This document shows positions 1-64,000 of a stretch of 64,000 nucleotides of DNA, in pieces. The notes under the pieces were generated by a model, which had not been told where the DNA came from, made no database searches, and saw only the letters and a list, made by a program, of their open reading frames with translations. The position numbers and the translations under genes were made by a program. This stretch comes from Betaproteobacteria bacterium TMED82 (GTDB lineage: Bacteria; Pseudomonadota; Gammaproteobacteria; Burkholderiales; Burkholderiaceae_A): NCBI GenBank assembly GCA_002170395.1, contig NHEJ01000002.1, forward strand, positions 129,844-193,843, in the 5' to 3' direction. Numbering within the stretch: position 1 is the stretch's first letter; every line of letters begins with the position of its first letter.

Positions 1-153
1 CTGGTATGTGTCCCTCCAAATATGGAGACTTTTAACGAGGAGGGTATAGATATCAAACTTCAGCACATAGTCACTAATGTCACGCTTGCGGAGGACAACA
101 AATTTATTCAATTTGCGGAGGAAATGAAAGAAGTTTTACAAAAAGATTCCTGA
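1..153 (+). CDS. C-terminal end of an unidentified protein (partial)
   Basis: Frame 1 is open from the first base of the window to a TGA at 151-153 and encodes about 50 residues that end in an acidic/lysine-rich helix-like tail (FAEEMKEVLQKDS). The start lies outside the window. I do not recognise the family from this fragment. It converges on the HAD gene that follows on the other strand, with about 55 bases between them. It is too short for the ORF track. Confidence 0.5.
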   Translation: MVCVPPNMETFNEEGIDIKLQHIVTNVTLAEDNKFIQFAEEMKEVLQKDS

Positions 154-208
154 GTTTTTGTTCTATTCTAAAATTTTTAAGGTAAAGATATTTTTTAATT
201 CAATTTAT

Positions 209-619
209 TCACTTGCTTAACCATTCTCGAAGTGTAATTAGTTGTTTAGTTTCAACTCCCAGGTTTGGCTCGCAAAAAATTAAACGTTTTTCTCCGGAAG
301 GAAATTCCTGTCGAGCATCATCTAATGCTCTCCAGTCTCTAATGGAGTTTAACTTCACATATTCTTGAATTTCCCTATAACGAGCATAAGGTTCGGACAC
401 AGAATCACCAGTTACTCCAATCACCTTCTCCCCTATTTTACCTAAACTACCCTTTAAATAATTCATGTCATAATACAGTCTCCAAGTTGAAGAGATAACC
501 ACCTCAAATGAAAATTCAGAAACAAGATCATCAAGCAAATAAATTTTCGAAAAAAGTTTTTTATTTAATCCAGAACTAGGATGCAATACTCCATCAAAAT
601 CTAAAAAAAGCGTCTTCAT
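209..619 (-). CDS. Small HAD-like protein (HAD_SAK type)
   Basis: The 136-residue protein opens with FLDFDGVLHPSSG, the HAD motif I with nucleophile and general-acid aspartates. It then has VVISSTWRL, which supplies the motif II serine/threonine, and a late RALDDA acidic motif. The compact size and the SSTWR motif match the HAD domain named after the Swiss Army Knife RNA-repair proteins, which is also found as stand-alone short proteins. The substrate cannot be told; nucleic-acid ends or small phosphate esters are possible. It lies just upstream of the tRNA-Ser gene on the same strand side, but no link is shown. Confidence 0.7.
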   Translation of the reverse strand: MKTLFLDFDGVLHPSSGLNKKLFSKIYLLDDLVSEFSFEVVISSTWRLYYDMNYLKGSLGKIGEKVIGVTGDSVSEPYARYREIQEYVKLNSIRDWRALDDARQEFPSGEKRLIFCEPNLGVETKQLITLREWLSK

Positions 620-651
620 TTAATTACTCAAGTTTAAACATTTGCCATTGT

Positions 652-742
652 TGGCGGAGAGAGGGGGATTCGAACCCCCGGTAGGCTATTCACCTACACA
701 CGCTTTCCAGGCGTGCGACTTAAACCACTCATCCACCTCTCC
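652..742 (-). tRNA. tRNA-Ser (anticodon GGA)
   Basis: Read on the minus strand, the sequence begins GGAGAGGTGGATGAGTGG and ends with TCTCTCC, a G discriminator and an encoded CCA. The 7-bp acceptor stem closes with one G-U pair. The anticodon loop reads CT-GGA-AA inside a GC-rich stem, giving Ser for UCC/UCU. A long variable arm (GTAGGTGAATAGCCTAC) and a GGTTCGAATCC T arm are present, as expected for a class II tRNA. The length is 91 nt including CCA. Confidence 0.97.
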
Positions 743-776
743 TATTGATTTTCTTAATCGTATGAACCATCCTTAC

Positions 777-2765
777 CTACTTCACTTTTCTAAATTGGTT
801 CAGTATTGCAGGATTTTCTAAAGTTGAAATATCTTGGGTCACCTCTACTCCTTTTGCCAAATCTCTCAAGAGCCTTCTCATAATTTTTCCAGATCGTGTT
901 TTCGGTAAATTATCTCCAAATCTAATTTCCTTAGGTTTCGCTATGGGACCAATTTCCTTCGAGACCCATGAGACTAAGTTGTTAACAAGTTTTTCATACT
1001 GTATAGAATCTGATGGTTTTTCCCCTTTTAAAACAACAAATGCTATTATTGCCTCACCACTTAAATCGTCTTCCCTCCCAACAACAGCAGCCTCCGCAAC
1101 AAGAGAGTTAGAAACCAATGCCGACTCGATCTCCATTGTACCTAACCTGTGACCTGAAACATTCAAAACATCATCTATACGACCCATTATTTTAAAATAC
1201 CTATCAGATTTATTTCTGACACAGCCATCCCCAGCAAGATAGAAACGTCCCCCTAAATCTGCCGGAAAATAAGTCTTTTTGAATCTCTCGGGATCTCCCC
1301 AAATACCTCTAATCATTGACGGCCATGGTTTTTTTATTACTAACAGACCGCCTTTTCCATCCTCGAGAATTTCGCCAGTTTCACTAACAACATCAACATC
1401 AATTCCAGGAAAAGGTAAGGTGCACGATCCAGGCACCAGAGGAGTAGCTCCTGGCAACGGGGTTATAATATGTCCTCCAGTTTCAGTCTGCCAAAAAGTA
1501 TCAACGATTGGACATCGATTACTGCCTACTGCTTCGTAATACCAAATCCATGCGGCGGGATTTATAGGCTCGCCAACAGTTCCCAGAAGACGCAATGAAC
1601 TTAAGTCATAATTAGATGGGTGAACATTGTCATCAGCACTAGACATCTTCAGTAAAGAGCGTATCGCTGTTGGGGCCGTATAAAAAATACTGACTTTATG
1701 TCTTTTTATCATATCCCAAAATCTACCAGCGTTCGGATAAACTGGCACTCCTTCAAATACAACTTGCGTTGCACCTACTGCTAAAGGTCCATAAGCTACG
1801 TAGGTATGACCAGTGATCCAACCAATATCTGCGGTACACCAAAAAATATCGTCCAGTTTTATATCAAACGTGTACTTCATAGTCAGTATTGAGTGCAAGA
1901 GATAGCCAGCAGTAGAATGCTCAATACCTTTTGGTTTACCAGTGGAACCAGAGGTGTACAAAACAAACAGTGGATGCTCAGCCTCAACCCATTCTGGTTC
2001 ACAAATATCCTCAGTACCCTCTAAAAATTTTTCAAAAAATACATCTCGAGAATCATCGAAGTTTGCCCTCGCGCCAGTGCGCTGGTAAATTATTACTTTC
2101 TTAACTAAATTGTGACTTCCGCTAAAAGAAAGAGCTTCATCAACTGCTTTTTTTAATGGTAAAGATTTTCCTCCTCTCTTTTGTTCATCGGCGGTAATTA
2201 TCAAGGAGGCACTAATATCAATAATTCTTTCTTGTAAACTTTTTGCTGAAAATCCTCCAAAAACTACAGAATGAATAATTCCAAGCCTTGCACAGGCTTG
2301 CATTGCCACAATACCCTCTATCGACATTGGCATGTAGATAATAGCTTTATCGCCCTTTTTAAATCCATATCGTTTCAAGCCATTTGCAAACTTACAAACT
2401 TTTTTTAGAAGATTTCCATAACTAACTTTTTGAACTTTTCCATCATCACCCTCAAAAATGAGAGCCAGTTTTTCCCCCAGGCCACTTTGAATATTTCTAT
2501 CTAAACAATTAAATGATGCATTTAACTTCCCGTCCTCAAACCACTTAAAAAAAGGAGCTCCTTCTTGATTTAGTGTTTTTGTAAAGTCTTGTCTCCAAGA
2601 CAATTCAGTTTTAGCGAGGGAAGCCCAATAATGTTCATAGTCATTCTCAGCTTCCTCACACAACTGAAAATACTCCTCCATACTTTTTACCTTGGCTTTT
2701 GAGGAAAAATCTGCAGACGGATAAAATCTACGTTGCTCTTGTAATGATGATTCAATCTCGGTCAT
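777..2765 (-). CDS. acs: Acetyl-CoA synthetase (AMP-forming)
   Basis: Acs activates acetate to acetyl-CoA through acetyl-adenylate in the cytoplasm. At 662 residues it has the family's usual length. It carries the N-terminal ACS segment ([20 protein letters not shown]), the adenylate-forming P-loop [11 protein letters not shown] near residue 270, the WQTETGG motif, the YLAGDG hinge region and the C-terminal SGKIMRR lysine near 627 that is acetylated in known Acs proteins. It is divergent from the fumarase gene with only 85 bases between starts, so acetate activation and a TCA-cycle enzyme share a control region. It ends 35 bases upstream of tRNA-Ser on the same strand. Confidence 0.97.
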
Positions 2766-2850
2766 AATTTAGGTTTCCCGTTACGAATTAAGCAAAAGTG
2801 CAGTTTTTTAATAGCTGAGTAGGATAGTACCAAAAAAAGAGAAATGAAAC

Positions 2851-4353
2851 ATGATAAAAGCACAAGATATTGTTGATAGCGTTGCTGAAGCATTTCAATT
2901 TATAAGCTACTATCACCCAAAAGATTTTTTAGACGCCCTTCACAACGCATATGAGCTTGAAGAGTCAAAACCGGCGAAAGATGCTCTAGCTCAGATATTA
3001 ACTAACAGTAAAATGAGTGCCACTGATAAAAGGCCTTTATGTCAAGATACTGGCATTGCTACTGTTTTTGTAACAATCGGCCAAAAATGTATCCTTGATA
3101 CTAGTAAGTATTCAATAGAGGAATTAATAAACGAAGGGGTAAGATGCGCCTATTTGAATGAGGACAATCCATTAAGAGCCTCAGTTCTTAAAGAACCGTA
3201 TGGATCTAGAGTAAATACGCGGGATAATACTCCAGCTGTTATTCATTGTGAATTTGACAATAGTTCAGAGATAGATTTCATTTGTGCAGCTAAAGGTGGT
3301 GGATCTGAGGCTAAAGCAAAGTTATTCATGTTGAACCCTAGTGATTCGATTTCAGATACCATTGTTGAATCAATTCCGAGTATGGGCGCGGGTTGGTGCC
3401 CACCTGGAATTTTAGGGGTTGGGATAGGGGGTACCCCAGAAAAGGCTATGTTGCTTGCAAAAAAATCTTTGATGTCACCAGTGAATATGCTTGCTTTACT
3501 AAAGGCTGGTCCAAAAAACAAGTCAGAAGAATTAAGGTTGGAACTTTACCACCGCATTAATTCTTTAGGGATAGGTGCTCAGGGACTTGGAGGGGTTACA
3601 ACTGTTCTAGATGTTAAGCTTTTGGAATATCCCACGCATGCAGCAAATTTACCTGTCGGCATTATTCCCAATTGTGCCGCTACTCGACATATTCATTTTT
3701 GTTTAGATGGGACAGGTCCAGCCACATTTACTCCTCCGAGAGACAATGATTATCCTAGCGTAAATTGGAAACCTGATTTTAACCAAGCTAAAAAAGTGGA
3801 GTTATCTCAGTTGACAAAAGAAACTATAAAATCTTGGAAGGCAGGTGACCAACTCTTATTATCCGGACTATTACTTACGGGGAGAGATGCAGCTCACAAA
3901 AGAATTATGGATTTTCTCGATCAAAAAACCCCTTTGCCCGTTAACTTCAAAAATAGAATTATTTATTATGTTGGTCCAGTTGATCCGGTCAGAGACGAAG
4001 CAGTGGGTCCAGCTGGTCCAACAACTGCTACTAGAATGGATAAATTTACTGAGCGCATGCTTGAAGAAACTGGGCTGCTAGGAATGATAGGTAAAGCTGA
4101 AAGAGGGATAGAGACAGTAAATTCTATTAAAAAACATAAATCAGTTTACCTCATCGGTGTTGGGGGAGCCGCTTACTTAGTTAGTAAGGCTATAAAAAAA
4201 GCTACTTTAGTAGCCTTCGAGGATTTAGGTATGGAAGCTATTTATGAATTCGAAGTTGAAGATATGCCGGTTACTGTTGCAGTAGATAATCTTGGTAATT
4301 CAGTTCATGACTTGGGGCCAGCAAAGTGGAAAATAAAACTTGAATCGGTGTAA
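2851..4353 (+). CDS. fumA: Class I fumarate hydratase (4Fe-4S)
   Basis: The enzyme reversibly hydrates fumarate to L-malate. The 500-residue chain contains both the alpha domain (RPLCQDTG, GGGSEAK) and the beta domain (LLLTGRDAAHKRI, GPAGPTTATRMD) of single-chain class I iron-sulfur fumarases. Three candidate cluster cysteines are visible, near residues 64 (PLCQD), 182 (GWCPPG) and 276 (PNCAATRH). The protein is somewhat shorter than E. coli FumA/FumB, at about 550. A GAAATGAAAC context precedes the ATG. The cluster would depend on the ISC operon found elsewhere in this window. It is tail-to-tail with the GlcG-like gene. Confidence 0.93.
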   Translation: MIKAQDIVDSVAEAFQFISYYHPKDFLDALHNAYELEESKPAKDALAQILTNSKMSATDKRPLCQDTGIATVFVTIGQKCILDTSKYSIEELINEGVRCAYLNEDNPLRASVLKEPYGSRVNTRDNTPAVIHCEFDNSSEIDFICAAKGGGSEAKAKLFMLNPSDSISDTIVESIPSMGAGWCPPGILGVGIGGTPEKAMLLAKKSLMSPVNMLALLKAGPKNKSEELRLELYHRINSLGIGAQGLGGVTTVLDVKLLEYPTHAANLPVGIIPNCAATRHIHFCLDGTGPATFTPPRDNDYPSVNWKPDFNQAKKVELSQLTKETIKSWKAGDQLLLSGLLLTGRDAAHKRIMDFLDQKTPLPVNFKNRIIYYVGPVDPVRDEAVGPAGPTTATRMDKFTERMLEETGLLGMIGKAERGIETVNSIKKHKSVYLIGVGGAAYLVSKAIKKATLVAFEDLGMEAIYEFEVEDMPVTVAVDNLGNSVHDLGPAKWKIKLESV

Positions 4354-4359
4354 TTTGTG

Positions 4360-4788
4360 TCACTCATTTTTATTTTCAATTGATCCTATGAAATTTCTAA
4401 TACCCTGCTCTGCTACGAGTGCGTCGTCTGACGCTTTTAAATTAGATACACCTACCCCACCTATGCAATATTCGTGCACGAATATAGGTAAACCACCTTC
4501 CATTAACCCTTTTAGATCTGGCACTGAAAGAAAAGCGAGTCTTCCTTCGTTTATTACTGTTTCATAAGCTTTTGATGGCCTACGGCCTAGAACAGATGTT
4601 CTGGCCTTATGCCAAGCAATAGTGGATGAGATCGGCGGTACCGTATAATCTCTCTGCAACCAGAGTAAATTACCTCCATCGTCACAAACTGCAACGCAAA
4701 CTTCCCAATTCTTCCCCTTAGCGAACTTCAAACAAGTTTTACCAATTGCCTCAGCATGATCGGCCGTTAAGATCGGTTTAGTCAACAT
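4360..4788 (-). CDS. GlcG/HbpS family protein (DUF336)
   Basis: A short GlcG/HbpS-fold protein of 142 residues. ILTADHAEAIGKTCLKFAKGK, VAVCDDGGNLLWLQRDYTVPPISSTIAWHKARTS and the late HEYCIGGVGVSN glycine-rich loop are typical. Members are known as heme-binding HbpS proteins and as accessory proteins of glycolate/diol metabolism, so the ligand remains open. The ORF track starts four codons earlier at a TTG, but the ATG used here sits five bases after GGAGG and is the better start. Its stop is six bases from the fumarase stop on the other strand. Confidence 0.82.
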   Translation of the reverse strand: MLTKPILTADHAEAIGKTCLKFAKGKNWEVCVAVCDDGGNLLWLQRDYTVPPISSTIAWHKARTSVLGRRPSKAYETVINEGRLAFLSVPDLKGLMEGGLPIFVHEYCIGGVGVSNLKASDDALVAEQGIRNFIGSIENKNE

Positions 4789-4924
4789 TAAAACCTCCAA
4801 ATATGATTAGTATGACATTAAATTTGTCTTAAATATACCTTGGCAATATTGCAAATAGTTCTCATTATTATTAAGATAAAGTTCAGTTCAATGATTAAAA
4901 TTTTGTCAACAAAGGATTAAGATA

Positions 4925-5968
4925 GTGATTACCCAGAGCAAAAACCTTGCAATAATCAATTGTGTTATTTTATTTACTCTATTGAGTTGCTCAGTGAACA
5001 TGTCAGCAAAAAGTGATGAGGTCGTGAATGTTTATACCTCGCGACATTATGATATTGATGGCCTGATTTACAAAAATTTCACTGAAGAAACTGGAATACG
5101 AGTAAAAGAAGTGTCTTCAAAAGATCAGGCCTTACTTGAGCGATTAAAAAATGAGGGGTCTAACAGTCCGGCTGATATTCTAATTCTTGCGGATGCAGCC
5201 AGGCTTTACAAAGCGCAAAGTTCTGGATTTTTTCAAACTTTAAACTCAGTTAAATTAAAAATTGCAATTCCCGATCAATTCCGGTCAGGCGATTCGTGGG
5301 TTGGATTAACTACAAGAGCTAGAATTATTGTCTTTAATAAAGAAAGATTTTCAATTGATGATGTAAAAACCTACGAAGACTTAGCGGACAAGAAATTTAA
5401 AAATCAATTTTGCAGTAGAACATCTTCTCACCCATACATGCTATCGTTAATTTCAAGTTTGATTACCAATTTGGGGGAAAAAGAGGCTAAAGCTTGGGCT
5501 AAGAAAGTAGTGTCTAACCAGGCCAGGAAGCCAAAGGGTGGAGACACAGATCAAATGAGAGCGATAGCTTCAGGAGAATGCGGAGTCGCTCTTACAAACA
5601 GTTACTACCTTGTTAGGCTAATGCGTTCAAAAAGCCCAAAAGATCAAAGAGTGATTAATGCTATTGGATATAGCATGCCAAATCAATTGAGTTTTGGAAC
5701 ACACATCAATGTTACAGGCGGTGGAATTTTGAAAAATGCTCCTAACCCTGATAATGCACGGCGATTTTTGGAATATTTAGCTTCACGGAATGCTCAAAAA
5801 ATTTTCGCCGAGCGAAATAATGAATGGCCCATACTAGAAGATTTACCAATAAAAAACACTGCGCTCTCTTCCCTCGGAGAATTCAAACGAGACAGACTTT
5901 CAATAGAACTTATCGGTAAAAACCAGTTTAAAGCCCAGAGTTTGGCAGATAGTGTAAATTGGAGATAA
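4925..5968 (+). CDS. Periplasmic Fe(3+)-binding protein of an ABC importer (FbpA/FutA type)
   Basis: An iron-type solute-binding protein of 347 residues starting at GTG after an AAGGATT ribosome site. The N-terminus is hydrophobic and ends in LLSC, so it is probably lipid-anchored rather than freely periplasmic. NVYTSRHYDIDGLIYKNF matches the start of FutA/FbpA/IdiA proteins, and LTNSYYLVRL carries the paired tyrosines that bind iron in the family. TGGGILKNAPNPDNARRFLEYL is the usual C-lobe signature. No permease or ATPase gene is adjacent, so its transporter must be encoded elsewhere. Confidence 0.88.
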   Translation: MITQSKNLAIINCVILFTLLSCSVNMSAKSDEVVNVYTSRHYDIDGLIYKNFTEETGIRVKEVSSKDQALLERLKNEGSNSPADILILADAARLYKAQSSGFFQTLNSVKLKIAIPDQFRSGDSWVGLTTRARIIVFNKERFSIDDVKTYEDLADKKFKNQFCSRTSSHPYMLSLISSLITNLGEKEAKAWAKKVVSNQARKPKGGDTDQMRAIASGECGVALTNSYYLVRLMRSKSPKDQRVINAIGYSMPNQLSFGTHINVTGGGILKNAPNPDNARRFLEYLASRNAQKIFAERNNEWPILEDLPIKNTALSSLGEFKRDRLSIELIGKNQFKAQSLADSVNWR

Positions 5969-5986
5969 TTTATAATTTTCTGTAAG

Positions 5987-6964
5987 TTAATCCTTTTTTT
6001 TTGGCAAAAAATTTTTTACTACCGAAATTTGATTCAAGTGCATCAAGGTTGGCACGTGTCCGACTCCTTCAAACTCCACCATCATAGGTTTAGGGCCTCG
6101 ATCTATCATCTTTAAAGCAATGTCTCTAGATAATATTTTACTTTGCTCGCCTCTAACCAATAATGTTGGGCAAGTTATTAGGTCGTAAATAGTCCATAAA
6201 TTTAAATTACGGATTGCTTCTATATTTTTTGTACTTAAATTTTCCCCATAAATATGACTTAACGGAGACGCCAGTATAGCTGGATCATAATGAATTATGT
6301 AACTATTAGAGATCTCATTTTTTCGTACAAAGGCCTCAGTCAATATCCGCCATTGATTATTTGAGTGAAAACCGAATTCTTTAAAGCTTCTTTTTACGTA
6401 ATTTTTTGCTTCGGCAAAGTCAAAAAATTCAAGGAATTTTTCTTTCCTTGCTAAGGAAGCCAACTCCTCCAACTTTGAAAAATTGATCTCTGGCCCCACA
6501 TCATTCAGAATCAGGGACTCTACGATAATATTATTTAAGTTCTTTTTTTTTAGGAAATATTGCTTAACATTTAAGCTAAATGTTAACTCGTCCTTTATTG
6601 CCGAAGTTGCTAAAAACATACCTAGTAATCCTCCTAAAGAGGTTCCTATAATATGTACTTTAGAAAGGCTAAGTTGACTGCACATATCGATCAAATCAGA
6701 AATATACTGTGGAATATTGTAAAAGTTTTTATTTTGCAGCCATGAGGATTTACCTCTACCAATCAGGTCAGGACATAAAACCCGGAATTCCCTTGATAAC
6801 TCTCCCGCGAGAATTGAGAAATCCCCACTAGATCTGGTGTACCCATGTAAACAAATCACAACATTCGGGTTATCTTTTCTGCCCCATTCACGCACCACCA
6901 TTGTATGCTCCTGAAAAAAAGTCGAGCATTTTATGTTGATGTAGTTCTCTCTACTTTCGTCCAA
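5987..6964 (-). CDS. Alpha/beta-hydrolase fold protein
   Basis: The 325-residue protein has HGYTRSSGDF as oxyanion-hole region, HIIGTSLGG as nucleophile elbow (serine near residue 109), a late aspartate region, and GHVPTLMH supplying the histidine. RPDLIGRGKSSW (as CPDLIGRGKS) is also typical of the family. The substrate cannot be predicted. It lies ten bases downstream of tatD on the same strand and is probably cotranscribed with it. Confidence 0.85.
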   Translation of the reverse strand: MDESRENYINIKCSTFFQEHTMVVREWGRKDNPNVVICLHGYTRSSGDFSILAGELSREFRVLCPDLIGRGKSSWLQNKNFYNIPQYISDLIDMCSQLSLSKVHIIGTSLGGLLGMFLATSAIKDELTFSLNVKQYFLKKKNLNNIIVESLILNDVGPEINFSKLEELASLARKEKFLEFFDFAEAKNYVKRSFKEFGFHSNNQWRILTEAFVRKNEISNSYIIHYDPAILASPLSHIYGENLSTKNIEAIRNLNLWTIYDLITCPTLLVRGEQSKILSRDIALKMIDRGPKPMMVEFEGVGHVPTLMHLNQISVVKNFLPKKKD

Positions 6965-6973
6965 TAATAATCC

Positions 6974-7762
6974 TTAATTGATGAAAGCTAATTTTGGGAA
7001 AACACGACATATATTTTTCATTGCATGCTGAGAGACATGAGAAATACTATTATTTCTAATACTCGCAAAACTACTTACAATCCTAGGAATTTGTGCTGGG
7101 GAATTCTTTTTTTCCTGAGATATCCAAGAGGGCGACATATCAGGAGAGTCTGTTTCAAAAACATAAGCACTATCAGGAATTTCCAGAGCGATTTTTCTAA
7201 TTCGTTTTGCTCTTTCAAAGGTCAAACTTCCACCAAAACCCAAGAGCAACCCAAGCCTTAAAAAATTTTTTGTCTGTATATCGCTTCCATTAAAAGCATG
7301 AGCAATACCGTTTGAAATTTTATACTTTCGTAAATATTTTAGAGTAAGATCGTGACTTCGTCTGACATGCAAAACCACAGGCAGATTAAAACTTGATGCT
7401 ATCTTTAATTGTTCAATAAAAAACCAAAGCATTTTTTCTTTGTTAAATTCGGAAATAAAAAAATCCAGTCCTATCTCCCCGATGCCGACAAATTTAGGAT
7501 CATTAAATGACGCTATAACACACTGCTTTAGTTTAATTAGGTCACTCTCATCTGAGTCATTAATATGGCAAGGGTGAATTCCTAAACAATAAAAAATACC
7601 TTGAAATTTATGAGCTAAACTTTTTACCTGTTGAAAATTTTTTCTTCCAACAGATGGCAAAAGAAAATACCTAACGCCATTTCTAGTCGCAGAAGTAATT
7701 TCGTACTCTGGATCCTCCAGAAAGTCTAAATGACAATGCGTGTCAAAAAAGATATGCTTCAT
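6974..7762 (-). CDS. tatD: TatD-family metal-dependent deoxyribonuclease
   Basis: The protein of 262 residues opens with FFDTHCHLDF, the HxH metal ligands of the TIM-barrel TatD family. Further ligands are seen in GIGEIGLDFF, VVLHVRR, GIAHAFNG and ETDSPDMSP. TatD proteins act as 3'-5' DNases in DNA repair and turnover. The gene is divergent from the DUF2062 gene, with starts overlapping or abutting, and is followed by an alpha/beta hydrolase in the same direction. The lolC-lolD-tatD-DUF2062 neighbourhood supports the assignment. Confidence 0.93.
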   Translation of the reverse strand: MKHIFFDTHCHLDFLEDPEYEITSATRNGVRYFLLPSVGRKNFQQVKSLAHKFQGIFYCLGIHPCHINDSDESDLIKLKQCVIASFNDPKFVGIGEIGLDFFISEFNKEKMLWFFIEQLKIASSFNLPVVLHVRRSHDLTLKYLRKYKISNGIAHAFNGSDIQTKNFLRLGLLLGFGGSLTFERAKRIRKIALEIPDSAYVFETDSPDMSPSWISQEKKNSPAQIPRIVSSFASIRNNSISHVSQHAMKNICRVFPKLAFIN

Positions 7763-8332
7763 TTTATGAGTCCAAAATTACAAAATCTTTTAAAAATACA
7801 GGAATTAAAAAAGTCAAAAGCTTTAAAAAACTTTCAACACATTTTAGACAATCCAAAGTACCGTTCCTACACTCAAAACTCTGTAGCTGTTTCCGTCGCT
7901 ATTGGTCTCTTTTGCGGCCTCCTACCTGCGCCATTTCAAATGCTAAGCGCGGCAACCGCTTCTTACCTGTTTCAAACCAACATTCTCATAGCAGTAGGGC
8001 TTACCCTTTATAGTAACCCAATGACCATAGTTCCGCTATACTATCTTGGCTACAAGATTGGGGAATCCGTTTTGGGACTTAGGATATATAAGTCCGATGA
8101 AACATACATCGAAAAAAGCAATTTATTAAATTGGCAAAACCTTTTTTTGGAAGACACTACGAACTTTAATCAATTTTTCTCTCAAATAAGCACTGAATCC
8201 TTCTCTACGGTGAGTTGGAATCTAATCGTGGGGAATTTCATTTTAGCCATTAGTTTAGCAGTCTCAGGGTTTATACTCACCCACATTATTTGGCAGACTG
8301 TAAAGGTTCTCAAAAACTTTAGGTCAAATTAA
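7730..8332 (+). CDS. DUF2062 membrane protein
   Basis: A 200-residue membrane protein of the DUF2062 family. It has NSVAVSVAIGLFCGLLPAPFQMLSAATASYLF followed by SNPMTIVPLYYLGYKIG and a C-terminal transmembrane helix (LIVGNFILAISLAVSGFILTHII). The function is not established. The start is uncertain: the ORF-track ATG lies inside the tatD coding strand, and in-frame ATGs at 7754 and 7766 are equally possible, the last leaving no overlap. The stop overlaps the end of lolD on the other strand by nine bases. Confidence 0.85.
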   Translation: MTMRVKKDMLHFMSPKLQNLLKIQELKKSKALKNFQHILDNPKYRSYTQNSVAVSVAIGLFCGLLPAPFQMLSAATASYLFQTNILIAVGLTLYSNPMTIVPLYYLGYKIGESVLGLRIYKSDETYIEKSNLLNWQNLFLEDTTNFNQFFSQISTESFSTVSWNLIVGNFILAISLAVSGFILTHIIWQTVKVLKNFRSN

Positions 8333-8998
8333 TGTGATAGTTTTACTGCACCCCGCAGCAATAGTCAAATCGTGTGTAACAATTATTAAGGCTGACTGAT
8401 TTTCTTGAGCTTGGTCTAATAAGACACTAAAAATTTGATTAGCATTCTCGTTATCTAAATTTCCAGTTGGCTCGTCAGCCAACACTAATTTCGGTGCATT
8501 CACAACCGATCGGGCAATGGCAACTCTTTGCCTTTCACCTCCTGAAAGCATAGATGGAAGGTGCTTTGTTCGCTTACTTAATCCAACCTTACTCAAAAGC
8601 TCCTTAGCTTTTTCCTCCTCATCTTTACTACAGATACCTGCAACAAGAAGCGGCATTAGAACATTTTCTAAAACATTGAACTCTGGGAGCAAGTGATGAA
8701 ACTGATATACAAATCCGAGAGATTCTCTCCTCAGTCTTGTTCTATTACTGTCACTCATAGAGCTTATAGAATCTCCTAATAGCTTAACTTCCCCCCGAGT
8801 TGGCTTTTCGAGCCCACCCATAATATGAAGTAAGGTACTTTTACCACTTCCCGATGGTCCAGTAATTGCAAGAACTTCACCAAAGCTAACCTCTAAAGAT
8901 ATTTTTTTTAACGCCACAACGCTCTCACCAGCAACTGAGTAAATTTTTTCTACATCATTTAACTTTAGGAGAATATTGCATGGGTCAACCTTCCTCAT
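8324..8998 (-). CDS. lolD: Lipoprotein-release ABC transporter ATP-binding protein LolD
   Basis: LolD powers extraction of outer-membrane lipoproteins from the inner membrane with LolC/E. Walker A is GPSGSGKSTLLH (near residue 45), the signature is LSGGERQRVAIAR, Walker B is LVLADEPTGNLD, and the switch histidine is in VTHD. The length of 224 residues is normal for the family. It follows the lolC-type gene on the same strand after 24 bases, forming the usual operon. Confidence 0.95.
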   Translation of the reverse strand: MRKVDPCNILLKLNDVEKIYSVAGESVVALKKISLEVSFGEVLAITGPSGSGKSTLLHIMGGLEKPTRGEVKLLGDSISSMSDSNRTRLRRESLGFVYQFHHLLPEFNVLENVLMPLLVAGICSKDEEEKAKELLSKVGLSKRTKHLPSMLSGGERQRVAIARSVVNAPKLVLADEPTGNLDNENANQIFSVLLDQAQENQSALIIVTHDLTIAAGCSKTITLI

Positions 8999-9022
8999 AT
9001 TTAATTTTTCTTCAAATCAATT

Positions 9023-10258
9023 TTATTCATACCGTAGCGCAGCCGCTGGCTCCAGACTCATCGCTTTTAAACACGGATAAATTGTCGATAGTACAGTTAG
9101 AAATAGCGAGACTACACCTATTGAAAACATATCTTCCAACCTTAAGTCAGAAGGAACTTTATCTATCAAATAAATTCCCTCTGGTAGGACCTCAAACCCA
9201 AAAGTAACTTCAACAACCCGAACTATATCTCCAACATTAAGCGCGCCTACGCTGCCTAAAACCAATCCAGAGAAAACTCCAATCAAGCCAAGACAAATTC
9301 CTTGAGTAAAAAAAATCAGTAATATTGACTTTTTTGTAGCTCCCATTGTTCTCAAAATTGCTATGTCCGATTTTTTTTCCGAAACTGTCATAACCAGCAT
9401 GGATACTAAATTGAAGGCTGCGACACCAATAATTAACATTAATATAATAGTCATCATTTTTTTTTCAATTTGGACAGCAGCAAACCAATTTTTATTTTCA
9501 TATGTCCAGTCCCTTACAATATATTTATCACCAATTAATATCTTAATTTCATTAGCAAAACTAGGTGCATTATTCATGTCGTTCAGGCGTATTCTTAGAC
9601 CGTCGATGGTGGAGTACCTAAAAAACTTTTTCACATCTTCTTTATTACAAACAATTAAATTACTATCATACTGAAAATGACCAGTATCAAAAATTCCAGA
9701 AATTTTGAATTTTTTTATTCTAGGGACGAAACCAAGAACGGAGGCCGGACTTTCAGTACTTATTAGGATAATACTATCACCATATTCAAGTGCTAATTTA
9801 TCAGCTAATTGTTTGCCAATAAAAACATTAAAACTTCCAGGAGGAAGTAAGGAGTCTCTGCTTGTTGAGGTTAACTTGAGAATATCACTTACCTCGTTCT
9901 CCAAATCAGGATCAATCCCCTTAACAAAAACACCCTCTAATCTACCATCCCCTAATAAAATGGACTTGGCATCAATAAATGGCGCTATTCCAACAACATC
10001 AGGGTGTTTTGATACTTTTTCCCTTATATTTTCTAATTCACTAAACTCAGCATTTCTGGTTATTAGCTCAACGTGAGCTAATACACCAAGCATTTTATCT
10101 CTAACCTCTTTTTGAAAACCATTCATAACTGATAGTACAATTATTAATGTGGCTACGCCTAAAGCGATGCCCGCTGTTGACAAAAAGGAAATAAAATTAA
10201 TAAAGTTAGAATTATTTCCTGCTTTTATAAATCTCAAACCCACGAAAATTTCGTACAT
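9023..10258 (-). CDS. lolC: Lipoprotein-release ABC transporter permease (LolC/LolE family)
   Basis: The 411-residue protein begins FVGLRFIKAGNNSNFINFISFLSTAGIALGVATLIIVLSVMNGFQ, here split as the classic LolC/E N-terminal region and first transmembrane helix. A MacB-like periplasmic domain follows, with three C-terminal transmembrane helices (MTIILMLIIGVAAFNLVSML and onward). Only one such gene is present, so it probably serves both LolC and LolE roles as a homodimer, as in other bacteria with a single gene. It is divergent from the RpfE-like gene, with 23 bases between starts. Confidence 0.93.
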   Translation of the reverse strand: MYEIFVGLRFIKAGNNSNFINFISFLSTAGIALGVATLIIVLSVMNGFQKEVRDKMLGVLAHVELITRNAEFSELENIREKVSKHPDVVGIAPFIDAKSILLGDGRLEGVFVKGIDPDLENEVSDILKLTSTSRDSLLPPGSFNVFIGKQLADKLALEYGDSIILISTESPASVLGFVPRIKKFKISGIFDTGHFQYDSNLIVCNKEDVKKFFRYSTIDGLRIRLNDMNNAPSFANEIKILIGDKYIVRDWTYENKNWFAAVQIEKKMMTIILMLIIGVAAFNLVSMLVMTVSEKKSDIAILRTMGATKKSILLIFFTQGICLGLIGVFSGLVLGSVGALNVGDIVRVVEVTFGFEVLPEGIYLIDKVPSDLRLEDMFSIGVVSLFLTVLSTIYPCLKAMSLEPAAALRYE

Positions 10259-10281
10259 GATTAATGCAATGGTAGTTATTT

Positions 10282-11382
10282 ATGAATAAGGAAGCCTTAG
10301 CAATTTTTGATGTCTCTATAAGGGAAGAATACATCAAAAATATCAAATTCAATAGTTCGTTTAAGTTTCTAAAGGAAGTATCGAAATTCACGTCCACCTT
10401 TATAGATACGAAGAAACTGAATTATTCTGAGGCGAAAGGTCATCAAGTGATAGATCCAACCTGGATTAATTGCTTGAAAACATTTTTATTAGAAGAAAAG
10501 TATTTTGGTCGAGAATCCTTTATTCCCTGGGCATCTTTTATAGCAATGAGTTTGGGACTTAATCCAAATCCAAGAGAATGCTGGGCCATTGTTTGGCCTG
10601 CTAAAATCGGAGTCAATGTCAGAGGTGTCTCGCTAGAGATTTTAAAGAAATCAAAATTAGATAGTGAGAGAGAACAAATTTTTTTTGATGAGATTTTGAG
10701 AAGTAATGGGACGGTTTTCTCGGTTCCAGATAGCGCTGAATTCTACCTTATTAAATTAGAAGATCAGATTTTAACAGAGACTTTCCTACCGGAATTAAAA
10801 AAAATTTATACCAATCCTGATTGTTTTCATTTTGACAGTAACTATTCGAAGTGGAGAAAAATTTTAAATAATATTGAAATGCGCTGGAAACAGCTAGGCC
10901 AAGATCACCCGAGTAGTATAAATAGCCTTTGGTCGTGGGGTTGGGGGCAGCTGCCAAATTCAAAGGGTCTTTACGATCAAAAAAGTATTAAAACTAACTC
11001 ACCAGCCCCCGAATCTGAAATACGAGCTTTTCTTTTCAATGGTCTTAAATGCTGGCTGTATTTAGTTGAAGCAATTGAGTTAGATATAACCTATAATTCA
11101 AACGAACTGAAAGAATGCGAATCTTTGGACAATACTGGTAAAACTGTCAGTAAATCGAAGAATTTAAAATTTAGATACCTAAATAAATGTATCAGTTTTC
11201 TTAAATCTGCCAACCAGAAACTTGTAAATTACCAAAATAATCACTTTTATATTTCTAAACCAAATGAACTTGCGTACTACAAAGCCAAGAAATCTTCGAG
11301 AGTTCTTGGTTTTCTTTTGCCAAAGAGTATTCGAAACCTTTTGTTATTTTTAAAAGATAATCCGTTTGACCAAGGTCAGTAA
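10282..11382 (+). CDS. RpfE-like conserved protein (COG4255 type)
   Basis: A cytosolic protein of 366 residues, with no signal peptide or membrane segment. The segment IEMRWKQLG...SSINSLWSWGWGQLP resembles the conserved 'NSLW-WG-G' motif of RpfE-type proteins, often mis-annotated as cofactor-independent phosphoglycerate mutase. Its place next to lolC fits my recollection that betaproteobacterial rpfE homologues lie between lolCD and recJ-prfB. The biochemical role is unknown. The similarity is weak outside the motif and should be verified. recJ itself is absent here. Confidence 0.5.
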   Translation: MNKEALAIFDVSIREEYIKNIKFNSSFKFLKEVSKFTSTFIDTKKLNYSEAKGHQVIDPTWINCLKTFLLEEKYFGRESFIPWASFIAMSLGLNPNPRECWAIVWPAKIGVNVRGVSLEILKKSKLDSEREQIFFDEILRSNGTVFSVPDSAEFYLIKLEDQILTETFLPELKKIYTNPDCFHFDSNYSKWRKILNNIEMRWKQLGQDHPSSINSLWSWGWGQLPNSKGLYDQKSIKTNSPAPESEIRAFLFNGLKCWLYLVEAIELDITYNSNELKECESLDNTGKTVSKSKNLKFRYLNKCISFLKSANQKLVNYQNNHFYISKPNELAYYKAKKSSRVLGFLLPKSIRNLLLFLKDNPFDQGQ

Positions 11383-11606
11383 TTTGGCTGTTCATGGCTA
11401 TACTCAACTAAAAAAGTTAAAAATACCTAGAAAATAAACTTGCAGAATACCGAGAATGTTTTTATAATACTTTAGTATTAGAAAAGCTTGTACTTATTTA
11501 TACTTTAGTGTTGCTTTAGAATCTTCAAGGTTTTTGTACGTATGTCGATAATGAAATAAAGAAATATATACTTGGGAAATTTTGGAACTAAAAAAATAGG
11601 TTACTT

Positions 11607-12335
11607 ATGTGGTACTCGAAAGAAAAAGGGCACCAGAGCAAAGAAAATAAGATATTAGATACCATTAACGGGGACTCCTCTTCGGAACAAGCGGAAAGTT
11701 TATTCCTAAGAGCAAAAAAAATTTTATTTTCTGTTGCGCACTCGGTGCAAAATTTAATAAGCAAAAAATCATTTACTTACATCAGTTTAATACTTTTATT
11801 TTTAATAACTGCCGGCGTAGCTGCAAATCAACTCTACCTGCCAAGCTTGATAAATTTGATTGAATCTGCAAATTCCGTTGCTAGCCCCAACTCTTTTAAT
11901 GAAGAGCATCATCGAGAGATAGAAAAGGCCCTATTTGCAAAAAATGAAGAAAAAAGCTTAGAGAATATTTCTGATGCTGAATATTCTAGAAGCTTAGTAC
12001 TCCTGATTCTTGAGGATTGGAGGAAAAGGTGGTCAGCTAAAGACCTTAAAGGATTTATGTATTTTTACCACCCAGATTTTCCTGATAGAAAAATTTTTCA
12101 AAACAATAAAAAAAGAATTTTTAGAAAAGCAAAATACATCAGGATTACGTTAAAAAATATTTCATCTAGAGTGGAGAATAATCAAATATTGACGAGCTTT
12201 AGCCAAGTTTATCAGTCCAAAAGTTTCAGCGACACCGCAACTAAGGAATTACACTGGAAACAAACTGATCAAGGCTGGAAGATAATAGAGGAAAAAATAG
12301 TTAACTCCTCTGTCGCAAAGCAGGAAAAAAAATAA
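11607..12335 (+). CDS. Membrane-anchored protein with C-terminal NTF2/SnoaL-like (Cds6-type) domain
   Basis: The 242-residue protein has a charged N-terminal stretch, one transmembrane helix near residues 58-78 (TYISLILLFLITAGVAANQL), a linker, and a C-terminal domain beginning ILEDWRKRWSAKDLKGFMYFYHPDF. The same domain ends the TPR protein at 16556-17452 (FWADAWSNKDFEAYIGFYGAKF...GWKIIFEG). In other bacteria it is found at the C-terminus of some L,D-transpeptidases. It therefore probably acts in the periplasm on envelope assembly. Its last 35 bases overlap the end of lysS on the opposite strand. Confidence 0.65.
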   Translation: MWYSKEKGHQSKENKILDTINGDSSSEQAESLFLRAKKILFSVAHSVQNLISKKSFTYISLILLFLITAGVAANQLYLPSLINLIESANSVASPNSFNEEHHREIEKALFAKNEEKSLENISDAEYSRSLVLLILEDWRKRWSAKDLKGFMYFYHPDFPDRKIFQNNKKRIFRKAKYIRITLKNISSRVENNQILTSFSQVYQSKSFSDTATKELHWKQTDQGWKIIEEKIVNSSVAKQEKK

Positions 12336-13842
12336 CGTCTCTTATGGATTCGGAGCCAGTCATCAACATTGCAAGTCGATCTACTCCAATCCCACAACCT
12401 CCAGTTGGAGGCATGCCACATTCAAGTACTTTTATGTACTCAGCGTCAAAGTGCATTGCTTCCTCATTTCCGGCATCTTTGTCAGCCGCTTGCAAGGCAA
12501 ATCTTCTCGCTTGCTCCTCTGGATCATTTAATTCTGAGAATCCGTTTGCAATCTCTCTTCCGCAAATATAAAGCTCAAAACGCTCAGTTATTTTATCATT
12601 TTTATCTGACAACTTAGCTAATGGTGAAACCTCAACAGGGTGATCAATTATAAAAGTTGGCTGTACTAATTTTTCCTCAACGAATTCCTCGAATAACATA
12701 AGTTGAAGAACTTCCAGATTTAATTTCTTTAAATCAGCTCGTATCAAATCCGAATTCGACCTCATTATATTATTGACCAGATAGTTTTTATCCCTAGCCT
12801 TTTTTATACTCATATCCTCAACATACTTAAGAATTGCTTCTTCAATACTAAGTCTTACAAATGGTTTATCTAAGTCAATTGTCTGATCTTTCCAAATAAT
12901 ATGATGTTCTCCTACTATTGACTTCTTTACATCTCTAATGAGCCTTTCTGTGAAATTCATAACCCAAATATAATCTGTATACGCGGCATAAAACTCTAAC
13001 ATGGTAAACTCCGGATTATGGCGCGTACTAATTCCCTCATTTCTGAAACTACGATTCAGCTCAAAAACTTTTTCAAATCCAGAAACAATTAATCTTTTTA
13101 AATATAGTTCGGGAGCGATTCTTAGGTACATTTCCTGATCAAGAGCATTATGTTTTGTTATGAAAGGTTTGGCGGTAGCGCCCCCCGGGATGGGGTGAAG
13201 CATAGGAGTTTCCACTTCTAAAAAATTTGATTTCTCCATGTAATTTCTCAGTTCGGAAAGTAATTTTGCTCTTTTTAGAAATACTTCTTTACTGTGCTCG
13301 TTCATTATTAAATCGAGATGCCGATTTCTATAACGAAGCTCTGGGTCCTGTAAACCATGATATTTATCGGGTAATGGTTGTATCGATTTAGCTAATAACC
13401 TTGCGGCAGTGCAACTCAGTGTTAATTCCCCACGCATGGTTTTAAAAATTTTTCCCTCAACGTAAATTAGATCACCAAGATCAAAAGATTTGATTTCGGC
13501 ATACGATTCATTACCCATAATTTCGCGGTTAAAATAAAGTTGAAATTTACCAGCACTATCTTTAATAGACATAAATGTTGATTTACCCTGAACTCTCTTG
13601 AGCATTACTCTACCTCCAAGAGTCGCACTGGAATCTAACCGCTCTAAAACTGCCTTTTCATACTTATCAAATTTTTCCAACAACTCTTTTGACTTATTTG
13701 AAGGGGAAAATGTATTCGGATACATGATCTGACACTTCTGACTGAGTTTCTTGAGTTTCTCCCGTCTTTCAAAAACTATTTTTGACTCTTCCGCCTCAGC
13801 CTTAGATTCTCTCACAATTCCAATCTTTTCACTTTTTACCAT
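12301..13842 (-). CDS. lysS: Lysyl-tRNA synthetase, class II
   Basis: The enzyme charges tRNA-Lys in the cytoplasm. At 513 residues it has the OB-fold anticodon-binding domain (GGRVMLKRVQGKSTFMSIKD), motif 2 (FRNEGISTRHNPEFTMLEFY) and motif 3 (GCGIGVDRLAMLMTG). It lies eight bases downstream of prfB, the usual prfB-lysS pair. The N-terminal 40 residues are lysine/glutamate-rich, as in other LysS proteins. Confidence 0.97.
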   Translation of the reverse strand: MVKSEKIGIVRESKAEAEESKIVFERREKLKKLSQKCQIMYPNTFSPSNKSKELLEKFDKYEKAVLERLDSSATLGGRVMLKRVQGKSTFMSIKDSAGKFQLYFNREIMGNESYAEIKSFDLGDLIYVEGKIFKTMRGELTLSCTAARLLAKSIQPLPDKYHGLQDPELRYRNRHLDLIMNEHSKEVFLKRAKLLSELRNYMEKSNFLEVETPMLHPIPGGATAKPFITKHNALDQEMYLRIAPELYLKRLIVSGFEKVFELNRSFRNEGISTRHNPEFTMLEFYAAYTDYIWVMNFTERLIRDVKKSIVGEHHIIWKDQTIDLDKPFVRLSIEEAILKYVEDMSIKKARDKNYLVNNIMRSNSDLIRADLKKLNLEVLQLMLFEEFVEEKLVQPTFIIDHPVEVSPLAKLSDKNDKITERFELYICGREIANGFSELNDPEEQARRFALQAADKDAGNEEAMHFDAEYIKVLECGMPPTGGCGIGVDRLAMLMTGSESIRDVIFFPALRQRS

Positions 13843-13850
13843 AATTCACC

Positions 13851-14958
13851 TTAGCAAATGCCCCTCTTCAAACTTTCCTCTATAAATTCGTCCAGATCCC
13901 CATCAAGAATCTTCTGCGTATTTCCAGTCTCTAATTGAGTACGTAAATCTTTAATACGCGATTGATCCAAAACGTAACTACGTATTTGATGCCCCCAACC
14001 AACATCGGTTTTTGAATCCTCTAGCTTTTTCTGCTCCTCATATTTTTTTCTCAATTCATATTCGAAAAGTCTTGACCGCAACATTTTCCATGCCTCCTCT
14101 CTGTTACGATGCTGCGATCTATCATTTTGACACTGAACTACAATTCCAGAGGGGCTATGAGTCAATCTAACCGCTGAATCTGTTTTGTTAACATGCTGAC
14201 CACCCGCGCCAGAAGCACGATAGGTATCAACTCTAACGTCTGCGGGATTTACGTCAATTTCTATTGAGTCATCAACCTCTGGATAAACAAAAACAGATGC
14301 AAAAGAGGTATGCCGTCCGCCTGTTGAGTCGAAGGGAGATTTCCTAACTAACCGATGGACACCGCTCTCGGTTCTCAAATAACCATAAGCATAATCCCCC
14401 TTCAATTTTATTGTTGTAGATTTTATTCCAACGACATCTCCCGAAGATTCTTCAAGTAATTCGATTTCAAATCCCTTTCGTTCCGCATACCTAAAGTACT
14501 GTCGCCTCAGCATAGATGCCCAGTCACAGGCCTCAGTGCCACCGGCTCCAGCTTGAATATCAATAAAACAATTTAGCGGATCAGATTCATTAGAAAACAT
14601 TTTTCTAAATTCAAGCTCTGACACTTTTTTTTCTAACCATTCAAAATCAGCTCTCAAATCTTCTAGCACGGTACTATCAGACTCCTCTTCAGCTAAATCG
14701 ATCAAGTCTGAATAATAATCAGCTTTTTCAGTTAGCTCTATCAACTGTTTTACCACTTTTTCTAAGCTCTTCTTTTCACGACCGAAAAGTTCAGCTTTTT
14801 TCGGATTATTCCAGATCTTTGGATTCTCAAGCTCTTTTTCGATCTCTAGCAATCTACTACTTTTGTCTTCGAAGTCAAAGGTACCCCCTAAGGGCGATAA
14901 TTTTACTCTTCATATTTTGAATAAATTCTCTTCCCTCTTTGACTGATAAAAACTCCAT
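13851..14958 (-). CDS. prfB: Peptide chain release factor 2, with programmed +1 frameshift
   Basis: RF2 releases peptides at UGA and UAA. The ORF-track line 13851-14852 lacks the N-terminus. Reading upstream on the minus strand, an ATG at 14958 opens a 27-codon frame ([12 protein letters not shown]...IALRGYL) that ends CTT TGA C. A +1 slip there continues as [19 protein letters not shown] and gives about 368 residues, the normal RF2 length. An internal AGGGGG lies just before the slippery CTT, as in E. coli. The GGQ motif ([20 protein letters not shown]) is present. The start is three bases after the L,D-transpeptidase stop, and lysS follows. Confidence 0.97.
14874..14892 (-). promoter_or_regulatory. 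RF2 autoregulatory +1 frameshift site
   Basis: On the minus strand the site reads AGGGGGTACCTTTGAC: a Shine-Dalgarno-like AGGGGG, a short spacer, slippery CTT, in-frame UGA and a following C that weakens termination. This is the conserved element by which RF2 levels control their own synthesis. The frame downstream of the slip matches RF2 exactly and the frame upstream supplies its N-terminus. Confidence 0.95.
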
Positions 14959-14961
14959 GAC

Positions 14962-15999
14962 CTATTGCAACCTTTCCGTTATTTTTTTATTTAATCCTCT
15001 TGGACTTTCAATCCAATATTCTCTTTCCAGGCCTTTTTCAGATTTTTTTAAAGCCACACTCGGTCTGTCTTTTGAAACCCTAAAATAACCGAGCAAATCG
15101 CTCTCAAACTGCTTTGCACCCATTTTTATACTCTCCCCATTTTCAAACACCTTACGAATTGAGTCGTTCAATCTATCCCACTCCTCAGCTGCAATCCAAT
15201 CAATTTTCGGTACAATTATGATATGCGTAATACCATATCTGACATAGTTTCTAAGTTTTGTAATGTCTTCATTAGATAGGGCAAGACAACCATCTGAAGC
15301 TCTTGGCTCTCTGACATGAACACCTTCAGGCACCCCGTGAATCCAAATTCCATAACCCGTTCTTCCAGATTTTCTATCATCTGCGTTAGGATAGTCTAAA
15401 GTTATTGCTAACCTACCCAACAATCCATCAGCCCTAAGTTTTTTCGGATTCTTAATTTCTTTAATTAGTCTGTAGACACCCAAAGGAGTTTTTTGATCAC
15501 CTTCCTTGACTTTGTTGTCACCTGATAAACCAATCGAGGCATAAAAAACTTCCGACAACCTAAGTTTTCCAGAACTAGATAATTGATAAACGAACAGTCT
15601 TGTGCCCGATGTTTCCATAATCAGGACCGTTTTTATTAAACTGTTATCTTTTGGAATTCCAATGATATTAGCTGGGAACCTGTCCACTGGTATAGGCAAA
15701 CTTCTGACGAAAGCCTCGTCGACAAACTGTTTATCTAAATCTTCATATTCCAAGTCAATTCCTGCCATTGTGAATAAAGATTGAGCTCTCAGCCAATGAG
15801 CTAGCGCGGACCTGGGTTCGTCAATGCTCGCAGATCTAGAGTAATTTTCCACCCTCATTATGCTTTTGTGGTCTCCATTAGCGAAAGCTTTGGATGCAAC
15901 TCTAAGCGACACGTTAACGGACCCCGCTGATACTGTATTGTGCATTATTGCTTGAAAACAAATGACTACAAAAAATATGCTTACATTTTTTTTAACCAT
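14962..15999 (-). CDS. Secreted L,D-transpeptidase (YkuD catalytic domain)
   Basis: L,D-transpeptidases make 3-3 peptidoglycan cross-links or attach proteins to peptidoglycan in the periplasm. The 345-residue protein has a signal peptide (SIFFVVICFQAIMHNTVSAG). It has a YkuD domain near residues 115-255 with the active-site run HGVPEGVHVREPRASDGCLAL, containing the conserved His, Ser-x-Gly and nucleophile Cys. A helical C-terminal segment of about 90 residues follows, without the NTF2-like domain seen in related enzymes. prfB starts three bases after its stop, and the folate gene is divergent by 14 bases. Confidence 0.9.
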   Translation of the reverse strand: MVKKNVSIFFVVICFQAIMHNTVSAGSVNVSLRVASKAFANGDHKSIMRVENYSRSASIDEPRSALAHWLRAQSLFTMAGIDLEYEDLDKQFVDEAFVRSLPIPVDRFPANIIGIPKDNSLIKTVLIMETSGTRLFVYQLSSSGKLRLSEVFYASIGLSGDNKVKEGDQKTPLGVYRLIKEIKNPKKLRADGLLGRLAITLDYPNADDRKSGRTGYGIWIHGVPEGVHVREPRASDGCLALSNEDITKLRNYVRYGITHIIIVPKIDWIAAEEWDRLNDSIRKVFENGESIKMGAKQFESDLLGYFRVSKDRPSVALKKSEKGLEREYWIESPRGLNKKITERLQ

Positions 16000-16013
16000 G
16001 GTTTAATTATAAG

Positions 16014-16550
16014 ATGAAATCAAAAAAAGAATTGAGAAAATCATTACTAAGCCTGAGAGATAAACTAACTGAGGTTGAACGATCGCAATCGTCAAAAAAA
16101 ATTTCTCATAGTTTAAGTAAGATAATCCAAAAAGAAAAAGGTCCGATTGCTTTTTACTTGCCAATTAGAGACGAGTATGATCCAACAAATGTCATTAAAA
16201 ATTGGCTTAAAGACAGTAAACAGAATATTGCATGCCTTCCAGTTATAGTTCGTAAAAATGCCCCGATGATTTTTAGAAAATGGACAGAAGATTGTAAACT
16301 CACAGAGGATTTATTAAATTTATCTGTTCCGGAGGAAAGTGCTGATGTTCTCCTTCCCTCTTTGGTTATAGTACCCACTCTGGGTTTTGATTGTAATAAT
16401 TTCAGGTTAGGATATGGCGGTGGATATTACGACAGGACCCTATCTGGGCTCGATTCTCTGAATGTAGGAGTGTGTTTTTCCATCGGAAAAGTGCAGCGAT
16501 TGACGGTACAAGAATACGATATTGCATTAGATTACATCATATCTGGCTAA
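16014..16550 (+). CDS. 5-formyltetrahydrofolate cyclo-ligase
   Basis: The enzyme converts 5-formyl-THF to 5,10-methenyl-THF with ATP, recovering this folate store. The 178-residue length is normal. It starts KKELRKSLLSLRDKL and carries LGYGGGYYDRTL, the ATP-binding signature of the YgfA/MTHFS family, preceded by LVIVPTLGFD. It is divergent from the L,D-transpeptidase and tail-to-tail with the TPR gene, five bases apart. Confidence 0.93.
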   Translation: MKSKKELRKSLLSLRDKLTEVERSQSSKKISHSLSKIIQKEKGPIAFYLPIRDEYDPTNVIKNWLKDSKQNIACLPVIVRKNAPMIFRKWTEDCKLTEDLLNLSVPEESADVLLPSLVIVPTLGFDCNNFRLGYGGGYYDRTLSGLDSLNVGVCFSIGKVQRLTVQEYDIALDYIISG

Positions 16551-16555
16551 AAAAA

Positions 16556-17452
16556 CTATCCCTCAAAAATAATTTTCCAACCATTTCCATCGTTTATCAA
16601 CTCCATAGTTTTCACTGTAAATAGGCGAGTGGAACCAGATTTGTAGCGTTGTTCGAACGAAATTTTTGCAGTTTTATTCGAGACTGTCTTGAATCTCAGC
16701 TTATCAATCTTTACTTTAATACTGCCTCTCTTTTTAATACGAGGTTTCCTAAACTTACTCCATTTTTTTAATGACTTATATCTCTTATTAGAGAACTTCG
16801 CCCCATAAAAACCGATATAAGCCTCAAAATCCTTATTCGACCATGCATCAGCCCAGAAAGCCAACATTTCTCTAATTTCCTCTCGACTATCTTTAACTAT
16901 CGACATTGGAACCTCACTACCCAACTTGGGCAAAGTAGCTTCAGCAATTTGGCCATCACTTTTTCCCCCGCTTTCACGCACAAGAGCGGTCCGAGTTCGA
17001 GTCAGATCCAAAACCTCAGATTTTAAAGCTAACAAATTGTCTGGGGAATCTCTTTTTAACGCCTTAGTGTAAGAGATGGCAGCTTGCCTAGCTAGAATTT
17101 CCCTAAGATTTAAGAAAGCACTTCCGGTTTTTGGATCTCTACCAATAGCATTTTCCAACAGAGCACGAGCTTCATCTAATTGGCCCATTGCAGCCAAAAT
17201 TACAGACATATCATTTGCGACTTCAATGTTCTCTACATACTGAACAGATAGGCTATCGTAGGCTGCGAGAGCTTTATTTAGATCTCTGTTCTCAATAGCT
17301 ATTTTTGCCTGCATTCGCGCCGAATTAAGAAGCTCTGAAGGCACCTCAACTCCGCAAGCGATCTGCACACTACAGACGCACCAAACAAACATCAGAAAAA
17401 TCCGCATATATTTTTTAATATTTACCACATTATCTACTTTATTCTCTAGCAT
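16556..17452 (-). CDS. Exported TPR protein with C-terminal NTF2/SnoaL-like (Cds6-type) domain
   Basis: The protein has a signal-like hydrophobic stretch (MRIFLMFVWCVCSVQIACG), TPR-like helices (residues about 40-130: DLNKALAAYDSLS, GQLDEARALLENAIGRDPKTGSAF), and a C-terminal domain. That domain matches the one in the 11607-12335 protein (EMLAFWADAWSNKDFEAYIGFY ... NGWKIIFEG). It is probably periplasmic and involved in envelope assembly with the L,D-transpeptidase nearby. I place the start at the ATG 14 bases inside fdx, because the track's start is a TTG well inside that gene; an ATG at 17407 is also possible. Confidence 0.7.
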   Translation of the reverse strand: MLENKVDNVVNIKKYMRIFLMFVWCVCSVQIACGVEVPSELLNSARMQAKIAIENRDLNKALAAYDSLSVQYVENIEVANDMSVILAAMGQLDEARALLENAIGRDPKTGSAFLNLREILARQAAISYTKALKRDSPDNLLALKSEVLDLTRTRTALVRESGGKSDGQIAEATLPKLGSEVPMSIVKDSREEIREMLAFWADAWSNKDFEAYIGFYGAKFSNKRYKSLKKWSKFRKPRIKKRGSIKVKIDKLRFKTVSNKTAKISFEQRYKSGSTRLFTVKTMELINDGNGWKIIFEG

Positions 17453-17771
17453 GATTGATAGTGTAAAGAGGGATTTCAACTTCTAAGTCAGCAACACCCA
17501 CATCAACTTGGCATGATAACCTAGAATTTCCTGTTAAACCCCAAGCTCTATCCAGTAAATCTTCTTCGTCTTCATCGGCACACTCCAGACTTTCAAAACC
17601 TTTTTTAATAATCACATGACATGTGGTGCAAGCTCTAGACATTTCACAAGCGTGCTCAATATTTATATTATGAGAGAGCAATGCTTTACATAAATTTTCA
17701 CCCTTCTCTAGGACAAACTCCTTCCCATCGGGACATAGCTCGGGGTGACGTAGAACAGTTACTTTAGCCAT
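17439..17771 (-). CDS. fdx: ISC-system [2Fe-2S] ferredoxin
   Basis: An adrenodoxin-like ferredoxin of 110 residues that supplies electrons to Fe-S cluster assembly. The ligands are in CEMSRACTTCHVII plus the later SRLSCQV, the C-x5-C-x2-C...C pattern. GENLCKALLSHNINIEHAC is the typical lead-in. The start codon overlaps the hscA stop by one base (TAATG), so the two are translationally coupled. No iscX follows, unlike in many ISC operons. Confidence 0.95.
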   Translation of the reverse strand: MAKVTVLRHPELCPDGKEFVLEKGENLCKALLSHNINIEHACEMSRACTTCHVIIKKGFESLECADEDEEDLLDRAWGLTGNSRLSCQVDVGVADLEVEIPLYTINHARE

Positions 17772-19693
17772 TATTTTTCCTCACAAGACGAATTAGCGCT
17801 AACATTTTTGATATTTTTACCCACAATTGCTTTTCCGATGGCTCTATTCATTCTTCTTTCCACCAAAGGAAGAGCCAACAAATTAATCTCATCATTTATT
17901 AACTTGAAAACTTCGATTTTCGCTATTTTCTCCCTCAATAATTTTTCACCTTTTTTAATGGCATCATCTAGATTTTTAGATTCCGATGCATCAAGAAGAT
18001 CTCCATCAACTTTAATTGCTGTTCTTACAGCGTCTAAATTCATTTCAAGTTCAACTAAGGTTTCCTGGTAAATTCTAGAATTTTTATCTTTAGAAGCATG
18101 AGAAAAACTCTCGCTGATAATCTTTTCAATCTCGTCTTTGTCCAAACCGAAACTTGGCTTTACCTCAACAGAAGTAGTAACACCCGTTTCATTTTCCTTA
18201 GCCTCAACTGCTAATAGTCCATCAGCATCAACTTGGAATGAAACTGTTATACGAGCCTGCCCAGATATCATTGGGGGTATTTTATCAATTAGGAATCTGG
18301 CTAAACTCCTGCAATCCCTTACTAACTCTCTCTCCCCTTGAACAACATGAATTATCATTGCAGTTTGCCCGTCCTTGAAAGTAGTAAACTCCTGGGCTTT
18401 GGATACAGGTATAGGGGAGTTCCTTGGGATAATTTTTTCAACAAGACCTCCCATCGTTTCTAACCCTAAACTTAACGGCAGAACATCTAAAAGAAGCCAG
18501 TCATCGCCTTCACCTCTGTTCCCTACGAGCAAATCAGCTTGCAAAGCGGCTCCCACAACTACCGCTTCATCTGGATTAATATCCACACGAGGTTTGCGGC
18601 CAAAAAACTTTTCAACCGCCTTTCTTATAACATTTAATCTCGTCGACCCACCTACAAAAACTACTTCGTCAATAGCGGTCCTATCCAAGCCAGAATCGAA
18701 TAATAGTGACTTACAAATATCAATTGTTTCATCAACGAGGTGTTTAGTTGCGTTAATAAACTCTTTCTCAGAAATTTTAAAAGATAAAAGCCGCTTACCT
18801 CTAAATTCCCAAGTGAATTCCGCAATCTCATCGATATTATCTTTAAAGAAAAAACCCTCCTTGACATTTTTTACCTTTTCAAGAAAACTGCTCAACTCAT
18901 ACTTTGTAAGTTCCCCGATCTGAATTTTTTTACCAGCCAAAAGAAGCTTAGCTAACTCTTCGTCAAAATCATCCCCGCCCAAAGAGGTGTTTCCACCAGT
19001 CGCAATAACCTTAAATATTTCCTTTTCCAATTTAAGTAAAGAAACATCAAATGTGCCTCCCCCTAAATCGTAAACGAGAAAAATCCCTTCCTTTTTTTTA
19101 TCGAGACCATAAGCTAAAGCAGCAGCAGTAGGTTCATTCATCAATCTCATCACCTCAAGTCCAGCTAATTTGGCAGAATCTTTTGTTGCTTGTCTCTGAG
19201 CATCATCAAAATGTGCGGGCACCGTAAGAACAACACCCTCCAATTGACCGGAGGCAGATTCAGCAATTTTCTTCAAGTGAATTAATATTTCAGCAGAAAT
19301 TTCTACCGGTGACTTTTTCCCAGAGGGAGTGTCAACAACAAGCTTCTTTCGGCCCTTTGATTCTTCTTCAAGTAAATGCACACTTAAAGCTTTTTCGCTA
19401 AAATCTGAAAGCGCTTTACCCATTAGTCTTTTGACCGAGGATATAATGACACCAGATTTATTTAAGTTTGAGCCAACCACACTGCCTACTAAAGGATCAC
19501 CGCTTTCTCTATAGTTAACTACCGAAGGTATGATACTGGCACCATTGACATCCAAAAATAGTTCAACTTCATGGTTTACAACCGAGCCAATCAAAGAGTT
19601 TGTGGTTCCCAGATCTATTCCAGCAACAAACTTTTTTTTCCTGTCTTGCTGTGCCCCATCTGGTTCAGAAATTTGAAGTAATGCCATTATCAA
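17771..19693 (-). CDS. hscA: Fe-S cluster assembly Hsp70 chaperone HscA
   Basis: HscA is the specialised Hsp70 that, with HscB, releases clusters from IscU. The 640-residue protein opens AGIDLGTTNSLIG, the Hsp70 ATPase phosphate motif, and has VPAHFDDAQRQATKDSAKLAGL, LVYDLGGGTFDVSLL and VGGSTRLNVIRKAV. The C-terminal substrate domain is shorter and divergent from DnaK, without DnaK's glycine-rich EEVD-like tail. It sits between hscB (4-base overlap) and fdx (1-base overlap). Confidence 0.96.
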   Translation of the reverse strand: MIMALLQISEPDGAQQDRKKKFVAGIDLGTTNSLIGSVVNHEVELFLDVNGASIIPSVVNYRESGDPLVGSVVGSNLNKSGVIISSVKRLMGKALSDFSEKALSVHLLEEESKGRKKLVVDTPSGKKSPVEISAEILIHLKKIAESASGQLEGVVLTVPAHFDDAQRQATKDSAKLAGLEVMRLMNEPTAAALAYGLDKKKEGIFLVYDLGGGTFDVSLLKLEKEIFKVIATGGNTSLGGDDFDEELAKLLLAGKKIQIGELTKYELSSFLEKVKNVKEGFFFKDNIDEIAEFTWEFRGKRLLSFKISEKEFINATKHLVDETIDICKSLLFDSGLDRTAIDEVVFVGGSTRLNVIRKAVEKFFGRKPRVDINPDEAVVVGAALQADLLVGNRGEGDDWLLLDVLPLSLGLETMGGLVEKIIPRNSPIPVSKAQEFTTFKDGQTAMIIHVVQGERELVRDCRSLARFLIDKIPPMISGQARITVSFQVDADGLLAVEAKENETGVTTSVEVKPSFGLDKDEIEKIISESFSHASKDKNSRIYQETLVELEMNLDAVRTAIKVDGDLLDASESKNLDDAIKKGEKLLREKIAKIEVFKLINDEINLLALPLVERRMNRAIGKAIVGKNIKNVSANSSCEEK

Positions 19694-20238
19694 TACTTCT
19701 CTATAGCTTTTTTAATAGAAACGAGAAAATTTGTTGCAAACATCAAACGACTTATCTGATTACCAAGTAAACTATCAAAGTTTTTTTTCTCTCTCGTTTT
19801 GAAAATACGACCTATCTGCAACATGGCATTGGCCTTAACCTCCATAACTTCAGACCACAAATTATTCAAGTGTTCAAGTTGCTTATCAGACAGCTTTTCT
19901 AATTGCTCAATGTCGTCCAATCTCTCACGCAGCTCCAATTGATATTCCAAGCTAGCTGTATCGGACTCCCTAAATTCCTCCACTTTAGAGTCGACGCCAA
20001 GTAGCGAGCATAAGTGAATAGCTCTACGAATTGGATCCCGTAAAATGTCAAAGCCGGCGTTTATTTGCGTGGAGTACTTATTGGCTGCACTTTTTTCAAT
20101 TTGCGAACTATTCACAAACTTATCCGGATGAACTTCTAACAACATAGAATCACGAATTCTCTCTAGCTCTCCGACTTCTATTTCAAAGTCTTCCTTCAAA
20201 GAAAACAGCGAAAAATAATTGCAAAATTTACCTGTCAC
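19690..20238 (-). CDS. hscB: Fe-S cluster assembly J-domain co-chaperone HscB
   Basis: HscB recruits IscU to HscA and stimulates its ATPase. The J-domain (NYFSLFSLKEDFEIEVGELERI...LEVHPDKF) carries HPD near residue 37. A C-terminal three-helix region (YQLELRERLDDIEQLE) is the IscU-binding part. The length of 182 residues is normal for the family. It is followed by hscA with an ATGA overlap and begins six bases after iscA. Confidence 0.94.
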   Translation of the reverse strand: MTGKFCNYFSLFSLKEDFEIEVGELERIRDSMLLEVHPDKFVNSSQIEKSAANKYSTQINAGFDILRDPIRRAIHLCSLLGVDSKVEEFRESDTASLEYQLELRERLDDIEQLEKLSDKQLEHLNNLWSEVMEVKANAMLQIGRIFKTREKKNFDSLLGNQISRLMFATNFLVSIKKAIEKY

Positions 20239-20244
20239 TGCGAA

Positions 20245-20571
20245 TCACACTTGAAAAGATTCCCCGCAACCACATTCACCCTTGATGTTTGGGTTTGTGA
20301 ACTTAAACCCCTCATTTAGACCTTCCTTGACGAAGTCTAATTTTGTTCCGTCCAAATAAACTAAACTTTTCGGATCTACAAAAATAGAAACACCAAAGCA
20401 CTCAAACAGCAAGTCATTTTTATCTTTGTTGTCCACAAACTCTAATTTATATGCTAACCCGGAACAACCGGCGGTTCTTACACCAAGTCGTATTCCACTC
20501 CCTTTGCCTCTTTTTACTAAAGACCTCTTAACGTGTTGGGCAGCTTTTTCAGTTAACGAAACTCCATTCAT
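20245..20571 (-). CDS. iscA: A-type Fe-S carrier IscA
   Basis: IscA is an A-type carrier that receives Fe-S clusters and passes them to targets. The 108-residue protein has the three conserved cysteines in [13 protein letters not shown] and GECGCGESF. It keeps its order in the operon, after iscU by 24 bases and before hscB by six. Confidence 0.95.
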
Positions 20572-20595
20572 ACTGAACCCCTACAGGTGATGTTT

Positions 20596-20979
20596 TTATT
20601 CTGACTTCTTTTTGTAATCTTGAACAGCAGCTTTAATGGCGTCCTCAGCGAGAATGGAGCAATGTATTTTGACAGGTGGCAGTGCCAACTCGCTAGCTAT
20701 CTGGGTATTGCGAATTTTAGCCGCATCCTCTAAAGACTTCCCCTTGACCCACTCGGTAACAAGCGAGGAAGAAGCAATTGCTGACCCACAGCCGTAGGTT
20801 TTGAACTTTGCATCTTCAATAACCCCCTTTGCATTAACCTTGATTTGAAGTTTCATTACATCACCGCAGGCCGGAGCACCAACCATACCAGTTCCGACGC
20901 TTGGGTCCTCTTTATCTAATGATCCAACGTTTCTAGGATTCTCATAATGATCTATCACCTTGTTGCTATATGCCATCAA
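20596..20979 (-). CDS. iscU: Fe-S cluster scaffold IscU
   Basis: IscU is the scaffold on which clusters are built from IscS-derived sulfur. The cluster ligands are visible: GAPACGDVMKLQ (Cys and Asp), YGCGSAIASSSL and VKIHCSILAEDA. LPPVKIHCS contains the LPPVK recognition motif for HscA. The length of 127 residues is standard. It lies 26 bases after iscS. Confidence 0.97.
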   Translation of the reverse strand: MMAYSNKVIDHYENPRNVGSLDKEDPSVGTGMVGAPACGDVMKLQIKVNAKGVIEDAKFKTYGCGSAIASSSLVTEWVKGKSLEDAAKIRNTQIASELALPPVKIHCSILAEDAIKAAVQDYKKKSE

Positions 20980-21005
20980 CCTCTCCCTTGTAAATTAGTA
21001 GTGGA

Positions 21006-22214
21006 CTAATGAGCTGCCCACTGGATTTTGTTCAAATCAATTCCCTCTTTATGCATTTCCCACAATGGAGACATCTGTCTGAGCCTACCCACCTGTTCTG
21101 TTAACAATTTAATTGTATAATCAACATCCTCCTCTGTGGTAAATCGCCCTATAGAAAAACGAATGGAGGAATGTGCTAGTTCATCACTCCTTCCTAATGC
21201 TCGTAGTACATACGAAGGCTCTAGACTAGCACTTGTGCATGCGGAGCCTGAAGAAACAGCAATGCCTTTGATGGCCATCAGCAAACTTTCGCCCTCGACA
21301 TAATTAAAGCTGACATTCAAGTTGTGAGGAACCCTCTTATCCATATCTCCGTTTAAGAAAACGGATTCAATCTTACTTAAACCGTCCCACAGCCTGTCAC
21401 GCAGTGATCGGATGCGCTCGTTTTCTGAACCCAAGTTTAATTTGGCGATTTCAAACGCTTTTCCCATCCCCACTATCTGATGAGTTGCAAGAGTTCCAGA
21501 TCGCATACCTCTCTCATGCCCCCCCCCATGAATTTGAGCTTCCAATCTGATCCTAGGTTTTCTCCTTACGAATAGAGACCCAATTCCCTTTGGGCCATAT
21601 GTTTTATGTGCAGAAAATGACATCAAATCAACTTTCATACTCTTTAAGTCAATCACAACTTTTCCAGTGGCTTGAGCACTATCCACATGAAAAATAACTC
21701 CTTTTTCTCTACAAATATTGGCAAGTTTTTCAACATCTTGAATAACTCCAATCTCATTATTTACAAACATAATAGACGCTAAAATCGTGTCCGGCCTCAG
21801 ACACTTCTCAAAATCATCTAAATCAAGAAGTCCATTCTCCTTAACCCCAAGATAAGTGACATCAAACCCTTCTCTCTCTAATTCCCTGCATGCGTCTAAG
21901 GTTGCCTTATGCTCTGTCTGTACAGTTACGATGTGCTTACCCCTATCCTTATAAAATTTTGCCACACCCTTCAATGCTAAATTTATCGACTCCGTCGCTC
22001 CCGAAGTCCAAACGAGCTCTCTCGGATCGCAGTTAACTAAGTTTGCGATCTGCGCTCTAGCATTTTCAACAGCTTCTTCAGCTTTCCACCCAAATTTGTG
22101 GCTCCTGGAGGCTGGATTTCCGAAATCTTCTCGCAGAAACGGAACCATAACGTCAACAACTCTTGGATCCACCGGTGTGGTAGAAGAATAATCTAAATAT
22201 ATTGGATCTTTCAT
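21006..22214 (-). CDS. iscS: Cysteine desulfurase IscS
   Basis: A PLP enzyme that takes sulfur from cysteine for Fe-S clusters and tRNA thiolation. The protein begins [16 protein letters not shown]. The PLP lysine is in [16 protein letters not shown] and the catalytic cysteine loop is [21 protein letters not shown]. The C-terminus ends WAAH. The length of 402 residues matches E. coli IscS (404). It lies 15 bases after iscR. Confidence 0.97.
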
Positions 22215-22229
22215 AGTTAATATTCCTAA

Positions 22230-22700
22230 TTAATCCTTGAACACTACTTCCATAGGCTTTACTTCAGCTTCGCCAGTTAAAACTTTCTCTTGCTTCTGTC
22301 TTTGCTTCAAAACCAAATCATACAGATTTACAGAATCAAGAAAATCTACCATATGTCGACTCAAGTCAGCCCAAAGTTCATGTGTCATGCAAACATCATC
22401 ATCTTTGCAATTTTGTTTGCCACCGCACTGAGTCGCGTCCATAGGTTCATCGACAGCGTAGATGATGTCAGCCACGGTTATGTCCGCAGCCTCACGACCC
22501 AAACGATAGCCGCCACCAGGTCCTCTACAGGAACTTACTAATTCATGTCTTCGCAATCTACCAAATAACTGTTCCAGGTATGACAACGAAATGCTTTGTC
22601 TATCACTTATCCTTGAGAGTGCTACCGGCCCCTTCTCCTGCCGTAAGGCCAAATCAATCATTGCAGTAACGGCAAAACGTCCTTTAGTGGTAAGTCTCAT
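22230..22700 (-). CDS. iscR: Rrf2-family Fe-S-sensing regulator IscR
   Basis: IscR holds a [2Fe-2S] cluster and represses its own operon when clusters are sufficient. The winged HTH is [21 protein letters not shown]... and the cluster cysteines are in [17 protein letters not shown]. The track's start is eight codons upstream; I use the internal ATG because AGGAGA lies six bases before it and IscR proteins start MRLT. The length is 156 residues. Cotranscription with iscSUA-hscBA-fdx is clear from spacing. Confidence 0.96.
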
Positions 22701-22722
22701 GCCAAATCTCCTATTCCCGACC

Positions 22723-22751
22723 ATTATACTCAGTTTTAAGAGAGTTACACA
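22723..22751 (-). promoter_or_regulatory. Candidate isc operon promoter
   Basis: On the minus strand a TATAAT hexamer lies 22 bases upstream of the chosen iscR ATG. A weak TGTGTA occupies the -35 place with 17 bases between. The bases overlapping the -10 (AAACTGAGTATAAT) loosely resemble one half of a type 1 IscR operator. The -10 is convincing, the operator is not. Confidence 0.4.
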
Positions 22752-22805
22752 GTAGATTTAGTTCCAAAAAGCTAGAATTTATAGGGTTATCTTCTCTTGA
22801 ACCCC

Positions 22806-23306
22806 TCAGGCTACCTTCGAGGATCTCAACCTAATCATTTCTGTTAAGCCCCTACAAGCATCCTCTATACTTTTAAAAACAGCTTCAATGGATTTCAAAT
22901 TGTCCATCTGAGGCATGCCAACCGTTGCATTTATCGAATTTGGAGCAAAGCGCATTATCAAGTGAAGCTTACACCAATATTTCTTTGGGCATGATTTCCT
23001 TATCGCGGATAGATCCTCCCAATTCATTGCGAGGATATACTCAAATCTTTTAAAGTCACTTTGGGTTACCCTTCTAGTGCGACGGTCGCCAAGGACATAG
23101 CCTTTCTTTGAGGCAATCTTCCTCAATTTTGTTCCCAAAATTGTAGTTCTAAAAACTTTCTCATCCGACTCTCCGATCGTCAAACCAGCTGAGTCAACCA
23201 TTACCAAATCATCCAAACCCAGGTCACGCAGCTTGGAGACTAAAATAACTGCCGCTAATGGCGATCTGAATAAATTTTTATTGGATACAAATAATATTTG
23301 CGTCAT
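22806..23306 (-). CDS. Low-molecular-weight phosphatase-like protein lacking catalytic residues
   Basis: A 166-residue protein in the place where a low-molecular-weight protein-tyrosine phosphatase commonly sits between uvrB and iscR. The N-terminal strand-loop reads ILFVSNKNLFRSPLAA, which aligns with the C-x5-R-S/T P-loop (VCxGNICRSP). The catalytic cysteine is serine (codon TCC) and the second cysteine is phenylalanine; Asn, Arg-Ser-Pro remain. HR-x-SR-type text is replaced by RRTRRVTQSDFKRFEYILAMNWED, recognisable as the family's 'D...D.ilaMd' strand. The DPY general-acid motif is not evident (VGMPQMDN). It is probably a non-enzymatic relative. Confidence 0.7.
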   Translation of the reverse strand: MTQILFVSNKNLFRSPLAAVILVSKLRDLGLDDLVMVDSAGLTIGESDEKVFRTTILGTKLRKIASKKGYVLGDRRTRRVTQSDFKRFEYILAMNWEDLSAIRKSCPKKYWCKLHLIMRFAPNSINATVGMPQMDNLKSIEAVFKSIEDACRGLTEMIRLRSSKVA

Positions 23307-23370
23307 TATCTCCTGCCCATTAAGTAATTAAAAATTATAAATTGCAAAGCCTCAAGTATCAAAAATATTA

Positions 23371-25443
23371 CTAACTACCGACAATTCTCTTACTCAAACT
23401 CGCTGTATTCTTAACTTCGAGCAAATTTAATTTGAGTATGTCTAATCTATCCCTACATTTTGCAGCATCTTCAAACTCTAAATTTCTAGCATGATTTAAC
23501 ATATCCTTTTGCAATTTCGTATATTCTTTCTCCATACTTTTTTGATTCATGAAATCGACTTCCTGAATCTCATCATCTGTTGATTTCAATAAAGAATGGC
23601 TTTTCTCCTCTGACACTCCATCTATCATTTCCCTAATTTTTTTATCAACTCCTTTCGGCCTTATTCCATTCTTTTTATTAAAAATAATTTGTTTATCTCT
23701 CCTACGGTTCGTCTCTGCGATAGCTTTACTCATGGAATCTGTTTCTCTGTCAGCATATAAAATAGCAGTTCCGTTTACGTTACGAGCAGCCCTTCCAATA
23801 GTTTGTATCAAGCTCCTATGTGATCTTAGGAAGCCTTCTTTATCAGCATCAAGAATAGCCACTAAAGATACTTCAGGTATGTCGAGACCCTCTCTCAATA
23901 AGTTGATACCAATCAAAACATCAAAAATACCAAGCCGTAAATCACGAATAATTTCAACCCTTTCAACTGTATCTATATCAGAATGCAGATACCTCACTTT
24001 TAAACCTACATCATTAAAAAATTCGGAGAGATCTTCAGCCATTCTCTTTGTTAGCGCAGTAACCAAGACTTTATCTCCATTACTAATTCTTTTCTGAATT
24101 TCATGAGAAAGATCATCAATCTGATTTGTTGCAGGTTTAACCAATACTAGTGGATCTAGAAGGCCAGTTGGCCTTACAACCTGCTCGACCACATCAGAGC
24201 CCGACTTCTGTAATTCATAATCTGAGGGAGTGGCAGAGACAAAAACCGCCTGCCGGACTTTGGGCTCGAATTCATCAAACCGTAAAGGCCTGTTATCAAG
24301 CGCAGAAGGAAGTCGAAAACCATATTCAACAAGAGTCTCTTTTCTAGAACGGTCTCCCCTATACATGCCTCTCAACTGACCAACTGTAACGTGACTCTCA
24401 TCAATGAAAATTAAGGCATCTTTTGGTAAATAATCAATAAGTGTTGGAGGCGGTTCCCCAGCCATAGATTTTGAAATATGTCGGCTGTAGTTTTCAATGC
24501 CCTTACAAAAACCTAATTCTTGCAGCATTTCAATATCAAACCGAGTTCTTTGCTCAATTCTTTGAGCTTCGATTAGTTTTCCCTGACTTTCAAAAAAAGG
24601 GATTCTCTCAGCTAATTCTTCCTTAATCGCTTCTATAGCTTCGTTTATTGTTTCTCTTGGAGTTACGTAATGAGAGGAAGGATAAATTACTGCGCGTTTG
24701 ACATTTCTTAAAATTTTCCCAGTCAGGGGATCAAAAAAAATTATTTCCTCAACTTCTTCATCAAATAATTCTATCCTTACAGCCACATCTGAGTTTTCAG
24801 CAGGAAAGATGTCAACGGTATCACCTCTAACTCTGAACCGTCCTCTAGTAAACTCCGTATCATTTCGAACATACTGCATAGAAACTAATCTGCCGATTAT
24901 TTTTTGCCTTGAAATTCTATCATTTTGCCTTACGGCTAATACCATTGCATGGTAGTTTGAAGGATTACCGATCCCGTAAATACAAGACACAGAAGCAACA
25001 ATGATTGTATCTCTCCTCTCAATTAACGATTTGGTAGCTGATAGTCTCATCTGCTCAATATGTTCATTAATTGCTGAATCTTTTTCAATAAAAAGATCTC
25101 GCTGAGGGACATAAGCTTCAGGCTGATAATAATCGTAGTAAGAAACAAAATACTCGACAGCATTTCTGGGAAAAAAATCTCTCATTTCAGAGTAGAGTTG
25201 AGCTGCTAATGTTTTATTCGGAGCCAAAATCAGCGCAGGCCTGTTCAACTCCCCAATAACGTTAGCCATGGTAAAAGTTTTACCAGACCCCGTAACTCCA
25301 AGTAAAGTCTGAAAAGCTATTCCGTCTTTAAGATTTTCAGATATCGTATTAATTGCTTTAGGCTGATCCCCAGCGGGACTAAATTTTGAATCTAAACTAA
25401 AAACACCACTTGAACTGGCTATCACCGTTTTGTCGTCAACCAT
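23371..25443 (-). CDS. uvrB: Excinuclease ABC subunit B
   Basis: UvrB is the damage-verifying helicase-like subunit of nucleotide excision repair. The 690-residue chain has Walker A ([12 protein letters not shown]), the damage-probing beta-hairpin region ([11 protein letters not shown]), DEAD-like [10 protein letters not shown], helicase motif VI ([12 protein letters not shown]) and a C-terminal UVR motif ([16 protein letters not shown]). It is divergent from the aminotransferase gene with 215 bases between; I see no convincing LexA box there. Confidence 0.97.
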
Positions 25444-25658
25444 GCTACAGTTTTTCAGTTAATTTACTCCCGTACTTTGCCCGATATTCAAGTTTTGATT
25501 CTTGTGGATTTACACGCGTATAAATGCATGTAATATGAGTTAGATCAATACCTGTTACCTTGTTAATATAATACACATGTATTTTTTTTTAATTGGTTTA
25601 ATTAATCCGTTCTAGCTAATCAGAGCTTACCTTCAATTATTATTTTAACTTATTATTC

Positions 25659-26867
25659 ATGAGTATATATTTTAACATTTCGAAATTTCCGCACGATCCA
25701 ATATTAGGTTTAACAGAAGAGTTTAATAAAGACCCCAGAAAAATAAAGTTAAATCTTGGGGTTGGTGTTTACCTGGATGAAGACGGCAAGATACCTGTAC
25801 TTAACAGCGTTGCCGCGGCAAGCAATATAATCTTTGATCTTTTTAAAAATCGAGGTGGCTATTTGCCGATTGGAGGTGTAACGAAACATACTGAGCTAGT
25901 CAAGACACTTTTACTCGGCGCAGAAAGGAGCATTAATTCTCATAATAAGCTTACAACTGTTCAGGCTTTGGGGGGTACTGGAGGCTTAAGATTAGGGGCG
26001 GAATTACTTAAACGAGTAATTCCTAGTACTTCTGTCTACATTAGCAATCCAAGCTGGGAAAATCATCGGAATATTTTTGAGGCAGCTGGATTTCCAGTTA
26101 AAGAATACCCATACTACAACCCTGAAAATAACAGCCTGAATATGGCAGACTATCTGGATACATTGAGACACGTTCCCTCAAGGTCAGTAATTGTTTTACA
26201 TGCATGTTGCCATAACCCCACAGGGATAGATCCTTCAAAGGCACAATGGACAGAAATTTTGAATGTTTTCAAAGAAAAGGGGCACATACCTTTTTTAGAT
26301 TTAGCATACCAAGGTTTTAACGGTACGGTTGAAGAGGATGCCGAGGTGGTTCGATTGTTTTCCGAGTCGCTTGAAACTGTATTTATTGCAAATTCATTTT
26401 CGAAAAACATGTCACTTTATGGCGAGCGTATCGGGGCTTGCACCGTAAGTGCAGCTAATACCAAAGACCAACAAAAAATTTTGAGCCATTTAAAAAATAT
26501 AATTCGAGGAATCTACTCTAGCCCGCCTTCATTCGGCCAACAAATTGTTTCGCAAATATTAGAGAAAGATAACTTGAGAAACCAATGGGAAGAAGAGTTG
26601 AAACATATGCGAAGTCGAATCGTAAGAATTAGAAACTCGCTTTTTCTGCAACTTCAAGAAAAAAACTTAAATCTTGACCTTTCCTTTATAAAAAAACAGA
26701 AAGGTATGTTTAGTTACTCGGGACTTTCCGCACAACATGTAGACAAACTAAAATATGATTATGGTATCTACGTTTTGTCTTCTGGCCGGATATGCATGGC
26801 GGCAATTAATGATTCGAATTTGGAATATGTAGCTGAGTCAATAGCCAGCGTATTGGAGGGTTCTTGA
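25659..26867 (+). CDS. tyrB: Aromatic/aspartate aminotransferase (class I, PLP)
   Basis: A type Ia aminotransferase of 402 residues that exchanges amino groups between aromatic or acidic amino acids and 2-oxoglutarate. The family signatures are LNLGVGVYLDEDGKIPVL, ALGGTGGLRLG, HACCHNPTGIDPS and the PLP-lysine motif SFSKNMSLYGERIGACTV. Its pairing with uvrB is common in proteobacteria. Specificity between TyrB and AspC cannot be fixed from the motifs. Confidence 0.9.
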   Translation: MSIYFNISKFPHDPILGLTEEFNKDPRKIKLNLGVGVYLDEDGKIPVLNSVAAASNIIFDLFKNRGGYLPIGGVTKHTELVKTLLLGAERSINSHNKLTTVQALGGTGGLRLGAELLKRVIPSTSVYISNPSWENHRNIFEAAGFPVKEYPYYNPENNSLNMADYLDTLRHVPSRSVIVLHACCHNPTGIDPSKAQWTEILNVFKEKGHIPFLDLAYQGFNGTVEEDAEVVRLFSESLETVFIANSFSKNMSLYGERIGACTVSAANTKDQQKILSHLKNIIRGIYSSPPSFGQQIVSQILEKDNLRNQWEEELKHMRSRIVRIRNSLFLQLQEKNLNLDLSFIKKQKGMFSYSGLSAQHVDKLKYDYGIYVLSSGRICMAAINDSNLEYVAESIASVLEGS

Positions 26868-26906
26868 AAAGAAAATTCCCGAGTATTTGGTTGAAAAAGC
26901 GGATAG

Positions 26907-27431
26907 ATGATATCTAACTTAGCGTTAGTTTTTTTATTAATACTTATACTATTTTTACCTTTGGTAATTATCTTAGGCATATTTTCCGCAATATTTCTAT
27001 TCGCAATAACTATTGTATTCGTGTTTTACTGGCTGTCTGCATTTGAGTTTTTGACTTTATCTTCAATAGTTTTACTTTTGTTGATTCTGTTTATTTCTCC
27101 TGTAATTTTTTATTACTTGATTTTACATCTCACCGGATTTTTTGGCTTCGCTTTAATGACTCATTTTAATAACAGTTACCCTGGCTCATGTCTTTTTGTA
27201 AAAAGCCACGATAATTCGTACCTTCATAAATTAAAAAAGTATTCAAATTTCTTTTTATATTATTGTAGAAGACAGATGCAATTAGTAGGAACAGAACTTA
27301 AGAGCAAATTAAATTTGACACTTCCATTTTTAGTTCCAGTTCTTTTGATAACTTTTTTGATGGACTACTCTAAACAGCATACCTTGCGTTATACTGCATC
27401 TTACAGTAACCAGTACATGCAAACCAAATAA
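26907..27431 (+). CDS. Unidentified membrane protein
   Basis: A 174-residue protein with about 100 very hydrophobic N-terminal residues forming three likely helices (ALVFLLILILFLPLVIILGIF, LFAITIVFVFYWLSA, FLTLSSIVLLLLILFISPVIFYYLIL). A basic middle (HKLKKYSNF, CRRQMQLVG) and a further short hydrophobic stretch near the C-terminus (LPFLVPVLLITFLMDY) follow. I recognise no family. It begins 39 bases after the aminotransferase stop, so cotranscription is possible. The long coding frame and sensible topology suggest a real gene. Confidence 0.6.
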   Translation: MISNLALVFLLILILFLPLVIILGIFSAIFLFAITIVFVFYWLSAFEFLTLSSIVLLLLILFISPVIFYYLILHLTGFFGFALMTHFNNSYPGSCLFVKSHDNSYLHKLKKYSNFFLYYCRRQMQLVGTELKSKLNLTLPFLVPVLLITFLMDYSKQHTLRYTASYSNQYMQTK

Positions 27432-27720
27432 AGTGACTAAATTTAAGAGAAACGGCTTGGGAAGGCAGGGACTTTTTGAAGGTCTAGTATGGCACCTAAA
27501 ACCAAATAATAATTCTAATATTTTGCGTTGAACTGTGTTTTTACTATTCGCCTGTTAAAGAACGTCAACTTCAGTTATAAATTTGGAAAATAAGGCTTTT
27601 CGGGAAAAAGTCGTATTTTGTTATTCAAAAAATTGCTCACTGATATAGTACCGATTAGTATCCTTTTTTACTACAAATCCTTTTTAATTACAAAATATAA
27701 TTAGGAAGGACCGGAAGTTT

Positions 27721-28320
27721 TTAACGCCTCATCACTTTTTCATGAGAAGTCAATCCTTCAGAAAAAGCTGGGCGAGAGAAAACTCTTTCAGCGTATTTCA
27801 TTAGAGGAGCTGCCGAATCTGGCAATAATATTTGATAATAATCAAGTCGCCACAGAAGCGGTGCAAGAGCAGCATCAATCATGGAAAATTCATCGCCTAG
27901 CATAAACTTTGATTTTGCGATTATTGGAGTTAATTGCGTGAGCTTGTCTTTGACGAGAGCCCTGGTACTCTGTTGTATCTCTTCACTTCCGTTTTCTAAA
28001 TTGTCAACGTGTAAAAAAATTTCTCTCTCAAAATTAAACAATAGAAGTCTAGCCTTTGCTCTTAATGCAGGATCCGTTGGCATTAACTGAGGGGGGGGAA
28101 AACGCTCATCGATAAACTCATTAATAATATTTGACTCGTACAAAGTCAACTCTCTCTCAACTAGCACTGGAACCTCACCATAAGGATTCATGGAAGTTAT
28201 CTCCTTAGGCTTATCCAGTAAATCAATATCATTAATCTCGAAATCCATTCCTTTTTCGTATAACACAAATCTACACCGATGACTAAAAAGGCAGGTGGAT
28301 CCAGAATAAAGAACCATCAT
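27721..28320 (-). CDS. sspA: Stringent starvation protein A (GST fold)
   Basis: SspA binds RNA polymerase and affects starvation and acid-stress transcription. The 199-residue protein has a thioredoxin-like N-domain (VLYSGSTCLFSHRCRFVLYEKGMDFE, NPYGEVPVLVERELTLYESNIINEFID) and an all-helical C-domain, matching SspA in order and length. GGAG lies six bases before ATGATG. The common neighbours (petABC cytochrome genes, sspB) are not here. It is divergent from mmsA. Confidence 0.9.
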   Translation of the reverse strand: MMVLYSGSTCLFSHRCRFVLYEKGMDFEINDIDLLDKPKEITSMNPYGEVPVLVERELTLYESNIINEFIDERFPPPQLMPTDPALRAKARLLLFNFEREIFLHVDNLENGSEEIQQSTRALVKDKLTQLTPIIAKSKFMLGDEFSMIDAALAPLLWRLDYYQILLPDSAAPLMKYAERVFSRPAFSEGLTSHEKVMRR

Positions 28321-28614
28321 AATTAACTCCAGGAAAAAATGCGATACCTATTTGAGTCCTGTTACTAACGAGGCGCTGTAGGTAAAGCCAGCGTAATAAA
28401 AAAACCTGACTGTTTGAATAAAGAAAAACACATGAGAATTTTCATCAATTTGTAGACGAGTTTTCTAGTATACGCGTGCCCAATATATAAATAAATAGCA
28501 AAGAAGTATATGTGATAACTTTTTCTAAAAGTAGTCAAAATTTGTACTAGCTGAACTTATACCCTACTATACTTAAATACCCCGTAAACCATCATGGACA
28601 ATCCGGAGAAATTC

Positions 28615-30162
28615 ATGAACAAACCTGAGAATAATTTTCAAATAAACAAAAATATGGTTTCGCACAATGACTATATTGGTCATTTCATAAACGGTAAAAA
28701 TGAACTTTGCGATGGTCCTGTTCGTGATATTTATGACCCGTCAACAGGTGATGTTGCAAGACAAGTAAAATTAGCGCGCAAATTAATTGTGGACAAAACA
28801 ATACAAGCTGCTGAGATCGCGTTTCTAAAATGGAAGAACACTACTCCAATCAAACGTGCCAGAATTATGTTTGAGTATAAGGGTTTACTGGAATCAAATT
28901 CTAATTTCATTTGCGAATTGATAGGCCAAGAACACGGAAAAATTTCTCATGATGCGCTAGGTGAATTACAACGGGCAATAGAAAATGTTGAGTATGCATG
29001 CGCTGCGCCAGAAATTCTCAAGGGAGCTTTTACAAGAAATGCGGGAACTAACGTCGATTCTTGGAGTGAATTTCATCCCATTGGGATTGTGGCTGGAATA
29101 ACACCATTTAATTTTCCAGTAATGGTGCCGATGTGGATGATTCCTCTGGCAGTTGTTTGTGGAAACACTTTCATTTTAAAACCCTCTGAAAAAGATCCGA
29201 CTGCTACGCTATTTATTTGTCAACTACTACATGAAGCTGGTTTACCTGATGGCGTTCTCAACGTGATAAATGGAGATAAAGAAACGGTCGATTTACTGCT
29301 TAGAGACCATAGAATTCAAGCAATAAGTTTCGTTGGCTCTACCCCAGTGGCGAAGAGTATATATGAAGCGGCATGTTCCCACGGAAAGCGTTGTCAAGCC
29401 CTTGGAGGGGCAAAAAATCATGCGGTCATAGCTCCAGACGCAGATCTAGATGATGCTGTAGATCAATTAATGGGAGCTGCTTTTGGCTCCAGTGGGGAAA
29501 GGTGCATGGCACTCTCTGTTGTCATAGTGATTGGAGAAAAAAAAGCAGACACTCTTGTAGAAAAACTAAAAAGTAAAATGAAATATTTAAAAGTTGGTCC
29601 ACACCATAATACCGACAATAACTTTGGCCCACTTATTTCAAAACAGCACAAGGAATATGTACTATCGCAAATCCAAAGTGCTGTTAATGATGGAGCTTCA
29701 ATACCGGTTGATGGAAGGCATGTTCAAGTTAGTGGGTATAAAAATGGATTTTTCATTGGAGCCACCTTATTGGACGATGTAGAGACTGATATGGAATCCT
29801 ATCAAAATGAGATTTTTGGGCCTGTTTTACAAATTATTAGAGCCAACTCTGTAGATGACGCCATCGAAATCATTAATAGCAATGCTTATGGTAACGGAAC
29901 TTGTATTTTTACCCAAAATGGAGCTTTGGGGAGATATTTTTCAAATAATGTAAATATTGGTATGGTGGGTATAAATACTCCCCTTCCCGTCCCGATCTCG
30001 TATCATAGTTTTGGGGGATGGAAGGCGTCACTTTTCGGGGATCTATGTGCTTACGGTCCTGATGGAGTGAGATTCTACACTAAAAGAAAAACAATTACTC
30101 AACGATGGCAAGTAGAGCTCGGGAAGGCTGGTTCTCACTTTTCGATGCCCTCTTCGGGTTAG
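28615..30162 (+). CDS. mmsA: CoA-acylating methylmalonate-semialdehyde dehydrogenase
   Basis: MmsA oxidises (methyl)malonate semialdehyde to propionyl- or acetyl-CoA in valine, beta-alanine and inositol breakdown. Motifs: ITPFNFPVMVPMWMIPLA, SFVGSTPVAKSIYE, and the catalytic cysteine in SSGERCMALSV. The family's C-terminus (KTITQRW) is present. I start at the second ATG because GGAGAA lies four bases before it, while the track ATG at 28594 has no ribosome site; this gives 515 residues. It shares direction with the next dehydrogenase, 70 bases away. Confidence 0.92.
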   Translation: MNKPENNFQINKNMVSHNDYIGHFINGKNELCDGPVRDIYDPSTGDVARQVKLARKLIVDKTIQAAEIAFLKWKNTTPIKRARIMFEYKGLLESNSNFICELIGQEHGKISHDALGELQRAIENVEYACAAPEILKGAFTRNAGTNVDSWSEFHPIGIVAGITPFNFPVMVPMWMIPLAVVCGNTFILKPSEKDPTATLFICQLLHEAGLPDGVLNVINGDKETVDLLLRDHRIQAISFVGSTPVAKSIYEAACSHGKRCQALGGAKNHAVIAPDADLDDAVDQLMGAAFGSSGERCMALSVVIVIGEKKADTLVEKLKSKMKYLKVGPHHNTDNNFGPLISKQHKEYVLSQIQSAVNDGASIPVDGRHVQVSGYKNGFFIGATLLDDVETDMESYQNEIFGPVLQIIRANSVDDAIEIINSNAYGNGTCIFTQNGALGRYFSNNVNIGMVGINTPLPVPISYHSFGGWKASLFGDLCAYGPDGVRFYTKRKTITQRWQVELGKAGSHFSMPSSG

Positions 30163-30232
30163 TACTAGTTTTGTAGAATCTTGAATACTGCAAAATAAAA
30201 AAAAGAGAGAAAATAACTATTGGGGAAAAACT

Positions 30233-31765
30233 ATGAATGATATGACTGAGGTTAGAAACTTTAGCGGAATGAAAGCATCGGGTTTAATTGACAACTCTTA
30301 CAATAACTTTATTGGTGGTAAATGGGTGTCGCCGATCGGAGGTGAATATTTTGATAATCCTACCCCTATCACCGGAGCTACACTTTGTAAAATACCAAGA
30401 TCAAAAGCTGCTGATGTTGATCTTGCATTGGATGCGGCTCACTCAGCTAAAGTTGCTTGGGGTTCAACCCCAGTAACTGAACGAGCTCGGGTTTTGGAAA
30501 AAATTGCGGATAGAATAGAAGAAAATTTATCGGCTCTTGCTCATGTAGAAACATGGGATAATGGAAAGCCTATTAGAGAAACAACTGCAGCAGATTTACC
30601 CCTAGCAGTTGAACACTTTAGATATTTTGCTGCCTGTGTGAGAGCCCAAGAAGGGAGCTTATCAGAGATTGATAGGAAAACAATTGCCTATCATTTTCAT
30701 GAACCAATAGGTGTCGTTGGACAAATTATTCCGTGGAATTTTCCGCTGCTTATGGCTGTATGGAAGATTGCTCCCGCTCTTGCCGCCGGTAATTGTGTAG
30801 TTATGAAACCCGCCGAGCAAACTCCGGTATCTATTTCTTACCTAATGAATTTAATTGGTGATTTGGTCCCAGAGGGCGTAATTAATGTTGTTCATGGATT
30901 TGGTCCGGAGGCAGGAAAGCCTTTGGCCTCCAGCTCTAGAGTCAATAAAGTTGCATTTACTGGAGAAACTACTACGGGCAGACTTATCATGCAATATGCA
31001 TCTAATAATATTATTCCAGTTACGCTTGAGCTTGGTGGAAAATCTCCAAACATTTTTTTTGAGGACGTTTTGAACCAAGATGATGCTTTTTTCGATAAGT
31101 GTTTAGAAGGTTTTGCAATGTTCGCCCTTAACCAGGGAGAAGTTTGTACCTGCCCATCAAGAGCTCTCATTCAAGAGTCAATATATGATCAATTTATGGA
31201 AAGAGCTATTGAAAGAGTAAAAAAAATAGTACAGGGCGATCCACTTGAAGCATCAACAATGGTCGGAGCACAGGCTTCTGCTGAGCAGTTTGAAAAAATC
31301 ATGTCTTACCTTGATATTGGTAAAAAAGAAGGAGCGAATTGTCCGGTGGGAGGCGATAAACTAACTATGGCTGGAGAGTTTGCTGGAGGATATTACGTTA
31401 AGCCTACAATATTCGAAGGTCACAATAAAATGCGTATTTTCCAGGAAGAAATTTTTGGTCCCGTTGTTTCTGTAGCCAAGTTCAAGGACAAAGAAGAGGT
31501 GCTGGAGATGGCAAATGACACGCTGTACGGTCTAGGTGCGGGAGTGTGGTCCAGAGATGCAAACACAGGATATGATTTCGGACGATCTATTCAGGCTGGT
31601 AGAGTTTGGGTTAATTGTTATCATTTGTACCCTGCACATGCAGCCTTTGGTGGTTATAAGCAGTCAGGCATAGGCCGGGAAACTCACAAAATGATGCTTG
31701 ACCATTATCAGCAAACTAAGAATGTTTTGGTTAGTTATAGCCCAAATGCTCTCGGGTTCTTTTAA
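30233..31765 (+). CDS. NAD-dependent aldehyde dehydrogenase (ExaC/AcoD type)
   Basis: The 510-residue enzyme has [21 protein letters not shown], the glutamate in [14 protein letters not shown] and the catalytic cysteine in [13 protein letters not shown], all typical of acetaldehyde/aldehyde dehydrogenases of the ExaC/AcoD/AldB group. A GGGGA ribosome site precedes the ATG. Members of this group are often followed by a DUF779 gene, as here eight bases later. Its place after mmsA suggests carbon catabolism of alcohols or aldehydes. Confidence 0.92.
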
Positions 31766-31773
31766 GGATTCAA

Positions 31774-32142
31774 ATGGTTCAGAGGGTTCTTGCAACTGCT
31801 GCCGCTTCGAAGCTTATTGAAGCTCTTAAGATGGAACATGGTGAGCTTATGTTCCATCAGTCCGGGGGTTGTTGTGATGGAAGCGCTCCTATGTGCTTTC
31901 AAAAGGGAGAATTTTTAACAGGTGACTCAGATATTTTACTTGGATACATATCAGGTTGCCCCTTTTACATGGGTAGACAACAGTTTGAATATTGGAAGCA
32001 CACTCAACTCATCATCGATGTAATAAAAGGGCGCGGGGGTATGTTTTCGATAGAAGGACCTACAGGGTTTAGATTTTTAACTCGATCTCGATTGTTCACG
32101 GAAGAAGAAAACGAAGTATTGAATGAGGGAACAATACCTTAA
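31774..32142 (+). CDS. DUF779 protein, partner of the aldehyde dehydrogenase
   Basis: A 122-residue DUF779 protein with the signature MFHQSGGCCDGSAPMCF, YISGCPFYMGRQQFEYWKHTQ and GRGGMFSIEGPTGFRFLTRSRLF. The clustered cysteines and histidine may bind metal. The gene begins eight bases after the ExaC-type dehydrogenase and is known to co-occur with such enzymes, but no biochemical function is settled. Confidence 0.9.
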   Translation: MVQRVLATAAASKLIEALKMEHGELMFHQSGGCCDGSAPMCFQKGEFLTGDSDILLGYISGCPFYMGRQQFEYWKHTQLIIDVIKGRGGMFSIEGPTGFRFLTRSRLFTEEENEVLNEGTIP

Positions 32143-32352
32143 AAAAAACAAGACAGTAACTTTTTCTGCCTAATAACGAGGGCTTTTATCATCAAAGATG
32201 TAGATTAGATGAATTTAATTAATGCTTTGATTCAACCATAGTGATAAGTCTTTAAACACTTTTTCTCAATCTACTAAAAAAATAAAATTAGACTGAGAAA
32301 TGTTTAAAAAACTTCTTCAGTAATAGCTTTTAGGTTTAGAAATGGATGCTTC

Positions 32353-33120
32353 TTGATCGACCGTACTTTAACATCAGACGAAATGAAAATTATTAATAAT
32401 GTATTTATTAACAATAATCCATTTCCCCACGTAATACTTAAAAAGTTATTTTCAGACAGTTGTTTAATGGCGGTTAACGAAGAAATTGCCACGTTTACTA
32501 ATTGGAACATCTATAAACAGAAATACTATAGTAGAGAAAAATTTTGTTGTAACAATATGAAACAACTTCCTGTAAATACGAGAAAATTCATAGAGTTTCT
32601 CAATAGTAAGAAATTTATTAGTTTTTTGGCGACTTTGAGTGATATCCCAAATTTAATAGCAGACCCCTATCTAATTGGAGGAGGAATCCACTGTATCAAG
32701 AGAGGAGGTTTCCTAAAAGTTCATAGCGACTTTAATTTCCATAAAATACTGAAATTACATCGTCGTTTAAACGTACTTATCTACTTAAACAAAAATTGGA
32801 ACAGTGATTGGGGAGGACATCTTGAATTATGGAATAAAACTGTATCAAAATGTGTAAAGCAAGTCGCACCTAAATTTAATACCATGGTGGTATTTTCTAC
32901 AACTAATAATTCTTACCATGGCCATCCGGACCCTCTGAACTGTCCAGAAGATGTCACGAGAAACTCTATTGCGATGTATTACTACACTAAGACCCGACCC
33001 GAAAGTGAATTAGTCACTCCAGGAGTTGGTGGTCGAAAAGGTAAAAATTCGACAACCGCATATGTTCTTAGACCAGAAAATGACGAGGATATGTTGAGCT
33101 TATCAAAAAAAAATCCTTGA
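32353..33120 (+). CDS. 2-oxoglutarate/Fe(II)-dependent oxygenase
   Basis: The 255-residue protein has the double-stranded beta-helix iron ligands: H-x-D in KVHSDFNFH, then the distal histidine in SYHGHPDPL and a conserved arginine a little later in VTRNSIAMYYY for 2-oxoglutarate. RRLNVLIYLNKNW...WGGHLELW is the usual core of prolyl-hydroxylase-like (P4Hc) members. A target cannot be predicted. The track uses a TTG start; the ATG at 32383 is an alternative and neither has a strong ribosome site. It stands alone. Confidence 0.85.
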   Translation: MIDRTLTSDEMKIINNVFINNNPFPHVILKKLFSDSCLMAVNEEIATFTNWNIYKQKYYSREKFCCNNMKQLPVNTRKFIEFLNSKKFISFLATLSDIPNLIADPYLIGGGIHCIKRGGFLKVHSDFNFHKILKLHRRLNVLIYLNKNWNSDWGGHLELWNKTVSKCVKQVAPKFNTMVVFSTTNNSYHGHPDPLNCPEDVTRNSIAMYYYTKTRPESELVTPGVGGRKGKNSTTAYVLRPENDEDMLSLSKKNP

Positions 33121-33311
33121 GGCGGAAGAGCGCTTGTTTGTTACCATTTTTTTTAATCACTGCAACTGGTAGCCAAGTTACTAATTTTTATCAAGCGACT
33201 ATTTTTCAGAAGTTCACTGAATGCAAGATATTTTAGATTTTTGTATTACTTGAAATTTGCCCACCATAAGTAGTAGTCTGAGAATTAATCTAAATACAAA
33301 AAGTATTTTAT

Positions 33312-33923
33312 ATGGAAGACTATTTGAAGTTAAAAAGCAAATTCCTGAGATTAGAAGCAAACGTTGAACAGCGAATTCAAAATGAAGCCACTAAATGGGC
33401 AGATGAAAATAAACAATTGAGAGACTCAATTATTCGTTTAAGAAATGAATTAGAGCATGAATCTTTTTCTAAGAAAAGTGCGATGCAAGCGGTTCGAGCT
33501 GAAGGCAGTAAAGATTTAAATCATTTAAAAAAATCGATAGTAACTCTGCGCAAGGAACTAGAAAATTTGCAAATAAGCACAACCGATAATATTCAAAAAG
33601 TTATTTCGAATTCTGCTGGTGAGATTAACCTTCTGAAAAGTACAATCATTTCTCTTAGAGGGGAATTAGAGAAGATGTTAGTTCAAAAAACAGAAGAGGT
33701 GCAAAAGGCAATAGCTGATCGGGAGTCGGTAATAGCTCATCTAAAATCTACTGTTTTATCGTTGAGAGAAACACTTGAAGATCAGCGATTAACCCATAAT
33801 CAAGAATTACAAAAAAAATCAGCGGAATACACTAAAGAAATTGAAAATTTACAACAAAGTTTAAGTTACACAAGAGACATATTAGAGAAAACCAAAAAGA
33901 ATATCGGGACAGAAAATGGCTAA
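33312..33923 (+). CDS. Coiled-coil protein with five 36-residue repeats, coupled to the cyclase
   Basis: A highly charged helical protein of 203 residues with no cysteine, signal or membrane segment. A motif of the form LKSTIxSLRxELE recurs so that the LR (last copy TR) pair falls at residues 43, 79, 115, 151 and 187, an exact 36-residue spacing. The start of each repeat is charged or variable, the core conserved. The last eight bases overlap the start of the adenylate cyclase gene, so the two are translationally coupled and probably interact or signal together. I recognise no named family. The ATG lacks a strong ribosome site. Confidence 0.8.
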   Translation: MEDYLKLKSKFLRLEANVEQRIQNEATKWADENKQLRDSIIRLRNELEHESFSKKSAMQAVRAEGSKDLNHLKKSIVTLRKELENLQISTTDNIQKVISNSAGEINLLKSTIISLRGELEKMLVQKTEEVQKAIADRESVIAHLKSTVLSLRETLEDQRLTHNQELQKKSAEYTKEIENLQQSLSYTRDILEKTKKNIGTENG

Positions 33924-36207
33924 GGGAAATGAAGGCGCATCTGGGAAACAGTTAATGAAACCCCGATCTACAACCGAAAACAAACTAAAACAAGCGGAGC
34001 TTTTATTAAGGGTTTCTAGAAAGGTTGCCGCGTTAGAAACAGTCGACGAGGTGCTGGAAGCTCTTGTAGAAATAACAACGTCTGAACTAGAAGCAGAACG
34101 AGGATCTTTATTTTTGAACGATGAATCTACTAATGAATTATATTCAAAAGTAGCGTTGGGCATGAAAAGTAGAGAAATCCGAGTAATGAATGATGCTGGG
34201 ATAGTGGGGCATGTTTTCCAAACAGGAACTGGTTTAATCGTTAAGAATGCCTACAACGACAAACGCTTTGATAAAACAATTGACGAAAACACGGGTTATA
34301 AAACAAGGTCTGTTCTATGTTCTCCCATCAAAACGGTTAAGGGAGAAATTATCGGCTGTACTCAAGTTTTAAACAAAAAGAAAGGTTCCTTTACTAAGTC
34401 TGATATGGTGTTTCTCGAATTAATAACTTCGCAAGCCTCTATTGCTCTTCAAAATACTCTTTATGTACAGCAAGTGCAAAAAGATCATGAGGAAGAGAAA
34501 GAATTTACGGATCTCATTTCTGATATAGCGGGGGAAATAAAACTAGACGTTCTTCTCAGAAGGGTAATGGCCGAAGCTACAAAAATATTAAAAGCTGATC
34601 GATCTACTTTATTTCTCAATGATGAAAAATCTCATCAACTTTGGTCTCAGGTAGGTGAGGGTTTAGGAACAACTGAAATTCGTTTGCCTAACCATCTGGG
34701 TATAGCCGGAAATGTTTTCCAAAGTAAGAAATCAATAAATATTCCGCACGCATATGCAGACCTAAGATTCAATCCAGAATTTGATAAAAAGACCGGATAC
34801 TTTACACGTTCAATCCTTTGTGTACCTTTAGTGAACCGTGATGGGAAAGTTATAGGTGTTACTCAAGCATTAAATAAAAAGGGAGGTTCGTTTTCTGAAG
34901 AAGATGAACAAAGATTAAAAGCATTTACTGCTCGCATTTCCATGGCATTAGAGAATGCAAAATTATTCTCCGATGTACAGAAAGTAAAAAACTACAATGA
35001 ATCAATGCTTCGCAGTATGTCAAACGGAGTTATTACGCTGGATACCGAAAATATAATTGTTACCTGTAATAATGCTGGTGAAAGGATTCTATCTACAAAA
35101 TCAAAAAAACTTATAGGCTTATCAGCAAATGATTTTTTTGGAAAATCTAATTCATGGGTCATCGAAAGAATTGAAAGGGTTAGTGAAACAAAAATTCCTG
35201 AATCTGTTGTCGACCAAAATCTCAGATTTAAAGAAAACATCGTATCTGTAAATCTAATAATTCTCCCCCTTGCCGATGAGGAAGAAGAGACGCTTGGGCT
35301 GATGATTATGATCGAGGATATCAGTTCAGAAAAAAGAATGAAATCCACAATGTCTAGATATATGGATCCTGGATTAGCAGATAAACTCATGAAAGATGGT
35401 TCGGACTTATTAGGGGGACAAGATATTGAAGCCACACTGCTATTTTCTGATGTAAGATCTTTCACAACGATTACTGAACAACTAGGGGCACAAGGCACCG
35501 TAAAACTTTTAAATGAATACTTCACTATAATGGTTGACTGTCTCAACAAGTTTGGAGGTATGTTGGATAAATTTATCGGGGATGCGATTATGGCAGGGTT
35601 TGGCGTCCCAGTTGCACATGATGACGATCCTGATAGAGCGTTAATGTGTGCGATCTCTATGCTTACAGAGTTGAAAAAATGGAATACTCATCGAGTTACA
35701 TTAAACCTGCCCGCGGTTGATATTGGGATAGGTTTGAATACCGGAAGAGTAGTCTCAGGAAATATTGGATCCTCAAAAAGAATGGACTTTACTATGATTG
35801 GCGATGGTGTTAATTTAGCAGCAAGACTAGAATCTGCTTGCAAACAGTACGCAGCAAAAATTCTTCTCTCTGAATTCACTTACAGAAAGCTTAAAGGCGT
35901 CTACAGAATTAGAGATGTTGATCTAGTCATAGTTAAGGGGAAAACAGAGCCTGTGGGAGTATACGAGGTTTTAGATTTTTACAGTGATGAAGAATTTCCT
36001 AACGTGATGGAAGTGTTGGGATATTTTAAATCTGGAGTAAAAGATTTTAGACAAGGTGACTGGAGAAAAGCTACAAAGTCCTTTAGCGAGGCTTTTAAAA
36101 TTCACCCAGAAGATAAACTCTCAAGAATTTATATTGAACGTTGTGAACACTTGATGAACAACCCTCCTAAAAATTGGGACGGTGTTTGGGTAATGTCGAG
36201 CAAATAG
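33916..36207 (+). CDS. Class III adenylate cyclase with GAF-GAF-PAS sensor region
   Basis: A 763-residue signalling enzyme without membrane helices. Two GAF domains (about 30-175 and 205-350; both contain 'ERGSLFLND/DRSTLFLND' and 'TRSVLC/TRSILC'), a PAS-like domain (about 360-475) and a class III catalytic domain (about 505-690) follow in order. Metal aspartates are in FSDVRSF and FIGDAIMA. The purine-selecting Lys (LDKFIGD) and Asp (RMDFTMIGD) favour ATP, and GVNLAARLE supplies the transition-state Asn and Arg. A C-terminal TPR-like segment (FRQGDWRKATKSFSEAFKIHP) ends it. It probably makes cAMP in response to a small ligand bound by GAF. Confidence 0.93.
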   Translation: MAKGNEGASGKQLMKPRSTTENKLKQAELLLRVSRKVAALETVDEVLEALVEITTSELEAERGSLFLNDESTNELYSKVALGMKSREIRVMNDAGIVGHVFQTGTGLIVKNAYNDKRFDKTIDENTGYKTRSVLCSPIKTVKGEIIGCTQVLNKKKGSFTKSDMVFLELITSQASIALQNTLYVQQVQKDHEEEKEFTDLISDIAGEIKLDVLLRRVMAEATKILKADRSTLFLNDEKSHQLWSQVGEGLGTTEIRLPNHLGIAGNVFQSKKSINIPHAYADLRFNPEFDKKTGYFTRSILCVPLVNRDGKVIGVTQALNKKGGSFSEEDEQRLKAFTARISMALENAKLFSDVQKVKNYNESMLRSMSNGVITLDTENIIVTCNNAGERILSTKSKKLIGLSANDFFGKSNSWVIERIERVSETKIPESVVDQNLRFKENIVSVNLIILPLADEEEETLGLMIMIEDISSEKRMKSTMSRYMDPGLADKLMKDGSDLLGGQDIEATLLFSDVRSFTTITEQLGAQGTVKLLNEYFTIMVDCLNKFGGMLDKFIGDAIMAGFGVPVAHDDDPDRALMCAISMLTELKKWNTHRVTLNLPAVDIGIGLNTGRVVSGNIGSSKRMDFTMIGDGVNLAARLESACKQYAAKILLSEFTYRKLKGVYRIRDVDLVIVKGKTEPVGVYEVLDFYSDEEFPNVMEVLGYFKSGVKDFRQGDWRKATKSFSEAFKIHPEDKLSRIYIERCEHLMNNPPKNWDGVWVMSSK

Positions 36208-36562
36208 CATGTTGCTGCATAATATTTTGATCTCAACGGTTATGAGTATTCATAATTTACTTCAATCGTTGACTTAACGCCTGTATTGCTAAAATTATCG
36301 TTCAGCCAACTGGGACTTGCCGACAGATTGGAAGCAATCTCCGGATTTCTTCGACTTTCACTGCATTTCTCCTGTTAAAAAACTCAACAATGAAACAAAT
36401 GATATACTTTTTTTAGATTCATAACTTTATAACTCAAAATGTAATTTATAAGGCCTAAATTGATTTTAGAGGTTGTAAACTTCCAAAAGAATAATGTTTA
36501 CTTAACTCCTTGTACCATGTGGATTCGAAAAGATTTTATAACTTTAAAAATATTGAGATTAT
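36208..36562. other. Intergenic stretch without a recognisable gene
   Basis: Nearly 400 bases separate the cyclase stop from tRNA-Asn. I see no open frame with a good start, no clear terminator hairpin and no repeat. A 19-codon GTG frame on the minus strand near 36305-36365, with AGGAG upstream, is too short to call. The promoter for tRNA-Asn lies at the right edge. Confidence 0.5.
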
Positions 36563-36591
36563 TTTAGTTATCGTTTATTACAGCGTATAAT
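36563..36591 (+). promoter_or_regulatory. Candidate tRNA-Asn promoter
   Basis: A perfect TATAAT ends nine bases before the first base of tRNA-Asn. The -35 place (TTTAGT, 17 bases upstream) is weak. Position and the consensus -10 support use by the tRNA. Confidence 0.5.
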
Positions 36592-36600
36592 AAAGGCTGT

Positions 36601-36676
36601 TCCCCGATAGCTCAGTCGGTAGAGCGACGGACTGTTAATCCGCAGGTCCCTGGTTCGAGCCCAGGTCGGGGAGCCA
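36601..36676 (+). tRNA. tRNA-Asn (anticodon GTT)
   Basis: The 76-nt gene begins TCCCCGATAGCTCAGTCGG and ends TCGGGGA-G-CCA with a perfect 7-bp acceptor stem. The anticodon loop is CT-GTT-AA and the T arm contains GGTTCGAGCCC. CCA is encoded. Confidence 0.97.
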
Positions 36677-36689
36677 TTATTCTTGTATT

Positions 36690-39600
36690 TTAAGTGTAAA
36701 CCTCCTGTAACCAACAAAGAGTATTTACCAGCGTAAGTTGCTCGGGAGTTTTACAAGGAAATGTTAATAATTCCTGCGACGCAACTATAACTGATAGACA
36801 TTTTGCTCGAGTAATTGCTACGTTTAATCTGTTTTTACTAAATAAAAATTCCACCTCACGTGGCATTGACTCGGCGTTTGAAGTGGTCATGGAAATTAAT
36901 ACTACCTCCGCTTCTTGCCCCTGAAATTTGTCAATTGTCCCAACCCTTGCGCCTTCAGGAAGACACTTTCTTAATTCTTGAACTTGAAGATTAAATGGTG
37001 CCACTACCAAAATATCTTCGAATGTAATCACCTTTTTTCTCTGTTTATTTTCGATAACTGATTGACCCAACAATCCAATATATAGCTCTCGTATCTTATC
37101 AACCTCTGATTTACTGTGTTTTTTACACCCAGAATGGACAATCGGAATATATTTTATTCCACAAGGAATAAGTTGATTACTTAAAGTATCAGAGAGCAAT
37201 AGAACTCGGTTTGCATTTTTACTGTTTGGAAGTAACTTTGATTGATAAAATGCTTCGGAAATGAATTCGCAAATATAGGGATGCAAGCGATAGGTTTTAT
37301 CTAAAAAAATACCCATGGTTGGAGGAACGACTGAAAGTACTCCCTCATCATTATTTTTAGTTTGTAATAAATAATTTATAGCAGAAATTCCAGAATCATT
37401 AGGATGTACGCCCTGTGTTGGCTGCTCTAATTGGTTTTGATCACCTATGAGTATCAAAGATTTTGAACTAGTACCCGCTGCAATTAATGTGGCCAAACTC
37501 ATTTGACCTGCCTCCTCTACCACTAAATAATCTAATAAGCTGTCTAGCTCCGGTTGAGAAAAGAACCAAGCTGTACCGGCCATAAGCTGAAAATTACCAT
37601 TCAGCATTTCCTTATTTTTAGCGCAATCTACAATCATCGAATTACTGTCTTTTAGGTTGCTATAACGCTGAGATTTATCAGCTAGGTTAGATTTTTTTGC
37701 TCCTAAAAAGAAAAAATTGTCCTCAAGAGAATGAGTTTCTATTTTTTGCAAAAAATTTATTATTGCTTTGTGACTATTAGAAGTAACTCCAACCCTTTTT
37801 CCTTCTTGCAGTAATTTAACTACAACTTTTGATCCTAAAAATGTTTTTCCCGTACCCGGCGGTCCTTGAACAAACAAATAACTTGAATTTAGACCTTTGA
37901 TAATATCAGTGACAGACTCTAAAGAATTTGAATTGCCAAGTACTTTTTTTACTTCGTTATTACATAAGATTCTTGGCTCATCTCGCTTTAATACCGCAGT
38001 TATCGCTGAATATCTTTCATTATTCGCTGCATAGCGAAATATACTTTGGACTAAGGTATCTATATTTTCGGCAGGTCCATCCAGCCCAATATCGATAGGG
38101 AACCTGGGAAGATCTTTGCCAACTCCCTTCTTAAAACTTATTATGTTTTTATCTCTTTCGATTAACACATCACTTAATCCAGATCTAGAAGCTAAATCTA
38201 TACACCGATCGCCAGTCTTGATAGAAAAATTTTGTGGTGGATACTTGCACCTAAACTTTAATGATCTGCCTACATTCTCTCGATTCCCAGCAATAACTTC
38301 ATCAACAGATACGATACAATCCTCTCTTTCTGCTCGCTCTTGAAAACCAGCTTCCAATCGATCGAAATAAGACCACCACTGGGGTTTTTGGTCGCGTTTA
38401 TGAAAATCTAGTAAATCTATCAGAACTCTTTTGTATTGAATAACTTTATCTTCGAGTAACGGTTGACTCTCCAAACTTATCTCTGCTTCTAATTTTCGTT
38501 TGATGATTGCAAGATCTCTTGCGTAATTTTTTGCTCTGTCTGATATGTCAGCATGATTCGATTCGTTAGAAGAGGCTGAGAAAAAATTGATATTGTTATT
38601 TTCCATAATACTAAGCAGCCACTGACGCAAAAAATAGGTAGATCTAACATCTTCTAGGTTATAATTTTCGATTTCTCGAAGTATTTCTGAGTTTCTGCCT
38701 TCCCCCGAGTTTTTCCATTCTTCAAAAAAAATTAAACTATCCGCAGCGTTTATAACAGCTCCGTCTCTTTGTCCAAATTCTTTCTTGTAGAATTTTTCAA
38801 GGTTTTTAATAGAGTATTTACTTTCCGAAATTCTAATTGACTCTCTAACAACTTGATAAAGATCTATCAACTTTCCCTCACGGAGAAATTGATCAATTAT
38901 TTGCTGCCCTAAATCATATTTATTTGACAACCTTCTGAGCGCGATTTTCTCGTAAGGGGCATAGTGGTAGACGTGAGCAGATGGGAAACTCTTCAGATGA
39001 GAAGTTAAAAATTCAAGAAAATTTCTGAATGTATTTTTTTCTTCCTCTTGGCTAAGAGCCCAAAAAGGTTTGTAAATCTCTTCCTGGCCGCTCAAATAAA
39101 ATAAACCGAAGAGATATTCTAGCTTATCAGTTGAAAGGGGGTCACTTTCCATATCAAAAAATAAATCTCCCTCTGCTGCTCTTGGTAATATGTCAAAACC
39201 TCGCCTCTCAGAATTCATGTTTGAACCTCTTCTCAACGCTATCTCGTCGGGTTTAATTAATTCAAAGAGTGCTTTGCCAGCTTTTTTTGCCCTAACTTGT
39301 AATTCAGCTTGATGCTGTAGTCTAAAAAATGTTGCTGAATTTAAGCTGGTAATATTTTTATTGCTAGGAACCTCAGATAATTGTTGCATAGTGTTAATTT
39401 CTGCAGCTCTTAGCTTGTCAATCTGGATCTTTTTTATAAATGCAACTTGACAAAGATGGTCCTTACTTTTCCAAATATCATTACAATAGTCCCGCCAATG
39501 ACAAATTTCACAATGTTGGCAGGGAAAAGGCTCAGAATTTGTAAAGCTGCTCGACTTAATAAATGTGAAAAATCTCTTTCTTAAATTTCTAAAATAGAAT

Positions 39601-40157
39601 AAGTAATCTTTAACTTTAAAATTTCTTTTTTCGTTGTTACCCAAAATTAAATAGGCATGAGTAGGCAACTTCCCCAAATATTCTGTAAGCATCTCAGAAT
39701 AATGAATTACCTGTAAAACTGCTCCAGCTCTTACTGTCAGGGCAAGCTTAGTATCCCACACTTCATATGAATAATTTCCAAATATTGAGGTATCGTTATT
39801 TCTAACTAAGAAATCAGGTCTCGCTTCCCAAATATCATCTATCAAACCACCTTGGTATATTAATTGAGCACCATCGTTCATTGCCTGGAGTGTAAGCTTG
39901 CTTCTTTGTTCGGAAGTGTAATTACCTCTGAGATCGACAAAATTTGGATAAATGCCAGTCAAAAGTTCTAAGTAAGTTAACTCATGCTTGCGTCCGTTTT
40001 CTTGAATCAACTTAATGTACTGACTAGGACTAGACTTATTTACGGCCAGCGCTTCATCATGAAGAGAGCGTAAATCTAAACCCGAAAGAAAGGAGCACTT
40101 TGAAAAATTTATAATATCTGATGTGGAGAAAAAAACATCATTTGACTCCTTTCTCAT
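36690..40157 (-). CDS. TM0106-type RecB-like nuclease fused to SF1 helicase
   Basis: A 1155-residue protein in three parts. Residues 1-230 form a RecB/Cas4-like nuclease: RPDFLVR and YEVWDTKLA (PD-D-x-K), QVIHYSEML (the QxxxY motif), and cysteines at 21 plus CQHCEICHWRDYC that would hold a [4Fe-4S] cluster. Residues about 330-520 form an RNase H-like exonuclease domain (GDLFFDMESDPL). Residues about 740-1155 form a Dna2/Upf1-like SF1 helicase with Walker A (QGPPGTGKTFLGS) near 762 and VVEEAGQMS near 879. The role in DNA repair or defence is not settled. It is preceded by a small membrane-protein gene seven bases upstream. Confidence 0.88.
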   Translation of the reverse strand: MRKESNDVFFSTSDIINFSKCSFLSGLDLRSLHDEALAVNKSSPSQYIKLIQENGRKHELTYLELLTGIYPNFVDLRGNYTSEQRSKLTLQAMNDGAQLIYQGGLIDDIWEARPDFLVRNNDTSIFGNYSYEVWDTKLALTVRAGAVLQVIHYSEMLTEYLGKLPTHAYLILGNNEKRNFKVKDYLFYFRNLRKRFFTFIKSSSFTNSEPFPCQHCEICHWRDYCNDIWKSKDHLCQVAFIKKIQIDKLRAAEINTMQQLSEVPSNKNITSLNSATFFRLQHQAELQVRAKKAGKALFELIKPDEIALRRGSNMNSERRGFDILPRAAEGDLFFDMESDPLSTDKLEYLFGLFYLSGQEEIYKPFWALSQEEEKNTFRNFLEFLTSHLKSFPSAHVYHYAPYEKIALRRLSNKYDLGQQIIDQFLREGKLIDLYQVVRESIRISESKYSIKNLEKFYKKEFGQRDGAVINAADSLIFFEEWKNSGEGRNSEILREIENYNLEDVRSTYFLRQWLLSIMENNNINFFSASSNESNHADISDRAKNYARDLAIIKRKLEAEISLESQPLLEDKVIQYKRVLIDLLDFHKRDQKPQWWSYFDRLEAGFQERAEREDCIVSVDEVIAGNRENVGRSLKFRCKYPPQNFSIKTGDRCIDLASRSGLSDVLIERDKNIISFKKGVGKDLPRFPIDIGLDGPAENIDTLVQSIFRYAANNERYSAITAVLKRDEPRILCNNEVKKVLGNSNSLESVTDIIKGLNSSYLFVQGPPGTGKTFLGSKVVVKLLQEGKRVGVTSNSHKAIINFLQKIETHSLEDNFFFLGAKKSNLADKSQRYSNLKDSNSMIVDCAKNKEMLNGNFQLMAGTAWFFSQPELDSLLDYLVVEEAGQMSLATLIAAGTSSKSLILIGDQNQLEQPTQGVHPNDSGISAINYLLQTKNNDEGVLSVVPPTMGIFLDKTYRLHPYICEFISEAFYQSKLLPNSKNANRVLLLSDTLSNQLIPCGIKYIPIVHSGCKKHSKSEVDKIRELYIGLLGQSVIENKQRKKVITFEDILVVAPFNLQVQELRKCLPEGARVGTIDKFQGQEAEVVLISMTTSNAESMPREVEFLFSKNRLNVAITRAKCLSVIVASQELLTFPCKTPEQLTLVNTLCWLQEVYT

Positions 40158-40163
40158 TTCTTA

Positions 40164-40349
40164 CTATAAAATCTCTGTTAATAAAATAAACAACATTAAT
40201 GAAAGGCAAATCCAACCAAGCCCCAAACTTAAATACAGTAGGAAACTACTCATTCGACCGTTGAAGAAAATTCGATCAACTCTCAAAATGAATCGGTACC
40301 AAAAATAAATAGGAATTAAAAATATTAGACCCACAAAAAAAATCTTCAT
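40164..40349 (-). CDS. Small two-helix membrane protein (probable)
   Basis: The 61-residue frame encodes two hydrophobic helices (IFFVGLIFLIPIYFWYRFIL and LLYLSLGLGWICLSLMLFILL) separated by a basic turn (RVDRIFFNGRMS). It ends six bases before the nuclease-helicase start on the same strand, so the two could be cotranscribed. No strong ribosome site is visible and I know no family, so it remains probable only. Confidence 0.5.
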   Translation of the reverse strand: MKIFFVGLIFLIPIYFWYRFILRVDRIFFNGRMSSFLLYLSLGLGWICLSLMLFILLTEIL

Positions 40350-40396
40350 TAGTTCAATTACTTGTTATCATATGATGGATTGTACGACAAAGAATT

Positions 40397-41899
40397 ATGA
40401 ATAAAAATTATAACCATTTATGTGCGCAAGAAGCTAGACTTTACAGATTAAATCACTTGCAAGAAATGTCCAGCTGGGATCAGGCAACCTTAATGTCAAA
40501 AAAGGGGGGAAGGTCAAGAGCCGAGGCTTTGGCAGAACTTAGTGGAATTATCCATGACATTAATAGTAATCCTAAAGTTGAGGACTGGTTAAAAAAAGCC
40601 AGTAAAGAAAAACTTGACTTTGTTCAAGAATGTAATCTGCGCGAAATGAAAAGAAAATGGAAGAGAAAAAAGGCAGTTCCGACAGCTTTAGTAATGAAAA
40701 AACGAATTGCGGCATCTCTGTGTGAAAATGAGTGGCGAGTTCAAAGACCAGCGAATGATTGGAACAATTTTTTAAGAAATTTTAAACCTTTGGTTGAGCT
40801 CTGCCTTGAAGAGGCTGATTATCTATCTGATGCTCTGTCAATTTCTCCTTATGAAGCGTTAATGGACGGCTATGAGCCTGGGTTAACTGAAAAAAAAATA
40901 GACGAAGTTTTTGGCGACTTAAAAACTTGGCTGCCAACTCTGATAAAAAAAGTAGTAAAAAAACAGAGGAAAGAATTCGTTTTGGATTTGGAGGGCCCCT
41001 TCCCTACGAAAAAACAAAAATCACTATGTTTGGAAATTATGGCATTGTTGGGCTTCGACTTTGCGAGTGGTAGGTTAGATATAAGCACCCATCCATTTTG
41101 TGGAGGTGTTCCAGATGACGTAAGAATAACTACCAGGTTTGACAAAAACTCTCTACTTGAGCCGCTTTTTGGAACTATCCATGAAACTGGCCATGCCAGA
41201 TATGAACAAAACCTTCCAAAAGAGTTTATAAATATGCCAGTTGGTCAATCGAGATCTATGAGCATCCATGAAAGTCAATCACTTTTTTTTGAAATGCAGC
41301 TGGGCTGTCATCCCCTATTTTTGAAAAAAATCTCAGAACTTATTGTCAAAACTTTCGGATATCAAGATGCTTTTAGTCACGATAATCTTGCTAAGTTAGT
41401 GAGTAGGGTAAAACCAAGTATGATTAGGGTTGATGCTGACGAGGTTACTTATCCAGCCCATATTCTTATACGATATGAAATAGAGCGAATGCTGATAAAA
41501 AAAGAAATGATACCTGAAGACATTCCATCAATGTGGGATGAAAAAATGAACTTCTTTTTAGGTATAAATTCCGAGGGAAATTTCAAAGATGGAGTTCTGC
41601 AGGATATTCACTGGCCCGAAGGGCTTTTTGGCTATTTTCCCTGCTATACCCTTGGTGCCATGTATGCAGCTCAGTGGTACAAGATATTAGAAACAAAATT
41701 TGGTAAGGATAGCATTGACCGTCAGGTTTATGAAGGTAACTTTGAGAACATATTTACTTGGTTGAGAGGCAATATTTGGCATCTAGGTAGTATTTATGAA
41801 ACCGCAGAGTTGACCAAGAGAGCTTCTGGCGGTGAAGACTTAAATACTTCTCATTACAAAAAACATTTAGAATCACGCTATTTATACAGTAATTTGTGA
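40397..41899 (+). CDS. Metallocarboxypeptidase, M32 (Taq) family
   Basis: A zinc carboxypeptidase of 500 residues, the family's usual length. The zinc motif HETGH is in FGTIHETGHARYEQ, with the downstream glutamate in SIHESQSLFFE, and the M32 signatures DVRITTRF and IRYEIERMLI are present. It cleaves C-terminal residues from cytoplasmic peptides. It stands alone, divergent from the nuclease-helicase side. Confidence 0.95.
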   Translation: MNKNYNHLCAQEARLYRLNHLQEMSSWDQATLMSKKGGRSRAEALAELSGIIHDINSNPKVEDWLKKASKEKLDFVQECNLREMKRKWKRKKAVPTALVMKKRIAASLCENEWRVQRPANDWNNFLRNFKPLVELCLEEADYLSDALSISPYEALMDGYEPGLTEKKIDEVFGDLKTWLPTLIKKVVKKQRKEFVLDLEGPFPTKKQKSLCLEIMALLGFDFASGRLDISTHPFCGGVPDDVRITTRFDKNSLLEPLFGTIHETGHARYEQNLPKEFINMPVGQSRSMSIHESQSLFFEMQLGCHPLFLKKISELIVKTFGYQDAFSHDNLAKLVSRVKPSMIRVDADEVTYPAHILIRYEIERMLIKKEMIPEDIPSMWDEKMNFFLGINSEGNFKDGVLQDIHWPEGLFGYFPCYTLGAMYAAQWYKILETKFGKDSIDRQVYEGNFENIFTWLRGNIWHLGSIYETAELTKRASGGEDLNTSHYKKHLESRYLYSNL

Positions 41900-41908
41900 G
41901 CAAAATCT

Positions 41909-43285
41909 TCACTCGAGAAGTTTAAAGAGTACAGAACTAATAAATCCCGCAAGTGTAGCTAGACCAACTAGATTATTATCTGCTAGGTGATTTGCCTCAG
42001 GAAGCATTGCAGCACAAATCATGGTTAACATTGCACCAGCAGCTAACCCCTCTACTATGACTAAAACCGAATGGCTGACGTTATCGCCAATCAACGCGCC
42101 AAACGCTGCTCCAACAGCAGTGAGAACCACCAATGACCCCCATAAAGAAAGAATTTTCCAAATTGCCATTCCCTCTTTTTTCATTTGAGCAGAACTTGAT
42201 AAAGCTTCCGGAAAATTTGATAAAAAAAGGCCAGCGATCAATGTATAAGGGAGAACACTGAAAAACGTTGGCTCTACGCTCATTGCCACCTTAGTTGAAA
42301 TGAGCGTCAAAACAGCTAACCCTAAAACAAAGCTTTCAGGAATTGCATCAAGCATAATACCAAGCCAAATAGCAAACGCAGCATTTCCGTGAGAGTTGTA
42401 TTGCTTTTGTAAGTCAGCACGTGTTGGTAAGTCTCCTGAGTCTCCATGATGCAAAGCATTCATAGCTAAGTCTGCCCATTTTTGGCGCTCTGCCGTCTCG
42501 GACTCTACATGGGTTATATTTTCTTCGAATCTGTGAATTGCTAACTGTCTTAATTCTTGGTCAAATTCAGGAATTTTTTCTCGTAAAAAATGGAAATCCT
42601 CAGCCGACAAAACTAATAGTTCTGTGTCTTTTTTTGCAGTACATTGAGCAGTGCGATTAGTACCTTTTAGGAGGGCCATTTCACCTACAATCTCACCTCT
42701 TCCTAATTCTAAATCAGGGTGATCTGGACCGTCTACAGTCAGCAAACCATTCCTCACAACATACATGCACTCGGGAGTATCCCCTCTGCTGTAAACAGTA
42801 TCACCTGCATGACAAAATTTGGGTTTGAGGTAGCCAATAACTACCGACATATCCTCGGGGTCAAGCTTATAGAATAGGGATACATGCGATACGTCTTGCA
42901 TAGCTTTCTTAAAAAATTTCTCTTTATCAACCGCCGCTTTGGATAAAACGTAAACGGTTTTTCGGAGATACCCACCATTCTGGTTAATCACTTGATCCAG
43001 AAGAACAAACAACAATCCTCCCACAACTGCTCCAACTAAAAGCAAAACAAAGTTGTATTGGCTTTCAAGTTTTTCACTGGGTCCTTCGGCGTAAGTAAGA
43101 TCAAATACTGTAGGAGCAACCAATTCAATAGCTAATGCTGATAGTAAAGCTCCGGCTCCAAATGCAGCCAACAATCCGATGATTGTAGATGGAATCCGAA
43201 AATAGATACCCACCGCCGAACCAAAAAGCAAAGAGATTGAGCTAATAATTCCAACAAAGAAAGCCCACCAAACATAAAACTCCAT
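41909..43285 (-). CDS. ZIP-like metal transporter interrupted by a cyclic-nucleotide-binding domain
   Basis: The 458-residue protein has three N-terminal transmembrane helices (residues about 5-100), a cytoplasmic cyclic-nucleotide-binding domain (about 140-260), and a C-terminal set of five helices. The domain's phosphate-binding cassette reads GEIVGEMALLKGTNRTAQC with the conserved Glu and Arg. The membrane part resembles ZIP transporters, with IMLDAIPESFVLGL and NFPEALSSS in the places of the HN-x-x-EG and HE-x-PEG metal motifs; the histidines are replaced by Asp and Asn. GGAG precedes the ATG. cAMP from the cyclase 6 kb away could control it, but that is inference. Confidence 0.82.
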   Translation of the reverse strand: MEFYVWWAFFVGIISSISLLFGSAVGIYFRIPSTIIGLLAAFGAGALLSALAIELVAPTVFDLTYAEGPSEKLESQYNFVLLLVGAVVGGLLFVLLDQVINQNGGYLRKTVYVLSKAAVDKEKFFKKAMQDVSHVSLFYKLDPEDMSVVIGYLKPKFCHAGDTVYSRGDTPECMYVVRNGLLTVDGPDHPDLELGRGEIVGEMALLKGTNRTAQCTAKKDTELLVLSAEDFHFLREKIPEFDQELRQLAIHRFEENITHVESETAERQKWADLAMNALHHGDSGDLPTRADLQKQYNSHGNAAFAIWLGIMLDAIPESFVLGLAVLTLISTKVAMSVEPTFFSVLPYTLIAGLFLSNFPEALSSSAQMKKEGMAIWKILSLWGSLVVLTAVGAAFGALIGDNVSHSVLVIVEGLAAGAMLTMICAAMLPEANHLADNNLVGLATLAGFISSVLFKLLE

Positions 43286-43398
43286 CTAAACTCCAAAACT
43301 ATTTATTTACAAAAACATCCTTATATCAAAATTAATGCTCTTGCCAAATGCTCTAGTATTCCTCTACACTTCAGTAAAATAAATTTCAATCAGTCATT

Positions 43399-43596
43399 AT
43401 GATTCAATTCTATAAGAACAACCGAGACAAATTTTTCGTAGACTACCCCCAAGAAAAACTAGATGGGGAACTTTACAAGTACAAGTGCGCTTATTGCGGC
43501 TTAAGCACAATAGAAATATCTGGTCGGCTAGAAAATCATTTAAAAAGCTGTTCATATCGGCAACAAAATGAGCAATTAATAAAATCAAAAGCCTGA
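43399..43596 (+). CDS. Small C2HC zinc-finger-like protein
   Basis: The 65-residue frame contains CAYCGLSTIEISGRLENHLKSC: C-x2-C, 12 residues, H-x4-C, a compact zinc-binding pattern. The ends are charged. It is tail-to-tail with nhaD, seven bases apart. No ribosome site is strong and I know no family; the ordered cysteines and histidine argue against chance. Confidence 0.6.
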   Translation: MIQFYKNNRDKFFVDYPQEKLDGELYKYKCAYCGLSTIEISGRLENHLKSCSYRQQNEQLIKSKA

Positions 43597-43603
43597 TATG
43601 AAC

Positions 43604-44902
43604 TTAAGAGGCAAACAGCAATTTATGCTGGATTACAAAAATAATTGCGCCGCTGATATAGCCAACTAGGGCTAACAGACTAATCTTCTTCACGTACCAA
43701 AAAAAGTTAATCCTCATTATTCCCATAGCAGCCAAACCTGCAGCTGACCCAATGATTAATATTGAGCCTCCGGTTCCGGCACAAAAGGCAAGAAACTGCC
43801 ATAAAAAACTGTCTTTAGGATTTACGTCCATGGGAAACATTTTAATCGAAGCGGCTACCATAGGCACATTATCCACTAAGGAGCTCATTAACCCAATAAG
43901 CCCAATGATCAACTCAACACTACCCAAAGTATCTGCTAACCACTGTGCTACAGTTGGCAGAATCTTACTGTGCTCTAAAGTTGCCACAGCCAGCAAAATA
44001 CCAATAAAAAATACTATTGAACTCAAATCGATTTTTGCTAAAGCGTGAGCTAGTCCAAGCTGATCCTTTTCCTTTTGAGATTTGTTCTTATGAAGTAAAT
44101 CAGTAGTTAACCAAAGGAAGCCTAGCCCAAACATAACTCCCAAGAAAGGAGGCAAGTGAGTAATCATTTTAAAAACAGGTACGGCAACTAGCACTCCAAT
44201 GCCCGCTATAAATATAATGTTTCTTTCAGACTCAGAGGTCTGTGCATGTCGAGCAACACCTACATCAGTTTTCGGCGCTTCAACAATCTGCCCTCTTACT
44301 GAGTTTGAGACAAACGCAAGCGGAACTACAGCTGCTACGACTGAGGGTATAAACACTTGATAAATGACAGTGACAGCCGAGATTTTATCTGCAACCCAAA
44401 GCATGGTTGTTGTTACATCACCAATTGGAGACCAAGCACCCCCAGCATTCGCTGTGATTACTACTAACCCAGCAAAGAGCAGTCGATCCTCTTTTTTTCC
44501 GAGAATTTTTTTCAAAAGAGAGCACATAACGATCGTTGTTGCTAGATTATCTAATACTGCACTTAGAAAAAAAGTTGCAACACCAAGCTGAATTAAAAGC
44601 GTTGAAGTTTTTCTCGTCTTTATGCGAGATGTAATGATGTCGAAACCGTTGTGAATATCAATTAACTCAACAATTGTCATTGCACCCATTAAAAAAAAGA
44701 CGATTTGTCCTACTTCTATGAGGGTATGCCCAAGTTCATCGTGAACCATTGTATGAATGTCACCCCCACTGAATAAAACATAAATTGTCCATAACAACCC
44801 AGCACCAATAAGTGCAGTAGCCGTTTTATTCACGTGCAAGGGGTGTTCCAAAGCTATGGCAGCATAGGATAAAAGAAATATTAAAGAAAGAGCGACTATC
44901 AC
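43604..44902 (-). CDS. nhaD: NhaD-type Na+/H+ antiporter
   Basis: A 432-residue ion transporter with about a dozen hydrophobic helices. The NhaD signatures FFLMGAMTIVELIDIHNGFDIIT, SAVLDNLATTIVM and ITANAGGAWSPIGDVTTTMLW are clear. It exports Na+ in exchange for protons, as expected of a salt-water organism. The start is GTG after GGAGG, nine bases upstream. Confidence 0.94.
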   Translation of the reverse strand: MIVALSLIFLLSYAAIALEHPLHVNKTATALIGAGLLWTIYVLFSGGDIHTMVHDELGHTLIEVGQIVFFLMGAMTIVELIDIHNGFDIITSRIKTRKTSTLLIQLGVATFFLSAVLDNLATTIVMCSLLKKILGKKEDRLLFAGLVVITANAGGAWSPIGDVTTTMLWVADKISAVTVIYQVFIPSVVAAVVPLAFVSNSVRGQIVEAPKTDVGVARHAQTSESERNIIFIAGIGVLVAVPVFKMITHLPPFLGVMFGLGFLWLTTDLLHKNKSQKEKDQLGLAHALAKIDLSSIVFFIGILLAVATLEHSKILPTVAQWLADTLGSVELIIGLIGLMSSLVDNVPMVAASIKMFPMDVNPKDSFLWQFLAFCAGTGGSILIIGSAAGLAAMGIMRINFFWYVKKISLLALVGYISGAIIFVIQHKLLFAS

Positions 44903-44996
44903 CTGTTTAAACCTCCAAATAAAAACAATTAAATACCGTCTTAGGCAGTTGGCAAACTATGCGAGAAATAATCTATCAAAAAGTCTAAACATCAGT

Positions 44997-45395
44997 CTAT
45001 ATCCCTAAAAGTTTAGTATTATTTTTTATGAAAATGACTTCCATGTGAGAACTAATATCCTCTTTTTTTACATTAAAAGCCTCTAAAAACTTATCAAACA
45101 ATTCAAGCTCCTCTGGTTCTGACGTACCGTCAGATAGTAAAGAGTCGTAAGTGTTCAACAAAACGCAAAGTTTTTGATCGTCATTAAGTAATGAGGGAGC
45201 CTGCTTTAAAAAAATATCCAGAGGTGTATCTCGAACAAAATCTAGAGCTGTCTCTAGCAATTCATCATCTCCCCCAACGACTGTCTTTAACTGACCCCAC
45301 TCTTGTTGAGCGATAGTCCCGTCAATGGAAGACATATATATCAAACTTGCGGCCATGATCAGCCTTGTATCAAGCTTCGTTGACTCCTCAACCAT
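44997..45395 (-). CDS. TerB-like helical protein
   Basis: The 132-residue all-helical protein has two DG-containing repeats, SSIDGTIAQQEWGQL and LLSDGTSEPEELELFDKF, the paired acidic loops of the TerB (tellurite-resistance-like) fold that bind metal in known members. GGAGAAAGAGG precedes the ATG. It lies upstream of nhaD on the same strand; no other ter gene is present. Confidence 0.65.
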   Translation of the reverse strand: MVEESTKLDTRLIMAASLIYMSSIDGTIAQQEWGQLKTVVGGDDELLETALDFVRDTPLDIFLKQAPSLLNDDQKLCVLLNTYDSLLSDGTSEPEELELFDKFLEAFNVKKEDISSHMEVIFIKNNTKLLGI

Positions 45396-45613
45396 CCTCT
45401 TTCTCCAGAAAAAACATTTTTTTTTACATCTTAGTTTTACAACTTATGCCTTGTATGATAGCCAATAAATTAATTTCATGCCAATGTTATTCATGTCTTG
45501 ACTTGTATTTTGTTGTTTATTTTTAATTTTAATAAAATTTATGCTGTTACAGGTAACGGTCACTCGTAATTTAATAAAAAACAAATTTTTTCAATTATCG
45601 TTAAAATAACTGT

Positions 45614-45814
45614 ATGCAAAAAAAATTTAGAGAAGAAGATATTTCTAGAATTATAGAAATGGCTTGGGAAGACAGAACTCCGTTTGATTCAATACGGTTG
45701 CTTTACGGATTATCAATGAATGATGTGCGCAGTTTGATGAAACTCCATTTAAAAAAAAACTTTTTTGGTGTGGACAGCGAGAATAAAGGGAAGAAAAACA
45801 AAACACATAGCTAG
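45614..45814 (+). CDS. TIGR03643/DUF2805 family small protein
   Basis: A 66-residue protein with EEDISRIIEMAWEDRTPFDSIRLLYGLSMNDVRSLMKLHLKKN, the complete signature of this short family, which has an HTH-like look and no known function. The basic tail is lysine-rich (KGKKNKTHS). It stands alone. Confidence 0.85.
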   Translation: MQKKFREEDISRIIEMAWEDRTPFDSIRLLYGLSMNDVRSLMKLHLKKNFFGVDSENKGKKNKTHS

Positions 45815-46719
45815 GCGAAATACAAAAATAACGCGTGCTTTCTGTTCTCGACAGTATAAAGTCATTAACCGCAAGACATAAAGCAGATTTATTCATTACT
45901 TTCGCAAAAACTCCTATTTTAAATCGAGTGCAGTGATAGTTGGTCCTTATTTAAACTATTTCTGTGCCCACTCATATTACGTAAGTCAGTTGATCTTTTT
46001 TATGCCAATTTTAAAAAAGACAAGAGTTTAAAAGTTACATACGTTATTTCTACTCTGGCAAGCTTGCAAAAATCATAATCCAGATTGTGCGGTAAAACTT
46101 TAAAACCTTTTGTAGGCTATCTAACATCGATTGTGTTTTTCTACATGCAATCGTTATACTTGAAAAACTTATTCAGAGTTACAGTTGTATTTCGTGCTTA
46201 TTAAACTATTAACATTTTTTTTTGAGCGATCAGCTTTATATTTGGTTACCAAGATCTAAATCAATTCACTTGCATGTTAGGGCCTAATTACATCGTCAAT
46301 GGAGCTACAATTTGCTCTGTACTATCTTAAAGCCACCCCAAACAGATATCTTTAAACTTCAGGTTTGACGCTCAGTTACCTAATTAGAAAAATACCACCC
46401 AAAGTACTTCGAAAGAACTAGCTTATGACTTAATTGACTAATTGAAAACTTTACTACCTTTACAAAAAGTTATTTTCCCTTTTTGGATTAGAGTCATGAA
46501 TATTTCTTTGCCCCCCGTCAATTAAATATTTTTATCCTAAGTAAGTAAAACTTAATGTTTAATCGTGTCCAGGACAAAAATATGACTCTCTTATTATAAA
46601 TTTCTTCTAAGATGTTAAAATTTTCGTCTAAAATCTTGAAATTGGAGGCTTTTTTTTGTAAAGTAATCAGTAGACCCTCCAATATTTGGAGAATCGTAAA
46701 ATTTCGTTCAGGGATGCCT
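45815..46719. other. Long AT-rich stretch without a recognisable gene
   Basis: About 900 bases, the longest non-coding stretch in the window. I see no frame with a start, ribosome site and plausible protein, no tRNA-like fold, no repeat array and no clear terminator. The minus-strand frame at 46518-46832 runs antisense to the HTH gene and looks like a shadow. The stretch is not otherwise explained. Confidence 0.5.
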
Positions 46720-46965
46720 ATGAGTAACAGGCTTAGGGAAGAAAGACAATCAGTGAACCTTGACATTAAGATGGCCGCGGAAAAGAGTGGTATCTCTAGA
46801 GCGCAGATTATTGCTCTAGAAGAGGACAACACCAGAGTTTTCTCGTCTAAACTTGTTTATCACATGACTGAAAAAAAATTAATGAAGTTTTACGACAATG
46901 AGCGGTTGAGGAAATCTAAAGGTTTGGATTCAATACCGTCTTTTTTGAGAAGCAGAATTTCTTGA
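46720..46965 (+). CDS. Small XRE/RodZ-type helix-turn-helix protein
   Basis: The protein starting SNRLREERQSVNLDIKMAAEKSGISRAQIIALEEDN has a short HTH domain like the N-terminus of RodZ and XRE regulators; the rest (81 residues in all) is basic. The track gives a start 36 codons upstream in AT-rich sequence; I prefer the ATG at 46720, since AGGGA lies just before it. There is no transmembrane helix, so it is not RodZ itself. It precedes the bactofilin gene by 143 bases. Confidence 0.65.
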   Translation: MSNRLREERQSVNLDIKMAAEKSGISRAQIIALEEDNTRVFSSKLVYHMTEKKLMKFYDNERLRKSKGLDSIPSFLRSRIS

Positions 46966-47108
46966 TGTCTAGTTATATACCCCAGTACAACAAAAATATG
47001 TTTTCTGTTAAAAAAATAGAGTGGGAATGTATTTAGCTGGAGGGTGCTTGTATTAGGCTTCAGTATTTTCCTAACTTTAGTTTCCGCTTTTTTTAGTTAA
47101 CAATTTCT

Positions 47109-47663
47109 ATGCTAACCTTCATTAAAAAATTGTTTAAACATAACCGGACAAAAAATCAGGAGGTTGGCACATTAGGCGACTCAGCAAAACGGTCGAATGT
47201 CCAATCAAACGTATCGCTCAAGGGTGATGTTGTTTTCACGGGTATGTTAAAAATCGATGGTACTGTCATAGGTGACATTAACTCGATTGGGAGTGAACCA
47301 TCAACCCTCATAATAGAAAGAAATGCCATTGTTAAAGGCAACATAAATTGCCAAACTTTAACTCTTTACGGAATCGTGTATGGCAACGTTGTAGCAAATT
47401 CAATAAGCATTGAAAATCAATCCCATATTGTCGGAAACTGCTTTTATAATTCGATTGAGGTGCACGTTGGTGCAAAAATAAGCGGGTCTTTATTATTGAA
47501 ATCGTCCTTTACACAAAAGAACGTTGGCGAAGCTTTAGATTCTGATGTTAAGAAGTCATTTGTTGGCTCTGATCCCTCAGACACTGTAAGTGATGACAAA
47601 AATAAAGTCCCTAGAGTGGAAAAAATGCAGTTTTTAAATGACAGAGCTACCCTAATTCAATAG
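47109..47663 (+). CDS. Bactofilin family cytoskeletal protein
   Basis: Bactofilins polymerise without nucleotide and organise cell shape or polar complexes. The 184-residue chain has the beta-helix region (about 35-140: VSLKGDVVFTGMLKIDGTVIGDI, IVKGNINCQTLTLYGIVYGNVVANSISIENQSHIVGNC) with flexible ends. It starts at ATG without a clear ribosome site. It is followed by a ParA-type ATPase 54 bases later. Confidence 0.9.
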   Translation: MLTFIKKLFKHNRTKNQEVGTLGDSAKRSNVQSNVSLKGDVVFTGMLKIDGTVIGDINSIGSEPSTLIIERNAIVKGNINCQTLTLYGIVYGNVVANSISIENQSHIVGNCFYNSIEVHVGAKISGSLLLKSSFTQKNVGEALDSDVKKSFVGSDPSDTVSDDKNKVPRVEKMQFLNDRATLIQ

Positions 47664-47717
47664 GGTCTAGAGTTTAAACTTACTGAATTAGGTTAGGGGA
47701 CGAGGAGACTTTAAAAA

Positions 47718-48599
47718 TTGGAAAGTTTGAGAATTTTACTAGTAAGCCAGAAGGGCGGAGTTGGTAAAAGTACTATTTCGGCCAACCTTGCAGCATGGTA
47801 CGGGTCAATACCAAAACGAAAAACTGTTTTACTGGATTTCGATCCTCATGCATCCGCTAGTGAATGGCTGAACAATTTAAAACCTGAAAACGTGTCAGTT
47901 TACTGCCACACGTTCAAAGACTTTGTGGCTCAAAGATGGTTTATCAGTGCCAGGATGGAAGTTAGAAAAAGAGCTGCTATAAACCAAATTTTGATTGCGG
48001 ATCTTACTTGGACAAAACCAATGAACAAAGATTTCATTACAGAATTTGACATTATAATAGTTCCATGTGGTGTCTCTCAGGTTGAGGTAGAAGCTACGAA
48101 AAACTTTATATCAAATAATTTAATTGGTGCTAACAGATCCGAGATAAGTCCAAAACTATTGTTGTGCCCATCGAGACTAACCGAAAGAGAACTGAAAACA
48201 AATCCATTTTACTCGGAGAAATTTAGTTTTCCACTTCTACTTTTACCTCCTCTTCCAGCCGATTCTGAGGTAAAGAACATGTTTAAAAAAAATTTTGTGT
48301 TTGACTCAAACGCTGTGCATGCTGGCTACTATGACAGATGTTTTAAAGCCATTTTTAAGGTTGGAGAAGATTTTTTGAAGTCGAAGCAGAAAGTTGAATA
48401 TGGTAATAAAAAGAGTGTCATTTCGTCTCTCACGCACAAGGAAAATTCTGCTGTGAAAAAGAAAATGGGTCCCTCTCAATACCTAACTAATGTTGAAAAA
48501 TTAATAAGTGATAAAAAAGTCAACAAAAAAAGCGATAAAAAAGAATCTTATGATGTATCAAGGGAGAAGAGAACTTGGCTTCAAAGGCTTTTGTGGTAA
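47718..48599 (+). CDS. ParA/MinD-family ATPase (orphan)
   Basis: The 293-residue protein has the deviant Walker A SQKGGVGKSTISANLAAWY near residue 13 and VLLDFDPHASASEWL as Walker A' region. ParA relatives move or position cargo on DNA or membrane. There is no parB or parS nearby; a bactofilin precedes it. The C-terminus is lysine-rich and ends KRTWLQRLLW, possibly a membrane-touching helix. It begins at TTG with GAGGAG a little far upstream; the next gene overlaps its end by seven bases. Confidence 0.85.
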   Translation: MESLRILLVSQKGGVGKSTISANLAAWYGSIPKRKTVLLDFDPHASASEWLNNLKPENVSVYCHTFKDFVAQRWFISARMEVRKRAAINQILIADLTWTKPMNKDFITEFDIIIVPCGVSQVEVEATKNFISNNLIGANRSEISPKLLLCPSRLTERELKTNPFYSEKFSFPLLLLPPLPADSEVKNMFKKNFVFDSNAVHAGYYDRCFKAIFKVGEDFLKSKQKVEYGNKKSVISSLTHKENSAVKKKMGPSQYLTNVEKLISDKKVNKKSDKKESYDVSREKRTWLQRLLW

Positions 48600-48985
48600 A
48601 AATCTTTTATTTCTGTTTGATATTTTTCATGCTTGCTAGCAACTCCCTGGCAGATCAATGGGTGCTTATTGCTAAGGGTAAAAATTTCACAGAATATTTT
48701 AAAAACTCCTCGAGAACAGGTAGATTCGCCTCCATTGATGCCCTTAGAAACTACGACTTTGAAAATACTCCAAAGAACCAAAAGTTTTTGTCAAAGAAGA
48801 CCAGCATTCAATTTGATTGCTCTAGAAAGAGATTTAAAGTGATAAGCGTAGAAAAATATGACAAAGAAATGACTAGAGGCAAGTTAATAAAAAAAATAAA
48901 AAATGAATTACCATGGACTGATGTAGAAAAAAATACTTTACATGCCACTTATTTAAAAAAAACCTGTGGAGTCAGCATGAATTGA
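48593..48985 (+). CDS. Exported protein resembling the surface-adhesin E family
   Basis: The 130-residue protein has a signal peptide (KIFYFCLIFFMLASNSLA) then DQWVLIAKGKNFTEYFKNSSRTGRFASIDALRNYDF and two cysteines (QFDCSRKRFKVIS and LKKTCGVSM) spaced as in short Adhesin_E-type domains, where they may form a disulfide. I use the GTG at 48593, four bases after AAAGG, rather than the track's TTG. Its overlap with the ParA gene implies joint translation. Confidence 0.65.
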   Translation: MVKIFYFCLIFFMLASNSLADQWVLIAKGKNFTEYFKNSSRTGRFASIDALRNYDFENTPKNQKFLSKKTSIQFDCSRKRFKVISVEKYDKEMTRGKLIKKIKNELPWTDVEKNTLHATYLKKTCGVSMN

Positions 48986-49074
48986 ATAAAATCTACTGTG
49001 ATTTATGACTAAACTTATTTTTTAATTGCTTCAAAGCCAGTATCATATAAAGAAAAGTGGAGGGGTATTGAAAT

Positions 49075-50727
49075 ATGAAGGATTTTCTATGGGGTCGTTA
49101 CTCGTTTTTAGCTTATCCCACCATTCTCACACTGGTATCATTTATTGCGTCCCTTTACCTCTTGCCATTTCTCTTGCCCACTGTAATTTTCGGAGCTTTT
49201 GCAGTAGTTGGTTGGAAAGATTATCTACAGAAAAAACACGGGGTTTTGGGTAATTTTCCGCTCCTTGGCAGATTTCGGTATATGTTGGAAAGCATTAGAC
49301 CAGAAATGAGACAGTATTTTTGGGAAGCTGACACTGATGAAATCCCATATTCAAGAAATCAAAGAGCCATGGTTTATCAAAGAGCGAAAGATCAATTGGC
49401 GGCTAGACCATTTGGTTCGGTGAAAAGTATGTATCTTGAAGACCATAGTTGGCTAAATCACTCTGTTACCCCTACTCACATTACAGACAAAAATTTTAAG
49501 ATTCAGGTTGGATCAGGTGAACGCGCTTACAACATTTCAGTTTTGAATATATCTGGGACGTCTTTCGGTGCTCTGTCCCCTCGTGCCATTGAATCTTTAA
49601 ATACTGGTGCAAGAATAGCGGACTGTGCTCATAACACTGGGGAAGGGTCTATTTCTCCCTTTCACGAGGCTGGAAACGGCGACTTAATATGGCAAATAGG
49701 TACGGGATATTTCGGTTGCCGAAATTCAGAAGGTGAATTTGACCCTATCAAATTCTCGGAAAAAGCGACAAAAAGCCAGGTGAAAATGATCGAAATTAAA
49801 ATCAGTCAGGGCGCTAAACCAGGTCATGGCGGGATGCTTCTCGCTCCAAAAGTAACACCAATAATTGCTGAGACTAGGGGTGTGGAACCTTATAAAGATT
49901 GCTTTTCGCCCTGCGCTCACTCTGAATTTTCCACGCCTCTTGAATTGCTAGAGTTTGCAGAAAAACTTCGGCATCTTTCGGGAGATAAACCTGTGGGTAT
50001 TAAATTATGCATCGGACATCCCTGGGAGATAATTGCAATAGTTAAGGCCATGGTTGAAACTGGTAAACTACTCGACTTCATCACCGTAGATGGTTCGGAG
50101 GGTGGAACAGGAGCTGCCCCCGTAGAGTTTACTGACCATTTGGGCTCACCCCTTTCCGATGGTGTTGTATTTGTGGATAATGCTTTGATTGGAGCAGATC
50201 TGAGAGACAAGGTTAAGATTGCCGCTTCGGGTAAAGTAGTAAGTGCTTATGACATTGTAAGGTTATGCGCTCTGGGAGCAGATTGGATAAATATGGCTAG
50301 GCCATTTATGTTCTCTATTGGTTGTATACAAGCTAGAGATTGCGCCTCGGGACACTGCCCTACAGGAATTGCTACGATGGACAAAAAACGGTATAGGGTG
50401 ATAGATGTTAAAAATAGAGCATCAAGAGTCGCAAGATTCCATAAAAATACTGTTACTGCAGTCGCAGAAATGCTAGAGTCTACCGGGCTTACTCACCCTA
50501 CAGATCTTACGAGGCGTTATATTGTTCGGAGATTATCTGCAAGCCAAATAAGATTAGAAGATCAAATTTACCCAAAAGTAGATAAGGGAGCCCTTTTGAG
50601 AGATGAAAAAGTAGAAGACCCTCGTTTAGCTGTTTACTGGAATAGAGTATCTAAGGATAGTTTTAGTCCTAATGATGAAGAAGCTACTGAGAAAGCTCTT
50701 GAAGAAGAGTATGAGCAAATAAATTAA
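49075..50727 (+). CDS. Membrane-anchored FMN-binding glutamate synthase-like protein
   Basis: The 550-residue protein resembles the synthase half of GltB without the glutaminase domain. After two N-terminal transmembrane helices (YPTILTLVSFIASLYLL, LPTVIFGAFAVVGW) it has FGALSPRAIESLNTGAR, KISQGAKPGHGGMLL and DGSEGGTGAAPVEF for FMN and substrate. CIQARDCASGHC carries the C-x5-C-x4-C pattern of the [3Fe-4S] cluster. The substrate of such stand-alone proteins is not established. It starts after GAGGGG and leads a run of three metabolic genes. Confidence 0.88.
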   Translation: MKDFLWGRYSFLAYPTILTLVSFIASLYLLPFLLPTVIFGAFAVVGWKDYLQKKHGVLGNFPLLGRFRYMLESIRPEMRQYFWEADTDEIPYSRNQRAMVYQRAKDQLAARPFGSVKSMYLEDHSWLNHSVTPTHITDKNFKIQVGSGERAYNISVLNISGTSFGALSPRAIESLNTGARIADCAHNTGEGSISPFHEAGNGDLIWQIGTGYFGCRNSEGEFDPIKFSEKATKSQVKMIEIKISQGAKPGHGGMLLAPKVTPIIAETRGVEPYKDCFSPCAHSEFSTPLELLEFAEKLRHLSGDKPVGIKLCIGHPWEIIAIVKAMVETGKLLDFITVDGSEGGTGAAPVEFTDHLGSPLSDGVVFVDNALIGADLRDKVKIAASGKVVSAYDIVRLCALGADWINMARPFMFSIGCIQARDCASGHCPTGIATMDKKRYRVIDVKNRASRVARFHKNTVTAVAEMLESTGLTHPTDLTRRYIVRRLSASQIRLEDQIYPKVDKGALLRDEKVEDPRLAVYWNRVSKDSFSPNDEEATEKALEEEYEQIN

Positions 50728-50768
50728 ATTAGATAAAAAGTTTTTTTAAAAATTGACGGAGCATAACA

Positions 50769-52412
50769 GTGAAAGCATCAGATCTATTTATCAAAGCTTT
50801 AGAAAATGAGGGTGTTGAATACATATTTGGCGTTCCAGGAGAAGAAAATCTTGATTTTCTAGAGTCCCTCAGAACCTCAACTAAAATAAAACTCATACTT
50901 ACACGCCATGAACAAGGAGCTGGATTCATGGCTGCTACTTATGGAAGAATCACAGGAAAAGCGGGAGTTTGTCTGGCTACCCTCGGACCAGGGGCAACTA
51001 ATTTTGCCACTCCTGCCGCATACGCACATTTAGGTGGATTTCCCTTAATTATGATTACGGGGCAAAAACCCATCAATAAATCAAAGCAGGGCCAATTTCA
51101 GATTATTGATGTCGTTCAATTATTTGATCCTGTTTGTAAAATGTCAAAACAAATTGTCAGCGGTAATTTAGTGCCGTCCTTAGTCCGAGAGGCATTCAGA
51201 ATCTCGGAGGAGGAAAGACCAGGTGCTGTTTTATTGGAGTTGCCAGAGGATGTAGCCGCAGAAGAAACTGACGCACAGTTAATCCCTCCTCATACAAGAT
51301 TTTATGCAATAGGTTGTGATGAGGTCCTTTTTAAAGCAGCTGAAAAGATTAGGTTGGCGAAGAAACCCCTTATTTTATTGGGCGCCGGGGCTAACAGAAG
51401 AAATATTCGAAAATCTATTACTGAATTTATCAAATTTACGAAGATACCTTTTTTCGTTACTCAGATGGGCAAAGGAGTAGTAGATGAGAGCTTACCTCTG
51501 TTTTTGGGCACTGCTGCACTGTCTGACAAGGATTACCTTCATGATTACATTAAAGCCGCGGATTTAATTATAAACATTGGTCATGATGTTGTAGAGAAGC
51601 CCCCTTTTTTCATGGAGCATGGTGGCTCTGAAGTTATACACATAAACTTTAAATCTGCTAAAGTTGATCAGATTTACTTCCCTCAAATTGAGGTTGTCGG
51701 TCATATTATGCTTTCGCTGGAAAGATTAATTCAAATAATCGAAACTCCCAGTCAATATGATTTAACAGATTTTGAAAAGGTTCGAGACAATGTTTTATCT
51801 GCCATAAATGAAAAAGCAGATAGTGACGATTTCCCATTAAAGCCGCAACGCGTCGTTTCGGAAATACGTAAATTAATGGGTTATCACGACATCATTGCAC
51901 TCGATAATGGTGTTTATAAAATTTGGTTCGCTAGAAATTATCCAGCTTATCAACCCAATAGTATACTTTTAGATAATGCTCTTGCGACCATGGGTGCCGG
52001 ATTGCCGTCGGCAATGATGGCTGCAATGCTATTTGAAAAACGAAAGGTAGTGGCTATTTGTGGAGATGGAGGTTTCATGATGAATAGCCAGGAGATTGAA
52101 ACTGCGGTTCGTTTATCACTAAATTTAGTCGTGATAGTGCTGAATGATAGTTCGTATGGAATGATTCGTTGGAAACAATCAGGAGCCGGCTTTGCTGATT
52201 GGGGTCTAGAATACAAAAATCCAGATTTTATCGCGTACGCAAAATCCTATGGTGCGCATGGTCACAGAATTTCATCTGCAGAAAATCTTTATGAAACGCT
52301 TCAAACTGCTTTCAACGCGGGTGGGGTTCATTTGATTGATGTACCAGTTGACTATTCAGAAAACGTGAAGTACCTAATTACTGATCTAGCTGAGCACAAA
52401 TCTATTATTTAA
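50769..52412 (+). CDS. Acetolactate synthase-like ThDP enzyme (large subunit only)
   Basis: The 547-residue protein begins ASDLFIKALENEGVEYIFGVPGEENLDFLE, has the ThDP glutamate in LTRHEQGAGFMA, and binds ThDP through GDGGFMMNSQEIETAVRL...NDSSYGMIRW. It is close to catabolic acetolactate synthases (AlsS/IlvB), but no small regulatory subunit gene follows; instead an aldehyde dehydrogenase starts 13 bases later. It may make acetolactate or act on another 2-oxo acid. The start is GTG seven bases after CGGAG. Confidence 0.85.
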   Translation: MKASDLFIKALENEGVEYIFGVPGEENLDFLESLRTSTKIKLILTRHEQGAGFMAATYGRITGKAGVCLATLGPGATNFATPAAYAHLGGFPLIMITGQKPINKSKQGQFQIIDVVQLFDPVCKMSKQIVSGNLVPSLVREAFRISEEERPGAVLLELPEDVAAEETDAQLIPPHTRFYAIGCDEVLFKAAEKIRLAKKPLILLGAGANRRNIRKSITEFIKFTKIPFFVTQMGKGVVDESLPLFLGTAALSDKDYLHDYIKAADLIINIGHDVVEKPPFFMEHGGSEVIHINFKSAKVDQIYFPQIEVVGHIMLSLERLIQIIETPSQYDLTDFEKVRDNVLSAINEKADSDDFPLKPQRVVSEIRKLMGYHDIIALDNGVYKIWFARNYPAYQPNSILLDNALATMGAGLPSAMMAAMLFEKRKVVAICGDGGFMMNSQEIETAVRLSLNLVVIVLNDSSYGMIRWKQSGAGFADWGLEYKNPDFIAYAKSYGAHGHRISSAENLYETLQTAFNAGGVHLIDVPVDYSENVKYLITDLAEHKSII

Positions 52413-52425
52413 AGTAGGGGAAAAT

Positions 52426-53808
52426 ATGAGTAACGTACTCAAGGTTTTAAACCCATATGATCAATCACCGATTGGTGAATTACCTTTAATTGATGAAAGT
52501 AAAGCTTTAAGTTTTCTAAGCGACGCAAATGAACTTCAATCCTACCCAAGAAAATTACTTCCAAAATCTGAAAGGATTAGAATACTGCGAGAAACAGCAA
52601 AAATAATGGAATCCTCTTCTTCAGAACTCGCCTACTTGATTGCCTCTGAGGGTGGTAAACCTCTTATCGACTCGAAGATTGAAGTTGAAAGGGCAATTGA
52701 TGGGGTAAATACCTGTGCAAACGATTTATCTGCCTTGATTGGTAAAGAAATACCGATGGGATTAACTACTGCAGCAGAAAATAGAATTTCGTTCTCGACC
52801 AGAGAACCGATTGGATCGGTTGTTGCTATATCGGCCTTTAACCATCCACTGAATTTAATTGTGCACCAAGTCGCTCCTGCAGTAGCAGTTGGTTGTCCGG
52901 TAATTGTGAAGCCTGCTGATGATACTCCCTTATCTTGCCAAAAGTTCCTTTCTACATTGTACGAAGCAGGATTGCCTGAAAAATGGGCAAGATTTGCTCC
53001 CTGTTCAATACCTGTTGCGCAGAAGCTTGTTACAGATCCATCGACTGCTTTTTTTAGCTTTATTGGGTCTGCGAAGGTTGGGTGGTATCTCAAATCTGTA
53101 TTATCTCCTGGTACTAGATTTGCTCTGGAGCATGGCGGAGCTGCACCGGTAATCGTCGGTAAGACAGCATCAATGGATGATGTAATTCCTAAACTTGTCA
53201 AGGGAGGGTATTATCATTCTGGGCAAGTTTGTGTCTCTGTTCAACGAGTCTTTGTTGTGGGTGATGCAAAGGAACTTGCAGAAAAAATTTCTATTTCAGC
53301 AAAAGAACTTAAAGTCGGGAATGCTGTTGACGAGTCAACTGAGTGCGGGCCGCTCATTAGAGTAAAAGAGGTGGAAAGAGTAGACCATTGGGTGAAAGAA
53401 GCAGAAGAAGGTGGCGGGCAAGTTATTTGTGGAGGAAAAAGAATATCAGAGAGTACTTATTCCCCGACAGTTATCCTAAATCCCCCTCATGATTCGAAAG
53501 TATCTAGGTTAGAGATTTTTGGACCAGTTATTTGTGTTTACAGTTGCGAGTCAATTGAAGAAGCTTTGTCGAGAGCAAATAGCTTAGAATATGCGTTTCA
53601 GGCAGCAGTTTTTTCAAATGATTTTGCTGAAATAATGACTGTTTTCAACGGAGTTGATGCAACAGCTGTCATGATTAATGATCATACAGCTTTTAGAGTT
53701 GATTGGATGCCTTTTGCGGGACGTAAACAGTCGGGATATGGAACCGGAGGAATCGGTTACACGATGGAAGACATGACCCAATTGAAAATGGGCGTTATTA
53801 ATTATTGA
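52426..53808 (+). CDS. Aldehyde dehydrogenase of the ThDP-enzyme operon
   Basis: A 460-residue NAD(P)-dependent dehydrogenase with ISAFNHPLNLIVHQVAPAVAVG, the glutamate in LEHGGAAPVIVG and the catalytic cysteine in HSGQVCVSVQRVF. It is similar to lactaldehyde- and phosphonoacetaldehyde-type dehydrogenases; specificity is not fixed. AGGGGA precedes its ATG. Tight spacing suggests it oxidises an aldehyde formed by the upstream ThDP enzyme. Confidence 0.88.
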   Translation: MSNVLKVLNPYDQSPIGELPLIDESKALSFLSDANELQSYPRKLLPKSERIRILRETAKIMESSSSELAYLIASEGGKPLIDSKIEVERAIDGVNTCANDLSALIGKEIPMGLTTAAENRISFSTREPIGSVVAISAFNHPLNLIVHQVAPAVAVGCPVIVKPADDTPLSCQKFLSTLYEAGLPEKWARFAPCSIPVAQKLVTDPSTAFFSFIGSAKVGWYLKSVLSPGTRFALEHGGAAPVIVGKTASMDDVIPKLVKGGYYHSGQVCVSVQRVFVVGDAKELAEKISISAKELKVGNAVDESTECGPLIRVKEVERVDHWVKEAEEGGGQVICGGKRISESTYSPTVILNPPHDSKVSRLEIFGPVICVYSCESIEEALSRANSLEYAFQAAVFSNDFAEIMTVFNGVDATAVMINDHTAFRVDWMPFAGRKQSGYGTGGIGYTMEDMTQLKMGVINY

Positions 53809-54638
53809 AACACTTTTGTAACTTTCTCGCTGAAGGCCCAAAGTTGTTCAGCTAATTTTTCATCTTGTGCTAGTTTATTTGGCTCCGAAACCCTAGATTG
53901 TTCAAAATATTTTCCACCTTCCTGAGGCTTTGCCTCAAACAAGCAATGCCTTATTGTCGCAATACTTTCCTCCGGAGTTAATAGGCCCCTAAGCTTAAGT
54001 ATTGGCCGCAAAAAAAACGGTAGCTGTCTCCAGATTTGAGTATCTACTACTCCTGGGTGGAGGCAAAAAGCATGAGAATTATTAACTTTTAACACTAAGT
54101 TCAACTTCTTAGTAAAAAGAATATTCGCTAATTTTGATACGGCATATTCTTCAATGCCCGTGAAGCTCAGGGTATGCTTTTGTAAATTATCCCATTTGAT
54201 ACTCTTGACATTATGATGCGCCCGACTCGAAATATTTACTACCCTGGAGTTTTCAGCCTGGATCAACTTGTAGATAAGTAATTTAGTCAGTAAAAAATGT
54301 CCCAAATGGTTTATACCAAAAGCGGCCTCAAATCCATCGTCTGTTTTACCTCTTATACCAGCTACACCTGCATTATTAATTAAAAAATTTAAAGGTATAT
54401 TTTTTAACAAAAATTTATCCGCGCAATCTTTTACAGACCGTAACTTACTTAAATCTAGTTCTAGCCACTCTGCCAAAATTCGATCGTGAGACTTGTTAAT
54501 AAAATCAATAACGGGTTTTGTTCTTTCAAATGACTTGCAGGCTAGAAAAACCTTAATATTTTTTTTTGCCAGCTCTATGGCTGTAGCCCTACCGATACCG
54601 GTGTTAGCGCCAGTTATCAATGCTATTTTTTTTTCCAT
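53802..54638 (-). CDS. Short-chain dehydrogenase/reductase (retinol-dehydrogenase-like)
   Basis: The 278-residue enzyme has the Rossmann motif ALITGANTGIGRATA, NNAGVAG, the catalytic serine in VVNISSRAH and YAVSKLANILF with the YxxxK pair. It is closest in look to eukaryote-type WWOX/retinol dehydrogenases. The substrate is unknown. Its end overlaps the aldehyde dehydrogenase end on the opposite strand by seven bases. Confidence 0.88.
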   Translation of the reverse strand: MEKKIALITGANTGIGRATAIELAKKNIKVFLACKSFERTKPVIDFINKSHDRILAEWLELDLSKLRSVKDCADKFLLKNIPLNFLINNAGVAGIRGKTDDGFEAAFGINHLGHFLLTKLLIYKLIQAENSRVVNISSRAHHNVKSIKWDNLQKHTLSFTGIEEYAVSKLANILFTKKLNLVLKVNNSHAFCLHPGVVDTQIWRQLPFFLRPILKLRGLLTPEESIATIRHCLFEAKPQEGGKYFEQSRVSEPNKLAQDEKLAEQLWAFSEKVTKVFQ

Positions 54639-55031
54639 AGTCCACTATATTCAAATGAAAAGGTAACTTAATTAAGAGTTAGCGAAAACTTCAAAGGTAT
54701 ATAATTTTCGTTTGGTTAGGAATCGCATTTCTGCTGGAAGTTTTTGCTACTTTAGCATTCTAAGCTTTCTAGCGGGTTCACAAAATTAATTTCTTCTATA
54801 ATTATGTTCCTAGAGTTATTACATTACATTTATAACTCTTTCAAAAGTTTTATAAATTCTGCCAGAAACATAAGTTATGTCATCTAGTCCGGTTTAGTAA
54901 TCTCCCTAATTCGTTTAGCTAGTTGTATTTGATTTTGACAAAGCCATGCATATCTGAATTTATTGAAATATTTTTTTTAACCTGAGTTATTATCCTCAAT
55001 AATATATATGCAAAATGAAAAATTATTCTAG
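54639..55031. other. Intergenic stretch without a recognisable gene
   Basis: Nearly 400 AT-rich bases lie between the SDR start and the PNPOx-like stop. I see no start-and-ribosome-site frame, no hairpin with a T run and no repeats. It would contain the SDR promoter, which I cannot pick with confidence. Confidence 0.5.
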
Positions 55032-55697
55032 CTACGCTGATGCATCATCAGCACCAGATTCAACCTTTAACTGCCATTCTTCTGCAGTGATTAATCCAGC
55101 CTCGCTTGCTAACCTTTGATCCCCAGCAGACAAAACATCTTGGATACCGTCAATTCTTTTCCAGGTAGCTAAGGGGAATTTTCCAGCTGCATCTGGTACG
55201 TTTTTCGATTGCCTAACTTTCTGATACTTGTGAATATACCTAGGGCAATTTTGCCAAAATTCTGAAAGGGCCACTGTAACTACCATTTCAGAACCTGGAA
55301 ATAAATCTGTATATTTGCTTTCTTTATTCAACTGCGCCTTACCTTGTACTCTGATTCTATGCGGTTTTTCGAAGGACATAAATAAAAGTCCAACTTCTGA
55401 GTTTTCCTGAATGTTACCAGCTGAGTAGTACATTCCGTTGCCATTATATATGGGAAAAATTAGCGTTTTAGAATCTGTGATTCTTACAAATCCTACGTCT
55501 CCACCTTTGTAAGATACAGTAGGCCTACCTCGACTATCAACAGTGCTTAAAAAGAAAAAATCTAAGTTTTCTATAAACTGTTTTGCCTCTTTGGAAAATT
55601 CTGCAAGACAAACAAAGGCCTCAACCCTATCAGCTAATTTTCTCGTTCCGAATTCATCTTGAAGTGCTCTATGAGATTCTTGGTAAAGTCGGCTCAT
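55032..55697 (-). CDS. Pyridoxamine 5'-phosphate oxidase-family flavoprotein
   Basis: The 221-residue protein has a split-barrel fold region: FFLSTVDSRGRPTVSYKGGDVGFVRI, FPIYNGNGMYYSAGNI, EVGLLFMSFEKPHRIRVQGKA and CPRYIHKYQKV. These are typical of PNPOx-like FMN- or F420-binding proteins, often with 'MoaC/HugZ-like' annotation. I use the ATG at 55697, because AAGGAG lies six bases before it and the track's start is in the neighbouring region. It is divergent from the CLC gene. Confidence 0.85.
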   Translation of the reverse strand: MSRLYQESHRALQDEFGTRKLADRVEAFVCLAEFSKEAKQFIENLDFFFLSTVDSRGRPTVSYKGGDVGFVRITDSKTLIFPIYNGNGMYYSAGNIQENSEVGLLFMSFEKPHRIRVQGKAQLNKESKYTDLFPGSEMVVTVALSEFWQNCPRYIHKYQKVRQSKNVPDAAGKFPLATWKRIDGIQDVLSAGDQRLASEAGLITAEEWQLKVESGADDASA

Positions 55698-55794
55698 GAA
55701 TTTCTCCTTAAATAGATGTTTATATAACATACTACGTAAGTTATTATCGGAACAAGTGCTGGTTCCATTTAATGTCTCCGAGGTTTACAAATTC

Positions 55795-57081
55795 ATGCTG
55801 ATTAAAGAACTGATTACTCAAGTTGCAAGATTATTTCTAGCACTCGTTCTTGGAAACTTAATCGGCCTTGCAACTTTTGCTTTTTACTCTACAGTCTTTT
55901 TCGCATTGAATACCTGGAAACTTGAAGTTCCGGGAGACTTCGTTAATCTGTCCGATGTTAGTTATAGCCCAGTTTTAGCGGTTTTCATGTTCGGCGGTAG
56001 TATAATTGCGGGTTTTATCTTTAATCTACTTGAAGGTCCAAGATCTCATGGTCCGGCTGACTTAATGGTTTGTATCCAAAAAGGTGAGTTGCCAAATTTA
56101 AAAGGAGGATTCATTACATCACTTTTAACCATAATTAGTGTTTCTAGTGGGTCCTCCGTGGGTATGTTTGGTCCAATTATTCATTATGGTGGTTGCATTG
56201 CAGCATGCCTTGAAAAGATATTCAAATTATTATCAAGAGGAGTAGTGTTAGCTGCAGGAGGAGCAGCAGGTATTGCTGCACTTTTTTCAGCTCCTATAGC
56301 GGCCAGTATTTTTGCTCATGAAATGTTGTTACGAAGATTTAGAGCAAATGAGTCTCTTCCAGTAGTGATGGCTGCTCTTGGTGGATATTTTGCTGCGGTA
56401 ATGTTATTAGGCGAAGATCGCAGATTTCTATCAATAATTGGTGACCCACCACCTCTTGAGCCTTTATCACTATTTTATGCAATTCTTGTAGGTATCCTGA
56501 GTGGTCTTTTGTCAAGCTTATACGTTTTTTTGATCGGCTCAGGCCCTAAATGGGTAAAAAAAACAAAAATATCACCAATTTTTCGCCCAATAATTCCAGC
56601 TACGATTTTATATGCAATCTCTCCTTTTTTTCCGCACCTAATAGGGCCAGGCATGCCAGCAGTAAATATGGCTTTAGCAGGCGAAATCACTTTACTGCTT
56701 TTAATAGTTTTAGCTTTCCTCAAAATTGCCGCTACGGCAATGTGTAGATCATTTGGTTTCCATGGAGGAATTCTCTTGCCTGCTTGTTTTTTTGGAGCCA
56801 TGCTTGGTAGTACTTTTGATATTTTAGTAGGAGATGGTAATCACCTATATGCAATTTTGGGTGCGGCGGCATGTACAGGTTCAGCGATTGGAGCTCCTAT
56901 TGCAGCTGTTGTTATTTTATTCGAGATGAGTGGGGACTATCGCTTTATAATCTTAGCCTTAGTAAGTGTCTCATTATCATGCCAAATAAGCCGGACATTA
57001 GTCGGAAGGTCGACTTGGGATTATGGTCTAAAAATGAGAGGGATCAGTCTCGAGGAAGATACAAAACAATATAAATCTTAA
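55795..57081 (+). CDS. CLC-type chloride channel/transporter without the gating glutamate
   Basis: The membrane protein has CLC elements: GPRSHGPADLM in the place of the GSGIP filter, GSSVGMFGPIIHYGG for GREGP, FHGGILLPACFFGAMLG for GG-x-F-x-P, and GAPIAAVVILFEMSGDY for the last helices. The external gating glutamate (GREGP) is phenylalanine here. There are no CBS domains. The track starts 33 codons upstream in a basic stretch; I prefer this ATG (MLIKELITQVARLF), but the earlier one, which would overlap the PNPOx-like start, is possible. Confidence 0.85.
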   Translation: MLIKELITQVARLFLALVLGNLIGLATFAFYSTVFFALNTWKLEVPGDFVNLSDVSYSPVLAVFMFGGSIIAGFIFNLLEGPRSHGPADLMVCIQKGELPNLKGGFITSLLTIISVSSGSSVGMFGPIIHYGGCIAACLEKIFKLLSRGVVLAAGGAAGIAALFSAPIAASIFAHEMLLRRFRANESLPVVMAALGGYFAAVMLLGEDRRFLSIIGDPPPLEPLSLFYAILVGILSGLLSSLYVFLIGSGPKWVKKTKISPIFRPIIPATILYAISPFFPHLIGPGMPAVNMALAGEITLLLLIVLAFLKIAATAMCRSFGFHGGILLPACFFGAMLGSTFDILVGDGNHLYAILGAAACTGSAIGAPIAAVVILFEMSGDYRFIILALVSVSLSCQISRTLVGRSTWDYGLKMRGISLEEDTKQYKS

Positions 57082-57345
57082 CCAGATTTTTAGCCGCCCC
57101 TCTTCTCTGCAATTAGTATCTAAAAAATTATTGATTACATTAGAGGGACAAAAAGGCAGCGAAACTGGAACAAATCTTCCTGAACGAATAGGTCCAGGTG
57201 GGCTAGATCAGTCAAGCTCTGGGATCATCTAACAATGAGATGTTCACGCCAACAAGACGATTTTCATGCCCAATATTGTAAGCATTGGTTCAAAAAATTA
57301 TGCCCATTCCCGCTGCTTTGACTATGTTAGCAACAACTGACGAAA

Positions 57346-58284
57346 TTAAATAGTAGAATCTGCTTGAATCGCAAATTTTGAACTTTCAACCACGATACTA
57401 ATGTATGCAGCTGATAGTAATGGAACGTCAATTTGCTTTTTTTTTGCTTTCTTTAGTAAATCTCCTAGAATTTGCTCATGCTCAGTCCTATTGCCATTTT
57501 TTAGGTCCCTTAGCATTGAAGAGGTAAAATCGGAGCCGGGTTTCATTAATATGCTCAGACTTGTTTTTTGGGGTCTTGCTTCAACGTCAAATCCTTCAGC
57601 GTTCGCAACATTTATGCACTCATCATATATTCTTTTCATTAAATCGCAACCTAATGATGTCTCCGTTATTGCCCCTACAGTGTTTCGAAACAAAATTGTT
57701 GAACCAGCTAAAGCGGCTAAAAATGTCCATTTGTCCCACATAGACTGCATGATATCTGAAGACTTTATAACTTTAAATGTAGAGGTTTTACAGAGTTTCG
57801 TAAATCTCTCGACCACTGATTCTGTATGAGAAGAAAGGGCGCCAATAGTCAAAATTTCTATCGGGTTTAATTGCTTAACTTTTCCTTCCTGAGTTAATAC
57901 TGTCGCCACATGGGCAGCCCCACCTAGAAGTCTATGCTTACCAAAGACTTTCGCTATCATCTGTAGATGTGCTAGACCGTTGAGTAAAGGTAAAATTGGC
58001 GGTTCATTTTTTACGCTATTAGAAATTGCATCAAACGCATTAACTAAGTCATAAGACTTACATGTCAAAATAATAAGGTCAAAGTTTTGGCCATCATCGT
58101 GTTCTGTAATCAGTTTCGGCGCAATCATTACATTGCCGCTGGGGCTCAGCACAGACAAACCATGCTTTTTTAACTGACAAGCACGAGAAACCCTCACGAA
58201 AAAAGTTACATCAAGACCAGCTTGAACCATTCGGGTGCCAAAATATCCACCAACAGCACCAGCTCCAAAAACAAGTAATTTCAT
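57346..58284 (-). CDS. Ketopantoate reductase (ApbA/PanE) family protein
   Basis: The 312-residue protein begins LLVFGAGAVGGYFGTRMVQAG, the NADPH Rossmann motif, and has DLIILTCKSYD, LLNGLAHL and KWTFLAALAGSTILF, typical of PanE-type 2-dehydropantoate 2-reductases. Many family members act on other oxoacids, so the vitamin B5 role is uncertain; no other pan gene is here. An intrinsic terminator lies just upstream. Confidence 0.85.
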   Translation of the reverse strand: MKLLVFGAGAVGGYFGTRMVQAGLDVTFFVRVSRACQLKKHGLSVLSPSGNVMIAPKLITEHDDGQNFDLIILTCKSYDLVNAFDAISNSVKNEPPILPLLNGLAHLQMIAKVFGKHRLLGGAAHVATVLTQEGKVKQLNPIEILTIGALSSHTESVVERFTKLCKTSTFKVIKSSDIMQSMWDKWTFLAALAGSTILFRNTVGAITETSLGCDLMKRIYDECINVANAEGFDVEARPQKTSLSILMKPGSDFTSSMLRDLKNGNRTEHEQILGDLLKKAKKKQIDVPLLSAAYISIVVESSKFAIQADSTI

Positions 58285-58301
58285 ACTACAACAATAACAG
58301 C

Positions 58302-58337
58302 AAAAAAAACCCCAGGCTAGATTGACTAGTCTGGGGT
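58302..58337 (-). terminator. Intrinsic terminator upstream of the PanE-like gene
   Basis: On the minus strand a stem of ACCCCAG and CTAG segments pairs around a five-base loop, 12 pairs with one G-T, and is followed by eight Ts. It would end a transcript coming from the photolyase-like gene or a short RNA, before the PanE-like gene starts 18 bases later. Confidence 0.75.
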
Positions 58338-58340
58338 AAA

Positions 58341-58360
58341 TTCACCAAAAAAATGGTGAA
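58341..58360 (-). other. Second hairpin beside the terminator
   Basis: TTCACCA and TGGTGAA pair perfectly around a six-base loop, three bases before the terminator stem on the minus strand. Together they give the fold of a short structured 3' end. No coding frame covers it. Confidence 0.6.
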
Positions 58361-58604
58361 GGAGACATTCTATAGTATGCGACTTAATTTGATGCATCGC
58401 CATAAAATTTTGTTAAAACCCTAAAAAAAAAGTTCCAAGCCTATTGCTACGTAAAATGTATTAAATTTCATTAAAAAACATTATAATAATATTAAATAAG
58501 GTTAACATACTTCATCTTTAATCTTTTACCGGGGAATGCAAGTCAGCTTCAGTTCTAACATTAAAAATTTTCAGTTAATCTACCTCGGTTCTAATAGATT
58601 TAGC
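58361..58604. other. Intergenic stretch with no gene seen
   Basis: The AT-rich sequence between the photolyase-like stop and the hairpins holds no frame with a credible start. A minus-strand TACTAT lies just upstream of the hairpins, without a good -35. Confidence 0.45.
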
Positions 58605-60104
58605 CTAAGGTATTAAATATGTATTCTTTTCTAAAAAGTGTTCTGCGGCTGCATAGATGATTGTTTTTCGTTCAGCCTTTAAATTTTTCAACGCTCGAAT
58701 CATAATCGACAACCTTGGATTCCCCTTAAAAAAATCTTGGTTATTTTCAATAAATTTCCAATAAAGCCCATCGATGACGTCGCACCAATCCCCTTTTTTA
58801 TAATCACTCATTTTAAGAATATAATTGGAGCCACAAACATAAGGTTTAGTAGCCATGAGTCCCCCATCGGCGAATGTGGCCATCCCAAAAACGTTTGGAG
58901 TCATAACCCAATCCGATGAATCGACGTACATTTCCATAAACCATTTGTAAATTTCTTTAGGATTAATACCACTAAGATTCATGGTGTTACCAATCACCAT
59001 CAATCTATTAATGTGATGCGTATAGCCATATTTTATTGAGAATTTTATAGCGTCATCCAAGGGTGCAATACCAGTATTTCCTGTATACCAACTATCTTTC
59101 AAAAACCTATAGTTTTTGAAAAAATTTCCTCTCTGCTGCTCTACACCTCTTTCTTGATACACACCTCTAATAAATTCCCTCCAACCAATTATTTGTCTTA
59201 AGAAGCCCTCTAATGAATTCAGTGGGATGGTTGCTTCTAATCCCTCTAATTCATCTATCACCTCTCGCGGAGTCAATAGCCCAATATTCAACAAAGGACT
59301 TATAGCCGAATGAAATATAAAATTATTGTTGTTACTGATAGCATCTTCATAATCTCCAAAATTTACTAGTTTTTCTTTCAAAAATAACTTGAGCCATTTT
59401 TTTGATCCTTCTCTAGTAACCGGAGTCCACCTGTTTTCAACATCGCCAGGGTGATCCTTAAATTCAGTCTTGATAAAAGTTTTTAATTCACGTTCATATT
59501 TTGACTTATCTGGCTTTGGAAGCTCTGGCACTTTTACATTTTTTGGCAGTTTCTTCCTATTTAGCTCATCAAAAGACCACTTTCCGCCAACAGGTTTACC
59601 ATCCTGTAGTAATAAGTTGAACTTTTTCCGCTGCATTTTATAATAAGAACCCATCAGCAAAAAAGTTTTATCTTTGGAAAATGTTTTGTAATCACTTCTC
59701 GTGGACAAAAACATCGGGGAAGGAAGAAACCGCAAGCTGAAACTTTTTTTTGTAGCAAACTCTAAAATTCTTTGCTCAAAGAACTTATCCTCTATTTCGT
59801 AGAAAATTAATTCAGTTGTTGCAGTTTCTTTAATAGCATCTTGAAGCTTCTGCTCGTATTTTCTCTTAAAGGATGCAAGATTGGTTCCTTCGTAAATAAC
59901 TTTATAATTCAATTTTTCTAATTCATCTCTGTACTCCCGCATAGCCAATAAAAACATCAATATTTTTTGTTTATGATGCTTAAAATAAGTGCAAAGCTCA
60001 TAGTCTTCAGCCATAAAAACCCAGTCAAACTGAATATTATTTAAGTAGTCTGGATTAAAAAGCTGGTTACCAAGAATAACTAGTAATTTCTTATTCATAA
60101 GCAA
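58605..60104 (-). CDS. Photolyase/cryptochrome-related protein (COG3046) lacking the usual Fe-S cysteines
   Basis: The 499-residue protein is a member of the (6-4)-photolyase-like COG3046 group: KLLVILGNQLF, FYEIEDKFFEQRI, RQIIGWREFIRGVY, HHINRLMVIGNTMNL, DWVMTPNVFGMATFADGG. Known group members follow with a C-x2-C plus later cysteine segment that holds a [4Fe-4S] cluster; here it reads KMSDYKKGDWCDVIDGLYW, shortened and with one cysteine. FAD binding seems intact. It is probably light-driven DNA repair or sensing. An alternative start is M3 (NKKLLV after it). Confidence 0.85.
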   Translation of the reverse strand: MLMNKKLLVILGNQLFNPDYLNNIQFDWVFMAEDYELCTYFKHHKQKILMFLLAMREYRDELEKLNYKVIYEGTNLASFKRKYEQKLQDAIKETATTELIFYEIEDKFFEQRILEFATKKSFSLRFLPSPMFLSTRSDYKTFSKDKTFLLMGSYYKMQRKKFNLLLQDGKPVGGKWSFDELNRKKLPKNVKVPELPKPDKSKYERELKTFIKTEFKDHPGDVENRWTPVTREGSKKWLKLFLKEKLVNFGDYEDAISNNNNFIFHSAISPLLNIGLLTPREVIDELEGLEATIPLNSLEGFLRQIIGWREFIRGVYQERGVEQQRGNFFKNYRFLKDSWYTGNTGIAPLDDAIKFSIKYGYTHHINRLMVIGNTMNLSGINPKEIYKWFMEMYVDSSDWVMTPNVFGMATFADGGLMATKPYVCGSNYILKMSDYKKGDWCDVIDGLYWKFIENNQDFFKGNPRLSIMIRALKNLKAERKTIIYAAAEHFLEKNTYLIP

Positions 60105-60205
60105 ACAAGAACGTTTTTATATGCAGATGGGAACGCAAACATGATGGAAGCCCTTGTTCTTAATCAATTGCAATGATGCGAAAAAATGCCTGACAGATAA
60201 AATAG

Positions 60206-60406
60206 TTAAAGAAGACCTCTCGCACAAAGCTCCATAACAATCTTTTTTTCCTCAGACTCTGGCCTTACCTCCTTAAGCCTACGAGACCTATCTGCCCAAT
60301 CAGCCATACCAGAAAGAACACACTTTTCCATTTGCGTAGGATCAGATTTGGTAGCACAGGCCTCCAAAGCAAGGAGAAAAACACCAACTAGAAAAATTTT
60401 TTTCAT
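60206..60406 (-). CDS. Small putative lipoprotein
   Basis: The 66-residue protein starts MKKIFLVGVFLLALEACATKSDP, a signal with the lipobox-like LEAC, and then a charged mature part with two more cysteines (EKCVLSG and ELCARG). The track starts at a TTG four codons upstream. It follows FKBP by 25 bases and is probably cotranscribed. No family is recognised. Confidence 0.6.
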   Translation of the reverse strand: MKKIFLVGVFLLALEACATKSDPTQMEKCVLSGMADWADRSRRLKEVRPESEEKKIVMELCARGLL

Positions 60407-60430
60407 TTTTTTAGCCAATCTTAAATGCTA

Positions 60431-60880
60431 TTATTTAACTGTCAAAAGTTCAACATCAAATATCAAGGCAGCATTTGGAGGTATGACGCCTCCAGCACCT
60501 CTTGAGCCATATCCCATTTCAGGTGGGATTAATAGAGTTCTATAGCCACCTTCTTTCATTCCTTCAACTCCTAAATCCCAACCCTTTATAACCATTCCTC
60601 TTCCTAAACCAAATTGGAATGGACGCCCTCTATCCTTCGAGCTATCAAATTTTTTTCCCCTGCCCTTCTTAGTCTTTGGGTCATATAGCCAACCAGTGTA
60701 GTGCACGGAAACTGTTTTACCTTTAACAGCAGTCGCACCCGCGCCGACAATCTTATCGATTTGGTGTAACTTATCAAGGGGAAGCGCAGGCAAGCTATCT
60801 GCATAGGAAAAACTAATCAAAAAGCTAAGCGCGAAGAGATAGAAAATGCAGTTTCTGACTTTAATAATTAAGCTACGCAT
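60431..60880 (-). CDS. Secreted FKBP-type peptidyl-prolyl isomerase
   Basis: The protein has a signal peptide ([16 protein letters not shown]) and one FKBP domain: [60 protein letters not shown] split over its core, ending [15 protein letters not shown]. It speeds proline isomerisation, presumably in the periplasm. The track starts 36 codons upstream; the ATG here has AGAGGA nine bases before it and gives a proper signal peptide. The length is 149 residues. Confidence 0.9.
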
Positions 60881-60955
60881 CACAAAAAATCCTCTGATGT
60901 AAACTTTATAATATAGCTCAATTAATTTGACGAAGGAAAGCCTTTTTAAAAAATG

Positions 60956-60981
60956 AAAAAAGGAGGGAGCCCTCCTTTTTT
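60956..60981 (-). terminator. Intrinsic terminator of the phasin gene
   Basis: An 11-bp stem of AAAAAAGGAGG and CCTCCTTTTTT closes a four-base loop, twelve bases after the phasin stop. The minus-strand reading ends in a T run. The near-symmetry lets it work in either direction, and it separates the phasin from FKBP. Confidence 0.85.
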
Positions 60982-60992
60982 CCAACAAGGGA

Positions 60993-61559
60993 TTAAGCAG
61001 CTTTCTTAGCTTTTCCTTTTGAAACAGGACTTACGGCCGCTTGACCTGCTTTTGTCGCAGCCTCAACATTACTGTCTACAATCTCTAAAACTTGCTTGGC
61101 CGCCTTAGTCATCGATTCATAAGTTGAAGTTGATGCGGCGATAGATGACTTAGTCATTGCTACTACACCCTCGCTACCGGCAGGAGCACTCTTGGAAAAC
61201 TCAGAAACCTTTTCTGAAACAGTCTTACCGACTTCCTCTGTCTCAGCTTCGATAAAGCTAGCCGCCGCTTTTACAAAGCCGGAATTTATTTTATAAATTT
61301 CCTTGTAATAAGTTGCGACTTTTGCCGACATTGGCTCGGCCATAGCCTGCCAAAAAGATACTGTCTCCGGTATATCCTTCAACTCTAAGCCCTCAGAAGC
61401 CTTTTCAGACGCCTCTTTCATAGATGATTTTAGATATTTGATGTTCAGGTCGTTCAACTTTTCAAAATTTTCAAAGGCCATAGAAGAAAATTCTGAATAC
61501 GCGCCTGCACCTTTTTTGAACAAATCTGTGTAATGTTCGTTAGATGAGAATGCTGACAT
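60993..61559 (-). CDS. Phasin family protein (polyhydroxyalkanoate granule)
   Basis: Phasins coat PHA granules. The 188-residue protein has [24 protein letters not shown], the phasin_2-type start, a helical middle, and an alanine/lysine-rich tail ([13 protein letters not shown]). GGAGAC lies four bases before the ATG used; the track starts four codons earlier. A strong promoter with twin operators lies upstream and a strong terminator behind, as for an abundant, regulated protein. No PHA synthase is in the window. Confidence 0.88.
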
Positions 61560-61589
61560 GATTGTCTCCAAATAAGTAAGTTAAAAATT

Positions 61590-61636
61590 GTTGCGATGCA
61601 CAAAACTATATTAATGTTGCGATGCACAAAAGTCAA
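61590..61636 (-). promoter_or_regulatory. Phasin promoter with two direct-repeat operators
   Basis: On the minus strand TTGACT (61631-61636) and TAATAT (61608-61613) are separated by exactly 17 bases. The 16-base sequence TTTTGTGCATCGCAAC occurs twice, at 61616-61631 inside the spacer and at 61590-61605 just after the -10, 26 bases apart. A protein bound to both would block RNA polymerase. PhaR, the PHA-responsive repressor, is the likely binder by analogy with other phasin promoters. Confidence 0.8.
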
Positions 61637-61656
61637 CACATTTCTCAATTTTTTTT

Positions 61657-62340
61657 CTACTCATCACTCTTTTTTTTTATTTCAAAAATGATCTCATTTC
61701 TTCTTAGCCATGGGAGGGTGAATGGATCATTGTATCTGGAAATCTGTTGGGGGCCAGCAGACTGATAGCCCAAAGAATCTAACCATTTCAGTAATTTACT
61801 CGTCTTTTCATCAATAGTGCGTTGGGTAGTCCAGCCACTAAAACTTATTATGCCGGCAAGATGCTCAGGTATCTTTTTTATTAATATTCTGCTATCGTTG
61901 GGCTCGGGCAAATCGGTGACTGAGTAATTTCTGGGCATAACAAAGTGAAGAAGCCAATTTTCTCCAACTGGGGATACGGTTACTGGAGCAGTCATCTGAA
62001 TTTTCTCACTTCGCCCCTCTAAGTTCTTGTTACCGCCAAAAATATAGCTTGCAACTCTTCGAAAGCCACCGCGACTAGCAGAGTCAAACGAACCCTCGAG
62101 ACTCGTTTCAGCAATTATATAATCTTCGTATAACCTAATCTCAAAAGGTTTCTCAGAAGTAATAAGCTGGTACTTCGGCTCCTCTATTGCCACGGAATCC
62201 GACCCAAAAGCCAAAAGAAGAAAACAAAAACAAGTTCTCGCAACTTCGCTAAAAAGAGACGCTGTCTCACTTTTTTTTTCATAAATACCCATTATTTCCA
62301 TTTCTATATTAACTACATTCAACCGCTTAATTTGGGACAT
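61657..62340 (-). CDS. SOUL-family heme-binding protein
   Basis: The 227-residue protein has the SOUL/HBP fold signatures EEPKYQLITSEKPFEIRLYEDYIIAET, GFRRVASYIFGGN, KIQMTAPVTV and the C-terminal PWLRRNEIIFEI. A hydrophobic stretch (CFCFLLLAFGSDSVA) suggests export. Members bind heme or porphyrins. The start could be the ATG at M17 (GIYEKKSE), which would fit a shorter signal peptide. It lies upstream of the phasin promoter. Confidence 0.87.
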   Translation of the reverse strand: MSQIKRLNVVNIEMEIMGIYEKKSETASLFSEVARTCFCFLLLAFGSDSVAIEEPKYQLITSEKPFEIRLYEDYIIAETSLEGSFDSASRGGFRRVASYIFGGNKNLEGRSEKIQMTAPVTVSPVGENWLLHFVMPRNYSVTDLPEPNDSRILIKKIPEHLAGIISFSGWTTQRTIDEKTSKLLKWLDSLGYQSAGPQQISRYNDPFTLPWLRRNEIIFEIKKKSDE

Positions 62341-62444
62341 TTTTACTCGTTAAAATGTTCCTTCATAATTTTATTTGATATCTTCAATTAAAATGTGCCC
62401 TCCGCCATAAAACTTAATTATGTTCAAGAATACAATCTTACAAA

Positions 62445-63023
62445 CTATTTTTGTAAAAAGTTTTTTAAATCATCCGCAGTATCAATATCAATTTTAGCAT
62501 TTTGTATCCAAACCCCAATAACAGGATTTTCTCCACTATTCAGTAAACTCTTTGCTCCATTGCCAGCATCTAATTGTTCCAAAACATCAAAGTAAGATTT
62601 CGGAAAAAGAGCTGGAACCCCGAAACTCGCGCCATAATCAGTTGCGACTATGTGTTGTTTATCATAGGCAGCAATTAGCTGTAAAAAATTATTGGTTTGC
62701 AATCCAACCTGATCAGCCAAAGTAACTAACACAGCATCATAATCAGCTTCCTCTCTGACGAATTTTACTCCAATCGAAATAGAAGAACCTAATCCTTTTT
62801 TCCACTCAATATTTTCAACTGACTTTGCCAATTTGGTAACTAAAGGAAAAATCTCACTTCTGTAAGCCCCTAAAACCACAACAATGTCATCTTTAAAGAT
62901 TGATCTCAATTCTTTGATAACTTTAATTAGCATAGGTTGGCCATCGATTAGAGCAAGCTGTTTTTTCCCTCCGAATCTTTTTCCACTACCTGCAGCCAAA
63001 ACCAAACATGCAATTTTTTTCAT
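62445..63023 (-). CDS. MobA/MocA-like nucleotidyltransferase
   Basis: The 192-residue protein has ACLVLAAGSGKRFGGKKQLALIDGQPMLI, the MobA-type nucleotide-binding start, and LVTLADQVGLQTNNF for the metal site. MocA-like enzymes attach CMP or GMP to the molybdenum cofactor for xanthine-dehydrogenase-type enzymes. It follows an XdhC gene after 26 bases, which supports that role. No molybdenum hydroxylase gene is in the window. Confidence 0.87.
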   Translation of the reverse strand: MKKIACLVLAAGSGKRFGGKKQLALIDGQPMLIKVIKELRSIFKDDIVVVLGAYRSEIFPLVTKLAKSVENIEWKKGLGSSISIGVKFVREEADYDAVLVTLADQVGLQTNNFLQLIAAYDKQHIVATDYGASFGVPALFPKSYFDVLEQLDAGNGAKSLLNSGENPVIGVWIQNAKIDIDTADDLKNFLQK

Positions 63024-63049
63024 TTGGTTATTTTACAAAGATCTTATAT

Positions 63050-64000
63050 TTATCCAAACAGTGCACTGTGACATTCAGCAACTATTGATAAAGCAATACT
63101 CTCGGGCAACTGCCCTCCTATATCAAATCCCGCTGGCGACGCAACAGGATGTTGAAGCTCATTTTCAGATAACTTAGCTAAATTTAATACTTCTTTAAAA
63201 CGGTGCTTCGGGCCCAATAGAGCGACGTATTTCAAGCTATAGGACTGAATTTTACACAAATAATCAGCATCAATTTTAAGACTGTGAGACATAATAACCA
63301 CAGCATCGAGCCTATTTTTGAGTATATGTTTATCAAAATTTTCATTCGGCTTGCGAAAAATAAAATCTGCAAGTGGGAAGTGTTCTTTTCTGGCATTCGC
63401 AATTCTTGGATCTATAATCGTGATGAGCCATCCCAACTCTTTGCATATATTTACAACTGGCCTAACGTCTACTCCACCTCCTACGATTAGCAAATGAGGG
63501 TCTGGATTAACTGTAGATACTAACCAATCTCCATCAGGTCTACTCTCTACGTATGCTGTAGGGTCGATATTTTCTTTAGTAAATTTAAAGTAAGACTCTC
63601 TGCCATTAATTTTCTGATGATAAACACCGCATTGTCTATTATTTAAAGCTGTCAGTATTGCGTTCAAATCCAAATCATTATCTAGAGTAACCAACTGCAG
63701 CATGATGTAAACTTTGCCACCACAACCAAGTCCAAATTGAAAAGCAATATCGTCTTCATCATTGCTATCATATATAAGGCAAATTGTTTCAGCTGAATCC
63801 ATTACTTTTCTTGAATTCAAAACTATATCGCTCTCAAGACAACCTCCGCTCAATAAACCAAAGTGCTGCCCAAAACCATTTATGAGCATATGAGCGCCCG
63901 CTTTCCTATATGCCGAGCCTTCAGTTTTATACACAGTACCTAAAACCCAATCAATATCATTCTTGGCTTTGCACCAAATAGTCAAGAGGCTGCTTAAGGA
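63050..64000 (-). CDS. XdhC-family protein (5' end outside the window)
   Basis: XdhC proteins bind molybdenum cofactor and help insert it in its sulfurated form into xanthine dehydrogenase-like enzymes. The frame has VLGTVYKTEGSAYRKAGAHMLI and GLLSGGCLESDIV, then the XdhC_C Rossmann region (HLLIVGGGVDVRPVVNICKELGWLITIIDPR) and PVASPAGFDIGGQLPESIALSIVAE. The frame stays open past the track's TTG to the window edge (SLSSLLTIW), so the real start is further upstream. It precedes the MocA-like gene. Confidence 0.9.
   Translation of the reverse strand, partial: SLSSLLTIWCKAKNDIDWVLGTVYKTEGSAYRKAGAHMLINGFGQHFGLLSGGCLESDIVLNSRKVMDSAETICLIYDSNDEDDIAFQFGLGCGGKVYIMLQLVTLDNDLDLNAILTALNNRQCGVYHQKINGRESYFKFTKENIDPTAYVESRPDGDWLVSTVNPDPHLLIVGGGVDVRPVVNICKELGWLITIIDPRIANARKEHFPLADFIFRKPNENFDKHILKNRLDAVVIMSHSLKIDADYLCKIQSYSLKYVALLGPKHRFKEVLNLAKLSENELQHPVASPAGFDIGGQLPESIALSIVAECHSALFG

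Follow-up and report, generated by a model that had tools for sequence, protein, structure and literature searches.

The Anabaena cyclases CyaB1 and CyaB2 combine two GAF domains with cNMP-binding signatures, a PAS domain and a class III catalytic domain, in that order. CyaB2 has the same domain order as the enzyme described here, and its GAF domains bind cAMP (PMC4411481). Soluble tandem-GAF cyclases have so far been studied as self-contained enzymes; if a widespread subfamily has a near-obligate coiled-coil partner, part of its regulation has been missed. Among bacterial coiled coils, the hendecad/heptad rods FilP and Scy are part of the cell-division machinery (PMC9858780). The number of residues per turn is 3.63 in an undistorted helix and 3.5 in heptads (PMC9858780).

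In the 64-kb window (the whole stretch of DNA that was analysed, 64,000 nucleotides), a gene for a 203-residue coiled-coil protein, here called the rod, runs into the start of a class III cyclase gene. The eight-base overlap reported by the sequence-only reading was confirmed (ATGGCTAA). The features of the gene pair, in window coordinates, are:

33312–33923, plus strand: coiled-coil rod gene, 203 aa, encoding a 36-residue tandem repeat protein (ORF call, period analysis)
33330–33437, plus strand: degenerate N-terminal repeat of the rod, residues 7–42, in register with the 36-residue period
33438–33545, plus strand: rod repeat 1, residues 43–78, LR at 43
33546–33653, plus strand: rod repeat 2, residues 79–114, LR at 79
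33654–33761, plus strand: rod repeat 3, residues 115–150, LR at 115
33762–33869, plus strand: rod repeat 4, residues 151–186, LR at 151, at the C-terminal cap repeat position
33916–33923, plus strand: overlap of rod stop and cyclase start, 8 bp, read from the window sequence
33916–36207, plus strand: class III nucleotidyl cyclase, 763 aa, GAF-GAF-PAS-CHD (ORF, Pfam, orthologue alignment)
34039–34452, plus strand: cyclase GAF-A, residues 42–179, NK..F...D conserved (Pfam)
34543–34950, plus strand: cyclase GAF-B, residues 210–345, complete NKFDE motif (Pfam; matches CyaB2 and PDE5 GAF structures)
34999–35337, plus strand: cyclase PAS domain, residues 362–474 (Pfam)
35428–35949, plus strand: cyclase catalytic domain, residues 505–678 (Pfam and conserved residues)
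35998–36204, plus strand: conserved cyclase C-terminal tail ending WDGVWVMSSK, residues 695–763 (alignment)

Upstream of the pair, a DUF779 gene (31774–32142) adjoins two aldehyde dehydrogenase-like genes (28594–31765). Downstream, the minus strand encodes a 1155-aa protein that is nuclease-helicase-like by appearance only (36690–40157).

Pfam searches of the cyclase returned two GAF domains, PAS and Guanylate_cyc in the order found in CyaB1 and CyaB2. GAF-B contains the complete NKFDE motif (N320, K321, F326, D330 and E331), and in GAF-A N153, K154, F159 and D163 are invariant, with M at the position of the motif E. The catalytic residues D512, D556, K552, T626, N633 and R637 are invariant in four orthologues, and this set (Asp pair, Lys/Thr purine pair and Asn/Arg) aligns with that of CyaB (3r5g); in the 2w01 chain, E and G take the places of the catalytic K and T. 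Judged by these signatures, the cyclase is of the ordinary kind, with CyaB1/CyaB2 architecture, GAF domains of the cNMP-binding type, and adenylate-type Lys and Thr.

The rod had been described as repeating with an exact period of 36 residues, and its self-comparison bears this out. The mean BLOSUM62 self-score was 1.09 at offset 36 (46 identities) and 0.85 at offset 72, the best offset outside multiples of 36 scored 0.03, and LR recurs at residues 43, 79, 115 and 151, with TR at 187. Over 1500 full shuffles of the rod, the best score at offsets 10–79 never exceeded 0.20; over 1500 shuffles preserving the hydrophobic pattern, the best score at any offset never exceeded 0.62. Because neither kind of shuffle reaches the self-score of the rod, the period is a genuine tandem repeat and not a by-product of coiled-coil composition, and the pattern-preserving shuffles rule out chance periodicity derived from heptads.

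The same period was found in 80 named loci chosen by cyclase patterns alone (W[DN]GVWVM and TLFLN[DN]EK). These include Rhodospirillales, Rhodocyclaceae, Oxalobacteraceae, Desulfobacterales and others, with the proviso that some MAG labels may be wrong. The upstream ORF had its best self-similarity at an offset of exactly 36 in 79/80 loci: 78 and, in addition, L059, whose LR motif has diverged. At the 80th (L092), no rod was found in the ~260 nt of upstream sequence present. Spacing is constant across homologues: 251 LR–LR spacings are exactly 36, and the remainder are nearly all 7, 29 or 72, arising from extra or missed motif matches. Copy number varies among loci, from 2 to 9 LR sites. Two of the loci, L065 and L081, come from metagenome bins titled Bordetella parapertussis and Klebsiella pneumoniae, and their cyclases fall among environmental Betaproteobacteria on the cyclase tree; both species labels are probably wrong.

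Alignment of 305 repeats gave the consensus LRDELERLRFEKEEAVQQAVAAANDEIAQLKATIQA, in which positions 1, 2, 5 and 6 belonged to the search motif. With E..QL as an alternative anchor, R was still present at 98% twelve residues on, and in this unbiased register R is conserved at 90–98% across repeats. Core positions 1, 5, 8, 12, 16, 19, 23, 27, 30 and 34, of which 12 (K) and 23 (A/S/G) are weak, are spaced by 7s and 11s and divide the unit into 11+11+7+7, a mixture of hendecads and heptads. Each repeat spans 36 residues in ten turns, or 3.60 residues per turn, and hydrophobic power is maximal at ten turns per 36. The local phase moves between about −25 and +67 degrees, a swing of about 90 degrees that cancels within each repeat. 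The prediction of a straight rod therefore holds on average, since 3.60 residues per turn, set beside the 3.63 of an undistorted helix and the 3.5 of heptads (PMC9858780), implies very little supercoiling, and a near-straight rod is expected from this average. The core itself does not follow a uniform 3.6-residue pattern but consists of two hendecads and two heptads, with the ~90-degree phase swing.

AlphaFold2 (AF2; 33 sequences, single chain) predicted a single unbroken helix over rod residues 2–201, with a mean pLDDT of 92.5. A helical hairpin or solenoid of 36-residue units was rejected on the basis of this model, the near-absence of prolines (4 in 10,836 repeat residues) and the lack of indels in the repeats, which loops would permit. 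Small residues (Ala, Ser or Gly) at core positions 19 and 23 fit dimeric hendecad packing in principle (PMC9858780). A net charge of about −2 per repeat makes a DNA-binding rod unlikely. Rod length across the family ranges from 100 to 430 aa.

Internal repeats are homogenised, being 51% identical within a protein and 41% between proteins. Identity between internal and last repeats is 34%, which marks the final repeat, next to the cyclase, as a distinct cap. Between species, however, last repeats share only 33% identity, so the cap is a loosely conserved pattern, with Y/H12, R21, R24 and Q31 recurring between species. On the outer face of the repeat, F10, Q17 and A21 are partly conserved. For the rod of one relative, G059 (L029:2761-2823), the frame is open upstream of the first GTG and contains an ATC codon after a good GAGGAGG site, possibly a rare ATC start or a sequence error.

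Searches in both directions tie the rod to this cyclase. Among 61 relatives, the sole strong coiled-coil homologues (G004, G026 and G059) adjoin the sole full-length cyclase orthologues, which are 58–77% identical; a further coiled-coil match (G026:C28) was set aside as a type I secretion adaptor by sequence appearance. Across 398 genomes of the phylum, the coiled-coil profile (A3) matched 19, and close cyclase orthologues (above 1100 bits) matched the same 19, side by side with it. Among 30 genomes of one class, both searches matched the same 8. Rod homologues without the cyclase were accordingly not found in either set, the two occurring together in 19/19 and 8/8 genomes. In a second phylum (198 genomes), the coiled-coil profile and the cyclase search each matched 5 genomes, 3 of them in common. 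One extra coiled-coil match (G547) is unrelated, a lipoprotein-like coiled coil whose end is OmpA-like; the other (G524) is a rod (L176:1220–1918) followed only by a 94-aa C-terminal remnant of the cyclase, which may reflect internal deletion or assembly collapse. Nine genomes drawn from the 80 loci each contain the rod at a single locus, and no plasmid copies of the cyclase were found at E 1e-100. The idea of a dedicated structural partner is thus strongly supported by genomics as regards its dedication; a structural role, or contact with the enzyme, is what we infer.

No third gene is common to the loci, the top neighbour cluster occurring in 11/80. In these 11 (L035, L042, L051, L052, L058, L059, L062, L067, L070, L077 and L100), a divergent downstream ORF looks, from its sequence, like a CHASE2-type membrane cyclase. 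In five loci (L042, L043, L051, L058 and L059), the pair is followed by what is presumably, again by appearance, a type I secretion ABC protein.

No rod accompanies the more distant cyclases. The two remaining cyclase matches in the second phylum (G582 and G554) have lower scores, no upstream rod and a different N-terminal extension, and G448 contains a cyclase of about the same architecture, also with no rod. Since these similar cyclases have none, the rod is probably not required for catalysis as such. The conserved C-terminal tail is also present in cyclases without a rod. G026 contains a paralogous GAF-PAS-cyclase with a WDGVW tail and no upstream rod gene (L030:4672-7365), in which predicted membrane helices and a HAMP-like region, recognised by appearance only, replace GAF-A. 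On the cyclase tree, a single change accounts for rod presence (SH-aLRT 100); this tree is a quick one that contains just four rows without a rod, of which two have long branches, and it counts L092 in the rod group.

The two genes are closely linked. They overlap in 48/76 scored loci, 4 and 11 bases being the commonest lengths, and in 67/76 they overlap or are separated by ≤30 nt, with start codons set by rule rather than by experiment. Identities of rod and cyclase are correlated across 72 loci (Spearman 0.50, matched by 0/500 permutations). In G094, one 888-aa open frame runs from rod repeats through a linker without Met to the helix of GAF-A. Unless the assembly is wrong, this is a natural rod–cyclase fusion. 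Its rod is degenerate and contains proline, and it therefore supports proximity of the two proteins, not a long scaffold.

These data make a functional link between rod and cyclase almost certain, and direct binding is likely, with the caveat that conservation in an operon does not require direct binding to the enzyme. We propose that rod and cyclase genes constitute a dedicated module of two components. The rod would be an unbroken, nearly straight helix, probably dimeric with parallel strands, built of units of ~5.4 nm, given the ~1.5 Å rise per residue of a helix. With ten helical turns to each unit, equivalent residues of all copies would point in the same direction along the rod. Most units would be interchangeable, their number varying by species, and the last, the cap, would dock on the soluble CyaB-type cyclase dimer at its N-terminal (GAF-A) end. 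Through the repeats, rods could pack laterally or several enzymes could be kept in register; in this way the rod would localise or cluster the cyclase and shape its cAMP-gated activity. We assign a probability of about 0.5 to this reading, in which a dedicated dimeric rod, its cap docked on the GAF-A end, scaffolds or gates a CyaB-type cyclase; dimerisation, the docking site, and scaffolding or gating are its inferred elements. A bolder version is tentative: a new second-messenger scaffold, whose straight rod would present identical docking faces every 5.4 nm on one side and align cyclase dimers into arrays; the number of repeats would set the size of the array and would change between species by homogenising tandem duplication.

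Of the mechanisms considered, we rank scaffolding or localisation first, an allosteric helix acting in trans second and a cAMP-controlled filament third. As an allosteric regulator, the rod would serve as a detachable signalling helix that pairs with the helix at the cyclase N terminus, and in response to a signal it would shift the register of the GAF/PAS/catalytic dimer. The nearest rod-less cyclases do carry an extra helix-like N-terminal extension, rod-linked cyclases begin almost at GAF-A, the G094 fusion places the rod at exactly that N-terminal position, and the C-terminal repeat is specialised. For a register switch, however, a single short helix would be enough, whereas these rods have as many as nine near-identical, homogenised repeats in varying number, and we consider this mechanism doubtful. 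Less probable still is a cytoskeletal filament that the cyclase would serve, cAMP from the neighbouring enzyme controlling filament assembly or turnover. Exact repeats of constant azimuth, with F10, Q17 and A21 on the outer face and homogenised internal units, would suit lateral assembly, and the rods FilP and Scy offer a cell-division precedent (PMC9858780); yet many rods have just 3–4 repeats (~16–22 nm), and both the fusion and the strict tie to a single subfamily of cyclases speak for a role on the enzyme. That the upstream ORF has no role as a protein, and is either a leader for translation or a degenerate repeat that linkage has carried with it, is compatible with coupling through overlapping start and stop codons but highly improbable in view of position-specific amino-acid conservation (R 90–98%) across proteins ~36% identical, a reading frame and 36-residue spacing kept in many lineages, and the in-frame fusion in one genome.

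The rod matched no curated family in Pfam or NCBIfam, and a PDB profile search gave just a weak match to the SAS-6 coiled coil (E 0.002) and no convincing relative. No description of the pairing, or of a 36-residue repeat coiled coil, was found in the open-licence literature. Very probably, then, a known type of cyclase is joined here by a new family of dedicated partner. With its 11+11+7+7 core, the exact, homogenised unit is a natural case in which to test cleanly how coiled coils avoid supercoiling, and whether a fixed helical azimuth is selected to hold binding faces in register.

SF-assemblin and beta-giardin, striated-fibre proteins, are also long, regularly repeating rods, with a period of ~29 residues. 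SF-assemblin (PF06705) is the best Pfam match of the rod, but its score of 21.9 bits lies below the gathering cut-off of 30.6, so membership was rejected; unlike the rod, these proteins are eukaryotic. FilP and Scy of Actinobacteria resemble the rod in being long and helical, with hendecads, alanine-rich cores and repeat expansion (PMC9858780). They differ from it in having an N-terminal DivIVA-like motif and growing by hendecads, whereas the window rod is built from an exact 36-residue unit and tied to a cyclase; Pfam and NCBIfam scans detected no DivIVA family in the rod. Signalling-helix coiled coils are short and belong to the same chain as the domains they serve, whereas the rod is a separate protein of 100–430 aa made of repeated units. 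On the enzyme side, the GAF pair of CyaB2 (1ykd) is a significant PDB match to the window cyclase, which shares with CyaB1 and CyaB2 its domain order and cNMP-binding GAF signatures. It differs from them in its conserved WDGVWVM tail and in its dedicated upstream coiled-coil gene, a kind of partner of which we found no description for CyaB1 or CyaB2.
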